Origin: Omnitrophica WOR_2 bacterium RIFCSPHIGHO2_02_FULL_48_11
Lineage (GTDB): Bacteria; Omnitrophota; Gorgyraeia; Zapsychrales; GWA2-47-8
Reading direction: 5' to 3'
Assembly: GCA_001805615.1 (NCBI GenBank)
Contig: MHGP01000041.1
Span: forward strand, 1-40,975
Length of the DNA stretch: 40,975 nt
Shown here: one piece after another, positions 1 to 40,975 of the stretch
How positions within the stretch are numbered: position 1 is the stretch's first letter
Layout: every line of letters begins with the position of its first letter
Notes under the pieces: generated by a model
Databases searched by the model: none
Told to the model about the DNA's origin: nothing
What the model saw: only the letters and a program-made list of their open reading frames with translations
Program-made: the position numbers and the translations under genes

Positions 1-321
1 AAGCTCAAACATCACCCGGCCTCGTTTGACCGGGGCCACCCAGTGATCTAATTCTCCCTTGCCTTTTCCCATACGGGTTTCGGCAGGTTTCTTGGTAACC
101 GGCTTATGAGGAAAAATATTAATAAATAACCGGCCGGCACCATGGGATTTTCTGGCTACCGCAACACGCGCCGCCTCAATATGAATCGCTTTAATATACC
201 CGTTTTCCAAAGCTTTCAAGCCATATTCACCAAACGCAAGCTTCGAACCTCGGACCGAAATCCCGCGATTTTTTCCGCGCTGGGATTTTCGATATTTCAC
301 TCTCTTTGGCATCATCGACAT
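1..321 (-). CDS. rplP: Ribosomal protein L16 (3' end cut by window edge)
   Basis: This is the N-terminal 107 codons of large-subunit protein L16, which lies near the A-site and peptidyl-transferase centre; the rest is beyond the left edge. The family pattern is clear: MPKRVKYRK near the start, then EAARVAVAR, FPHKPVTKKP, RMGKGKGE and WVAPVKRGRVMFE. The start is uncertain. ATG at 321 has a purine-rich AAGGGAG about 10 nt upstream and gives MSMMPKR; ATG at 315 gives MMPKR. The gene follows rpsC by 5 nt, the usual S10-operon order rpsC-rplP, and is certainly cotranscribed with it. The identification is secure; only the exact start and the missing C-terminus are open. Confidence 0.95.
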   Translation of the reverse strand, partial: MSMMPKRVKYRKSQRGKNRGISVRGSKLAFGEYGLKALENGYIKAIHIEAARVAVARKSHGAGRLFINIFPHKPVTKKPAETRMGKGKGELDHWVAPVKRGRVMFEL

Positions 322-326
322 ATCAC

Positions 327-1025
327 TTACTCTCCCTTACCTGCATTCACCACCGCTTCGACCGGTACAGCCTTTTTTACAAATTTACTTCTTTCCAGGA
401 TCACATCGCCGTTATACACCCAAACCTTAACGCCCAGCAATCCATAAGTTGTATGAGCCTCGGCAAAACCGTAATCAACATCCGCCCGCAGAGTATGCAA
501 AGGAAGTTTTCCTAATAAATATTTTTCCCGGCGGGACATTTCCGCACCGTTTAACCGGCCAGCCACGCTCACCTTAATTCCTTTGGCACCCGACTGCATC
601 GCCTGTTCCATGGCTCTTTTGACCGCCCGGCGGAACGCCACACGCTTTTCCAACTGAAACGCAATATTTTGCGCGATCAACTGGGCATCGACATTGGGAT
701 TCTTAATTTCACGCGGTTCGATGGCAACTTCTTTAAGCGTAACGATTTTTCCCAGCTCTTCTTTCAAACGATCAATATCTGCCCCGCGTCGACCGATAAT
801 CACCCCCGGCCGGGCCGTGTAAATAATGATCTTTGTTTTATCGGCGAGCCGCTCGATTTCGATACGCGAGATTGCCGCCTGCTCAAATCTTTTACGAATA
901 AATTTCCGCACCTTATAATCTTCTTGAACATTTTTAGTATACTGATTTTTATCAGCGAACCAGACACTGCGCCAGTTCTTGATATAACCAATTCTCATTA
1001 ATAACGGACTAACTTTTTGTCCCAC
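327..1025 (-). CDS. rpsC: Ribosomal protein S3
   Basis: S3 is a small-subunit head protein at the mRNA entry channel. The 232-residue length is normal. The start is GTG (MGQKVSPLLMRIGYIKNW), with GGAG about 8 nt upstream, and the N-terminal GQKV is typical of bacterial S3. The KH-type RNA-binding region is visible around IYTARPGVIIGRRGADID (about residues 70-90), which contains the GxxG loop. The C-terminal S3 domain shows GAKGIKVSVAGRLNGAEMSR and a YGLLGVKVWVYNGD segment. It sits between rplV and rplP in S10-operon order, 12 nt after rplV. Nothing is unusual apart from the GTG start. Confidence 0.97.
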   Translation of the reverse strand: MGQKVSPLLMRIGYIKNWRSVWFADKNQYTKNVQEDYKVRKFIRKRFEQAAISRIEIERLADKTKIIIYTARPGVIIGRRGADIDRLKEELGKIVTLKEVAIEPREIKNPNVDAQLIAQNIAFQLEKRVAFRRAVKRAMEQAMQSGAKGIKVSVAGRLNGAEMSRREKYLLGKLPLHTLRADVDYGFAEAHTTYGLLGVKVWVYNGDVILERSKFVKKAVPVEAVVNAGKGE

Positions 1026-1037
1026 CGGTTCTACTCC

Positions 1038-1373
1038 TTATTTAGTAATTAAATCTAATTCAACGGTTAAGTGTGCGGTGCGTTTTAAAATTTCCGTAGC
1101 CCGCCCGAAAGTCGCCGCGCGATACCGCTTCCACATAGGCCCATTATTAGCCACAATCTTAGAGATAAAAAGCTGATTCTCGCTTAATCCCTTTTGCTTG
1201 GCATTGCTGATAGCAGAATTGAGGACTTTTTCTATATCACGCGTAGCCCTTTTCTCCACATGGGTCAAAATGACCAATGAGGAAGTCACATCTTTGCCGC
1301 GGATCAGGTCAATCACCTGACGCATTTTCATGGCAGACATGCGAATATATCGTCCTTGAGCTTTAGCAATCAT
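1038..1373 (-). CDS. rplV: Ribosomal protein L22
   Basis: L22 is a large-subunit protein whose beta-hairpin lines the peptide exit tunnel. The start at ATG 1373 gives MIAKAQGRYIRMSAMKMRQV, which aligns residue for residue with the usual L22 N-terminus up to the SAxKxR motif. A TTG at 1382 would add MKN and is an alternative, because AAGG lies 6 nt upstream of it. Downstream family blocks are DLIRGKDV, KVLNSAISNAKQKGLSENQLFISK, GPMWKRYRAATFGRAT and a C-terminal HLTVEL. It lies between rpsS and rpsC as in most S10 operons. Length is about 111 residues, normal for the family. Confidence 0.95.
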   Translation of the reverse strand: MIAKAQGRYIRMSAMKMRQVIDLIRGKDVTSSLVILTHVEKRATRDIEKVLNSAISNAKQKGLSENQLFISKIVANNGPMWKRYRAATFGRATEILKRTAHLTVELDLITK

Positions 1374-1390
1374 ATTTTTCAATCCTGACC

Positions 1391-1678
1391 TTACGTTAAT
1401 TGGGAAGCTTTTTTGGCCTTCACGCCGCCGTGCTTCCTAAATGTACGGGTCGGTGCAAATTCACCGAATTTATAACCCACCATATTTTCCGTAATAAACA
1501 CCGGTACATGCTTTCGGCCGTCATAAACTGAAATCGTATATCCGACAAAATCCGGCGTGATCGTGGAACGGCGCGACCAGGTCTTAAGGGGCTGCCTTTG
1601 CCCGGAAGAAATCATACGGTTTAATTTCTTGAGTAACGCCTCTTCAACAAATGGTCCTTTTTTGATCGAACGCGACAT
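1391..1678 (-). CDS. rpsS: Ribosomal protein S19
   Basis: S19 is a small-subunit head protein that pairs with S13 near the A-site finger. The 95-residue product begins [18 protein letters not shown], the classic S19 N-terminus. It carries [50 protein letters not shown] and a short lysine-rich tail, all canonical. It begins 1 nt after the rplB stop codon, so it is very probably translationally coupled to L2. No oddities were seen. Confidence 0.97.
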
Positions 1679-1679
1679 A

Positions 1680-2516
1680 TTAAGGTGCCCTTCTCTTCAA
1701 AATAAATTGTGCAGAATATTTTCGTTTTGTCCTTGTTCTCAATCCCTTGGATTTTTGTCCCCACTTGGAAACCGGATGAGGATTCCCCTGCGGAGATTTT
1801 CCTTCCCCGCCGCCGTGCGGATGATCCACTGGGTTCATAACCACGCCGCGCACATGCGGACGTCGGCCTTTCCAGCGATTACGTCCTGCCTTACCGATCG
1901 AAATCGTTTCGTGCTCGACATTTCCTAACTGTCCTATCGTGCATCGGCAATTTAAAGCGATCATACGGACTTCACCCGAAGGAAGCCGCACATGCGCATA
2001 ATCCCCTTCTTTGGCCATAATTTGAGCAGCGGTTCCTGCCGAGCGGACAATTTGTCCTCCGCGGCCGGCTTTCAATTCAATATTGTGAATTGCTGCGCCT
2101 AGGGGAACGTTGCGTAACGGCATGCAGTTCCCCGCCTTAATTTCAACGTCAGGATTATGGCTGCTGATCACCTTATTGCCGACCCTCACATCGAGCGGGG
2201 CCAGAATATACGCTTTTGTTTTATCCGGATATTGAACCAGCGCAATGCGTACGGTACGGTTCGGGTCATATTCAATCGCCAGCACATCCGCCGCAATATC
2301 CAGACGGTCCCTTTTAAAATCAATCATGCGATACATTTTCTTGTGGCCGCCGCCGCGATAACGCATCGTCATACGGCCATAGGAATTCCGTCCGCCGGAG
2401 CTCTTTAAAGGGCGTAAAAGCGATTTTTCCGGATAACTCTTGGTGATTTCGCTAAAATCGGAAATCGCCGCATGCCTTACTCCATTGGTTGTTGGTTTAA
2501 ATCTTTTAATTCCCAC
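1680..2516 (-). CDS. rplB: Ribosomal protein L2
   Basis: L2 is the large-subunit protein needed for subunit joining and peptidyl-transferase activity. The 278-residue length is standard. The start is GTG ([16 protein letters not shown]), preceded by GTGAGG. Family signatures include [20 protein letters not shown] and [13 protein letters not shown] near residues 40-70, the RNA-binding core, and the C-terminal [17 protein letters not shown], which holds the conserved histidine close to the peptidyl-transferase centre. The basic tail with [17 protein letters not shown] is typical. It is in S10-operon order between rplW and rpsS. Confidence 0.98.
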
Positions 2517-2529
2517 GTCGATACCTCAC

Positions 2530-2805
2530 TTAGGTCACATCAATTTTAAAACCGTCTTGCAGCGTTACCACGGCCTTTTTCCAATCGCTGGTGTGGCCGA
2601 ACTCTTGACGGACTCGTTTTCTTTTTCCGGCGGCGATGGCGGTGTTGACCGCCTCAACCTTTACCTTATAAATCTCTTCCACCGCTCGGCGGATCTGAAT
2701 TTTATTCGCCCGTCGAAAAACCTGAAAAAGGTATTTCCGCTGCGGTTCCTGGCTGGACCCTTTTTCCGTTCTTAACAATGTTTTAACAATATCGTACGCG
2801 GTCAT
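2530..2805 (-). CDS. rplW: Ribosomal protein L23
   Basis: L23 sits at the exit of the peptide tunnel and is the docking point for trigger factor and SRP. The 91-residue product begins MTAYDIVKTLLRTEKGS. It keeps KYLFQVFRRANKIQIRRAVEEIYKV split over the central strand-helix, and then a loop with GKRKRVRQEFGHTSDWKKA, the tunnel-lining region of the family. Its start overlaps the last 4 nt of rplD (ATGA type), so translational coupling with L4 is likely. Length and order are normal. Confidence 0.96.
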   Translation of the reverse strand: MTAYDIVKTLLRTEKGSSQEPQRKYLFQVFRRANKIQIRRAVEEIYKVKVEAVNTAIAAGKRKRVRQEFGHTSDWKKAVVTLQDGFKIDVT

Positions 2806-3437
2806 TTTGTTTTCCTCAAAATTCGCCGCAAAAGATTCTTGAACGCCGACTTCGTTACCAAAAGTTTTTTGTTGCGCAGAATATCATACGCCGTGACATC
2901 CATCGCCCGCATAATGTTAAAATGCGCAATGTTCCTGGAGGCGGTCATAACACTGGGATCACTTTCATCAAGCAGCGCTAGGATTTTTCCTTCCAACTTC
3001 AAGGTGGATAAAATTTTTGCGAACTCTTTTGTTTTTGAAAGTTTTCCTTTAAAATCCGTTACACATAACAAATCTTTTTCCGTATATTTCGCGTTAACGC
3101 TCTCGCGCAAAGCCACTGTCTTCGTCTGCCGCGGCACATCATAGCTAAAATCTCGCGGATGCGGACCAAAAACAATACCGCCTTTATGCCACAACGGCGA
3201 ACGGTTTGAACCCGCACGGGCTCGACCGGTGCCTTTTTGTCGCCAGGGTTTTTTGCCTCCACCGGAAACAGAACCGCGCTCCTTAGTGGATGCCGTACCG
3301 GACCGCAAATTGGCTTGATACATCAAGACCACTTGGTGCAGCACCTTCTTGTTCACGGCAGCGCCAAAAATACTTTCCGGGAGCTCCAGCGTTTCTGCCT
3401 CTTTTCCGTCAGAATTATAAACAGGTAGTTTTAACAT
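2802..3437 (-). CDS. rplD: Ribosomal protein L4
   Basis: L4 (about 211 residues) lines the upper exit tunnel and in some bacteria autoregulates the S10 operon. I place the start at ATG 3437 (MLKLPVYNSDGKEAETLELP), 1 nt after the rplC stop. An in-frame TTG further up would add seven residues from inside rplC and is not family-like. The extended tunnel loop is clear: GTASTKERGSVSGGGKKPWR, then GTGRARAGSNRSPLWHKGG and GPHPRDFSYDVPR. The C-terminal alpha/beta part with MDVTAYDILRNKKLLVTKSA is typical. It is in standard order rplC-rplD-rplW. Confidence 0.96.
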   Translation of the reverse strand: MLKLPVYNSDGKEAETLELPESIFGAAVNKKVLHQVVLMYQANLRSGTASTKERGSVSGGGKKPWRQKGTGRARAGSNRSPLWHKGGIVFGPHPRDFSYDVPRQTKTVALRESVNAKYTEKDLLCVTDFKGKLSKTKEFAKILSTLKLEGKILALLDESDPSVMTASRNIAHFNIMRAMDVTAYDILRNKKLLVTKSAFKNLLRRILRKTK

Positions 3438-3438
3438 A

Positions 3439-4152
3439 TTACTTCTTTGCCTTTCCAACGGCGGCCTTGCTCTGCTTCATCGGATTTTTCTTCACCACGT
3501 GTACAACTTTTTCTTCATCCAGAGACTTAAATAGCTTTTTCTTAGAGAACATAACCACCACGCAATTATGGGCTTTCCCAGGAACGGCGCCGGCAACCAA
3601 CACCAAATTGTTCTCAACATCGACTTTCATAACACGCAGGTTCTGGATCGTTAAATAATCATCTCCCATTTGACCGGGCATATGATGTCCTTTAAAAACT
3701 CGAGAAGGATCTGAACTTGAACCGATCGAACCAACCCGCCGATGCTGCATCGAACCATGCGAAGCCGGACCACCGCTCCAATTCCAACGCCTCATCCCGC
3801 CCTGAAAGCCTTTACCGATCGAAAATCCCGACACGTTCACATAATCCCCGGCTTTAAAAACATCAGCCTTCAATTCTTGGCCGACCTTATAATTGGCATT
3901 ATCCGTTGAATCAAATTCCTTCATATAGCGCATCGGATTCACACCGATCTTTTTAAAAAATCCCAACTGCGGTTTGGCCGCGCGGTTTTCTTTGATCTGT
4001 TCGAAACCCAGCTGAATTTTCTTGCGAGGGGCATCGATCAAATTCAAAACAACGCAAGGCCCGGCCTGCAATACCGTGACCGGAATCACGTTCGATTCCT
4101 TATCAAATATCTGAGTCATTCCAACTTTTCTAGCAAATAGCCCTTGAATCAT
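3439..4152 (-). CDS. rplC: Ribosomal protein L3
   Basis: L3 is an early-assembly large-subunit protein with a long loop reaching towards the peptidyl-transferase centre. The product is 237 residues, slightly longer than the usual 205-220, because of a basic C-terminal tail ([18 protein letters not shown]). The N-terminus [16 protein letters not shown] is diagnostic. The central loop keeps [20 protein letters not shown] and the GHHMPGQMG block; the glutamine methylated in E. coli L3 would fall in the W..GGPASHGS region. It lies 14 nt downstream of rpsJ and 1 nt before rplD. Confidence 0.97.
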
Positions 4153-4166
4153 TTTAATTTACTCTC

Positions 4167-4469
4167 TTATTGTTTAATCTCAACATCGACACCCGCCGGT
4201 AAGTTCAACTTACGTAACGCTTCAACTGTCTTTGCCGTCGGCTCAACCAAATCGATCAACCGCTTGTGCGTGGCCAGCATGAACTGCTCGCGCGATTTTT
4301 TGTCAACCATCGGCGAACGCAAAACGGTATACAGTTCCTTTTTGGTCGGCAAAGGCACAGGTCCTGCCACTTTGGCCCCCGTACGGATAGCTGTATCCAC
4401 GATCTCTTGGGTCGACTGATCGATTAAACGATGATCATAAGCTTTCAATTTAATACGTATTTTTTGCAT
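4167..4469 (-). CDS. rpsJ: Ribosomal protein S10
   Basis: S10 is a small-subunit head protein and also the NusE partner of NusB and NusG in antitermination. The chosen ATG at 4469 gives [18 protein letters not shown], the standard N-terminus, and a 100-residue protein; a GTG 12 nt upstream would add four residues. Family blocks: [20 protein letters not shown], then MATHKR-type [13 protein letters not shown] and [10 protein letters not shown]. It lies about 60 nt downstream of tuf, across a small GC-rich hairpin, and opens the S10 part of the cluster. No strong Shine-Dalgarno sequence is visible; GTGAGT about 9 nt upstream may serve. Confidence 0.95.
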
Positions 4470-4490
4470 ATTGAGACTCACAGTGTAAGA

Positions 4491-4516
4491 AACCCCTGAA
4501 ATCCATCCAGGGGCTT
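4491..4516 (-). promoter_or_regulatory. Possible attenuator hairpin between tuf and rpsJ
   Basis: On the minus strand an AGCCCCTG arm can pair with CAGGGGTT across a 9-10 nt loop, followed by TTTCTT. The stem is about 8 bp with one G-U pair. It falls between the str genes and the S10 genes, where a partial terminator would separate expression of the two blocks. The U-tract is short and interrupted, so strong termination is not expected. Seen by eye only. Confidence 0.4.
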
Positions 4517-4530
4517 CTAATTCTTCACCC

Positions 4531-5727
4531 TTATTTTATGATCTCCGAAATAACACCCGCGCCTACGGTACGACCACCTTCACGGATGGCAAAACGCAAT
4601 TCCTTATCCATGGCAACCGGTGTGATCAATTCAACCACCAACTGAACATTGTCCCCCGGCATACACATTTCCACACCGGCAGGAAGTTCAGCTGTTCCGG
4701 TCACGTCAGTCGTGCGGAAATAAAACTGCGGACGGTATCCTTTAAAGAATGGCGTATGACGGCCACCTTCTTCTTTTGTCAAAATATAAACCTGCGCCTT
4801 GAATTTTGTGTGCGGCGTAATCGAACCCGGTTTGGCCAAAACCATCCCGCGTTCGATCGTGCTCTTATCAACCCCGCGCAGAAGCAAACCAACGTTATCG
4901 CCGGCTTGACCATCTTCCAATTCCTTGCGGAACATTTCAACACCGGTAATAACCGTTTTCCCGATGGCCGGACGAAGACCGACGATATCAACTTCTTCGC
5001 CGACTTTGCAACGCCCTCTTTCGATTCTACCCGTCGCGACAGTCCCACGACCGGAAATGGAAAAGATATCTTCCACCGCCATGGAGAACGGTTTGTCCAA
5101 ATCACGGACCGGAGCCGGGATGTAATCATCAACCGCTTTCATCAAATCAAGAATCGGCTGCGCCTTGGCTGGATCGTCAGGGTTGTTAAGAGCGTCCAAA
5201 GCGCTTCCCTTGATGATCGGAGTTTTGTCTCCATCAAACTTGTATTTATTTAAAAGTTCACGCAGCTCGAGCTCAACGAGTTCGAGCAACTCTTTATCTT
5301 GAACTTGATCGCATTTATTCATGAAAACAACTATGGAAGGAACGTTGACTTGGCGGGCTAACAGGATATGCTCACGGGTCTGCGGCATAGGACCATCGGT
5401 AGCGGAAACGACGAGAATGGCACCATCCATCTGGGCCGCACCGGTGATCATGTTCTTGATATAGTCGGCGTGACCAGGGCAATCGATGTGCGCATAATGT
5501 CTTTTCTCGGTCTCATATTCCAAATGGGAAATATTGATCGTGACACCGCGCTCTTTTTCTTCCGGAGCATTGTCGATAGAGTCATAAGAACGCGCTTCTC
5601 TGGCCAACCCTTTCTTATGCAAGACCGTGGTTATGGCCGCACTCAGCGTGGTTTTCCCGTGGTCAACGTGACCAATCGTACCAATGTTTAAATGCGGTTT
5701 GTTTCTTATGAATTTTTCCTTAGCCAT
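4531..5727 (-). CDS. tuf: Elongation factor Tu
   Basis: EF-Tu delivers aminoacyl-tRNA to the ribosomal A site as a GTP complex. The 398-residue length is typical. G motifs are intact: [10 protein letters not shown] near residues 19-28 (P-loop), the switch I region with [17 protein letters not shown] (G3), and NKCD (G4) near residue 136. Domain 2 and 3 marks include [12 protein letters not shown] and [22 protein letters not shown] strong AGGAGG lies 9 nt before the ATG, in keeping with very high expression. It follows fusA by 48 nt without a visible terminator. Only this copy is in the window; a second tuf elsewhere cannot be excluded. Confidence 0.98.
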
Positions 5728-5775
5728 AACATTTTCCTCCTATTTTTTAATCAATCTCTTTTCGAATTCTATTTT

Positions 5776-7875
5776 CTATTTCTTATGTGCTGCGGCCTCA
5801 GCGCGTGCGCCGATAATTTTTTCGGCGATATGATGAGGCACCTGGGCATAAAAGGCCGGCTCCATAGAAAACGAAGCACGTCCCTGAGTTAAAGAACGCA
5901 ACGCATTGGCATAATTGAACATCTCCGCCAATGGAACTTCGCAGCGGGTGGTCTTCAATTTCCCGCGGTTTCCTAAACTGACAATTTTGGCACGACGGGT
6001 ATTTAAATCGCCGATCACCGATCCCATATAATCTTCCGGAACGACACATTCCAAATCCATCACCGGCTCAAGGAATACCGATTTCCCGCGCGCCAGGGCT
6101 TCCTTAAGCGCATATTTTGCCGCCAACTGGAAAGCCAGCTCACTCGAATCAACATCGTGATACGAACCGTCCACCAACGTGACATCAAAATCAATAACCG
6201 GATAACCCGCCAAAATCCCGTTCAACGCCCCTTCCCGAACACCTTTTTCAACCGCTGAAATAAATTCACGCGGGATCGCACCACCCTTGATCTTATTAAT
6301 AAAATTGATCCCTTTGCCCTTTTCTTCGGCGGGCTGAACATCGATCACGCAATGACCATACTGACCGCGGCCACCTGACTGTGAAATAAATTTTCCCTCA
6401 ATTCCCGTAGCTTTTTGGGTAATGGTTTCCTTGTAAGCGACTTCCGGACGACCGATTTTTGTTTCCAGGGCATGTTCTCGCTTCATGCGATCGATAATAA
6501 TTTCCAAATGCAGCTCGCCCATGCCGGAGATAATCGTCTGCGCCGTTTCATGATTATACTGCACGCGCAACGAAGGATCTTCGTCAAGAAATTTGCGCAT
6601 GACCATGCCTAATTTATCCTGATCCGCCTTGGTTTTAGGCTCAATCGCCATCGAGACAACCGGTTCGGGAATTCTCATACTCTCAATGGCCAACGGCGCA
6701 TTTTCCGCACAAATGGTGTCTCCGGATTTGGTTTCTTTTAAACCCACCAAGGCCACGATTTCTCCCGCCTCGGCTTTAGCAATAATTTCTTGTTTATTGG
6801 CATGCATCAAAACAATTTTAGAAACCCGCTCTTTAACACCCCGGGTTGAGTTATAGATCGTATCTCCGCTGATAATTCGGCCGGAGTAAATTCGGGTATA
6901 AAATAATTTTCCGACATAAGGATCGGAAGCAATTTTAAAAGCTAATGCGGCTAAAGGGGCATCGGGACTCGTAGGTCGTTCGGTGTGTTCACCTGTCTTG
7001 GGGACAATGCCGGTAATAGGAGGAACATCCAAAGGAGACGGAAGGAAATCTGAAACAGCATCCAATACCATCTGTACACCCTTATTTCTCAACGACGTGC
7101 CCACTAAGACCGGAAGGAACTTGCCCTGCACAACTGCTCGACGGATGGCAGCCTTGAGTTCACTCGGCGTCATCGTTTTTTCGTCCAAAAATCTTTGCAT
7201 CACCTCATCATCCGCATCTGCCAATCGCTCCAATAACGCATGTCGATAATTTTGCAATTTTTCTTTCAAATTGTCCGGAACCGGAATACGCTCATACTCC
7301 AATCCCTGGTCATCTTTGTACTGAATATATTTTTCTTCAACGATATCTACAATACCTTTAAATTCATTTTCAGTTCCATCCGGGAACTGAATCGCGGCGG
7401 CGTTGGCCCCTAAACGATCATGGATCTCTCCCAAAACACGATCAAAATCTGCGCCTAAACGATCAATTTTATTCACAAAGGCGATACGCGGGACATTGTA
7501 ACGATCGGCTTGCCGCCAAACTGTTTCGGTTTGCGGCTGCACCCCGCTGCATCCACACAGCACAACAACGGCACCGTCTAAAACTTTCAAAGATCTTTCC
7601 ACCTCGATGGTAAAATCGACGTGACCGGGGGTATCAATAATATTGATACGGTTGTTGTGCCAAAAACAGGTCGTGCTCGCTGCCGTAATCGTGATGCCGC
7701 GTTCCTGCTCCTGCTCCATAAAATCCATCGTGGTGTTGCCGTCATCGATGTTGCCCATTTTATGGATGGTCCCCGTATAAAAAAGAATGCGTTCGGTGGT
7801 CGTGGTCTTCCCTGCGTCAATATGCGCAATGATCCCGATGTTACGAACGTCTTTTAATGGAATCTCAGTAGACAT
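5776..7875 (-). CDS. fusA: Elongation factor G
   Basis: EF-G drives translocation of tRNA and mRNA and, with RRF, ribosome recycling. The 699-residue product has the canonical P-loop [19 protein letters not shown] near residues 17-35, DTPGHVDF (G3) and NKIDRLGAD (G4). Domain IV is represented by [12 protein letters not shown] and the [22 protein letters not shown] block; the C-terminal domain has [19 protein letters not shown]. It starts 7 nt after rpsG, standard str-operon order, and precedes tuf. Length and motifs support the translocation form rather than a diverged paralogue. Confidence 0.98.
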
Positions 7876-7882
7876 GATCTAT

Positions 7883-8353
7883 TTACCACCTTAAATGCGC
7901 ATAAGCCTTATTAGCCTCAGCCATCTTATGCGTTTCATCGCGTTTTTTGATTGCCGAACCCTCACCCTTATAAGCCGCCAGCAACTCGTCGGCCAACTTC
8001 ACTCGCATCTCTTTGCCTTTTTTATTGCGTGCCAAATCCCGGATCCAGCGCATCGCTAAAGAATTGCCGCGTCGGGTGTTGACTTCGATCGGGATCTGAT
8101 AGGTGGCCCCACCGACCCGCCGGGGCTTCAACTCTAATTTAGGACGCACGTTATCGATCGCTTTATTAAAAACTTTTAGCGGGCTGTCTTCGGATGTTTT
8201 TTGTTTCAAAATTTCAAAAGCTCCGTAAATGATTCCTTCCGCAATTGTTTTCTTTCCCTTGGTCATTAACACATTGATAAAACGCGCCACCAAAGGGCTG
8301 CTAAATTTTGGGTCCGGAGCAATTTCTCTGATCTCTGCTGTATGTCTTCTCAT
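7883..8353 (-). CDS. rpsG: Ribosomal protein S7
   Basis: S7 is a primary 16S rRNA-binding protein that organises the head of the small subunit and, in enterobacteria, represses the str operon. The 156-residue product begins MRRHTAEIREIAPDPKF. It has the typical FINVLMTKGKKTIAEGIIYG helix region, the RRVGGATYQIPIEV beta-hairpin, RRGNSLAMRWIRDLAR, and a C-terminal HKMAEANKAYAHLRW. It lies between rpsL (16 nt) and fusA (7 nt). No insertions or missing blocks. Confidence 0.97.
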   Translation of the reverse strand: MRRHTAEIREIAPDPKFSSPLVARFINVLMTKGKKTIAEGIIYGAFEILKQKTSEDSPLKVFNKAIDNVRPKLELKPRRVGGATYQIPIEVNTRRGNSLAMRWIRDLARNKKGKEMRVKLADELLAAYKGEGSAIKKRDETHKMAEANKAYAHLRW

Positions 8354-8369
8354 AACTTAAAAAATCCTT

Positions 8370-8744
8370 CTATTTGCTGTCGCGTTTTGCGCCATATTTG
8401 GAACGCGACTTTTTGCGTTTCGCCACGCCGGCGGTATCCAATGTTCCACGAACAATATGGTAACGAACTCCGGGAAGATCTTTGACCCTTCCGCCGCGCA
8501 CCAGGACGATCGAATGTTCCTGCAAGTTGTGTCCTTCGCCAGGAATATAAGATGTGACTTCGACCTGGTTTGACAAACGCACTCTGGCGATCTTACGAAG
8601 CGCCGAGTTGGGCTTCTTCGGTGTCATGGTCTTCACCTGCAAACAAACTCCCCGTCTCTGAGGACAATTTGTCAGCGCAGGCGATTTACTCTTTTTGTGC
8701 TTCTGTTCGCGTCTCTTGCGAATGAGCTGCTGTATCGTCGGCAT
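8370..8744 (-). CDS. rpsL: Ribosomal protein S12
   Basis: S12 monitors codon-anticodon pairing at the A site. The 124-residue product begins [18 protein letters not shown]. It keeps the [10 protein letters not shown] loop, including the lysine whose substitution gives streptomycin resistance, so it looks wild type there. It also keeps [13 protein letters not shown] with the aspartate that is methylthiolated in many bacteria. The basic tail [13 protein letters not shown] is standard. Its first 59 nt lie inside the 3' end of rpoC in another frame; both frames are well supported, so the overlap appears real and should couple the two genes. Confidence 0.97.
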
Positions 8745-11700
8745 ACTTCACCATTTCTAGATTGTTATAGCGATTTAACCCTGTACCGGCAGGAATCAAA
8801 TGACCCACAATAACGTTTTCTTTCAATCCACGTAAGAGGTCAATTTTACCCGATGCCGCCGCTTCTGTCAAGACCCGTGTTGTCTCTTGGAAACTCGCCG
8901 CAGAGATGAAACTCTCTGTGGTCAAAGATACTTTCGTGATTCCCAACAACAGCGGGGTTGCTTTCGCCGGCTTCCCTTTTTTCTTTAACACTTCCTCATT
9001 GGCTTTCTTGAAAATGACGCGATCGATCTGCTCGCCGACGAGAAAATGCGTATCCCCGGACTCTTCAATCTTAACTTTTTTGAGCATCTGGGAAATAATA
9101 ATTTCAATGTGCTTATCATTGATGCGCACACCTTGTAAACGATAGACTTCTTGAATTTCATTCAGCAAATATTCCTGCAAGACCTTGTCCCCGCAGACCC
9201 GCAAAATATCATGCGGCACGACGGGACCTTCCGTCAATTGTTGCCCGGAGAAAACATTGTCACCCTTATAAACATTCGGATGCTTGCCGTGCGGGATCGT
9301 ATATTCCTTGACCATCCCCGTAGGGCTCTTGACGATAATCGTACGACGGTTGCGCTTATCTTCGCCGAATTCGACCAGGCCGTCAATTTCGCTGATGATA
9401 GCCGGATCTTTAGGCCGACGGGCTTCGAACAATTCCGCGACGCGCGGCAGACCGCCGGTGATATCGCGGGTCTTGCCGACACCGCGCGGAATCTTGGCGA
9501 TCAACTCGCCCGCCCCGACGCCGTGCTTATCCTTAACCAAGACGTGCGCTCCGACGGGAATCGAATAAATACCGACCACTTCTTTTTTCTCATCCGTGAT
9601 AATGATCTGCGGATGGAATTCCTGTTTATGTTCGACGACAACGCGCTCGGTGATTCCGGTAACGGGATTCTGCTCTTCCTGAACCGTAACCCCTTCTTTG
9701 ATGTCTTCGTAATTCACCGTACCCTTGACTTCCGTAATGATAGGAATGGTATAAGGATCCCAGGTAACAAAAATTTCTTCTTTATTAATCAGCGATCCGT
9801 CGGCATACTTGATCGTCGCGCCCTGCGGCAAAGGATACCGTTCATATTCCCGGCCCAGGTCATCATTGATACTGACGGCTCCGTTACGGTTAAGAACGAT
9901 AAATTCCCCACCGCGCTCGACGACACGCAGCTGATGATACTTGATGATCCCGCGATTTTTCGTGCGGTAATACGACTGCTCGATCGTTCTGCTGGCGGTT
10001 CCGCCGATGTGGAAAGTTCTCATGGTAAGCTGCGTCCCGGGCTCGCCAATACTTTGCGCGGCAATGGTCCCCACCGCTTCACCGATCTCCACCAGGCGCT
10101 GGCTGGCCAAGTTGCGGCCGTAACATTTCACGCACACCCCGCGCGCCGCTTCACACGTCAAAACGCTGCGAATACGCACTTTTTCAATCCCTAAATGTTC
10201 GATCACTTCCGCTTTTTCTTCCGTGATCTCTTCTCCCGACTCTACAACACGCTCATCCGTGACCACATCAACAATGGTATCGAGCGCGACACGGCCGGCG
10301 ATACGTTCTTTAAGACTGACCACAAGCTCATCACCTTCGACGATCGCGGCAACCGTAATACCGTTGGGTGTTCCGCAATCTTCTTCGGTGACAACCATTT
10401 CTTGAGCAACGTCCACCAAACGACGGGTCAAATACCCGGCGTCGGCCGTCTTTAAAGCTGTGTCAGCCAAACCTTTTCGTGCACCGTGAGTAGAAATAAA
10501 ATACTCCAAAACCGTCAACCCTTCACGGAAACTCGCCGTGATCGGATTTTCAATAATTTCCCCGGATGGTTTGGCCATCAACCCGCGCATACCTGACAGC
10601 TGACGGATCTGCAATCTCGAACCGCGCGCACCCGAATCCGCCATGATAAAGACAGGGTTGAACGGGTCCATCTGATTAAACAAAAGATCCGACAAGGCTT
10701 CCGTTGTGTGCGTCCAGATATCGATGATCTTGTTATAACGCTCACGGCCGGTGATGATACCTTTGCGATATTGATCTTCGACCTTAGCGACTTCTTGTTT
10801 CGCGTCGCGGATAAACTTTTCTTTTTCTTTAGGAATGATCAAATCATTGATACTGATCGAAATCCCGGCCAACGTGGCTTGCCGAAACCCAAGATCCTTG
10901 AGATCATCCAGCAACTGGATTGTCCGGTTCTGGCCAAAACGTTTAAAGCAGTCCGAAACAATCGCGCCGACCTTCTTTTTATCTAAAACATCATTCACAT
11001 AACCGTACTCCAGGGGCAGAGTCTCATTGAAAATAACCCGTCCAACGGTAGTATCAATCAATGTGATCTTTTTGTGCTGTTCTTCTTTTTTGGAATTTCC
11101 TTTTTCCTCAGCTGCGCCTTCTTCCGAAATAACCAACGATGGTTTTTCTTGTCCCCAGACCGGACCTTCGAGTCGAATCTTGATTCGCTCATGCAATCCG
11201 ATCAGTCCATCGTAATAAGCGATCCTGACTTCTTGCGAATCGCGGAAAATTCTTCCCTTTTGATTGGTCTCCCCTTTATCTTTGGTCAAATAAAACAATC
11301 CCAAAATCACGTCCTGCGTAGGCGTCATGATCGGACGGCCGTCCGCCGGAGAGAAAAGATTGTTCGTCGATAAAAGTTCCAAACGGCATTCGATCTGTGC
11401 TTCCAAAGACAACGGAATATGAACGGCCATCTGATCCCCGTCGAAGTCAGCGTTGAAAGCCGTACAAACCAACGGATGCAGTTTAATCGCTTTGCCTTCG
11501 ATCAAGGTAGGCTGAAAAGCCTGAATACTCAAACGATGCAAGGTCGGCGCGCGGTTCAGCATGATCGGATGATCTTTGATAACTTCATCTAAAATATCCC
11601 AAACTTCGATCTTGGCACGCTCGACCATTTTCTTAGCGCCCTTGATCGTGTGCACAAAACCTTTTTCGCGAAGTTTGCGGATAATAAAAGGCTCAAAAAG

Positions 11701-12810
11701 CTCCAAGGCCATCTTCTTCGGCAATCCGCACTGATGCAGTTTCAAGGTCGGTCCAACGACGATAACCGAACGGCCAGAATAATCAACGCGCTTACCCAAC
11801 AAATTCATACGGAAGCGGCCTTGCTTTCCTTTCAACATGTCAGAAAGGGATTTGAGCGGCCGGTTGCCTGCGCCCAAAACCGGTCGGCCATGACGGCCAT
11901 TATCCAAAAGTGCGTCCACAGCTTCCTGCAGCATACGCTTTTCGTTGCGGATAATGATTTCCGGCGCTTTTAAATCAATCAATTTTTTCAGACGGTTGTT
12001 GCGATTGATCACCCGTCGATAAAGATCATTCAAATCCGATGTCGCGAAGCGTCCACCTTCCAATGGAACGAGCGGGCGTAAGTCCGGCGGGATGACCGGC
12101 AGGACATCCAAAACCATCCAGTCTGCCTGGTTCCCGGAAGCCTTAAAATCTTCCACGATCTTCAAAGTCTTAGCGATCTTTTTAGCGTTGGTACCGGCGG
12201 GTGTGGCTTTTTCTAAATCTTTGCGCAATTTCTTGCAGAGAACATCCAGTTCTGTTTCTCTTAATAAATCCTTAACGGCTTCGGCACCAATTTTGGCCCG
12301 GAAGGCACCGCCGTGCTTGACCAAGGCCTCTTGATATTGATCTTCCGTCAAAAATTGTTTCTTCTTGAGTGTTGTTTCACCCGGATCGATGACGATATAT
12401 TCTTCATAATAAATAAGTTTTTCTAAATCTCTCAAGCCGACTTGCGTGAGCGCCGCTAAACGGCTGGGGACAGCCTTATAAAACCAAATATGTGTGACCG
12501 GACACGCCAACTCGATATGACCCATTCTCTCTCGACGGACAGAAGAACGAGTGACCAAAACACCGCAGCGATCGCAGGTGATGCCCTTGAACTTGATGCC
12601 TTTATATTTTCCGCAGTTGCATTCCCAGTCACGGACCGGACCAAAAATCTTTTCGCAAAAAAGGCCGTCCTTCTCTGGTTTCAGCGTCCGATAATTCAAC
12701 GTCTCGGCTTTTTTAACAGGCCCGTGAGACCAGGATCGCATCACTTGCGGCGAGGCGATCTTAATCGTAATGCGGTCTTCATTGATGATTTCTTTAGCTG
12801 GATTGGTCAT
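8686..12810 (-). CDS. rpoC: RNA polymerase subunit beta'
   Basis: This is the catalytic beta' subunit, about 1374 residues. The start is ATG 12810 ([20 protein letters not shown]) with GGGGAAAG just upstream; longer in-frame readings into rpoB are not family-like. In order: the N-terminal zinc ribbon (CNCGKYKG...CDRCGV), the clamp, the rudder and bridge regions, and the active-site NADFDGDQM with the three Mg-binding aspartates at about residue 470. The second zinc site is [17 protein letters not shown], and the C-terminal jaw/clamp segment includes [18 protein letters not shown], the trigger loop. The start overlaps the rpoB stop by 17 nt, and the end overlaps rpsL by 59 nt. Confidence 0.97.
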
Positions 12811-14872
12811 CTTTCCCCTTTTTTTCCTTAAAAATATCTTTATCTTTGTTTGGATTCGGTTCTGGATTAGCTCTCTCCAACTTAATATCAAGACACAGTC
12901 CCTGTAATTCCTTGACGAGAACGTTAAAGGATTCCGGGGTTCCAGGACTGAGCTTTTGCTCTCCTTTAACAATCGCTTCATAAATACGGCTGCGTCCGGC
13001 GACGTCGTCGCTTTTGACGGTCAACATTTCCTGCAAAGTATAGGCCGCCCCATACGCCTCAAGAGCCCAAACTTCCATTTCTCCGAATCGCTGACCACCG
13101 AAGTGCGCCTTGCCGCCCAACGGCTGTTGCGTAACCAAAGAATACGGCCCAATCGAACGGGCGTGGATTTTTTCATCAACGAGATGGTTAAGTTTCATCA
13201 TATAAATGTAACCCACGGTGACTTTCTGATCAAAAGAATCCCCACTAAAACCATCACGCACGACGGTCTTGCCTTCTTCCGGCAACTTGGCTTCTCGCAA
13301 AAGATCACGAATTTCTTTTTCGGTGGCTCCGTTAAAAACCGGCGTTTCGGCATAGAAACCTAACGCTTGCGCGGCCCAGCCTAAATGCGTTTCTAAAAGC
13401 TGCCCGACGTTCATGCGGGAAGGAACACCTAGCGGATTCAAAACAATATCCACCGCGGTCCCGTCCGACAAAAACGGCATATCCTCTTCGGGAAGAATGC
13501 GCGAGACAATACCCTTATTCCCGTGACGACCGGCCATCTTATCCCCTTCGGACAATTTTCTCTTGGTGGCAACATAGACCACGACACGCTTGAGGACTCC
13601 CGCCGGCAACTCATCGCCGCGCTTCACCCGCTCAATTTCCTGTTCCTCTTCCTGAACGAGTTCGGCGATCTTGTCATTATAAAATTCTAAAACTTCGCGG
13701 GCTTCGGAATCATCCGGCAATTCATCAGCATCGAGACGGCCGAATTTTTTTGCATCGCTGCCTAAAGCCTTCTTCAGCCGACGCTCTTTTTCATCTTCAA
13801 TAAATTCAATTTCCTGTTTATAGTAAGCTTTGATCTTCTTAATAGCCTCTTGCTCTTTGCCTTTATCTTCTTTGGACTTGCGGCCCCGTTCGTTACGCTG
13901 AAAGATCTCGGCATTTACCACCACACCCTCAATCCCCGGAGGCAGCGTTAAAGACGTATCGCGGATATCCGCCGCTTTTTCGCCGAAAATGGCCCGCAGC
14001 AAACGCTCTTCCGGAGAAAGTTCTTTTTCGCTCTTGGGCGTAACTTTTCCGACGAGGATATCGCCGGCCTTGACTTCCGCACCGACCCGGATCACACCCT
14101 CTTCCGTCAAATCCTTCAGGGCTTCTTCACCGACATTCGGGATATCGCGGGTGACTTCCTCGTTGCCCAGTCGCGTCTCACGGCATTCCACCTCAAACTT
14201 CTCGACATGGATAGAGGAAAACCGATCCTCGCGGACAACCCGCTGATTAATAAGAATAGCGTCCTCAAAGTTATATCCTCGCCACGGCATAAAGGCCACC
14301 AGCACATTGCGGCCTAAGGCCAGACGGCCATTGCGCGTTCCCATACCGTCGGCAATGGTCTGACCTGCTTCAATATGATCACCCACCTGCACCAGCGGTG
14401 CCTGATGGACACAGGTATTGGCATTGGAGCGCATATAATTTTTCAACTGATAAACATCATCACCGATAACGACTTCATGGGCATCGACCTTCGTCACCCT
14501 TCCGGCTTTTTTGGCAATCACCATAACACCGGAATCCCGGGCGACCTTCTCTTCCATCCCGGTGCCGACGAACGGAACTTCGGTCACCATCAAAGGAACC
14601 GATTGCCGTTGCATGTTGGATCCCATCAAAGCACGGTTGGCATCGTCATGTTCCAAGAAAGGAATTAATGCGGCGGCCACCGAGACCAACTGCTTGGGAG
14701 AAACGTCCATGTAATCAATTTTCTCCACACGAATCTTAGGGAAATCGGTTTTATACCGGCAAATAATTTCTTTCTCAATAAAATTTCCCTCTTTATCCAA
14801 ATGGGCATTGGCTTGGGCAATATATTTTGTCTGATCCAAATCAGCCATGAGATATTCAACTTTGCGCGTCAC
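12794..14872 (-). CDS. rpoB: RNA polymerase subunit beta, C-terminal part (second half of broken rpoB)
   Basis: This frame encodes the C-terminal 692 residues of beta. It opens at a GTG overlapping the TGA of the N-terminal part (GTGA). The first residues [22 protein letters not shown] match the family sequence that normally follows YRKxxDGRV. Conserved blocks are present to the end: [69 protein letters not shown], and [14 protein letters not shown], which contacts beta'. The upstream stop in this frame is only five codons before the GTG, so no alternative start exists before it. No good Shine-Dalgarno sequence is seen. Function would need termination-reinitiation, frameshifting, or correction of a one-base error. 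Confidence 0.93.
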
Positions 14873-16281
14873 CCGGCCATCTTCGCTTTACGGTAAGGTG
14901 TTTCGATAAAGCCTAATTCATTCACCCGGGCACACGTTGTCAAAGAAGAAATCAAACCGATGTTCGGACCTTCCGGCGTTTCGATAGGGCACACCCGGCC
15001 GTAATGCGTCGGATGAACGTCCCGCACCTCAAAACCGGCCCGTTCACGGGACAAACCGCCGGGACCTAAGGCGCTCAAACGTCTTTTATGCGTCATCTCA
15101 GCCAACGGATTGACCTGATCCATAAATTGCGACAATTGACTGCGGGCAAAAAAATCTTGAATTTGGTTCGAGAAAAGGCGGGAATTGATCAAATGATGTG
15201 CGGTTAAATTTTCAAAATTGCTCATGACAATCAAGCGCTCTTTGATCGATCTTTCCAAACGGGCCAGCCCGATACGCACTTGATTCTGCACCAGTTCACC
15301 AACGGTCTTAATACGGCGATTCCCCAAATGGTCAATATCATCCGTTTCTCCATGCCCTTCGCGCAAGCCAAACAAATACTTCATAACCGCCACCACCGTC
15401 GTGATATCCAGCACCCGGTTTTCCATCGGCACATTGGTTCCTAATTTTCTATTGATGATATGCCGGCCGACCTTGCTTAAATCATAGCGTTTGGGATCAA
15501 AAAACAATCGATAAAAGAGCGTCTCGGCGACTTCCACCGTGGCAGGTTCTGTCGGACGCATTTTACGATAAAAATCGATCAAAGCTTCTTCTTTGGTATT
15601 GGTATGGTCTTTTTCTAAGGTGGGTTTTAATTTATCGGCATCATCACCTAAAAGTTTTTTGATATCTTCTAAAGAGGAGAGCCCCATGATTCTCAAAATT
15701 TGGGTCGCAGGGAAATTCCTTCTTCGGTCAATATAAGCAAAGAGCACATCGTTAAGATCATATTTGATTTCAAACCAGGCCCCCCGGGAAGGAATAATCC
15801 GGCCGTGATAAATACTTTTTCCGGTCGGATGCATTTCTTCTTCAAAAGAAACCCCTGGCGGACGCTGGATCTGAGAAACCACAACCCGTTCATCACCGTT
15901 GATGATGAAGGTTCCGCGCTCGGTCATAAGCGGAAAATCACCAAAATACACTTCCTGCTCTTTGATATCGGTGGGAGTAATGAGGCGCAGCTTGACTTTC
16001 AAGGGAGCGGAATAGGTCATATTCCGGCGCTGACATTCCTGGCTGGAGTACTTCTCTTTCCCTAAATAATAACTGATATATTCCAGGCGGATCTGGCCGT
16101 CATAACTTTCTAAAGGAAAAACTTCGCGAAAAACTTCTTCCAACCCATGATCTTTGCGCTTATCCGAAGCCAGCTCTCGTTGTAAAAAATCCTCATAGGA
16201 TATCACCTGAATATCTAACAGCTGCGGCAATTCAAAATTGTCTTGAAATTTGCTGAAGTCTCTGACTTTGATTTTTTTCAT
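14869..16281 (-). CDS. rpoB: RNA polymerase subunit beta, N-terminal part (first half of broken rpoB)
   Basis: This frame encodes the N-terminal 470 residues of beta and stops at TGA after YRKAKMAG. The start is ATG 16281 ([20 protein letters not shown]); an upstream in-frame start would add a non-family extension. The protrusion and lobe regions are normal. The rifampicin region reads [20 protein letters not shown] followed by [16 protein letters not shown], with the usual Q, D, H, R and S contact residues kept, so it looks rifampicin-sensitive. [15 protein letters not shown] follows. The break is at about E. coli beta residue 595. Together the two parts make about 1160 residues, a normal beta length. 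rplL is upstream. Confidence 0.93.
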
Positions 16282-16331
16282 ATCGAGGAGTTCACCCTTC
16301 TTTCGGGTTATTTTAAAGACAATTAAACTGC

Positions 16332-16366
16332 GAGGGTAAGGCTTATCCGAGGTAAGCCTTACCCTC
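16332..16366 (-). promoter_or_regulatory. 14-bp perfect hairpin between rplL and rpoB
   Basis: The two arms are plus-strand 16332-16345 and 16353-16366, a perfect 14-bp inverted repeat with a 7-nt loop. It is not followed by a U-tract on the minus strand. It lies in the 113-nt rplL-rpoB gap. In E. coli this gap holds a partial terminator and an RNase III processing site, so a processing or attenuation role is the natural reading here. That role is inference. Confidence 0.6.
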
Positions 16367-16394
16367 AAAATTCAAAAAATAATCGTACCTGTGA

Positions 16395-16817
16395 TTATTT
16401 TAATTCGACTTTAGCGCCAGCCGCTTCTAATTTTTTCTTCAATTCTTCTGCTTCTTCTTTTGGGACGGCTTCTTTAACGGTCTTGGGAGCGGCCTCAACG
16501 AGATCCTTGGCTTCTTTCAAACCCAAGTTAGTTGCAGCTCTGACTTCTTTGATAACACCGATTTTGTTAGCCCCAGCTTCTTTGAGCACAACATCAAAAC
16601 TGGTTTTCGCTTCCGCGGCAGGAGCGGCAGCCCCGGCAGCCGGACCGGCCATCATCATACCGGCGGACATCGGAACAGCGGCTTGAATACCCAAACGGCT
16701 TTCTAATCCCTTCACCAAATCCGCTAATTCAAGGACGGTTAATCCTTCGATCGTTTTAGCGAGATCTTCTAATTTAGGTGAAAGCTGGACGTTTTCTTTC
16801 ACTGCGTTTTCAGACAT
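16395..16817 (-). CDS. rplL: Ribosomal protein L7/L12
   Basis: L7/L12 forms the flexible stalk that recruits and stimulates the translational GTPases. At 140 residues it is longer than the usual 120-130, with about a dozen extra residues before the conserved N-terminal dimerisation helix ([20 protein letters not shown]). The Ala/Gly/Met/Pro-rich hinge is around residues 48-68. The C-terminal domain has the conserved [40 protein letters not shown] and [20 protein letters not shown] blocks. It follows rplJ by 2 nt. Another start further in is possible but would cut close to the dimerisation helix. Confidence 0.96.
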
Positions 16818-16819
16818 TT

Positions 16820-17344
16820 TTAATTACCTCCCTTTTTTTCACTTAACTGTTTCATAATCGACAACAAATCACGTGTTTTACTATTCAAAACACCAGCGAA
16901 CTGTGTGGCTGGTGAGAGCATGGTTCTTAAGAGCATCGCTAAAAGTACTTCGCGCGAAGGCAGTTCTGACAGTCGTTTGATATCATCTTTCTCTAATAAT
17001 TTCCCGTCAAAAAGCCCACCACCTAACGCTATCCCTTCAAAATCTTTTGTAAATTTGACCAGCAATTTCGAAATCACAGCAGAATCGGTATTGCCCCAGA
17101 TCAAAGCGGTCTGACCTTTGACCCGTTCCGACAACACTTCCTGTTCTGCGCTTTTCAGCGCCAGCTGGATCAAGGAATTACGGCTCACGTACATTTGCGC
17201 CCCGATCTTCTTCAAATCCTTACGCAGCGTATTCATCTGCGGACCGGAGATATTTTTATAGCTGACCAAGAAAACATTGGTGTTGCCCACGGCTGCCTTG
17301 ACTTGGCCGGTCATTTTTTCCCGAAATATTTTTCCGACTTTCAT
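16820..17344 (-). CDS. rplJ: Ribosomal protein L10
   Basis: L10 (174 residues) anchors the L7/L12 stalk to 23S rRNA. The N-terminal RNA-binding domain shows [20 protein letters not shown] and [19 protein letters not shown], and a central segment has [20 protein letters not shown]. The C-terminal helix that binds L12 dimers is at [20 protein letters not shown] onwards. Its ATG overlaps the rplA stop by 1 nt, so there is no room for the long autoregulatory L10 leader found before rplJ in many bacteria. Control must act elsewhere, possibly by coupling to rplA. Confidence 0.95.
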
Positions 17345-18015
17345 TATAGCGCCACCTTTATTCCCGGGCCCATCGTCGTGGTAACCGAAAGACTCTTGAT
17401 AAAGTTCCCTTTGACGGCCACGGGTTTGACATGGTTAATAGCTTCAATGATCTGTTTTGCATTATCGACCAACTTATTCGTCGCGAAAGAACGCTTGCCT
17501 ATCCCGACATGAATACCCGCCTGTTTGTCCATTTTGAATTCGATCTTACCGGCACGGACATCCTGGATCGCCTTCGCAATATCCATAGAAACGGTCCCGG
17601 CTTTAGGCGACGGCATGAGCCCGCGCGGCCCAAGGACCCGGCCCAACTTGCTTAAATCTTTCATCATGTCCGGCGTCGCGATAACACAATCAAAATCCAT
17701 AAAACCTTTGGAAACTTTTTCAATCAAATCTTCCGCGCCTACGTGCTCGGCCCCCAGCTCCTGGGCCTTCGCCGCCTGCTCGCCTTTACAAAAAACCGCC
17801 AGGATGACCTTCTTTCCCGTTCCGTGCGGCAACACCACTGTTCCACGGATAGCCTGATCGGTGTTTTTCGTGTCCACATTGAGATGAAAATGGAGCTCGA
17901 CGGTTTCATCAAATTTCACTTTAGGAAATTTTTCGATGGTCCCGACCGCTTCTTCCAAAGGATAGAGCTTCACCGCATCGACGACTTCCACAGCTTTTTT
18001 CATTCTTTTACTCAT
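17344..18015 (-). CDS. rplA: Ribosomal protein L1
   Basis: L1 forms the mobile stalk on the E-site side and represses its own operon in several bacteria. The 223-residue product has the usual two-domain pattern. Domain I includes FDETVELHFHLNVDTKNTDQ and AIRGTVVLPHGTGKKV. Domain II has GAEHVGAEDLIEKVSKGF, followed by the signature LGPRGLMPSPKAGTVS. Domain I returns at GKIEFKMDKQAGIHVGIGK and the C-terminal tail. It lies 30 nt after rplK and overlaps rplJ by 1 nt. Length and order are standard; ATG 18003 would be a slightly shorter alternative start. Confidence 0.97.
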   Translation of the reverse strand: MSKRMKKAVEVVDAVKLYPLEEAVGTIEKFPKVKFDETVELHFHLNVDTKNTDQAIRGTVVLPHGTGKKVILAVFCKGEQAAKAQELGAEHVGAEDLIEKVSKGFMDFDCVIATPDMMKDLSKLGRVLGPRGLMPSPKAGTVSMDIAKAIQDVRAGKIEFKMDKQAGIHVGIGKRSFATNKLVDNAKQIIEAINHVKPVAVKGNFIKSLSVTTTMGPGIKVAL

Positions 18016-18045
18016 AAGATTTTTATCACTCCACTAGCTTAAATT

Positions 18046-18471
18046 TTATCCAACGACTTCAATCCCCATACTTCGGGCGGTCCCTTCAATGATGAGAGTC
18101 GCCTGCTTCATATCAGCGGTATTTAAATCTTCCATTTTTATTTTTGCAATATCTTCGACTTGTTTGCGGGTCAAGGTGGCGATCTTTTCCTTGCCGGCGG
18201 TGCCGGAGGCCTTGGCTAAATTGGCTGCTTTTTTAATGAGTACTGAACTGGGAGGGGTTTTAATAATGAAATCAAATGATTTGTCTTTGTAGACGGTAAT
18301 AACGGCGGGTAAAATGAGACCTTCTCTTCCCTTGGTTTGTTCGTTGAAGGCCTTACAAAAACCCATAATGTTCACCCCGTGCTGACCTAGCGCCGGGCCA
18401 ACCGGCGGCGCCGGGTTTGCCTGTCCGGCCGGAACATATAACTTAATTTGTGCTACTGCTTCTTTGCCCAT
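18046..18471 (-). CDS. rplK: Ribosomal protein L11
   Basis: L11 forms the base of the stalk and the thiostrepton-binding site with 23S rRNA. The 141-residue product has [20 protein letters not shown] and [18 protein letters not shown], the proline-rich N-terminal domain. The C-terminal rRNA-binding domain includes [20 protein letters not shown] and the final [16 protein letters not shown]. The prolines associated with thiostrepton binding are kept. It follows nusG by 15 nt in the classic nusG-rplK-rplA order. Confidence 0.97.
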
Positions 18472-18486
18472 GATTTTCCTCTAGAA

Positions 18487-19017
18487 TTATATTTTTTCTA
18501 CTTGCCAATATTCCATTTCCACGAGTGTAGAACGACCAAAAATAGAAACGCTCACTTTTAATTTCCCTCTGTCCGGATAAACTTCCATCACCGATCCGTT
18601 AAAATTCGCGAACGGCCCTTCGGCAATTCTCACCGGCTCCCCGATCTCAAAAATGATCTTAGGACTCGGCTTTGTTTCTGTATCGTGCGTCCGCTTGACG
18701 ATATTATTGACTTCGTCATCCGTCAGCGCGGTCGGGGTTCGTCCCGGACCGATAAATCCCGTGATCCCGGGTGTGGTCTTTACCAAATACCAGCTTTCCT
18801 TGTTCATCTCCATCTTAAGGAGAATGTACCCGGGAAAAAATTTTCGTGCCGTGATGCGTTTTTTTCCACCACGAATTTCAGAAACCTGCTCGGTCGGCAC
18901 GACAACCTCGGCAACGTAATTCTTCAAATTCGTTGTGGCTATCTTGTTTTCCAAGCCAGCCTTCGCCTTGTCCTCGGCACCCGTTTGCGTGTGAACTACA
19001 TACCATTTCATTGTCAT
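18487..19017 (-). CDS. nusG: Transcription factor NusG
   Basis: NusG binds the RNA polymerase clamp, suppresses pausing, and links polymerase to Rho or to S10 in the ribosome. The 176-residue product starts MTMKWYVVHTQTGAEDKAK. ATG 19011 (MKWYVV) is an equally plausible start and neither has a clear Shine-Dalgarno sequence. The NGN domain has RKFFPGYILLKMEMNKESWY and TPGITGFIGPGRTPTALTDD. The C-terminal KOW domain carries IGEPVRIAEGPFANFNGSV, and the KVSVSIFGRSTLVEMEY strand pair. It lies 3 nt downstream of secE, the normal pairing. Confidence 0.97.
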   Translation of the reverse strand: MTMKWYVVHTQTGAEDKAKAGLENKIATTNLKNYVAEVVVPTEQVSEIRGGKKRITARKFFPGYILLKMEMNKESWYLVKTTPGITGFIGPGRTPTALTDDEVNNIVKRTHDTETKPSPKIIFEIGEPVRIAEGPFANFNGSVMEVYPDRGKLKVSVSIFGRSTLVEMEYWQVEKI

Positions 19018-19020
19018 AGA

Positions 19021-19209
19021 CTAATACTTGATTATCAAACTTAAAAATTTTGCTAAAAAGAAATCCGTTGTCGCGATAAAAACTCCTAAAAGAGCGGAAC
19101 TGATTAATACAATCCAGGTGGAATCAATGAGTTCTTGCCGTGTCGACCAAGACACTTTCTTAAGTTCGACCGCAACCTCCCCAACAAACTTTCTTACTTG
19201 GCTTATCAT
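19021..19209 (-). CDS. secE: Preprotein translocase subunit SecE
   Basis: SecE clamps SecY in the inner-membrane translocon. I place the start at ATG 19209 (MISQVRKFVGEVAVELKKVS), giving 62 residues, the length of single-TM bacterial SecE. A longer in-frame reading would run into tRNA-Trp. The amphipathic helix with VELKKVSWSTRQEL, where KVxWP/S is the family mark, is followed by one transmembrane segment, roughly WIVLISSALLGVFIATTDFF. It lies directly upstream of nusG and just after tRNA-Trp, a common bacterial arrangement. Confidence 0.93.
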   Translation of the reverse strand: MISQVRKFVGEVAVELKKVSWSTRQELIDSTWIVLISSALLGVFIATTDFFLAKFLSLIIKY

Positions 19210-19231
19210 TTTCTTTTTTTTATTCGAATCC

Positions 19232-19305
<74 letters not shown>

Positions 19306-19328
19306 ACTCCAAATCTCGTCGAGCTAAA

Positions 19329-19481
19329 TTACTTCTTAAGTTCCCGATGCGGCGTGTGCTTACGACAGAATCTGCAATATTTCTTTAGCTCAATTCGATC
19401 GGGGTGTTTTTTCTTATCTTTGGTGCTGCAATAATTGATTCGCCGGCATTCTGTACATTCAAACTGAATATTTTCACGCAT
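19329..19481 (-). CDS. rpmG: Ribosomal protein L33
   Basis: This is a 50-residue gene, easily missed because of its size. The product reads [20 protein letters not shown] and then [19 protein letters not shown], ending [11 protein letters not shown]. Two CxxC pairs (C9/C12 and C36/C39) form the zinc ribbon, so this is the Zn-binding (C+) type of L33. It lies between tRNA-Thr and tRNA-Trp, the frequent tRNA-rpmG-tRNA-secE-nusG arrangement. Length and sequence are typical. Confidence 0.95.
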
Positions 19482-19507
19482 CGCTAATAACTTTCTTCCA
19501 TTGAATA

Positions 19508-19580
<73 letters not shown>

Positions 19581-19602
19581 AATTTTTCTTTAATGTTGTT
19601 CT

Positions 19603-19744
19603 AGCTGAAATTGCACCCAGTACTGGTTACTTTCATTTCTGGAAAACCAGTGCAGGGGCATGTTATCTTGAATTTTTATCAGTTGAAATTGCATCCAGTG
19701 CTGGCCGCTCTTATTTTCATTACGCGGAAATACCAGGCAGGGCA
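19603..19744 (-). repeat. Two imperfect structured repeats in the tRNA-Thr/rpmG/secE leader
   Basis: The roughly 300-nt stretch between tyrS and tRNA-Thr holds a promoter and two imperfect direct repeats, at 19681-19744 and 19603-19660. On the minus strand each begins TGCCC(C)TG and ends with a near-identical 24-nt block of the form CCAGyACTGGrTGCAATTTC plus ArCT (four differences). Each can form a hairpin; in the second copy ACTGGTT pairs with AACCAGT. The TGCCCCTG opening also matches the 5' end of tRNA-Thr. No gene was seen in this stretch. The function is unknown. Confidence 0.6.
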
Positions 19745-19797
19745 ATCTTTTTTAATACTATAATACTTTCTTTTTCTAAAAAAATTATTGAGTTTCA

Positions 19798-19826
19798 AGT
19801 ATATCCACCAAGGTTATTTTTGTCAA
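19798..19826 (-). promoter_or_regulatory. Sigma-70-like promoter of the tRNA-Thr to S10 supercluster
   Basis: On the minus strand TTGACA (19821-19826) is separated by exactly 17 nt from TATACT (19798-19803). This is a near-perfect sigma-70 promoter, about 200 nt upstream of tRNA-Thr. No comparable terminator-promoter boundary was seen between here and the left edge, so it may drive the whole cluster, with internal promoters not excluded. Confidence 0.85.
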
Positions 19827-19892
19827 GTAATTTTATTTATTTTATTTGAAATATAATTACCTCAGAATATTCAAGTTACGCTCTTTTAAAAC

Positions 19893-21062
19893 TTACTCTA
19901 CCAGCCTCAAAAAACGCCGTTTTCCCACCTTCAATACACCCGGCTTGACAGCCCAGGTTTCAGCGGTAATTTTATTCCCGTCATGGGTAATCGCCGCCTG
20001 CCCGATAAGCCGCCGCGCTTCGTTCTTGGACTCGACCAATTTTGTCCTTACCAAAATATCCACCAGGGATTCGGGGCTCTCCGTCCCCAAGCGGTACGCC
20101 TCGATGTCATCGGGAACTTTCTTTTGGCTGAAAGTCTTTTCGAAATTTTCTCTTTCTGCCTGGGCGGCCGCTGCCCCGTAAAATTGCTTCACGATCTCGC
20201 ATCCCAGACGGAGTTTTGCCTCCCGCGGATGCAATGTTTTTATCTCCGCAAGATCACAATCCGTAAGCAGCTCATAATACCGCAGCATGAGCGCGTCACT
20301 GATCGACATCACTTTGCCGAAGATCTCTCTCGGCGGCTCATTGATGCCGATATAATTTCCGAGCGACTTGCTCATCTTTTGTACGCCGTCCGTTCCCTCC
20401 AAAAGCGGCGTCATGATCACGACCTGCGGTTTAAAACCAAAGGCCTCCTGCAATTGCCGTCCCATCAGCAAGTTGAATTTCTGATCGGAACCACCCAGTT
20501 CGACATCCGCCTTTAAATGGACCGAGTCATATCCCTGCAAAAGCGGATAAATGAATTCCAACAGACTGATCTCCCGCTTATCTTCAAAACGTTTTTTGAA
20601 ATCCGCACGCACCAGCATCTGCGCCACCGTCGAGTGAGCGCACAACTCTAAAATTTCCTGAGCGCTTAATTTCTCCAGCCACGCACTATTGAAAACGACT
20701 TTGGTTTTTTTAGGATCAAGGATTTTAAAAACTTGTGCTTTATAAGTTTTGGCATTTTGGGCGATTTGTTTGGCATCCATTTTCGGACGGGTTTGATCTC
20801 GCCCGGAAGGATCCCCCACCTGCGCGGTAAAATCCCCGATGAGAAAATAGACCTGATGACCTAAATCTTGAAACTGCCGTAATTTTTTTAGAAGGACATA
20901 ATGCCCCAGATGGATATCCGGAGCGGTCGGATCAAACCCCGCCTTAATGCAGAGGGGTTTCTTGCGCTTCTCGCTTTCAATAAGCTTCTCTTCCAGCGCT
21001 TCGCGATTGATGATCTCGGCTGTTCCGCGGATGATTTTGGCGATACTATCCTGAATCTGCAT
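19893..21062 (-). CDS. tyrS: Tyrosyl-tRNA synthetase
   Basis: This is a class I aminoacyl-tRNA synthetase that charges tRNA-Tyr. The chosen ATG at 21062 gives MQIQDSIAKIIRGTAEIINR, which aligns with the N-terminus of the H. influenzae-like TyrRS subtype and yields 389 residues. The HIGH-type motif is in ADPTAPDIHLGH form (FDPTAPDIHLGHYVLLKKLR split), and KMSKSLGNYIG is intact. A C-terminal S4-like RNA-binding domain covers about the last 65 residues (LVDILVRTKLVESKNEARRL onwards). The ATG abuts the U-tract of the rpsA terminator, so there is no room for a Shine-Dalgarno sequence and the true mRNA start is unclear. Confidence 0.95.
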   Translation of the reverse strand: MQIQDSIAKIIRGTAEIINREALEEKLIESEKRKKPLCIKAGFDPTAPDIHLGHYVLLKKLRQFQDLGHQVYFLIGDFTAQVGDPSGRDQTRPKMDAKQIAQNAKTYKAQVFKILDPKKTKVVFNSAWLEKLSAQEILELCAHSTVAQMLVRADFKKRFEDKREISLLEFIYPLLQGYDSVHLKADVELGGSDQKFNLLMGRQLQEAFGFKPQVVIMTPLLEGTDGVQKMSKSLGNYIGINEPPREIFGKVMSISDALMLRYYELLTDCDLAEIKTLHPREAKLRLGCEIVKQFYGAAAAQAERENFEKTFSQKKVPDDIEAYRLGTESPESLVDILVRTKLVESKNEARRLIGQAAITHDGNKITAETWAVKPGVLKVGKRRFLRLVE

Positions 21063-21110
21063 AAAAAATAATAAAGGAACCACCTCGCCCCTCAAGCAAC
21101 GAGGTGGTTC
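21063..21110 (-). terminator. Intrinsic terminator between rpsA and tyrS
   Basis: On the minus strand GAACCACCTCG (21100-21110) pairs perfectly with CGAGGTGGTTC (21077-21087) around a 12-nt loop. A T-rich run CTTTATTATTTTTT then reaches the tyrS start codon. This is a strong rho-independent terminator for rpsA. It could also act as a tyrS attenuator, but no T-box elements were recognised upstream. Confidence 0.85.
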
Positions 21111-21155
21111 TTCCTCTATCTTATCAGGTTACTATCTATAAATGATTAACGAAGC

Positions 21156-22703
21156 TTAAGATAACCTGGCACTGACGCCGATCTTCATTTGTTCGACATC
21201 AACCTTAATGATCTTGACGCGAATTTTTTCACCAGGTTTAAGCGCTGCAGCTTTTTCTTTATCGATTTCGGATGAATATACCAAAGCCTCGATCTCATCC
21301 TCGAGCTTCACGAAAACCCCAAAGTTAGAATTCAGGACGACTTCCGCATCGACTTCGGCGTTGATAGGAAACCGTTCAGCAATCTTAGACCAAGGATTGG
21401 GAGTTAACTGCTTCAATCCGAGCGTGATCTTACGATTTTCACCGTCGACAGCGATGATGGAAACTTCCACTTCCTGACCTTTTTTCAAGACATCCTGCGG
21501 ATGATTGATTTTTTTGGTCCAGGACATGTCGGAAACGTGAATCATCCCTTCCAGACCGGATTCGAGCTCCACAAAGGCCCCGTAATCCGTAAACCCGCGG
21601 ACAATCCCCTTGACCTTGGAACCGATAGGAAACTTAATCTTAGCTTCCAGCCAAGGATTCATTTCCAACTGTTTCATGCTCAAAGAAATGCGCTTGGAAT
21701 CCTTATCTACGTTGATGATTTGCACTTCGACGATATCGCCGAGTTTGAATATTTCTTGCGGATTCACCATCTTCTTCTGCCAGGTGATCTCGGAAGAGTG
21801 CAGCAAACCTTCAATCCCGCGGTCGATCTCGACAAATACGCCATATGGCATAATATTGACGATCTTGCCTTTGACTTTCGACCCTGCCGGGAATTTTTGA
21901 TACACATCATCCCAGGGATTGGCCAGGATTTGCTTTAACCCGAGCGATACCTTGGAATTGGCTTTATCAAAATCCAAAATCAGGACTTCAACTTTATCGC
22001 CGATAGAGACAACTTCAGAAGGATGATTGATCCGTGACCAGCTCATATCCGTGATGTGCAAAAGTCCATCCACTCCGCCCAGATCAATAAAGGCACCGAA
22101 ATCGGTGATGCCCTTGACGGTTCCTTTGCGACGCTGACCTTTTTCAAGTTCTGTCCAAAGTTTTTCGCGGACCTGTTCTTTTTCTTTCTGCACAATATCT
22201 CGTCGAGAAAGGATCATATTCCGACGTTGTTTATTCAATTTAGCGATCTGAAAACTATACTTGTTCGACATGATCTCCTGATTGGTCACGCCCCGGAAGG
22301 ATGACAAGGACATGGGTAAAAACGCGTCGATGCCGTTGACATCAACCATATAACCGCCTTTGACCTGCTTAAGAACGCGGCCATCGACAATATCTCCTTC
22401 ATTGAGCTCATCACCGACAGTCATCCAGCCCTGCATTTTTTCGGCCTTAGCCCGAGAAAGGACCACGCGCCCGTCATCGTCCTCAACGGTTTCGATCAGA
22501 ACGTCGATCTGCTCGCCTACCGACAAATCTTCACGATTGCGAAATTCTTCAATCGCAATAAATCCTTCGGATTTGAATCCAATGTCAACGACAACTTCCT
22601 TCGCATTGATCGCGACAACGATTCCTTTCACAATATCCCCCTCTTTGAAATCACGAAGGGTATTGTTATACATCTCAAGCATTGTAGATTCTTTATCGCT
22701 CAT
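21156..22703 (-). CDS. rpsA: Ribosomal protein S1 (six S1 domains)
   Basis: S1 binds mRNA on the 30S platform and unwinds structured leaders. The ATG at 22703 (MSDKESTMLEMYNNTLRDF) has GAGAGG 11 nt upstream and gives 515 residues. Six consecutive OB-fold S1 domains can be read: about 21-85, 103-165, 188-256, 273-342, 360-430 and 447-510. Examples are GTVKGITDFGAFIDLGGVDG (domain 3) and GIVRGFTDYGAFVELESGLE (domain 5). The last domain is more diverged (DAEVVLNSNFGVFVKLEDE). It has its own promoter and ends at a strong terminator, so it is probably monocistronic. The leader appears able to hide the ribosome site. Confidence 0.95.
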   Translation of the reverse strand: MSDKESTMLEMYNNTLRDFKEGDIVKGIVVAINAKEVVVDIGFKSEGFIAIEEFRNREDLSVGEQIDVLIETVEDDDGRVVLSRAKAEKMQGWMTVGDELNEGDIVDGRVLKQVKGGYMVDVNGIDAFLPMSLSSFRGVTNQEIMSNKYSFQIAKLNKQRRNMILSRRDIVQKEKEQVREKLWTELEKGQRRKGTVKGITDFGAFIDLGGVDGLLHITDMSWSRINHPSEVVSIGDKVEVLILDFDKANSKVSLGLKQILANPWDDVYQKFPAGSKVKGKIVNIMPYGVFVEIDRGIEGLLHSSEITWQKKMVNPQEIFKLGDIVEVQIINVDKDSKRISLSMKQLEMNPWLEAKIKFPIGSKVKGIVRGFTDYGAFVELESGLEGMIHVSDMSWTKKINHPQDVLKKGQEVEVSIIAVDGENRKITLGLKQLTPNPWSKIAERFPINAEVDAEVVLNSNFGVFVKLEDEIEALVYSSEIDKEKAAALKPGEKIRVKIIKVDVEQMKIGVSARLS

Positions 22704-22714
22704 ACTTTTTTTAG

Positions 22715-22773
22715 CCTCTCTTATTCTAGAATTTTTAGACCTGAGAGATTTTTGAGGAATCTTCTCAAAATCT
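22715..22773 (-). promoter_or_regulatory. rpsA leader hairpins, one sequestering the ribosome site
   Basis: The minus-strand leader can form a hairpin between AGATTTTGAG and CTCAAAAATCT (plus 22746-22773). It can also pair CTCTC (22743-22747) with GAGAG of the GAGAGG ribosome site (22716-22720). The two share two bases and could be alternatives. S1 represses its own translation in enterobacteria, so autoregulation is plausible; this is inference from pairing by eye. Confidence 0.4.
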
Positions 22774-22783
22774 AAAGTATTCA

Positions 22784-22811
22784 ATTATCGCAAAAAAAGT
22801 TATTTTGTCAA
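22784..22811 (-). promoter_or_regulatory. Sigma-70-like promoter of rpsA
   Basis: Minus-strand TTGACA (22806-22811), a 16-nt spacer, then GATAAT (22784-22789). It lies between the plsC stop and rpsA, placing transcription start about 75 nt before the rpsA ATG. Confidence 0.8.
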
Positions 22812-22853
22812 ACAAATTTTTTGCAAGGACTAAACTCAGTAGAAACGCTAGGG

Positions 22854-23447
22854 TTAGGAACTTTGGGAAGCCGGGGCTAAAGTGTAGATAACCTTGATGA
22901 TCTGATCCGCCATGGCCTGGTAAGAATCAGCTTGTTGAAAGGAAATCGGCTTGCCATAAACGACCGAAACCGGGCGACGCCGCGGTATTTTTTGCCCTAA
23001 GGGCAGTACGGCATCCGAGCCGCTGACATAGGCAGGGATGACCGGCACGCCGCTTTTGATCACAATCAGCCCTATCCCGGGATGATTCTCTTTCTGCTCC
23101 ACCTTACGGGTCCCTTCCGGAAAAACCAGTAACGGATGGCCTTTTTTTAAGCGGCGGATAGCTTCTTTCAGCGCTCCGATATCAGCGGAATCCCGCCGGA
23201 TGGGAAAAGCCCCCAGGCAAGCAATCAAGGCCCCGAAGATTTTATTCTTGAAAAGCGATTCTTTGGCGAGAAAATGCAATTTCTGCTTCGTAGATAAGCG
23301 GAGAATGACCGGATCGAGGTTGCTGACATGATTACTGGCCAGAATATAACCTCCCTGCCGGGGGAGATGTTCGCGGCCAGTGGTCTTGATGGGAAAGAAA
23401 ATTTTACTGCAGAAAAGAGCAATATAATAGGCAGTCCAATAGACCAT
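22854..23447 (-). CDS. plsC: 1-acyl-sn-glycerol-3-phosphate acyltransferase (PlsC family)
   Basis: PlsC acylates lysophosphatidate to phosphatidate at the inner membrane, the second acylation step of phospholipid synthesis. The 197-residue product has an N-terminal hydrophobic stretch (VYWTAYYIALFCSKIFF). The catalytic NHVSNLD gives the H-x4-D motif near residue 39, and FPEGTR near residue 110 is the glycerol-phosphate-binding motif. A further block is GVPVIPAYVSGSDAVLP. It starts 1 nt after the phosphohexomutase stop, so the two are cotranscribed. In many bacteria plsC lies between cmk and rpsA; here cmk is absent and a mutase takes its place. The acyl donor cannot be told from sequence. Confidence 0.9.
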   Translation of the reverse strand: MVYWTAYYIALFCSKIFFPIKTTGREHLPRQGGYILASNHVSNLDPVILRLSTKQKLHFLAKESLFKNKIFGALIACLGAFPIRRDSADIGALKEAIRRLKKGHPLLVFPEGTRKVEQKENHPGIGLIVIKSGVPVIPAYVSGSDAVLPLGQKIPRRRPVSVVYGKPISFQQADSYQAMADQIIKVIYTLAPASQSS

Positions 23448-23448
23448 A

Positions 23449-24882
23449 CTATCGCTTTTTCAAGAGTGACTCGCCGTACTTGATTAACTGCTTGGCGCGC
23501 GTCGCTGATTTAGCTTCAGAATAAGCACGGACCAGCGGTTCTGTCCCGGAGGGCCTGAGCATGAGCCAGCTCTCATCATCGCAAATAAGTTTCACGCCGT
23601 CAAAATCCTTCATCTCAACAACTTTTTTCCCCAGAAGCCTTTTTGTTTTCTGGAACGCTTCCAAATCGAATTTTGTCCCGGGCCGAATTTTCAAATCAAA
23701 GCGCTCATAGGAATACCGGCCGAACTCTTTTTCCATGTCCTCGATAATCTTGCGGATATTCTTCTTTTGATAAACCATCATTTCCAAAAGCAGCAACCCG
23801 GCGAGCGTTCCATCACGTTCCGGAATATAATTCGGCAGCCCCATCCCGCCGGCCTCTTCCCCGCCGGCCACGATCTTCTCGGTGATCATCAATTCCGAAA
23901 TGTATTTGAAGCCCACCGGCGTTTCAAAAAGTTTTAAACCTAATTTCTTGGCAATGTTGTCGATCATGGTCGTACCGCAGATCGTTTTGACGACCCCGCC
24001 TTCCTGCCCCCGGTTCCGTACCAGATGAAGGATCAACAGACCTAAGATCTTCTGCGGATGAATAAACTCTCCCCCCGAGGCGACCGCCGCGATCCGATCC
24101 GCATCCCCGTCCAAAACAAGACCCAGGTCAAATTTTTCCTGTTTAACGCGCCGGAGAATCTCTTCCAGATATTCCACGACCGGCTCGGGCTTTCCGCCCT
24201 CGAAAGAAGGATTGACATCATCGCGCATCAAGGACAAACGGATCTTGGTCCCTTCCAGCACCTTCGCCATCAACCCGTTGCCGCTGCCGTGCATGGCATC
24301 CACCAAAACTTTAAAATTCGCACTTTTAATTTTCTTAAAATCGATATAGTCACGGATAAATTTGATGTATTCGTCTTTATAATCGTGCAGAATGATTTTC
24401 TTTTCGCTTTTAGCTACGTCAAAATCAACCGTTCTCACTTCTGACTGATACAAATAATCTTCGACCGTATCCGTGATATCTTTGGAAGCGCCGCCGCCTT
24501 GGCCGGTCTTTATCTTCACACCGTTGAATTTCCCGGGATTATGGCTCGCGGTGATCATGACGCCGGCGACACATTCCTGACGGATAACGCCAAAGCTCAA
24601 GGCCGGTGTGGGAATAGCGCCCTGGGAATGCAAAACCTCAATATTGTTGGCCGCCAAAACACTGCTGACGATCCGCGCATACTCATCGGATAAAAAGCGA
24701 GTGTCATACCCCACCGCCACGCGCTTGGCTGAGGCGCCGGTCTTTTTGCGCAAATGCCGATTGACCCATTCGCTGATCCCCTGCGCGACGATGGCCACAT
24801 TTTTAAATGTGAAATTATCCGAAATGACACCTCTCCAGCCATCGGTGCCGAATTTGATTTCAGTATTGATTTGTTCAGGCAT
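23449..24882 (-). CDS. Alpha-D-phosphohexomutase (phosphoglucomutase/phosphomannomutase family)
   Basis: This enzyme moves phosphate between C1 and C6 of a hexose phosphate. The start ATG 24882 (MPEQINTEIKFGTDGWRGVI) has AAGGAGC at good spacing and gives 477 residues. All four family signatures are present: TASHNPGKFNGVK near residue 95 with the phosphoserine, LDGDADRIA (Mg site) near 260, GGEEAGGMG (sugar-specificity loop), and RPSGTEPLVRAYSEA (phosphate binding) at the C-terminus. The GEEAGG loop favours glucose or mannose phosphates over glucosamine, but I cannot choose, so no symbol is given. It has its own promoter after nadD and is followed by plsC. Confidence 0.9.
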   Translation of the reverse strand: MPEQINTEIKFGTDGWRGVISDNFTFKNVAIVAQGISEWVNRHLRKKTGASAKRVAVGYDTRFLSDEYARIVSSVLAANNIEVLHSQGAIPTPALSFGVIRQECVAGVMITASHNPGKFNGVKIKTGQGGGASKDITDTVEDYLYQSEVRTVDFDVAKSEKKIILHDYKDEYIKFIRDYIDFKKIKSANFKVLVDAMHGSGNGLMAKVLEGTKIRLSLMRDDVNPSFEGGKPEPVVEYLEEILRRVKQEKFDLGLVLDGDADRIAAVASGGEFIHPQKILGLLILHLVRNRGQEGGVVKTICGTTMIDNIAKKLGLKLFETPVGFKYISELMITEKIVAGGEEAGGMGLPNYIPERDGTLAGLLLLEMMVYQKKNIRKIIEDMEKEFGRYSYERFDLKIRPGTKFDLEAFQKTKRLLGKKVVEMKDFDGVKLICDDESWLMLRPSGTEPLVRAYSEAKSATRAKQLIKYGESLLKKR

Positions 24883-24922
24883 GCCTGCTCCTTTGATGTA
24901 TACCGCTTTAACAGTTTCCACT

Positions 24923-24951
24923 AATTTAAGAGAAAATACGGCTCAAGTCAA
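24923..24951 (-). promoter_or_regulatory. Sigma-70-like promoter before the phosphohexomutase
   Basis: Minus-strand TTGACT (24946-24951), a 17-nt spacer, then TAAATT (24923-24928), in the 88-nt gap between nadD and the mutase. A short GCTCA/TGAGC hairpin overlaps the -35 and might be a weak nadD terminator. Confidence 0.55.
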
Positions 24952-24970
24952 TGAGCGTTTTTTCTTATTA

Positions 24971-25546
24971 TCATTCCTTATATAAACGATGCTTTTTGAT
25001 ATAGGCAAAAACTTTATCCGGAACGAAATATTTGATCGATCGGCCTTCCGCCACCCGGCTGCGCAAAAATGAAGAGGCAATGTCAATATCCGGCATGGCA
25101 ACGTACTTATATCTGATCCTGCTTCCTCTATATATATAGCCCGGCCGGTTAACAACGACAAATGTGACCAATTTTAAAAGCTGATCGATATTTTTCCAAT
25201 CACGTAATCCCGCCAGAGCATCCGCGCCAATAATAAAAAAAAGTTTTGTCCCGCGCGGGTATTTTTTCCTAAAATAGCGGACCGTATCAATGCTATACGA
25301 TTTCCCTGCCTTTTGTATTTCAAAATTCGAAACCGCAAAATCCGGATTCCCCTGCAGCGCCAAACGGACCATGTTATACCGATGCCGGGCCGCAGCAAGA
25401 TTCTTGATCTTTTTGTGCGGAGGAATACAGGAAGGGATAAAAATGATCTTGTCCAAATTCATCCGTTCCATGGCGACCTGCGCCATGGTTAAATGGCCGA
25501 TATGAATCGGATTAAAGGTCCCGCCCAATAAACCTATCCGTCTCAC
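24971..25546 (-). CDS. nadD: Nicotinate-nucleotide adenylyltransferase
   Basis: NadD joins ATP and nicotinate mononucleotide to make deamido-NAD in NAD synthesis. The 191-residue product starts MRRIGLLGGTFNPIHIGHLT, with the nucleotidyltransferase GGTFNPIHxGH motif at once. SCIPPHKK and FFIIGADALAGLRDWKNID are family blocks. The C-terminal substrate loop reads IASSFLRSRVAEGRSIKYFV, matching the usual ISSTxIR...G signature with small changes. Its ATG overlaps the proA TGA by 4 nt (ATGA), so it is translationally coupled to proA. The order obgE-proB-proA-nadD is common; the usual next gene rsfS is not seen. Confidence 0.93.
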   Translation of the reverse strand: MRRIGLLGGTFNPIHIGHLTMAQVAMERMNLDKIIFIPSCIPPHKKIKNLAAARHRYNMVRLALQGNPDFAVSNFEIQKAGKSYSIDTVRYFRKKYPRGTKLFFIIGADALAGLRDWKNIDQLLKLVTFVVVNRPGYIYRGSRIRYKYVAMPDIDIASSFLRSRVAEGRSIKYFVPDKVFAYIKKHRLYKE

Positions 25547-26802
25547 GTTCGAATTTGTCCTTTGCCAAAAACCAAATATTTATAGGTGGTCAGTTCCTCG
25601 AGAGCCATCGGCCCGCGGGCATGCAGTTTATCCGTGCTGATCCCAATCTCTGCCCCAAATCCAAACTGGTATCCGTCGGTAAAACGCGTCGAGGCATTGA
25701 CATACAGACACGCGGAATCCACCGATTTCAGGAATTCTTCAGCTTCTTTTCTATTTTCGGTCACAATGGCGTCGGAATGGTGCGAGCCGTGCGTGTTGAT
25801 ATGCCCTATGGCCTCTTGCGTGCCAGCAACGACCTTCACAGAAAGGATCAGATCAAGGTACTCGGTCTCCCAATCTTTGTTAGAAGCCTTTTTAATGCCT
25901 TTTTTAATGATACGGCGCGTGACGGGACAGCCACGAATTTCTACCCCGGCTTTCTTTAAATCGTTCACCATCCCCGGCAGAAATCGGATCGCCGCGTCTT
26001 TATGGACGAGCATCGATTCCATGGCATTGCAAACGCCCGGCTTCTGCACTTTGGCATTATAACAAATATTGTGCGCCTTATTGAGGTCCGCGTGGTCGCT
26101 CACATAAACATGACAAATGCCTTTATAATGCTTGATCACCGGGATACGCGAATGCTTCGCCACAAATTCAATCAATCCTTCTCCGCCGCGGGGAATAATC
26201 AAATCAATATACTTGTCCAATTTGAGCAAGACATTCACGGCTTCCCGATCAACCGAAGAAATCAAATACACCGCCTCCGGGGGAACTCCGGTTCCCTGCA
26301 AGGCATCGCGCAAGACCTGAAAAATCGCTTTATTCGAATAAAATGCCTCGCGCCCTCCCTTTAAAATTACCGCATTGCCGGATTTTAAACACAAACCGAC
26401 ACAATCGCTGACCACATTCGGCCGCGATTCAAAAATAATTCCGATCACCCCGATCGGCGTTCTAACCTTCTTGATCAAAAGACCGTTCGGCCGCTTGAAG
26501 CTGGTCAGCACCGCACCGACGGGATCTTTCAAATGTGCGGTGGCGATAAGGCATTTGGCCATCTCTTTAATGACTTTATCATTGAGCCGCAAACGTTCGA
26601 TCAGGGCTTTACTATAATTCCCTTTTTCCGCGACTTTAAGGTCTTTTTTATTCTCGGAAATAAGATAACTTTTCCGCCGCACAAGGGCGTGGGCCATTTT
26701 GCGCAGCGCCGCATTCTTGGTGCCGGTGGAAACCAACGACAACTCGTGCGCCGCCTGTTTGGCGGCCTGCGCCATTTTTATAATATGTTTTTCGACAGCC
26801 AT
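25543..26802 (-). CDS. proA: Gamma-glutamyl phosphate reductase
   Basis: ProA reduces gamma-glutamyl phosphate to glutamate semialdehyde with NADPH, step two of proline synthesis. The 419-residue length is standard for this aldehyde-dehydrogenase-like family. The cofactor region includes TPIGVIGIIFESRPNVVSDC and LKSGNAVILKGGREAFYSN. The catalytic cysteine is in VQKPGVCNAMESMLVH near residue 255. The C-terminal blocks NTHGSHHSDAIVTEN and GFGAEIGISTDKLHARGPMA are classic ProA. A GAGGGTAGG stretch precedes the ATG. It lies 9 nt after proB and overlaps nadD. Confidence 0.96.
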   Translation of the reverse strand: MAVEKHIIKMAQAAKQAAHELSLVSTGTKNAALRKMAHALVRRKSYLISENKKDLKVAEKGNYSKALIERLRLNDKVIKEMAKCLIATAHLKDPVGAVLTSFKRPNGLLIKKVRTPIGVIGIIFESRPNVVSDCVGLCLKSGNAVILKGGREAFYSNKAIFQVLRDALQGTGVPPEAVYLISSVDREAVNVLLKLDKYIDLIIPRGGEGLIEFVAKHSRIPVIKHYKGICHVYVSDHADLNKAHNICYNAKVQKPGVCNAMESMLVHKDAAIRFLPGMVNDLKKAGVEIRGCPVTRRIIKKGIKKASNKDWETEYLDLILSVKVVAGTQEAIGHINTHGSHHSDAIVTENRKEAEEFLKSVDSACLYVNASTRFTDGYQFGFGAEIGISTDKLHARGPMALEELTTYKYLVFGKGQIRT

Positions 26803-26811
26803 CCTACCCTC

Positions 26812-27909
26812 TTACCGTTTACTCAACACCAACTCATCCCGGTGAATAACTTCCGCTTTACCTTTTTTATCTTCAATGCGGTGCAGGTCGGAAACGGAAT
26901 AATTGATCACGCCGCGGGCGATCTCCCGGTCCTGGCGGTCGTGAACGACAACCACATCCTGGGCTCTAAAATGCCCGTCCCAGGCAACGACTCCCGGCAA
27001 AAGCAAACTCTTGCCACCTTCTAAAATAGCTTTTTTAGCGCCGTCGTCAATAGTAATTCTTCCCTTGGGCTTGGCACCGAAAGAAATCCAGTGCTTATGC
27101 GCCAGCAGCTTCTCTTCTTTCTCTACAAAAAAAGTCCCAATGCGTTCTCCCTCCAATATGCGGAGCAAAACATTTTCCATTTCTCCATGAGCGATAACAC
27201 AGGGGATATTGGCGTGGGTGGCGATCTTGATCGCCTCAAGCTTCGTGACCATTCCGCCGCGGGACATCTGTTTCTTGGTTGTCCCGGAAGCAAAGCCTTC
27301 GATCTCGCCGGTGATTTCTTTAATTTCTTCTAGTATTTTTTTCTCTCCCTGCGTGGGATCATACAGGCCTTCCACATCAGAAAGAATGACCAGCAAGTCC
27401 GCCTGAACTAAAGAGGCAACCAAAGCAGCCAGCTTATCATTGTCGCCGAATTTGATTTCATCCGTCGATATCGTGTCATTCTCATTGATAATAGGAACAA
27501 CGTTCTGTTCCAAAATAGCGTTCAGGGTATTGCGGGCATTCAGATACCTTTGCCGGTTATCAAAATCCTCCCACGTTAAAAGGACCTGGGCGCATTTTCT
27601 GCCTTCTGACGATGGTGCGATGAATAGGTCGCCATACGTCCCCATCAGAACCCCCTGCCCGATCGCGGCCCGGGCCTGCAAAGAGGCCAAATCCGTTGGT
27701 CGACGCTGTTCGCCCAGCTCCACCATCCCCAAAACAATCGCGCCCGAGCTCACCAGCACCACCTCAACGCCGCGGCTGTTGAGCTTGCAGATCTGCTCAA
27801 CCAGCGAAGGCAAACGGCTTTCCTGCGGCCGCATTTTATAAGTGGCAATGAGACTGGAGCCGACCTTGACGACTAAACGTTTGACTTTTTGGGGGAATTT
27901 TCGCGACAT
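26812..27909 (-). CDS. proB: Glutamate 5-kinase (with PUA domain)
   Basis: ProB phosphorylates glutamate to gamma-glutamyl phosphate, the first and usually proline-inhibited step of proline synthesis. The 365-residue product has an amino-acid-kinase domain (about 1-260): VVKVGSSLI near residue 13, LVSSGAIVLGM, the NENDTISTDEIKFGDNDKLA substrate block, and GTTKKQMSRGGMVTKLEAIK. The C-terminal part (from about 280, RITIDDGAKKAILEGGKSLL) is the PUA domain, so this is the full-length form. Its first 37 nt overlap the 3' end of obgE in another frame; both readings are well supported. It is coupled with proA. Confidence 0.95.
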   Translation of the reverse strand: MSRKFPQKVKRLVVKVGSSLIATYKMRPQESRLPSLVEQICKLNSRGVEVVLVSSGAIVLGMVELGEQRRPTDLASLQARAAIGQGVLMGTYGDLFIAPSSEGRKCAQVLLTWEDFDNRQRYLNARNTLNAILEQNVVPIINENDTISTDEIKFGDNDKLAALVASLVQADLLVILSDVEGLYDPTQGEKKILEEIKEITGEIEGFASGTTKKQMSRGGMVTKLEAIKIATHANIPCVIAHGEMENVLLRILEGERIGTFFVEKEEKLLAHKHWISFGAKPKGRITIDDGAKKAILEGGKSLLLPGVVAWDGHFRAQDVVVVHDRQDREIARGVINYSVSDLHRIEDKKGKAEVIHRDELVLSKR

Positions 27910-28862
27910 AAAACCTCTATAATTCTATCGACGAGTTTTTCTAATCCTTGTTTTTCCAATGCGGAGACCTCAAAAAGTTCACCTTTAAATTTCCGCTTAA
28001 ACTTTTTTAAATTTCCCGCGGCTGCAGGAAGGTCCATTTTATTAGCGACAACCATGGTCGACTTGATAGACAAGTCATCACTGTAAGCTTCCAGCTCATG
28101 CGTAATTTTCTTATAATCATCATACGGGTCGCGCTCTTCACTGCCGGCCATGTCAATGACATGCACCAGGATCTTGGTACGCTCGGCATGTTTAAGAAAC
28201 CGGTCCCCTAGTCCCTTCCCTAAATGCGCGCCTTCGATCAAGCCAGGCAGATCCGCCATGACAAATTTGGAATCCTCCTGCTCAACAATACCCAAGATCG
28301 GCTGTTTTGTCGTGAACGGATAACTGGCGACTTTTGATTTTACTTTTGAAATGGCCGAAATCAGAGTTGATTTCCCGGCATTAGGAAAGCCGACCAAACC
28401 AACATCCGCAATAATTTTTAATTCCAGATGGATGATCCGCTCTTCACCAGGTTGAGGAGGCTTAACAACCTTCCGATGAGCATTTCCTATGCCGCCGCGG
28501 CCGCCTTTGACCACAACGACCGACTGGCCATGCTCCGTCAAATCCTTGATTAAAAGACCCGTGTCATAATCGCGAATAATGGTCCCGACAGGCACCCGCA
28601 AAGAACAATCCACACCATCCCGGCCTCTTTTTCCCTTACTGCTGGCGTGTCCGCCGCTGGCGGCCGTATAATGCTGTTTAAAACGGTAATCTAGGAGTGT
28701 TTGAATGCCCTGGTCTGCGACAAAAGCGATGTCGCCGCCGTTTCCGCCGTCGCCGCCGTCCGGACGAGGATAACGCGTGAATTTATCAGAATAAAAACTC
28801 TCGCATCCTTTGCCGCCACTGCCGGCCTTGACAGCAATCCTTGCTTCGTCGACAAAAGCCAT
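27873..28862 (-). CDS. obgE: GTPase Obg/CgtA
   Basis: Obg is an essential GTPase acting in large-subunit assembly and stress responses. The 329-residue product has the glycine-rich Obg fold first (MAFVDEARIAVKAGSGGKGC, then RPDGGDGGNGGDIAFVAD). The G domain follows: GFPNAGKSTL (G1, about 166), TKQP in switch I, DLPGLIEGAHLGKGLG (G3), and NKMD (G4). There is no C-terminal OCT extension, so it is the short form. It follows rplU by 96 nt. L27 (rpmA), usually between these two, is absent from the gap. It overlaps proB by 37 nt. Confidence 0.95.
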   Translation of the reverse strand: MAFVDEARIAVKAGSGGKGCESFYSDKFTRYPRPDGGDGGNGGDIAFVADQGIQTLLDYRFKQHYTAASGGHASSKGKRGRDGVDCSLRVPVGTIIRDYDTGLLIKDLTEHGQSVVVVKGGRGGIGNAHRKVVKPPQPGEERIIHLELKIIADVGLVGFPNAGKSTLISAISKVKSKVASYPFTTKQPILGIVEQEDSKFVMADLPGLIEGAHLGKGLGDRFLKHAERTKILVHVIDMAGSEERDPYDDYKKITHELEAYSDDLSIKSTMVVANKMDLPAAAGNLKKFKRKFKGELFEVSALEKQGLEKLVDRIIEVLCRENSPKKSNV

Positions 28863-28958
28863 CCCGATTTTCCTTTAACTATTAAAATTTAACAACGATG
28901 AGATTGGGACAGCCTGATCACCTTACTCATCATTTGAGAAACATCAGGCGCAGCATTC

Positions 28959-29273
28959 TTAGTTTGCGGCAATCTTAGTGATGGTGAGTGCGGTTAATTT
29001 CGAACGATGACCTTTGGTCCAAGCAGAATTCTTGCGGCGTCGATATTTGTGGAAACGAAGCTTTTCACCAAGAACATGACCGTCCACCTTGGCCGTGACT
29101 TTGACATCTTTCAGGTAAGGCTGTCCCACCCGCACATCTTTCCCGTTCGAATAAAAAAGAATTTTATCCAGGGTGATGCTCTTGCCATCTTGGCTCTCTA
29201 GGCGGTTGACTTCAATCACATCTCCCTCGGTGATGGTATATTGGAGAGAACCTATTTTCACAATAGCCTGCAT
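28959..29273 (-). CDS. rplU: Ribosomal protein L21
   Basis: L21 is a large-subunit protein that binds 23S rRNA and contacts L20. The 104-residue product begins MQAIVKIGSLQYTITEGDVI. It has DKILFYSNGKDVRVGQPYL and the characteristic KLRFHKYRRRKNSAWTKGHR, followed by TALTITKI. GAGGAGG lies 5 nt before the ATG, and a sigma-70-like promoter is about 40 nt further up. It is followed by obgE with no rpmA between. The 96-nt gap holds one hairpin (CCTGAT/ATCAGG) but no U-tract and no reading frame resembling L27. Confidence 0.95.
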   Translation of the reverse strand: MQAIVKIGSLQYTITEGDVIEVNRLESQDGKSITLDKILFYSNGKDVRVGQPYLKDVKVTAKVDGHVLGEKLRFHKYRRRKNSAWTKGHRSKLTALTITKIAAN

Positions 29274-29311
29274 ATAAACCTCCTCACAATTTATACTAAC
29301 GTAAACTCTAT

Positions 29312-29339
29312 AAAATAGCCGAAAATCTCAAAATGTCAA
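29312..29339 (-). promoter_or_regulatory. Sigma-70-like promoter of rplU-obgE-proBA-nadD
   Basis: Minus-strand TTGACA (29334-29339), a 16-nt spacer, then TATTTT (29312-29317), between the RNase G/E stop and rplU. Confidence 0.65.
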
Positions 29340-29350
29340 TATATTATTTG

Positions 29351-29366
29351 CTCCGGCGAGACGGAG
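29351..29366 (-). terminator. Small hairpin just after the RNase G/E gene
   Basis: CTCCG pairs with CGGAG across a 6-nt loop, immediately after the stop codon. The following bases are CAAATAATAT rather than a U-run, so termination would be weak. It sits just before the rplU promoter, which makes a boundary plausible. Confidence 0.3.
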
Positions 29367-29371
29367 AAATC

Positions 29372-30673
29372 CTAATCAACCTTGACGCGACCCCGGCCTC
29401 CGCAATACGGGCAGGATTCAAAGGCAATGGATTCGAGCGTTTTTCCGGTTCTGGCCCGGGTCATCTCCACCAAACCCAGCGATGAGATGCGGTTGACTTC
29501 GGTCTTTGCATAATCGTCTTCTAGGGCTGCCTGCAGAGCCGTCAAGACCTTGCGCTTGTGCTCCTCCCGGGTCATGTCAATAAAATCAATGACAATGATA
29601 CCACCCAGATCGCGCAAACGCAACTGCCGGGCAATTTCCGGAGCGGCCTCCAGGTTGACCATAAAAGCCGCGTCTTCCGGCGAGGCCTTGGTGCGGAACT
29701 TCCCGCTGTTGACATCGACGACCGTCAAGCCTTCCGTCTGTTCAATGACAATATGCGATCCGGATTTTAGAAAAACACGCGTATCATAGATCTTCTCGAG
29801 CTCTTTGGAAACATTCTTAAAATCAAACAGCGCCTCGGTCCCTTTATACAACTGAACCTTATTGACCATTTCCCGCCCGATCAGGGTATGCACAAATTTC
29901 TTTAACTTGATATACTCGTCGCGCGAGTCGACCAGCATCGTCGTAACATCATCACGCAAGAAATCACGCACAATTTTCCAAAGCAGGTCGTACTCCTTGT
30001 AAATCAAGGCAGGGGCGGTCTTGCGTTCCGACAATTTGACGATCTGCTGCCATATCTTGACAAGAAATTTGGCATCGCGCAGCAGTTCGCGCTTTCCCTG
30101 CTCCATCGAGACCGTACGGACAATAAACCCGCCGTGCGTGACAAAAGTAAATTCATTAAGCGCTTCCCGCAGACGTTTCCGTTCCTCAGGGTCTTCGATC
30201 TTTTTTGATACCCCATGGTGGGCGTCATAAGGCATATAAACGATAAACCGCCCTGCCAAAGAAATATGCGTCGTCAAACGAGCTCCCTTATTGGCAAAAG
30301 GCTCTTTGACGACCTGGACCAAAACTTCCTGACCCTGCTTTAATTGCGGAGGTTCGTTGTGGGGTTTAGCCGGCGGGGGATCTTCTTTTTTATTAAGGAT
30401 TTTATTGAAAAGACGGCGGGGACCGGAAAGATCCTCTTCCACCAGAGGATTCACTGCATCAGTTAAATAGAGGAAACCGTTTCGCTCCTGTCCGATGTTG
30501 ACAAAGGCCCCGTTGATCGAAGGAAGAATCGATTCAACTCGCCCTTTGTAAACATTCCCCAAGATTGACTGATACCGGTCAACCTCTATATAAAAATCAT
30601 CCAGTTTGCCATTGTTGAGGATCGCAACACGCTTCTCGCCCGCTTGAATCTGTATAAGAATTTCTTTGGACAC
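29372..30673 (-). CDS. rng: Ribonuclease G/E family endoribonuclease
   Basis: These enzymes cut single-stranded AU-rich RNA in mRNA decay and rRNA/tRNA processing. The start is GTG 30673 (MSKEILIQIQAGEKRVAIL), with AGGAG about 6 nt upstream; 433 residues. An S1-like domain covers about 35-125 (GNVYKGRVESILPSINGAFV, NIGQERNGFLY). The catalytic aspartates are expected in VVDVNSG and VIDFIDM, both present, followed by TREEHKRKVL. The protein ends with the Zn-link CPYCGGRGRVKVD (CPxC). It lacks the long C-terminal scaffold of RNase E, so RNase G is the closer name. It follows pilQ by about 120 nt. Confidence 0.92.
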   Translation of the reverse strand: MSKEILIQIQAGEKRVAILNNGKLDDFYIEVDRYQSILGNVYKGRVESILPSINGAFVNIGQERNGFLYLTDAVNPLVEEDLSGPRRLFNKILNKKEDPPPAKPHNEPPQLKQGQEVLVQVVKEPFANKGARLTTHISLAGRFIVYMPYDAHHGVSKKIEDPEERKRLREALNEFTFVTHGGFIVRTVSMEQGKRELLRDAKFLVKIWQQIVKLSERKTAPALIYKEYDLLWKIVRDFLRDDVTTMLVDSRDEYIKLKKFVHTLIGREMVNKVQLYKGTEALFDFKNVSKELEKIYDTRVFLKSGSHIVIEQTEGLTVVDVNSGKFRTKASPEDAAFMVNLEAAPEIARQLRLRDLGGIIVIDFIDMTREEHKRKVLTALQAALEDDYAKTEVNRISSLGLVEMTRARTGKTLESIAFESCPYCGGRGRVKVD

Positions 30674-30792
30674 AATATCTCCTATCAAAAATGTGAATAA
30701 TAAATGTATTAACCCTAAAATTTTTCTTCTGTCTTTTCATGAGAACTCCCATAGGCGTACCTTTTCTGAATCTCATTTCAACAAAAAATTTT

Positions 30793-32313
30793 TTATTCTG
30801 TCTCAGCCGTGGCGTCAGCTTTAACTTCCGCGGCCGGCACATCTTGCGTGACAATGCGCGGTGTTAGGAAAATCAATAAATCGGTTTTCACAACACCCTT
30901 TTCTTTTTTCTGAAACGCCAGGCCCACGAGCGGAATGTCCCCGAGAATAGGGATCTTCTTCTTGACGTCGGTTACCTTACTTTTAATAAGGCCGCCGATG
31001 ACCAACGTTTCTCCGTCTTTGACCATAACCCGCGTCTTGGCCGATTCATTGCTCAATCTTGGCAAGGAAGTATTCTCGACAGTAACAAAATCCAAAATTT
31101 CGGTGATGGTCGGTTCGATGTCTAATGTCACATACCCCTTATTGTTGACATGCGGCGTTACATTAAAAATAATCCCGATGTCTTTATATTCCCATCCGGA
31201 AATCTGTAATCTGGCCTGCTCTTCATTGTAGGTATAGGTCGGAATGGGATACTGGCTACCCACGTTGATTTTGGCCGGCTGATTGTCCAGCGTGACAATC
31301 CGCGGATTCGAAAGGATATTCGTATCTGTCCGGGTTCTTAACATCTCCAAAACCGCCTGCACTTGAGTGAAATTGAGCGTTCCATACGAAAATTCCGAAC
31401 TCGCGGCAGCGGGGATGTCTGTGGGAAGATACTTGTCCGCCGAATGTTTGGTAAAAGGATACACCGTGGGCCGTTTGGACCCGCTGATCGTGGCCTTGGC
31501 TGTCCAATCCACCCCTAAATTCTCCTGACTATTGAGGGTTGTCTCGACAATCCTGGCCTCTATCAAAACCTGCGGCGTTGTCATATCTAACTGGGCGATA
31601 ACCTCGCCGATCAATTGGACATTGTCCGGAATATCCTGAACAATGATCGTGTTCGTCCTCTCATCGTAATTGATGCTTCCCCGATCGGTCTTCATTTTAT
31701 CGATAGAAGCGATGATTTCTTTGGCCTTTCCATAATTGAGGATAAACGTTTTGGTAATAAGCGGTATTTGCTCCGCTAAAATGGAAGCATCTTCACGCCG
31801 CTTTTTTAAATTATCAATCGTCGTGACCGTGATAATATTTCCCCTGCGGTCATAACTATAACCGTAGGTCTCTAAAATGACCGCCAAGGCTTGTTCCCAA
31901 GGCACCTCCTTGAGTTGAATCGTCACAAGACCGGTCACTTCCGGGCCAGCCACAATATTGACGCCGCTTTTGTAAGACAAAATCCGTAAAACATTTTGAA
32001 TATCGGCATCGCGAAAATCCAGGCTGACCACTCCCTTATGGGCAGAATCCGCTTCTTCCTCGCTAGGAGCGACCGCAGCCGGCGATTCTTCCGTAGGGAC
32101 AGCTTCTTCAACTGCCACTGCCTCTCCTCCCGCCACCTCCTCTCCACCCGTCATTTGATAGTCCGGGGTGCTTTCTTCAGTCAAAGCACTTATCTCAGTT
32201 ACCTCACTTACCGGCATCTCTACTCCCGGTGCTTCTATGACAGGTTCCTGAGCATAAGCCCATGAGAAGGCAAATAAAACCGTGACAATTGCTACGGCTG
32301 CTCTCTGGCTCAT
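30793..32313 (-). CDS. pilQ: Type IV pilus secretin PilQ
   Basis: PilQ forms the outer-membrane pore through which the pilus passes. The 506-residue product has a signal peptide (about 1-22, ending SWAYA|QE) and a Glu/Ala/Pro-rich linker to about residue 90. An STN/N0-type domain follows (VVSLDFRDADIQNVLRILSY), then an N1 repeat (TKTFILNYGKAKEIIASIDK). The secretin core starts at TPQVLIEARIVETTLN and includes VKDGETLVIGGLIKSKV and PILGDIPLVGLAFQ. It is shorter than typical PilQ (about 700) because the peptidoglycan-binding AMIN repeats seem to be missing. It closes the pilMNOPQ operon, with AGGAGG upstream. Confidence 0.93.
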   Translation of the reverse strand: MSQRAAVAIVTVLFAFSWAYAQEPVIEAPGVEMPVSEVTEISALTEESTPDYQMTGGEEVAGGEAVAVEEAVPTEESPAAVAPSEEEADSAHKGVVSLDFRDADIQNVLRILSYKSGVNIVAGPEVTGLVTIQLKEVPWEQALAVILETYGYSYDRRGNIITVTTIDNLKKRREDASILAEQIPLITKTFILNYGKAKEIIASIDKMKTDRGSINYDERTNTIIVQDIPDNVQLIGEVIAQLDMTTPQVLIEARIVETTLNSQENLGVDWTAKATISGSKRPTVYPFTKHSADKYLPTDIPAAASSEFSYGTLNFTQVQAVLEMLRTRTDTNILSNPRIVTLDNQPAKINVGSQYPIPTYTYNEEQARLQISGWEYKDIGIIFNVTPHVNNKGYVTLDIEPTITEILDFVTVENTSLPRLSNESAKTRVMVKDGETLVIGGLIKSKVTDVKKKIPILGDIPLVGLAFQKKEKGVVKTDLLIFLTPRIVTQDVPAAEVKADATAETE

Positions 32314-32314
32314 T

Positions 32315-32674
32315 TTAGTCCTCCTTTTTTAATTTAAGAATAAATCTTTCTTGTCCTTTAATCAACACGACAGAACTGGGTGTAATATCGGCCACCGAAT
32401 ACTGTCCGACCAAATCCTTTGACTTCACAATCACTCCATTGATGATGGCCAAGTTGCCTTCTCCTTTGGATCCCACAATGATTCCTTCTAAAACCATATC
32501 CGAGACGAACACTTCGGCGTCATAATTCATGACCCCACCCGTCGACGTGACCAAAGGCCAAAGGGGATCACGCTTGCCATGATCATTATAAGTAAACGGG
32601 GTTTCCTTCTGCTCTGCCGCCGCAGTTGTCATCGCCATAAGGACAATCATTATGCTGAATGTGTATTTTTTCAT
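32315..32674 (-). CDS. pilP: Type IV pilus assembly protein, PilP-like
   Basis: PilP normally links the PilNO inner-membrane complex to the secretin. The start ATG 32674 (MKKYTFSIMIVLMAMTTAAA) lies 1 nt after the pilO stop and gives 119 residues. A signal peptide is clear, with predicted cleavage near TTAAA|EQ. The family mark RDPLWPLV comes early, then LEGIIVGSKGEGNLAIING, and a C-terminal beta segment VVLIKGQERFILKLKKED. No lipobox cysteine is present, so unlike classical PilP this is probably a soluble periplasmic protein. The call rests on position between pilO and pilQ plus the RDP and 'xLEGI' motifs. Confidence 0.8.
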   Translation of the reverse strand: MKKYTFSIMIVLMAMTTAAAEQKETPFTYNDHGKRDPLWPLVTSTGGVMNYDAEVFVSDMVLEGIIVGSKGEGNLAIINGVIVKSKDLVGQYSVADITPSSVVLIKGQERFILKLKKED

Positions 32675-32675
32675 A

Positions 32676-33266
32676 CTATTCACCCGCCGGTTCCAGGACA
32701 ACGGCATTGACGGTCAGCTTAATCTCATGCTTAAGCGTATCCTGGGCATTGGCCAAAATAGAAAATTTTTCTACCGTCAGAGAAATGCTGTCACTTTCAA
32801 TATCGTTTAAAAATCGGCCGAAATCGTGATAATTGCTGCGCGCCTCGATCATGATCGGAAGAGAAAAATAATTCCCTTCTTTCCCCTTCATAAGCAGTTC
32901 TTGCGTATCAAGCATGGGCGTGATCTGATCAACACGGATATGATATTGATTCGCCAGATTGGAAATCCGCTCCAGGATGACCGGGACCTCTTCCTTGCTC
33001 TTGATCCTCTCTCCCAGCAGGGAAATTTTCTGCTGCAATTGATTGACCTGGCTTTGATACACATGCAACTTCTCGATATCGTCTTTGGCCTTCTTCAAAT
33101 CTTGCGAAAGAATCGTGATCTCAGGGCTTAAAGACCGCAGGGTCATCAACTGCGGCTGCATGATCACAAAATAATAAACAAAAAAAATAGCGAAGAGGAT
33201 GCCTCCCAGAATATAATTCCGATTCTTATCATTGATCTGTACCGCTATGGGAATTTTTTCAGCCAT
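32676..33266 (-). CDS. pilO: Type IV pilus inner-membrane protein PilO
   Basis: PilO forms heterodimers with PilN in the inner-membrane alignment complex. The 196-residue product has a short cytoplasmic start (MAEKIPIAVQINDKNRNY), one transmembrane segment at about 19-36 (LGGILFAIFFVYYFVIM), and a coiled coil (about 50-90). The periplasmic ferredoxin-like domain includes ILERISNLANQYHIRVDQIT and IEARSNYHDFGRFLNDIES, typical of PilO. It begins 2 nt after pilN and ends 1 nt before pilP. Sequence and operon position agree. Confidence 0.88.
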   Translation of the reverse strand: MAEKIPIAVQINDKNRNYILGGILFAIFFVYYFVIMQPQLMTLRSLSPEITILSQDLKKAKDDIEKLHVYQSQVNQLQQKISLLGERIKSKEEVPVILERISNLANQYHIRVDQITPMLDTQELLMKGKEGNYFSLPIMIEARSNYHDFGRFLNDIESDSISLTVEKFSILANAQDTLKHEIKLTVNAVVLEPAGE

Positions 33267-33268
33267 GG

Positions 33269-33862
33269 TTATTTCGCTTTCTGCACGTTAGCGGTCATGG
33301 AAAAATCCGCCACTTCTACAGTCTTTATCGCCCGCCGCTGAATGGAACCTAATTCCAGATCGCTCAAATACTCGCCGAAACCTTTATTTTTCTTCAAACT
33401 GGCGGCAAATTCATGCACATTGCTCATTTCATCTTTCCCCTTGGAGACGGCACTGCCTTCGATCACCAGGCGCTGCTTATTCCCGACGACGCTCTTCAGC
33501 CAAACACCGCGCGATAAACTATCATTGATCGTATTCAATTTTTGTGCCCACTTGATTTTCTTGCCTCCGGTGATATCTTCCACCGACTTGATCTTCGTCT
33601 GCGACGTACGCAGCTGATTGATCACGGTGTCGGCGCGTGTTTTGGCAGGAAGAATGGCTTCCCACTCCTGCTTTAATCGCTTGCGCTGGGCATATTGGGC
33701 AAAAATCGTAATCTGAAAAAGAATCGAAATCAATAAAAGGATCACAAAGAACCCTCCCACCAAGCCGATGATCACCTCACGGGGGATATTGATCCCTTTG
33801 CCCAGGAGGCCCCGGCCTTTTTTTCTTTGCAGATGTGGTGGAACAAGATTAATATCAATCAT
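33269..33862 (-). CDS. pilN: Type IV pilus inner-membrane protein PilN
   Basis: PilN connects cytoplasmic PilM to periplasmic PilO. The N-terminus MIDINLVPPHLQRKK carries the conserved INLxP peptide that docks into PilM. One transmembrane segment is at about 31-52 (VIIGLVGGFFVILLLISILF). A helical segment and a ferredoxin-like periplasmic domain follow (LVIEGSAVSKGKDEMSNVHE, FAASLKKNKGFGEYLSDLEL). Its ATG overlaps the pilM stop by 8 nt, indicating coupled synthesis of the two partners. Length (197) is typical. Confidence 0.9.
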   Translation of the reverse strand: MIDINLVPPHLQRKKGRGLLGKGINIPREVIIGLVGGFFVILLLISILFQITIFAQYAQRKRLKQEWEAILPAKTRADTVINQLRTSQTKIKSVEDITGGKKIKWAQKLNTINDSLSRGVWLKSVVGNKQRLVIEGSAVSKGKDEMSNVHEFAASLKKNKGFGEYLSDLELGSIQRRAIKTVEVADFSMTANVQKAK

Positions 33863-34967
33863 AGTGATAGAGCGCCAATCCTATTGCCACAGATAAACGC
33901 GTGGCATTCTTTTTTAATTCTTCTTGAGAGACATCTTCCGCGATTTGAAACAGGCTTAAAGGATTCAAATTTTCTGCAGGGATATCCAGATTCTTCGTAA
34001 AATAATCCTTCATTCCTTCCAGCATTGAAGCCCCGCCCGTTAAAAGCAGTTTGCTGATATGCAAATTATTCTCGGTCGTAAAATAATCAAACGATAAGCG
34101 CATTTCGGAGATCAAATTGGTCAAGGATGAGTCGCAGGCATTGAGGATTTCGGTCAGTTTGTCTTTCGGAGGCTGACGTTTTAACTTTTCTGCTTCTTGG
34201 AGACTAATTCCTAAGGCATTGCTGATACGCTTATTTAAATCCTGGCCGCCCAAAAAGATATCTCGGGTGAACCGCGGCAGACGTCCCACCAGAATAGTTA
34301 AATTGCTCACGGTCTCTCCCATATCCAAGATGGCCACTCCCGAGGATGCCGCCGACGCCGGGGCAACTTGACCTGCCGGCTCTTTCTTTTCGGCGGCTCC
34401 ACTGCTGCCTAAAACATAGAGCACGTTAGCCACAGCAATGGGATTTAAAGTAATAAAGTTTGTATGCAGACCCAAATCGGTCAATAGTTTGACCCGGGCA
34501 TCAATGATTTCTTTCTTGGAAGCAGCAACCAGGACGGGAATTCTTTTATCTTCCCCGCTGCTGTCCAGAATAAAACAATCGGTATAGATTTGATCCTGAG
34601 CAAATGGGAAATATTTATCCGCTTCAATAGCGAGCGATTTCTTTAAATCCTCAAGGGTCATCCGCGGCATAGGAAGGCAACGGATCAGAGTTCCTTTGCC
34701 AAAAACAGAGGTATAGGGGGACTTATTAGGCTTCTTCGCTTTCGCCAGGACAGCCTTGATGGCCTGAGCGATGTTACCATCGACCACCGGCTCTATGGCA
34801 AAACTGTTCAGCTGGTAAGCATTCCCCGCCTTAGAGATTTCAACCATCTTACAGGAATGAAAACCGATATCAATCCCTACTGCGAAACTTCCCTCTTTTT
34901 CAGGAAGTAATTTTTTGACAAGGGAGAGATACTGTTCTAGCAATTTTTTTAAAGACATAGGTTCCAT
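33855..34967 (-). CDS. pilM: Type IV pilus assembly ATPase-like protein PilM
   Basis: PilM is an actin/FtsA-like cytoplasmic protein that binds the PilN N-terminal peptide under the pilus machine. The 370-residue product has VGIDIGFHSCKMVEISKAGN as the first phosphate loop near residue 31. FPFAQDQIYTDCFILD and a second loop VAILDMGETVSNLTILVG (about 205) follow, with GGASMLEGMKDYFTKNLDIP as the adenosine motif near 315. A Pro/Ala-rich insert (EKKEPAGQVAPASAASSG) precedes the second loop. It opens pilMNOPQ, about 135 nt after the preceding gene, with a possible promoter in that gap. Confidence 0.92.
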   Translation of the reverse strand: MEPMSLKKLLEQYLSLVKKLLPEKEGSFAVGIDIGFHSCKMVEISKAGNAYQLNSFAIEPVVDGNIAQAIKAVLAKAKKPNKSPYTSVFGKGTLIRCLPMPRMTLEDLKKSLAIEADKYFPFAQDQIYTDCFILDSSGEDKRIPVLVAASKKEIIDARVKLLTDLGLHTNFITLNPIAVANVLYVLGSSGAAEKKEPAGQVAPASAASSGVAILDMGETVSNLTILVGRLPRFTRDIFLGGQDLNKRISNALGISLQEAEKLKRQPPKDKLTEILNACDSSLTNLISEMRLSFDYFTTENNLHISKLLLTGGASMLEGMKDYFTKNLDIPAENLNPLSLFQIAEDVSQEELKKNATRLSVAIGLALYHYD

Positions 34968-34992
34968 AATCAGTACCCTTTTAAACGGATAT

Positions 34993-35001
34993 ATTTTACC
35001 A
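34993..35001 (-). promoter_or_regulatory. Weak extended -10 element before pilM
   Basis: Minus-strand TGGTAAAAT fits an extended -10, about 25 nt before the pilM start codon in a 137-nt AT-rich gap. No good -35 was seen at 17 nt, so this is tentative. Confidence 0.3.
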
Positions 35002-35104
35002 AAATTATTGCAATTAAACGAGATAAATCAATAAATTTTTGAAACTATGATTTGACGTTCTGTGAACCTCTCCCCAAAGATCTAGAACCCTGACCTTGCC
35101 GCGG

Positions 35105-35437
35105 CTAGAGCGGCAGATTTACTTCATGAATAGGCAGTTCATAAACAACTTTCTTGGGCTCCTTTTCTTGGTGATCGGCTGTAGTTGCAGAAGCTGCTTG
35201 CGTCTGAGGATCTTGCTCTGAACTGGCAGGCAAACTTTGAGCGACCGGCTCATCTCCGTTAGCCAACTTTTCTTTCTCGACAACGCGCACCAGCGGCTGC
35301 TGAACAGCCGCTGACTTATTAGAAGATTCATCTAGCTCACGTTTGATCCAACTGTTCGTGACATACATAATCGTCATCACAGCAAAAAACAGAACGATAA
35401 GGACAACTAATTTGCTGTTTTCGTTTCCGCTTCCCAT
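35105..35437 (-). CDS. Unknown small single-TM protein inside the pilus cluster
   Basis: I do not recognise this 110-residue protein. It has a short polar start (MGSGNENSK) and one transmembrane helix at about residues 10-27 (LVVLIVLFFAVMTIMYVT). A basic-acidic stretch WIKRELDESSNK follows, then a low-complexity Gln/Ala/Ser/Pro linker (about 45-90), and a short C-terminal motif KKVVYELPIHEVNLPL. The topology suggests a membrane anchor with a periplasmic extension reaching a binding peptide, as in small adaptor proteins. It lies between the PilX-like gene (upstream) and pilM (downstream), all on the same strand, so a pilus role is likely but unproven. Confidence 0.75.
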   Translation of the reverse strand: MGSGNENSKLVVLIVLFFAVMTIMYVTNSWIKRELDESSNKSAAVQQPLVRVVEKEKLANGDEPVAQSLPASSEQDPQTQAASATTADHQEKEPKKVVYELPIHEVNLPL

Positions 35438-35472
35438 AGGTTACGCCTCTTTAATAAAGTTATATTGAACCC

Positions 35473-37176
35473 TTATCTGTTTTGCCAAATCAATTTATCC
35501 GTTAAGTCGTTGGTGAAAGCGATAAAAGCTCTCATGCTGGGGAAATAGGGCGGCGCTTTCCCGAGTAGCGTGCGGCTATCATAAACGAAATTACGGCCAT
35601 ACCCGGCAATCTGCGTGCTCGTAGAGCCGTTAAACAACCCAAATGCCCCATAGAACTGGGTAATGGCTCCGCCTAAAAGTGTCGCTGTTCCCCGTGGACC
35701 GACAGTTGTGCTAGTATAGTTGTCTACAGTGAATATACCGTTTCTGGCCATAACAATCCCGTGCATACTAATATTGTTGGGAGCGCTGGTTCCAACACGC
35801 ACATTCCCACCCCAAGCGACAATGCCGAGCAGATTTGTTTTGCCATCTGCATTCGGCGGCACATATCCAGCTGTTCCTGGCGTTCCAACGGCTGGTGTGT
35901 ATTCTTGATAGTTTATATTGTTTGTAATAATAATATCGTTTTCGCTCGAGACAGTGACTTCCGTATCTTTTTGTACCGTTCCGCTCAAACTATTAACGGC
36001 GCCGTTGACATAAATAATGGTCCCCACATCATCCACGCCATCGGGAAGCCCGCCATAGGTTGTTGTTGAGACGCCCACGGTCTCGACGCTCGTCTGGTTA
36101 GAAGCCCGCTTGACGGTGACGATCTTTGTTGTCGTTCCTTCAGTGATCGTGTAAGCCGCATCGCCATTTCCGTCGACCCCCAAACTCACCGTCGCATTAC
36201 CGTTAACATAAATCCCGCCGGTTAATGCCGTACCGTTATTCGCGACAAAAATCCCGTTACCGGGCGTCGTGTCCCCGCCCCGGGCCTGGTCAATTAAGTC
36301 CTGTTTCTGTACTGAGGAAGACAAAACTATTTCAGCAACGCTTCTGGTATAACTCACATTAAAAACAGGAACGTCAAGTGTTCCATTGGCGCTGGCATTC
36401 GTCAAGAAAGGGTTTCCATTATTATAGAATCTTGCCGTAGAAAGCTGTTGTGTTACCGCACCGTCAAAAGTCCCGCTCGGATTAAAAGCAAAACTGTACC
36501 GTTCGTTGGTATGGAGCGGCCCGGCAAAATTTGTTTTGTCAGTAAACCACACTGTCCCGCCGCTGGGCGTCCCATGATGGTCCGTAAATAACGCGTACTT
36601 AGCAAAGTTATCGCGCTGGACTTCAACTGTAAAATCACCCGTGAGCAAAACTCGCTTCGTTTCCGATGAGGAACTTCCGGTCGAGCTAATCGCATAATAA
36701 TACTCTAGTTTCCACTTATCCGGACCAGGGGGAACGACAGCGGGATCGGACTTTTCCGAAATAGTAATTTTATATTGATAATTCCCACTGCCAAATGCGG
36801 TTGTGCCGACATTGTATTCAGCGTTAGTCCCGACTAATGTCAATTGAGCCGCTCCGCCCACCTTGACTGTATCAATCAAAAAAGTGATCCCATCCGCATT
36901 GCTCACCGCAGTCTGCGCCTTGTTGCTTAAGACCTGAGGGTTCAGGGCGTTCACGGTGGTGAGCATATTGGTGTTAATAAGCGTATCCAGTTTGTCTATC
37001 CCTAAATTGATCCCCGCTTCAGCAATGTAAAAAGCCTTGGCCGCCATTTGTTGGTGGTCAGAAATATTTTTCTCGTTGACTGCCCTGAGGACAAATAACC
37101 CGCCGAGCGTAATCAATACGATAATGACCAATAGCGTGATTGCTAAGGCCACCCCTTTATTATTTGTAATTCTCAT
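35473..37176 (-). CDS. PilX-like minor pilin / pilus tip protein, large
   Basis: The N-terminus MRITNNKGVALAITLLVIIV has the PilX-type prepilin signal: basic leader, G, then a long hydrophobic helix to about residue 32, followed by FYIAEAGINLGIDKL. The Glu at mature position 5 is absent, as in PilX/GspK-like tip components. At 567 residues it is several times longer than a normal minor pilin. The C-terminal part is rich in Gly, Thr, Asn and Val, with beta-solenoid-like stretches such as GGIYVNGNATVSLGVDGNGD and GTIIYVNGAVNSLSGTV. The start ATG 37176 has GGAGG 8 nt upstream. It is probably a large exposed tip or adhesin-like subunit; the exact partner is unknown. Confidence 0.8.
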   Translation of the reverse strand: MRITNNKGVALAITLLVIIVLITLGGLFVLRAVNEKNISDHQQMAAKAFYIAEAGINLGIDKLDTLINTNMLTTVNALNPQVLSNKAQTAVSNADGITFLIDTVKVGGAAQLTLVGTNAEYNVGTTAFGSGNYQYKITISEKSDPAVVPPGPDKWKLEYYYAISSTGSSSSETKRVLLTGDFTVEVQRDNFAKYALFTDHHGTPSGGTVWFTDKTNFAGPLHTNERYSFAFNPSGTFDGAVTQQLSTARFYNNGNPFLTNASANGTLDVPVFNVSYTRSVAEIVLSSSVQKQDLIDQARGGDTTPGNGIFVANNGTALTGGIYVNGNATVSLGVDGNGDAAYTITEGTTTKIVTVKRASNQTSVETVGVSTTTYGGLPDGVDDVGTIIYVNGAVNSLSGTVQKDTEVTVSSENDIIITNNINYQEYTPAVGTPGTAGYVPPNADGKTNLLGIVAWGGNVRVGTSAPNNISMHGIVMARNGIFTVDNYTSTTVGPRGTATLLGGAITQFYGAFGLFNGSTSTQIAGYGRNFVYDSRTLLGKAPPYFPSMRAFIAFTNDLTDKLIWQNR

Positions 37177-37232
37177 ACTCCTTACCTCCGTTTGCAAGCA
37201 AGCCGCTTCTATGTGCGAGGGCTATTGTATTT

Positions 37233-37871
37233 TCAATTACGAAACCGGATATCAATTGTTTTGGACGTTGTCACGACCCTGTTCGTAACTGAAGTAGCCT
37301 GGGCTGTCAAAACGAGCGTCAATATTTCCTGACCGGCATCCAAAGTCGCTTGGAGATTTGTCATATTCCGCGCGACCACATCTTCGCGAACCAGACCACC
37401 GGCATTATTAAGAACGTGCCGAACCAACTGGTTGCTATTATTCAATCTGTATTCTAAAAATTTATAATCAATAGTATTGCAATCATTATCCGCATCCATG
37501 CACGTTGAACTGGTGCATCCCCACGTCAGCGGGGCCCTCCAATAAGCGACATTTCCGCCGATATCAATCACCGAGACGTTATTTTGACAAACAACCGGTA
37601 TGGAAAATTTCAAGATGTCCGATCCACCCACCCCGCCATTGTCGGTAAGGGTCAATTGCGCCGATGTTGTTTCTGCCAATTCTCGCGTCATTCTCGTCAT
37701 CCCCTGTCTTAAATTTTCTTCCAGCTGAATGCTGCTGTCCGTCAAGAACCAAGCGGATTGACCTGAGGACAACACCATAAAACTTCCACCAATGATCATC
37801 GTCATGATAAAAGTGACGACCATCAACTCAACAATGTTAAACCCGCGCTTTGTCCATATCCTTTTTTTCAT
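37233..37871 (-). CDS. PilW-like minor pilin
   Basis: This is a 212-residue prepilin-like protein. The leader MKKRIWTKRG is cleaved before FNIVELMVVTFIMTMIIGGS, with Glu5 kept. The helix continues as FMVLSSGQSAWFLTDSSIQL and EENLRQGMTRMTRELAE, the common PilW pattern. A beta-rich C-terminal domain has four cysteines in the middle (VVCQNN, WGCTSSTCMDADNDCNTIDY), which could form disulphides. It lies 8 nt after the PilV-like gene and upstream of the PilX-like gene, the usual minor-pilin V-W-X order. The name is by analogy; sequence conservation in this family is low outside the N-terminus. Confidence 0.82.
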   Translation of the reverse strand: MKKRIWTKRGFNIVELMVVTFIMTMIIGGSFMVLSSGQSAWFLTDSSIQLEENLRQGMTRMTRELAETTSAQLTLTDNGGVGGSDILKFSIPVVCQNNVSVIDIGGNVAYWRAPLTWGCTSSTCMDADNDCNTIDYKFLEYRLNNSNQLVRHVLNNAGGLVREDVVARNMTNLQATLDAGQEILTLVLTAQATSVTNRVVTTSKTIDIRFRN

Positions 37872-37879
37872 TGTATTCC

Positions 37880-38347
37880 TTAAACATTGTAGATACTGCT
37901 TACCAACTGCACCGGGGAATCCAAAATCCCATTTCCGTTCTTATCTTCACCGCCATTAACCACACCATTTAAATTCGTATCTTCGCCAATCAAATGTGTA
38001 TTTGTCTGTTTCCAAGAAAAAGAAATCGTTACTTCCAAAACATCCGGGTTAATTATGGTTGTGGTCACATAACTGACCCCCATACCATTTAACCCCGGTG
38101 TTGTAAAAGTTACACTATTGTAATTGGCCATAACATTTGCAAAATCCGTATTTTTTATTTGTTCCATGCGGCTTTTTACCGCGTTCATGGCAGTGGTTTT
38201 ATTTTTGGCGATCTCGGCCAATTCCAAACAGCGCAGATAACTGACCAGGATCCCGACAATCGTGATCATCAAAATCGCCGATGAAATAAGCAACTCCACC
38301 AGCGTAAATCCCTTTTGAGTTTGTGATTTTCTTTTTTGCCGTCTCAT
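37880..38347 (-). CDS. PilV-like minor pilin with Asp/Asn/Gly loops
   Basis: This is a 155-residue prepilin. The basic leader MRRQKRKSQTQKG is followed by FTLVELLISSAILMITIVGI, with Glu5 present. The helix carries the PilV/PilI-type NKTTAMNAVKSRMEQIKN. Near the C-terminus two consecutive DxNxNG-type loops appear (EDTNLNGVVNGGEDKNGNG, then ILDS), resembling calcium-binding EF-hand or dockerin-like loops. It lies about 100 nt after the second major pilin gene, across a strong hairpin, and is cotranscribed with the PilW-like gene. The function as minor pilin is inferred from the N-terminus and its neighbours. Confidence 0.83.
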   Translation of the reverse strand: MRRQKRKSQTQKGFTLVELLISSAILMITIVGILVSYLRCLELAEIAKNKTTAMNAVKSRMEQIKNTDFANVMANYNSVTFTTPGLNGMGVSYVTTTIINPDVLEVTISFSWKQTNTHLIGEDTNLNGVVNGGEDKNGNGILDSPVQLVSSIYNV

Positions 38348-38388
38348 ATAAAAGATTTCCCCCTACAGAAACTTCGGCTTTTCCCTAC

Positions 38389-38423
38389 ACAACGAAGGGG
38401 GCATCCAAAGCCCCCCTCGTTGT
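38389..38423 (-). promoter_or_regulatory. Strong 14-bp hairpin after the second pilin gene
   Basis: Plus-strand arms 38389-38402 and 38410-38423 pair over 14 bp with one G-U and a 7-nt loop. No U-tract follows. This could be a processing or stabilising stem protecting the abundant pilin mRNA while letting some transcription pass to the minor pilin genes. Confidence 0.6.
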
Positions 38424-38446
38424 TAAACCTATGTCAACATAAACAA

Positions 38447-38845
38447 TTACGGGGTTAAAACACCACCCGTGGACATCGTAAACGTTGTCGTGCCGGTAGT
38501 CCCAACAGTCGCCGGTGTGGCGATGAAGGTATAACCACCCGTACCCACCGTACAAGTATAGTTAAACCCAGAAGTTGGGATAGCAAGACATGGGTTGCTA
38601 TTAATATACGGTGGCGTAGCACCAGTCGTCAACGATGTCATGTCACCCGGATAATTACCGTTATTAGAAGTAGCAAACGTCTCCGAGGCCGTTGATAATG
38701 ATCTTAAAGAACCTTTGGCTAAAGCATCGTTGGCTGAAATCTTTGCTCTCAGCAAGTTAGGAATTGCGATCGCAGCCAAAAGAGCAATAATAGCCACAAC
38801 GATCATAATTTCAACTAATGTAAAACCACGATTTCCTTTTTTCAT
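38447..38845 (-). CDS. Type IV pilin, second copy (riboswitch-preceded)
   Basis: This is a 132-residue major-pilin-like protein. The leader MKKGNRG would be cut by prepilin peptidase before FTLVEIMIVVAIIALLAAIA (Glu5 kept), then IPNLLRAKISANDALAKG. The mature chain of about 125 residues has a short globular domain with two cysteines (NPCLAIP and YTCTVG) that could form the D-region disulphide. It ends GTTTFTMSTGGVLTP. It is clearly paralogous to the gene at 39253-39645, sharing ASETFAT..NNGNYP and GYTFIATP blocks. AAGGAGG lies about 8 nt before the ATG. Upstream are a promoter, a c-di-GMP-I riboswitch, a terminator, and a second promoter. Confidence 0.92.
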   Translation of the reverse strand: MKKGNRGFTLVEIMIVVAIIALLAAIAIPNLLRAKISANDALAKGSLRSLSTASETFATSNNGNYPGDMTSLTTGATPPYINSNPCLAIPTSGFNYTCTVGTGGYTFIATPATVGTTGTTTFTMSTGGVLTP

Positions 38846-38868
38846 TTTAATTCCTCCTTTCCCGATCT

Positions 38869-38931
38869 TTATTCAGCCAATACGCCAAACCTATTTTCCA
38901 GAAGATGTCGAATAACGAAGGATGATACCAT
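38869..38931 (-). CDS. Possible 20-codon leader ORF before the second pilin
   Basis: On the pilin leader an ATG at 38931 opens a frame of 20 codons, MVSSFVIRHLLENRFGVLAE, ending 23 nt before the pilin start. The ribosome site is weak (AAGAGA). It occupies the same position as the better-formed leader ORF of the other pilin, but the peptide sequences are not alike. It may be chance. Confidence 0.2.
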   Translation of the reverse strand: MVSSFVIRHLLENRFGVLAE

Positions 38932-38997
38932 TTTTTCTCTTATCGACTGGCAACAAGTTTGTAACCTATTGGCCTTGACCAAATTGCAACAATTTTT

Positions 38998-39025
38998 ATT
39001 GTAACATGACACTTTCTGTTGTCAA
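38998..39025 (-). promoter_or_regulatory. Second promoter (P2) of pilin copy 2, after the riboswitch terminator
   Basis: Minus-strand TTGACA (39020-39025), a 16-nt spacer, then TACAAT (38998-39003). The -35 is about 10 nt beyond the U-tract of the riboswitch terminator. Transcription from here would bypass the riboswitch and give a leader of roughly 140 nt. Confidence 0.7.
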
Positions 39026-39035
39026 CGTGTTTCCA

Positions 39036-39068
39036 ATAAAAAAACCTATTCTTCATTCGAAGAATAGG
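39036..39068 (-). terminator. Intrinsic terminator of the c-di-GMP riboswitch, pilin copy 2
   Basis: Minus-strand CCTATTCTTC pairs with GAAGAATAGG (10 bp, loop GAAT), followed by seven T's. The stem is identical to that of the other cassette. It starts 8 nt after the aptamer P1 helix, the position of an expression platform. Confidence 0.88.
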
Positions 39069-39076
39069 CTATATCG

Positions 39077-39180
39077 TCACTTTTACCTTGGCAACTGGCA
39101 ATCCTCGCGTAATTCTAATTGTGCGAGGACCCTATAGCTTTGTGTCCCATCCTTACGAATGGTTTACCTTTATCAAGTGA
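39077..39180 (-). ncRNA. c-di-GMP-I (GEMM-I) riboswitch before pilin copy 2
   Basis: The aptamer is read on the minus strand. P1 is TCACTT (39175-39180) with AAGTGA (39077-39082). Then comes AAAGGTAAACC, and P2 CCATTC-GTAA-GGATGG with a GNRA loop. The hallmark GGGACACAAAGC follows, then P3 TCCTCGC with GCGAGGA, and TTGCCAGTTGCC as the receptor/closing side. Aligned to the V. cholerae Vc2 aptamer, the base at position 20 is G, which favours c-di-GMP over cGAMP. A terminator follows, then a second promoter and the pilin gene. Confidence 0.9.
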
Positions 39181-39208
39181 TTCTGGTAAACGGCAAATTG
39201 TCAACTAA

Positions 39209-39237
39209 AGCATACAATGCAACTCTATCGCTGTCAA
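39209..39237 (-). promoter_or_regulatory. Promoter (P1) of the riboswitch, pilin copy 2
   Basis: Minus-strand TTGACA (39232-39237), a 17-nt spacer, then TATGCT (39209-39214). Start of transcription would be about 20-25 nt before the aptamer. It lies directly after the stop of the upstream pilin gene, so the second cassette has its own input. Confidence 0.78.
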
Positions 39238-39252
39238 GGGGGAGTCTTGAAC

Positions 39253-39645
39253 TCAAGGAGTCCAAATTCCTCCCGTGCTCAAAGTAACAGTTGTAGTCCC
39301 CGTTCTCCCTACAATATCTGGCGTCGCAATGAATGTATATCCCGCAGCCACCATTGTACATGTATAAGTAAAACCTGATATCGAGTTACTGCAAGGATCA
39401 TTTATAATGATATAGGGAGGGACAGCCCCAGTTAAAGCTGTTATGTCCATAGGATAACCGGCATTATTGTTGGCATATGTTTCTGATGCCACAGCTAATG
39501 TCTTTAACGTCGCTCTTGCTAAAGTATCGTTAGCTGAAGCCTTTGCCCTTAATAAACCCGGGATGGCGATAGCAGCTAAAAGCGCGATGACTGCCACCAC
39601 AATCATTATTTCAACAAGCGTGAACCCGCGACTACTGCTTCGCAT
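39253..39645 (-). CDS. Type IV pilin, first copy (riboswitch-preceded)
   Basis: This is a 130-residue pilin. The leader MRSSSRG precedes FTLVEIMIVVAVIALLAAIA with Glu5, then IPGLLRAKASANDTLARATL. The globular part has two cysteines (NDPCSNS, YTCTMV) and ends TGTTTVTLSTGGIWTP. It is a paralogue of the 38447-38845 gene, with the same helix, cysteine pair and C-terminal GYTFIATP block, but changed loop residues, so the two may be alternative major subunits. GGGAGG lies about 8 nt before the ATG. The upstream region holds a c-di-GMP-I riboswitch and a 19-codon leader ORF. Confidence 0.92.
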   Translation of the reverse strand: MRSSSRGFTLVEIMIVVAVIALLAAIAIPGLLRAKASANDTLARATLKTLAVASETYANNNAGYPMDITALTGAVPPYIIINDPCSNSISGFTYTCTMVAAGYTFIATPDIVGRTGTTTVTLSTGGIWTP

Positions 39646-39668
39646 GTTCCCGACCTCCCTTCTGGATC

Positions 39669-39728
39669 CTAATTACCATGAACGATCAGGCCCAGAAGTA
39701 GCGAGGTATAATGTATGAATAAAACCAT
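39669..39728 (-). CDS. 19-codon leader ORF before the first pilin
   Basis: An ATG at 39728 has an excellent ribosome site (GAGGAG, 7 nt upstream) and opens a 19-residue frame, MVLFIHYTSLLLGLIVHGN, ending 23 nt before the pilin start codon. The peptide is hydrophobic, as for a tiny membrane peptide or a leader whose translation affects the pilin ribosome site. I do not recognise it. It lies downstream of both promoters, so every pilin mRNA would carry it. Its size means coding is only supported by the ribosome site and frame. Confidence 0.45.
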   Translation of the reverse strand: MVLFIHYTSLLLGLIVHGN

Positions 39729-39793
39729 GGTATTGCTCCTCTTTTTTCCACTGGACTGATGACCGTACTGGCTTGAACCATCAAATTTATTTT

Positions 39794-39822
39794 ATCTTAA
39801 CAATCCCCTGTTCCCTTGTCAA
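39794..39822 (-). promoter_or_regulatory. Second promoter (P2) of pilin copy 1, after the riboswitch terminator
   Basis: Minus-strand TTGACA (39817-39822), a 17-nt spacer, then TAAGAT (39794-39799). The -35 begins about 10 nt after the terminator U-tract, the same distance as in the other cassette. Confidence 0.65.
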
Positions 39823-39832
39823 TGAACGTTAA

Positions 39833-39865
39833 ATAAAAAAACCTATTCTTCACTTGAAGAATAGG
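39833..39865 (-). terminator. Intrinsic terminator of the c-di-GMP riboswitch, pilin copy 1
   Basis: CCTATTCTTC pairs with GAAGAATAGG (10 bp, loop AAGT), then seven T's. The loop and flanking stem bases can also pair with the 5' strand of the aptamer P1 helix (10 nt, 39848-39857 with 39981-39990), a possible antiterminator. Confidence 0.88.
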
Positions 39866-39881
39866 TCATTTTCATTCCCTA

Positions 39882-39988
39882 TCACCTGGAGCAGCTGGCA
39901 ACCCCCCGCTCTTGCATTCTGCAAGAATGCGCGGGGGCCCTGTAGCTTTGTGTCCCATCCTTACGGATAGTTTACCTTGATCAAGTGA
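39882..39988 (-). ncRNA. c-di-GMP-I (GEMM-I) riboswitch before pilin copy 1
   Basis: P1 is TCACTT (39983-39988) with AGGTGA (39882-39887), containing one G-U. Then comes CAAGGTAAAC, P2 CTATCC-GTAA-GGATGG with a GNRA loop, and the hallmark GGGACACAAAGC. P3 is CCCCCGC with GCGGGGG, carrying an extra inner hairpin (GCATTC/GAATGC), and GGTTGCCAGCTG closes the structure. The Vc2 position-20 equivalent is G, so c-di-GMP is the expected ligand. P3 is longer and P1 weaker than in the other copy, which may change affinity or switching. Confidence 0.9.
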
Positions 39989-40020
39989 AGGTGCTCGGAG
40001 AAACTCCACTCCTTATAATA

Positions 40021-40049
40021 AGTGTGTAATGAAATCTTGCGGCTGTCAA
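40021..40049 (-). promoter_or_regulatory. Promoter (P1) of the riboswitch, pilin copy 1 (weaker -10)
   Basis: Minus-strand TTGACA (40044-40049) with a 17-nt spacer to CACACT (40021-40026), which aligns with the TATGCT of the other cassette but is a poor -10. TATTAT a few bases on is too far from the -35. The promoter is likely weak or activator-dependent. Confidence 0.5.
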
Positions 40050-40063
40050 GGTGGGGTAAGCAG

Positions 40064-40975
40064 TTATTTCTTCAATAACCGGTCATGCTGGACCATAAGG
40101 CTCAGAACTTCCGTCTGCAAATGCTGATGCTCGTTCTTTAAGGTGTCCCAATGTTCTTTGAGTTGCCGTTCTTCCGTCTGAAATTGTCCGCGGCTGAGGC
40201 CATTTATAATAAAATTCTTTTTCACTGTCGCCAACATCGCCTGCTGCTCCCGAGCATACACCTGCCGCTGTTGAATCCCCGCGTCCAATTGGGCCACATT
40301 TTCCGGCGCATACGAGACTTCTGCCATTTTCATACCTTCGTCAACAACTGTCTGCAGCTCCCCCTGCACCATAGCCAAGTGTTTATTTAATCTTTCTTTT
40401 TCCCCTTCCATCCTTTTGATCTCTCTTTGCCCCCAAGAGGGATCTTTAAGCAAAACCGTTTCCTCATTCGCTTTTTTCAATTTTTGCTGATGTTCCGCAA
40501 TCAACCGATTGTAGCGCGCCAGCTCTCCCTGCCGCAGGCGGCTGGTTTTCTCTTTCTCAGCATCTAAACTTTTTCTTAGCTGGGGGATCTCCTTTTTAAA
40601 ATCCTCATAGATCTTCTCAGTGGAGAAAAATTCATCCTTTTTTTGTGCAATTTCATTTTTAAGCTGGGTCTGCTCTTCCCCCTGCTGAGCGATTTGCTGA
40701 TTGAGCACCTCAACAGTTGCCGCAGCCCCCTCAGAGCCTGATACTTTTTGCCCTTTTTGCCAGGTCTCCTCCAACAGCTGCTTTTGGTATTGCAGCTGCT
40801 GATTTTCTTTTTGCAAAGATTGGATCGTGTCTAAAAATTCTTTCTTTTTGGCCTCAAATTGATTGATATTGACCTGCAGCGGCTTTTGCTCCTCAAGGAC
40901 GGACAGCAAGCTGTCCTGGCGCTGCGTCAGTTCTTCAATATCAGTATTCAGCTGATCCAGCTGCGCTTTTTCCTG
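40064..40975 (-). CDS. Long coiled-coil protein of unknown function (5' end cut by window edge)
   Basis: The open frame runs to the right edge without a start, so at least 303 residues are C-terminal to an unseen beginning. An internal TTG at 40909 is not a credible start. The protein is almost all heptad-type helix, rich in Gln, Glu, Lys and Leu (for example LQKENQQLQYQKQLLEETWQ and EIKRMEGEKERLNKHLAMVQ). Short breaks occur at SGSEGAAATV and near SYAPENV. No signal or membrane segment is visible in this part. It ends with MVQHDRLLKK. The next promoter starts only 15 nt after its stop. Function not recognised. Confidence 0.75.
   Translation of the reverse strand, partial: QEKAQLDQLNTDIEELTQRQDSLLSVLEEQKPLQVNINQFEAKKKEFLDTIQSLQKENQQLQYQKQLLEETWQKGQKVSGSEGAAATVEVLNQQIAQQGEEQTQLKNEIAQKKDEFFSTEKIYEDFKKEIPQLRKSLDAEKEKTSRLRQGELARYNRLIAEHQQKLKKANEETVLLKDPSWGQREIKRMEGEKERLNKHLAMVQGELQTVVDEGMKMAEVSYAPENVAQLDAGIQQRQVYAREQQAMLATVKKNFIINGLSRGQFQTEERQLKEHWDTLKNEHQHLQTEVLSLMVQHDRLLKK

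Follow-up and report, generated by a model that had tools for sequence, protein, structure and literature searches.

We propose that two neighbouring pilin leaders in a Candidatus Omnitrophota genome are class-I c-di-GMP riboswitches that would switch transcription OFF through strand exchange. At low ligand, the newly made 5′ arm and loop of the terminator would pair back onto a strand of the aptamer and hold up terminator formation, and when c-di-GMP is bound, P1 and P2 would be held and the terminator would be free to form. The contested helix would be P2 in the second leader (copy 2) and in most Omnitrophota leaders with a detectable partner, where its 3′ strand, its GNRA loop and sometimes its 5′ strand would be engaged; in the first leader (copy 1) a four-base change of the loop from GAAU to AAGU would have made the P1 5′ strand the partner. 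To the OFF sign together with this assignment of P2 and P1 we give a probability of roughly 55%; for copy 1 taken alone the same reading is tentative, at somewhat less than an even chance. The analysis is computational throughout, and the complementarities, their statistics and the predicted transient pairing reported below are its direct results.

Materials and Methods

Leaders were compared in two sets. The order set started from 160 aptamers, 129 of them with a hairpin and U tract, and 93 were kept after requiring the hairpin to lie 0–50 bases past the aptamer with an energy of −9 or lower, removing one identical terminator, and removing by hand two misparsed leaders (L190 and L049). Three leaders (L202, L225 and L226) were lost because the parser skipped a nearer CCUAUUC hairpin, and the set still holds relatives, for example the near-identical genomes G079 and G080. 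The held-out set was fetched after the order set from other orders and classes and consists of top-scoring listed aptamers rather than a random draw; from 88 aptamers, one of which had no core, 79 had a hairpin and 56 were kept without de-duplication, so that L299 and L302 have the same P2 and terminator. Folding by transcript length covered 10 leaders, mostly picked as strong pairers. A sigma70-like site was defined by at least 10 of 12 consensus matches; among the 15 leaders listed for the promoter comparison, L106 could not be scored, since the pilin matched to it lies upstream of its aptamer, and for L120 no terminator was parsed. Position 20 was placed in both aptamer copies with the help of the Vc2 sequence. 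The numbering also follows the contact lists in PMC7288161 and PMC6274999.

Results

The copy-1 leader consists of a class-I c-di-GMP aptamer (RF01051; 39894–39986, minus strand), a separate intrinsic terminator (39840–39867, minus strand) and a pilin-like gene with an N_methyl motif (39253–39645, minus strand). The covariance-model score of the aptamer, 40.5 bits, clears the RF01051 cut-off of 35 and is the lowest of the seven Rfam matches in the host genome, among which this aptamer is the most divergent; alignment with the homologous copy on contig C16 (the C16 copy) puts its true 3′ end about 10 bases beyond the Rfam end. The terminator has a 12-pair stem, the loop AAGT and a T-rich tail; it begins 26 bases past the Rfam aptamer end and has no strand in common with the aptamer. 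The same unit is repeated 0.8 kb downstream as copy 2, with a higher-scoring aptamer (39086–39177, minus strand; 63.2 bits with RF03167, cut-off 59, and 61.8 with RF01051), a terminator of the same stem but with the loop GAAT (39043–39070, minus strand), which begins 16 bases past the Rfam end and likewise shares no strand with the aptamer, and a pilin-like gene (38447–38845, minus strand). PilM, PilN-like, PilO and secretin genes also lie within the window (the whole stretch of DNA analysed, 40,975 nucleotides), and the closest relatives of the pilins are almost all from Candidatus Omnitrophota.

Position 20 is G in both copies (AGGUAAAC, the G before P2), which marks them as the c-di-GMP and not the cGAMP type. 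A cGAMP aptamer (GEMM-Ib, A20) had first been suspected and was dropped when the contact lists moved the numbering by one and G20 was found in both copies. The host genome has six GGDEF matches and thus the kind of domain that makes c-di-GMP, which we predict from sequence to be the ligand of both copies.

According to the original prediction, the P1 5′ strand of copy 1 with its flank is perfectly complementary over ten bases to the terminator loop region, and this is borne out: both strings are found on the minus strand, the former at 39981–39990 (CTTCACTTGA) and its predicted partner at 39848–39857 (TCAAGTGAAG). Loop region is the right term, since the latter segment spans two bases of the 5′ arm, the loop and four bases of the 3′ arm. 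The regular P1 partner is indeed weaker, as the homologous P1 3′ strand AGGUGAUAGG needs a G-U pair, a bulged U and an extra CC. The P1-5′:loop duplex has an energy of −13.1 kcal/mol (p = 0.001, 1000 shuffles).

Folding of the copy-1 leader, which had been named as a check, agrees with the prediction, in that the P1-5′:terminator pairing prevails with a probability of 0.91–0.98 at 157–163 exposed bases and the free terminator wins from 165 bases, which leaves P1 pairing a window of about eight bases near the decision point. At 161 bases the constrained energies are −59.8 for P1:terminator, −57.2 for the partial terminator and −52.2 for P2:terminator. The P2 3′ strand of copy 1 (39954–39962, minus strand; AAGGATGGG) is able to pair with the terminator 5′ arm CCTATTCTT (39857–39865), at p = 0.06 in the shuffle test of P2 against the terminator and at a cost of 7.6 kcal/mol relative to the P1 pairing at 159–163 bases. 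A composite of the P2-3′ and P1-5′ pairings with the terminator was rejected, being 7.6 kcal/mol worse than P1:terminator alone. At full length the terminator wins in both copies, and the antiterminator must therefore be kinetic; these folding numbers do not by themselves show switching, because ViennaRNA knows no ligand, no tertiary contacts and no polymerase.

Since the P1:loop pairing is predicted to dominate before the 3′ arm of the terminator is complete, the sign of the switch would be OFF. We regard the opposite arrangement, an ON switch in which the ligand prevents the terminator, as very improbable: the pilM-type c-GAMP switches are ON (PMC9262584, partial text), and leaders of the same family (L002, L006 and L015) build their terminators with the aptamer 3′ end, but the terminators of copies 1 and 2 stand 26 and 16 bases past the Rfam aptamer end and take no strand from it. 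As a separate observation, four class-I leaders (L002, L006, L015 and L029) have pilM-like terminators built with the aptamer 3′ strand, so that a single genome may contain switches of opposite sign.

Among the 149 Omnitrophota leaders of this layout, only copy 1 has more than 7 perfect P1:terminator pairs. As a class, P1:loop pairing reaches p < 0.05 in 3/93 leaders of the order set and 3/56 of the held-out set, which is the chance level, and own terminators pair with P1 no better than those of other leaders (permutation p = 0.76); a single leader at p = 0.001 among the 149 examined is not very surprising. The complement is absent from the paralogous copy 2, from the C16 copy and from L017, a leader of the same family. 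The AAGU loop of copy 1 looks derived, because the loop is GAAU in copy 2 and the C16 copy and L017 lacks the complement as well. For the original OFF-switch proposal, the predicted dominance of the P1:loop pairing before the 3′ arm is complete, the aptamer identity, G20 and the non-overlapping terminator all speak in its favor, and an OFF switch in copy 1 is plausible as a private, derived variant in the light of the folding model. What does not stand is P1:loop pairing as a general mechanism, for copy 2, the C16 copy and L017 do without it, and the lineage-wide antiterminator partner of the terminator 5′ arm and loop is P2.

In copy 2 the P2 hairpin (39145–39161, minus strand; CATTCGTAAGGATGGGA) is the predicted partner of positions 39055–39069 of the terminator (−15.7 kcal/mol, p = 0.001), with a pairing probability of 0.90 when the 5′ arm and loop are out and the 3′ arm is incomplete, and GAAU ranks first of 256 loops for P2 pairing. 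Across Omnitrophota, pairing of the terminator 5′ arm and loop with P2, where it engages the 3′ strand, the GNRA loop and sometimes the 5′ strand, is seen at p < 0.05 in 41/93 leaders of the order set and 29/56 of the held-out set, 70/149 in total. A nominal 5% would understate the baseline for these counts, because 23/157 unrelated terminators reach p < 0.05 with a random P2; measured against that control the excess remains (Fisher 6e-10), and among leaders whose terminator overlaps the aptamer only 1/36 reaches p < 0.05 (Fisher 8e-8). When each distinct P2 3′ end is represented by a single leader, 28/65 are still at p < 0.05. Own terminators pair better than other terminators, with 6/5000 permutations reaching the observed value in family f7 and 7/5000 among pilin loci; the within-family permutation also holds in f1, is weak in f6 (409/5000) and gives no signal in f3, where P2 pairing is found in 0/8 leaders. 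The strongest pairers are L214, L153, L197 and L016 (−22.9 to −24.4 kcal/mol), and L301 is also strong. In the length-by-length folding, P2 pairing reaches 0.81–1.0 in L197, L153, L214, L016, L061 and L069, which were picked as strong pairers, 0.83–0.84 in L017 and only 0.18 in L003.

The motif CCUAU starts the 5′ arm in 52/149 riboswitch terminators versus 3/157 others, which is what a match to the conserved, purine-rich P2 end would lead one to expect. An anchored ungapped test of P2 did not separate own from other terminators (442/5000 permutations reach the value), and the contingency between GNRA loop and terminator was absent from the order set but gave p = 4e-4 in the held-out set and 0.02 when pooled. 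Pairing of P3 with the terminator stays at the empirical baseline (13/93 and 9/56), and the P3 5′ strand CUAUAGGG was rejected as an antiterminator partner of CCUAU, own terminators having no advantage over those of other leaders (p = 0.89). With its spacer, the P1 3′ strand (A) is near chance as a terminator partner (4/93 and 5/56 leaders), and A against T5 gives p = 0.28 in copy 1 and p = 0.65 in copy 2. Class-I aptamers of viral contigs, eight in all, were too few; of the six tested none reached p < 0.05, the best being 0.09.

The aptamer of copy 1 looks degenerate in sequence. In alignment with the C16 copy, J1/3 appears changed from GCC to GCU (it reads AGCU-GCU) and P1 bulged, Rfam instead aligning an upstream GCC; copy 2 has the J1/3 GCC and a regular P1. 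With the bottom score of the seven Rfam matches, the absence of P1:loop enrichment across leaders and the promoter arrangement described below, these changes could mean that copy 1 is a decaying riboswitch in which the ten-base complement is a coincidence of drift, the terminator is constitutive and pilin 1 is expressed from the downstream promoter. We take this seriously and yet rather doubt it: AAGU comes top of all 256 loops for P1 pairing, the longest perfect P1:terminator complement is 10 in copy 1, with none of the other 148 Omnitrophota leaders exceeding 7, and the terminator hairpin is wholly intact. In copy 1, P3 has as its apical part (39910–39930, minus strand) a palindrome with four sites in the genome, one of them with a mismatch; the further sites are G000 C16:15564-15584, C52:6075-6095 and C54:5108-5128, and other genomes of the order have related matches too, so P3 of the aptamer seems to have received a REP-like element. 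The C16 copy is itself an eighth class-I aptamer of the genome that Rfam missed (L344, G000:C16:15200-16590); a hairpin-rich stretch of about 80 bases splits it between P2 and P3, and it retains a terminator with the loop GAAU.

Consensus matching found no promoter-like site ahead of the copy-1 aptamer. A near-consensus sigma70-like promoter (TTGACA-17-TAAGAT; 39794–39822, minus strand) lies between terminator 1 and pilin 1, another (TTGACA-17-TATGCT; 39209–39237, minus strand) lies ahead of aptamer 2, and a third, again near-consensus (TTGACA-16-TACAAT; 38998–39025, minus strand), between terminator 2 and pilin 2. Such a site is present ahead of the aptamer in 10 of the 15 leaders listed, copy 2 included, and between terminator and pilin in 9 of them, including both copies in the window. 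An upstream promoter might then make a short terminated riboswitch RNA while the pilin is transcribed from the post-terminator promoter, the ligand altering read-through or the short RNA and not the pilin directly; we find this unlikely, as the sites are consensus matches only and a second promoter is compatible with regulated read-through. Past the second promoter, the pilin 5′ regions (about 39740–39790 and 38900–38990, minus strand) have a loose motif in common (CAAGCCAGT / GGCCAATAGGTT..CCAGT), also present in L017, which is possibly another RNA element.

We favor regulated read-through by strand exchange; the ligand response, the direction of the switch and any change in the amount of pilin are inferred. 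Given the sigma70-like site past the terminator, less read-through would not necessarily lower pilin. The prediction that c-di-GMP lowers read-through to pilin 1 accordingly stands in part: the predicted OFF sign agrees with it, and the divergent aptamer, the lack of a promoter-like site upstream and the sigma70-like promoter after the terminator weigh against it.

Discussion

Class-I c-di-GMP riboswitches are present in 338/384 Omnitrophota genomes searched. We suggest, at just short of even odds, that in this group the 5′ arm and loop of the terminator form a mimic that invades P2 and the GNRA loop, the element that keeps the aptamer together by docking, and that the target is movable from P2 to P1 by a four-base loop change, as the two neighbouring pilin leaders would illustrate. 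Should P2 be the helix that switches, the picture in which P1 decides would fail for the whole lineage, and the adjacent paralogues would be a natural four-base swap experiment. If true, these pilin leaders would also be turned down by c-di-GMP, the reverse of what the class II pilA1 switch does in Clostridioides difficile (PMC6366702, partial text).

Our literature search, which included the available parts of PMC9262584, PMC8835794, PMC11218506, PMC6366702 and PMC10907184, did not turn up a P2-invading antiterminator described for the c-di-GMP-I class, nor any literature naming Omnitrophota or Omnitrophica together with riboswitches; both are weak evidence of absence, the subscription literature being thinly covered. 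OFF switches of class I are already known (PMC6366702, in part), as is strand exchange into an inner aptamer helix, in the ZTP riboswitch (PMC10907184, in part).

The Cd1 class-I riboswitch of C. difficile is a transcriptional OFF switch in which the ligand leads to termination (PMC9262584 and PMC6366702, parts of both), and the leaders described here resemble it in having a separate terminator able to coexist with the folded aptamer, a competing antiterminator and the predicted OFF sign. Both Cd1 and the pilM switch rely on P1 strands, the Cd1 antiterminator being formed with the 3′ strand of P1 (A; PMC9262584); the recurrent partner here is instead P2, and in copy 1 the P1 5′ strand. The pilM c-GAMP riboswitch of Geobacter metallireducens, an ON switch, belongs to the same aptamer superfamily and likewise lies upstream of pilus genes (PMC9262584, in part), but its terminator contains the aptamer 3′ strand, which those of both copies do not, and aptamers of the cGAMP type have A at position 20 where both copies have G. 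Closest in principle is the ZTP riboswitch, in which a strand of the expression platform invades an inner aptamer helix unless the ligand holds that helix (available text of PMC10907184); there the invader builds the terminator and the switch is ON, whereas here, in another aptamer class, invasion would prevent the terminator and the switch would be OFF.
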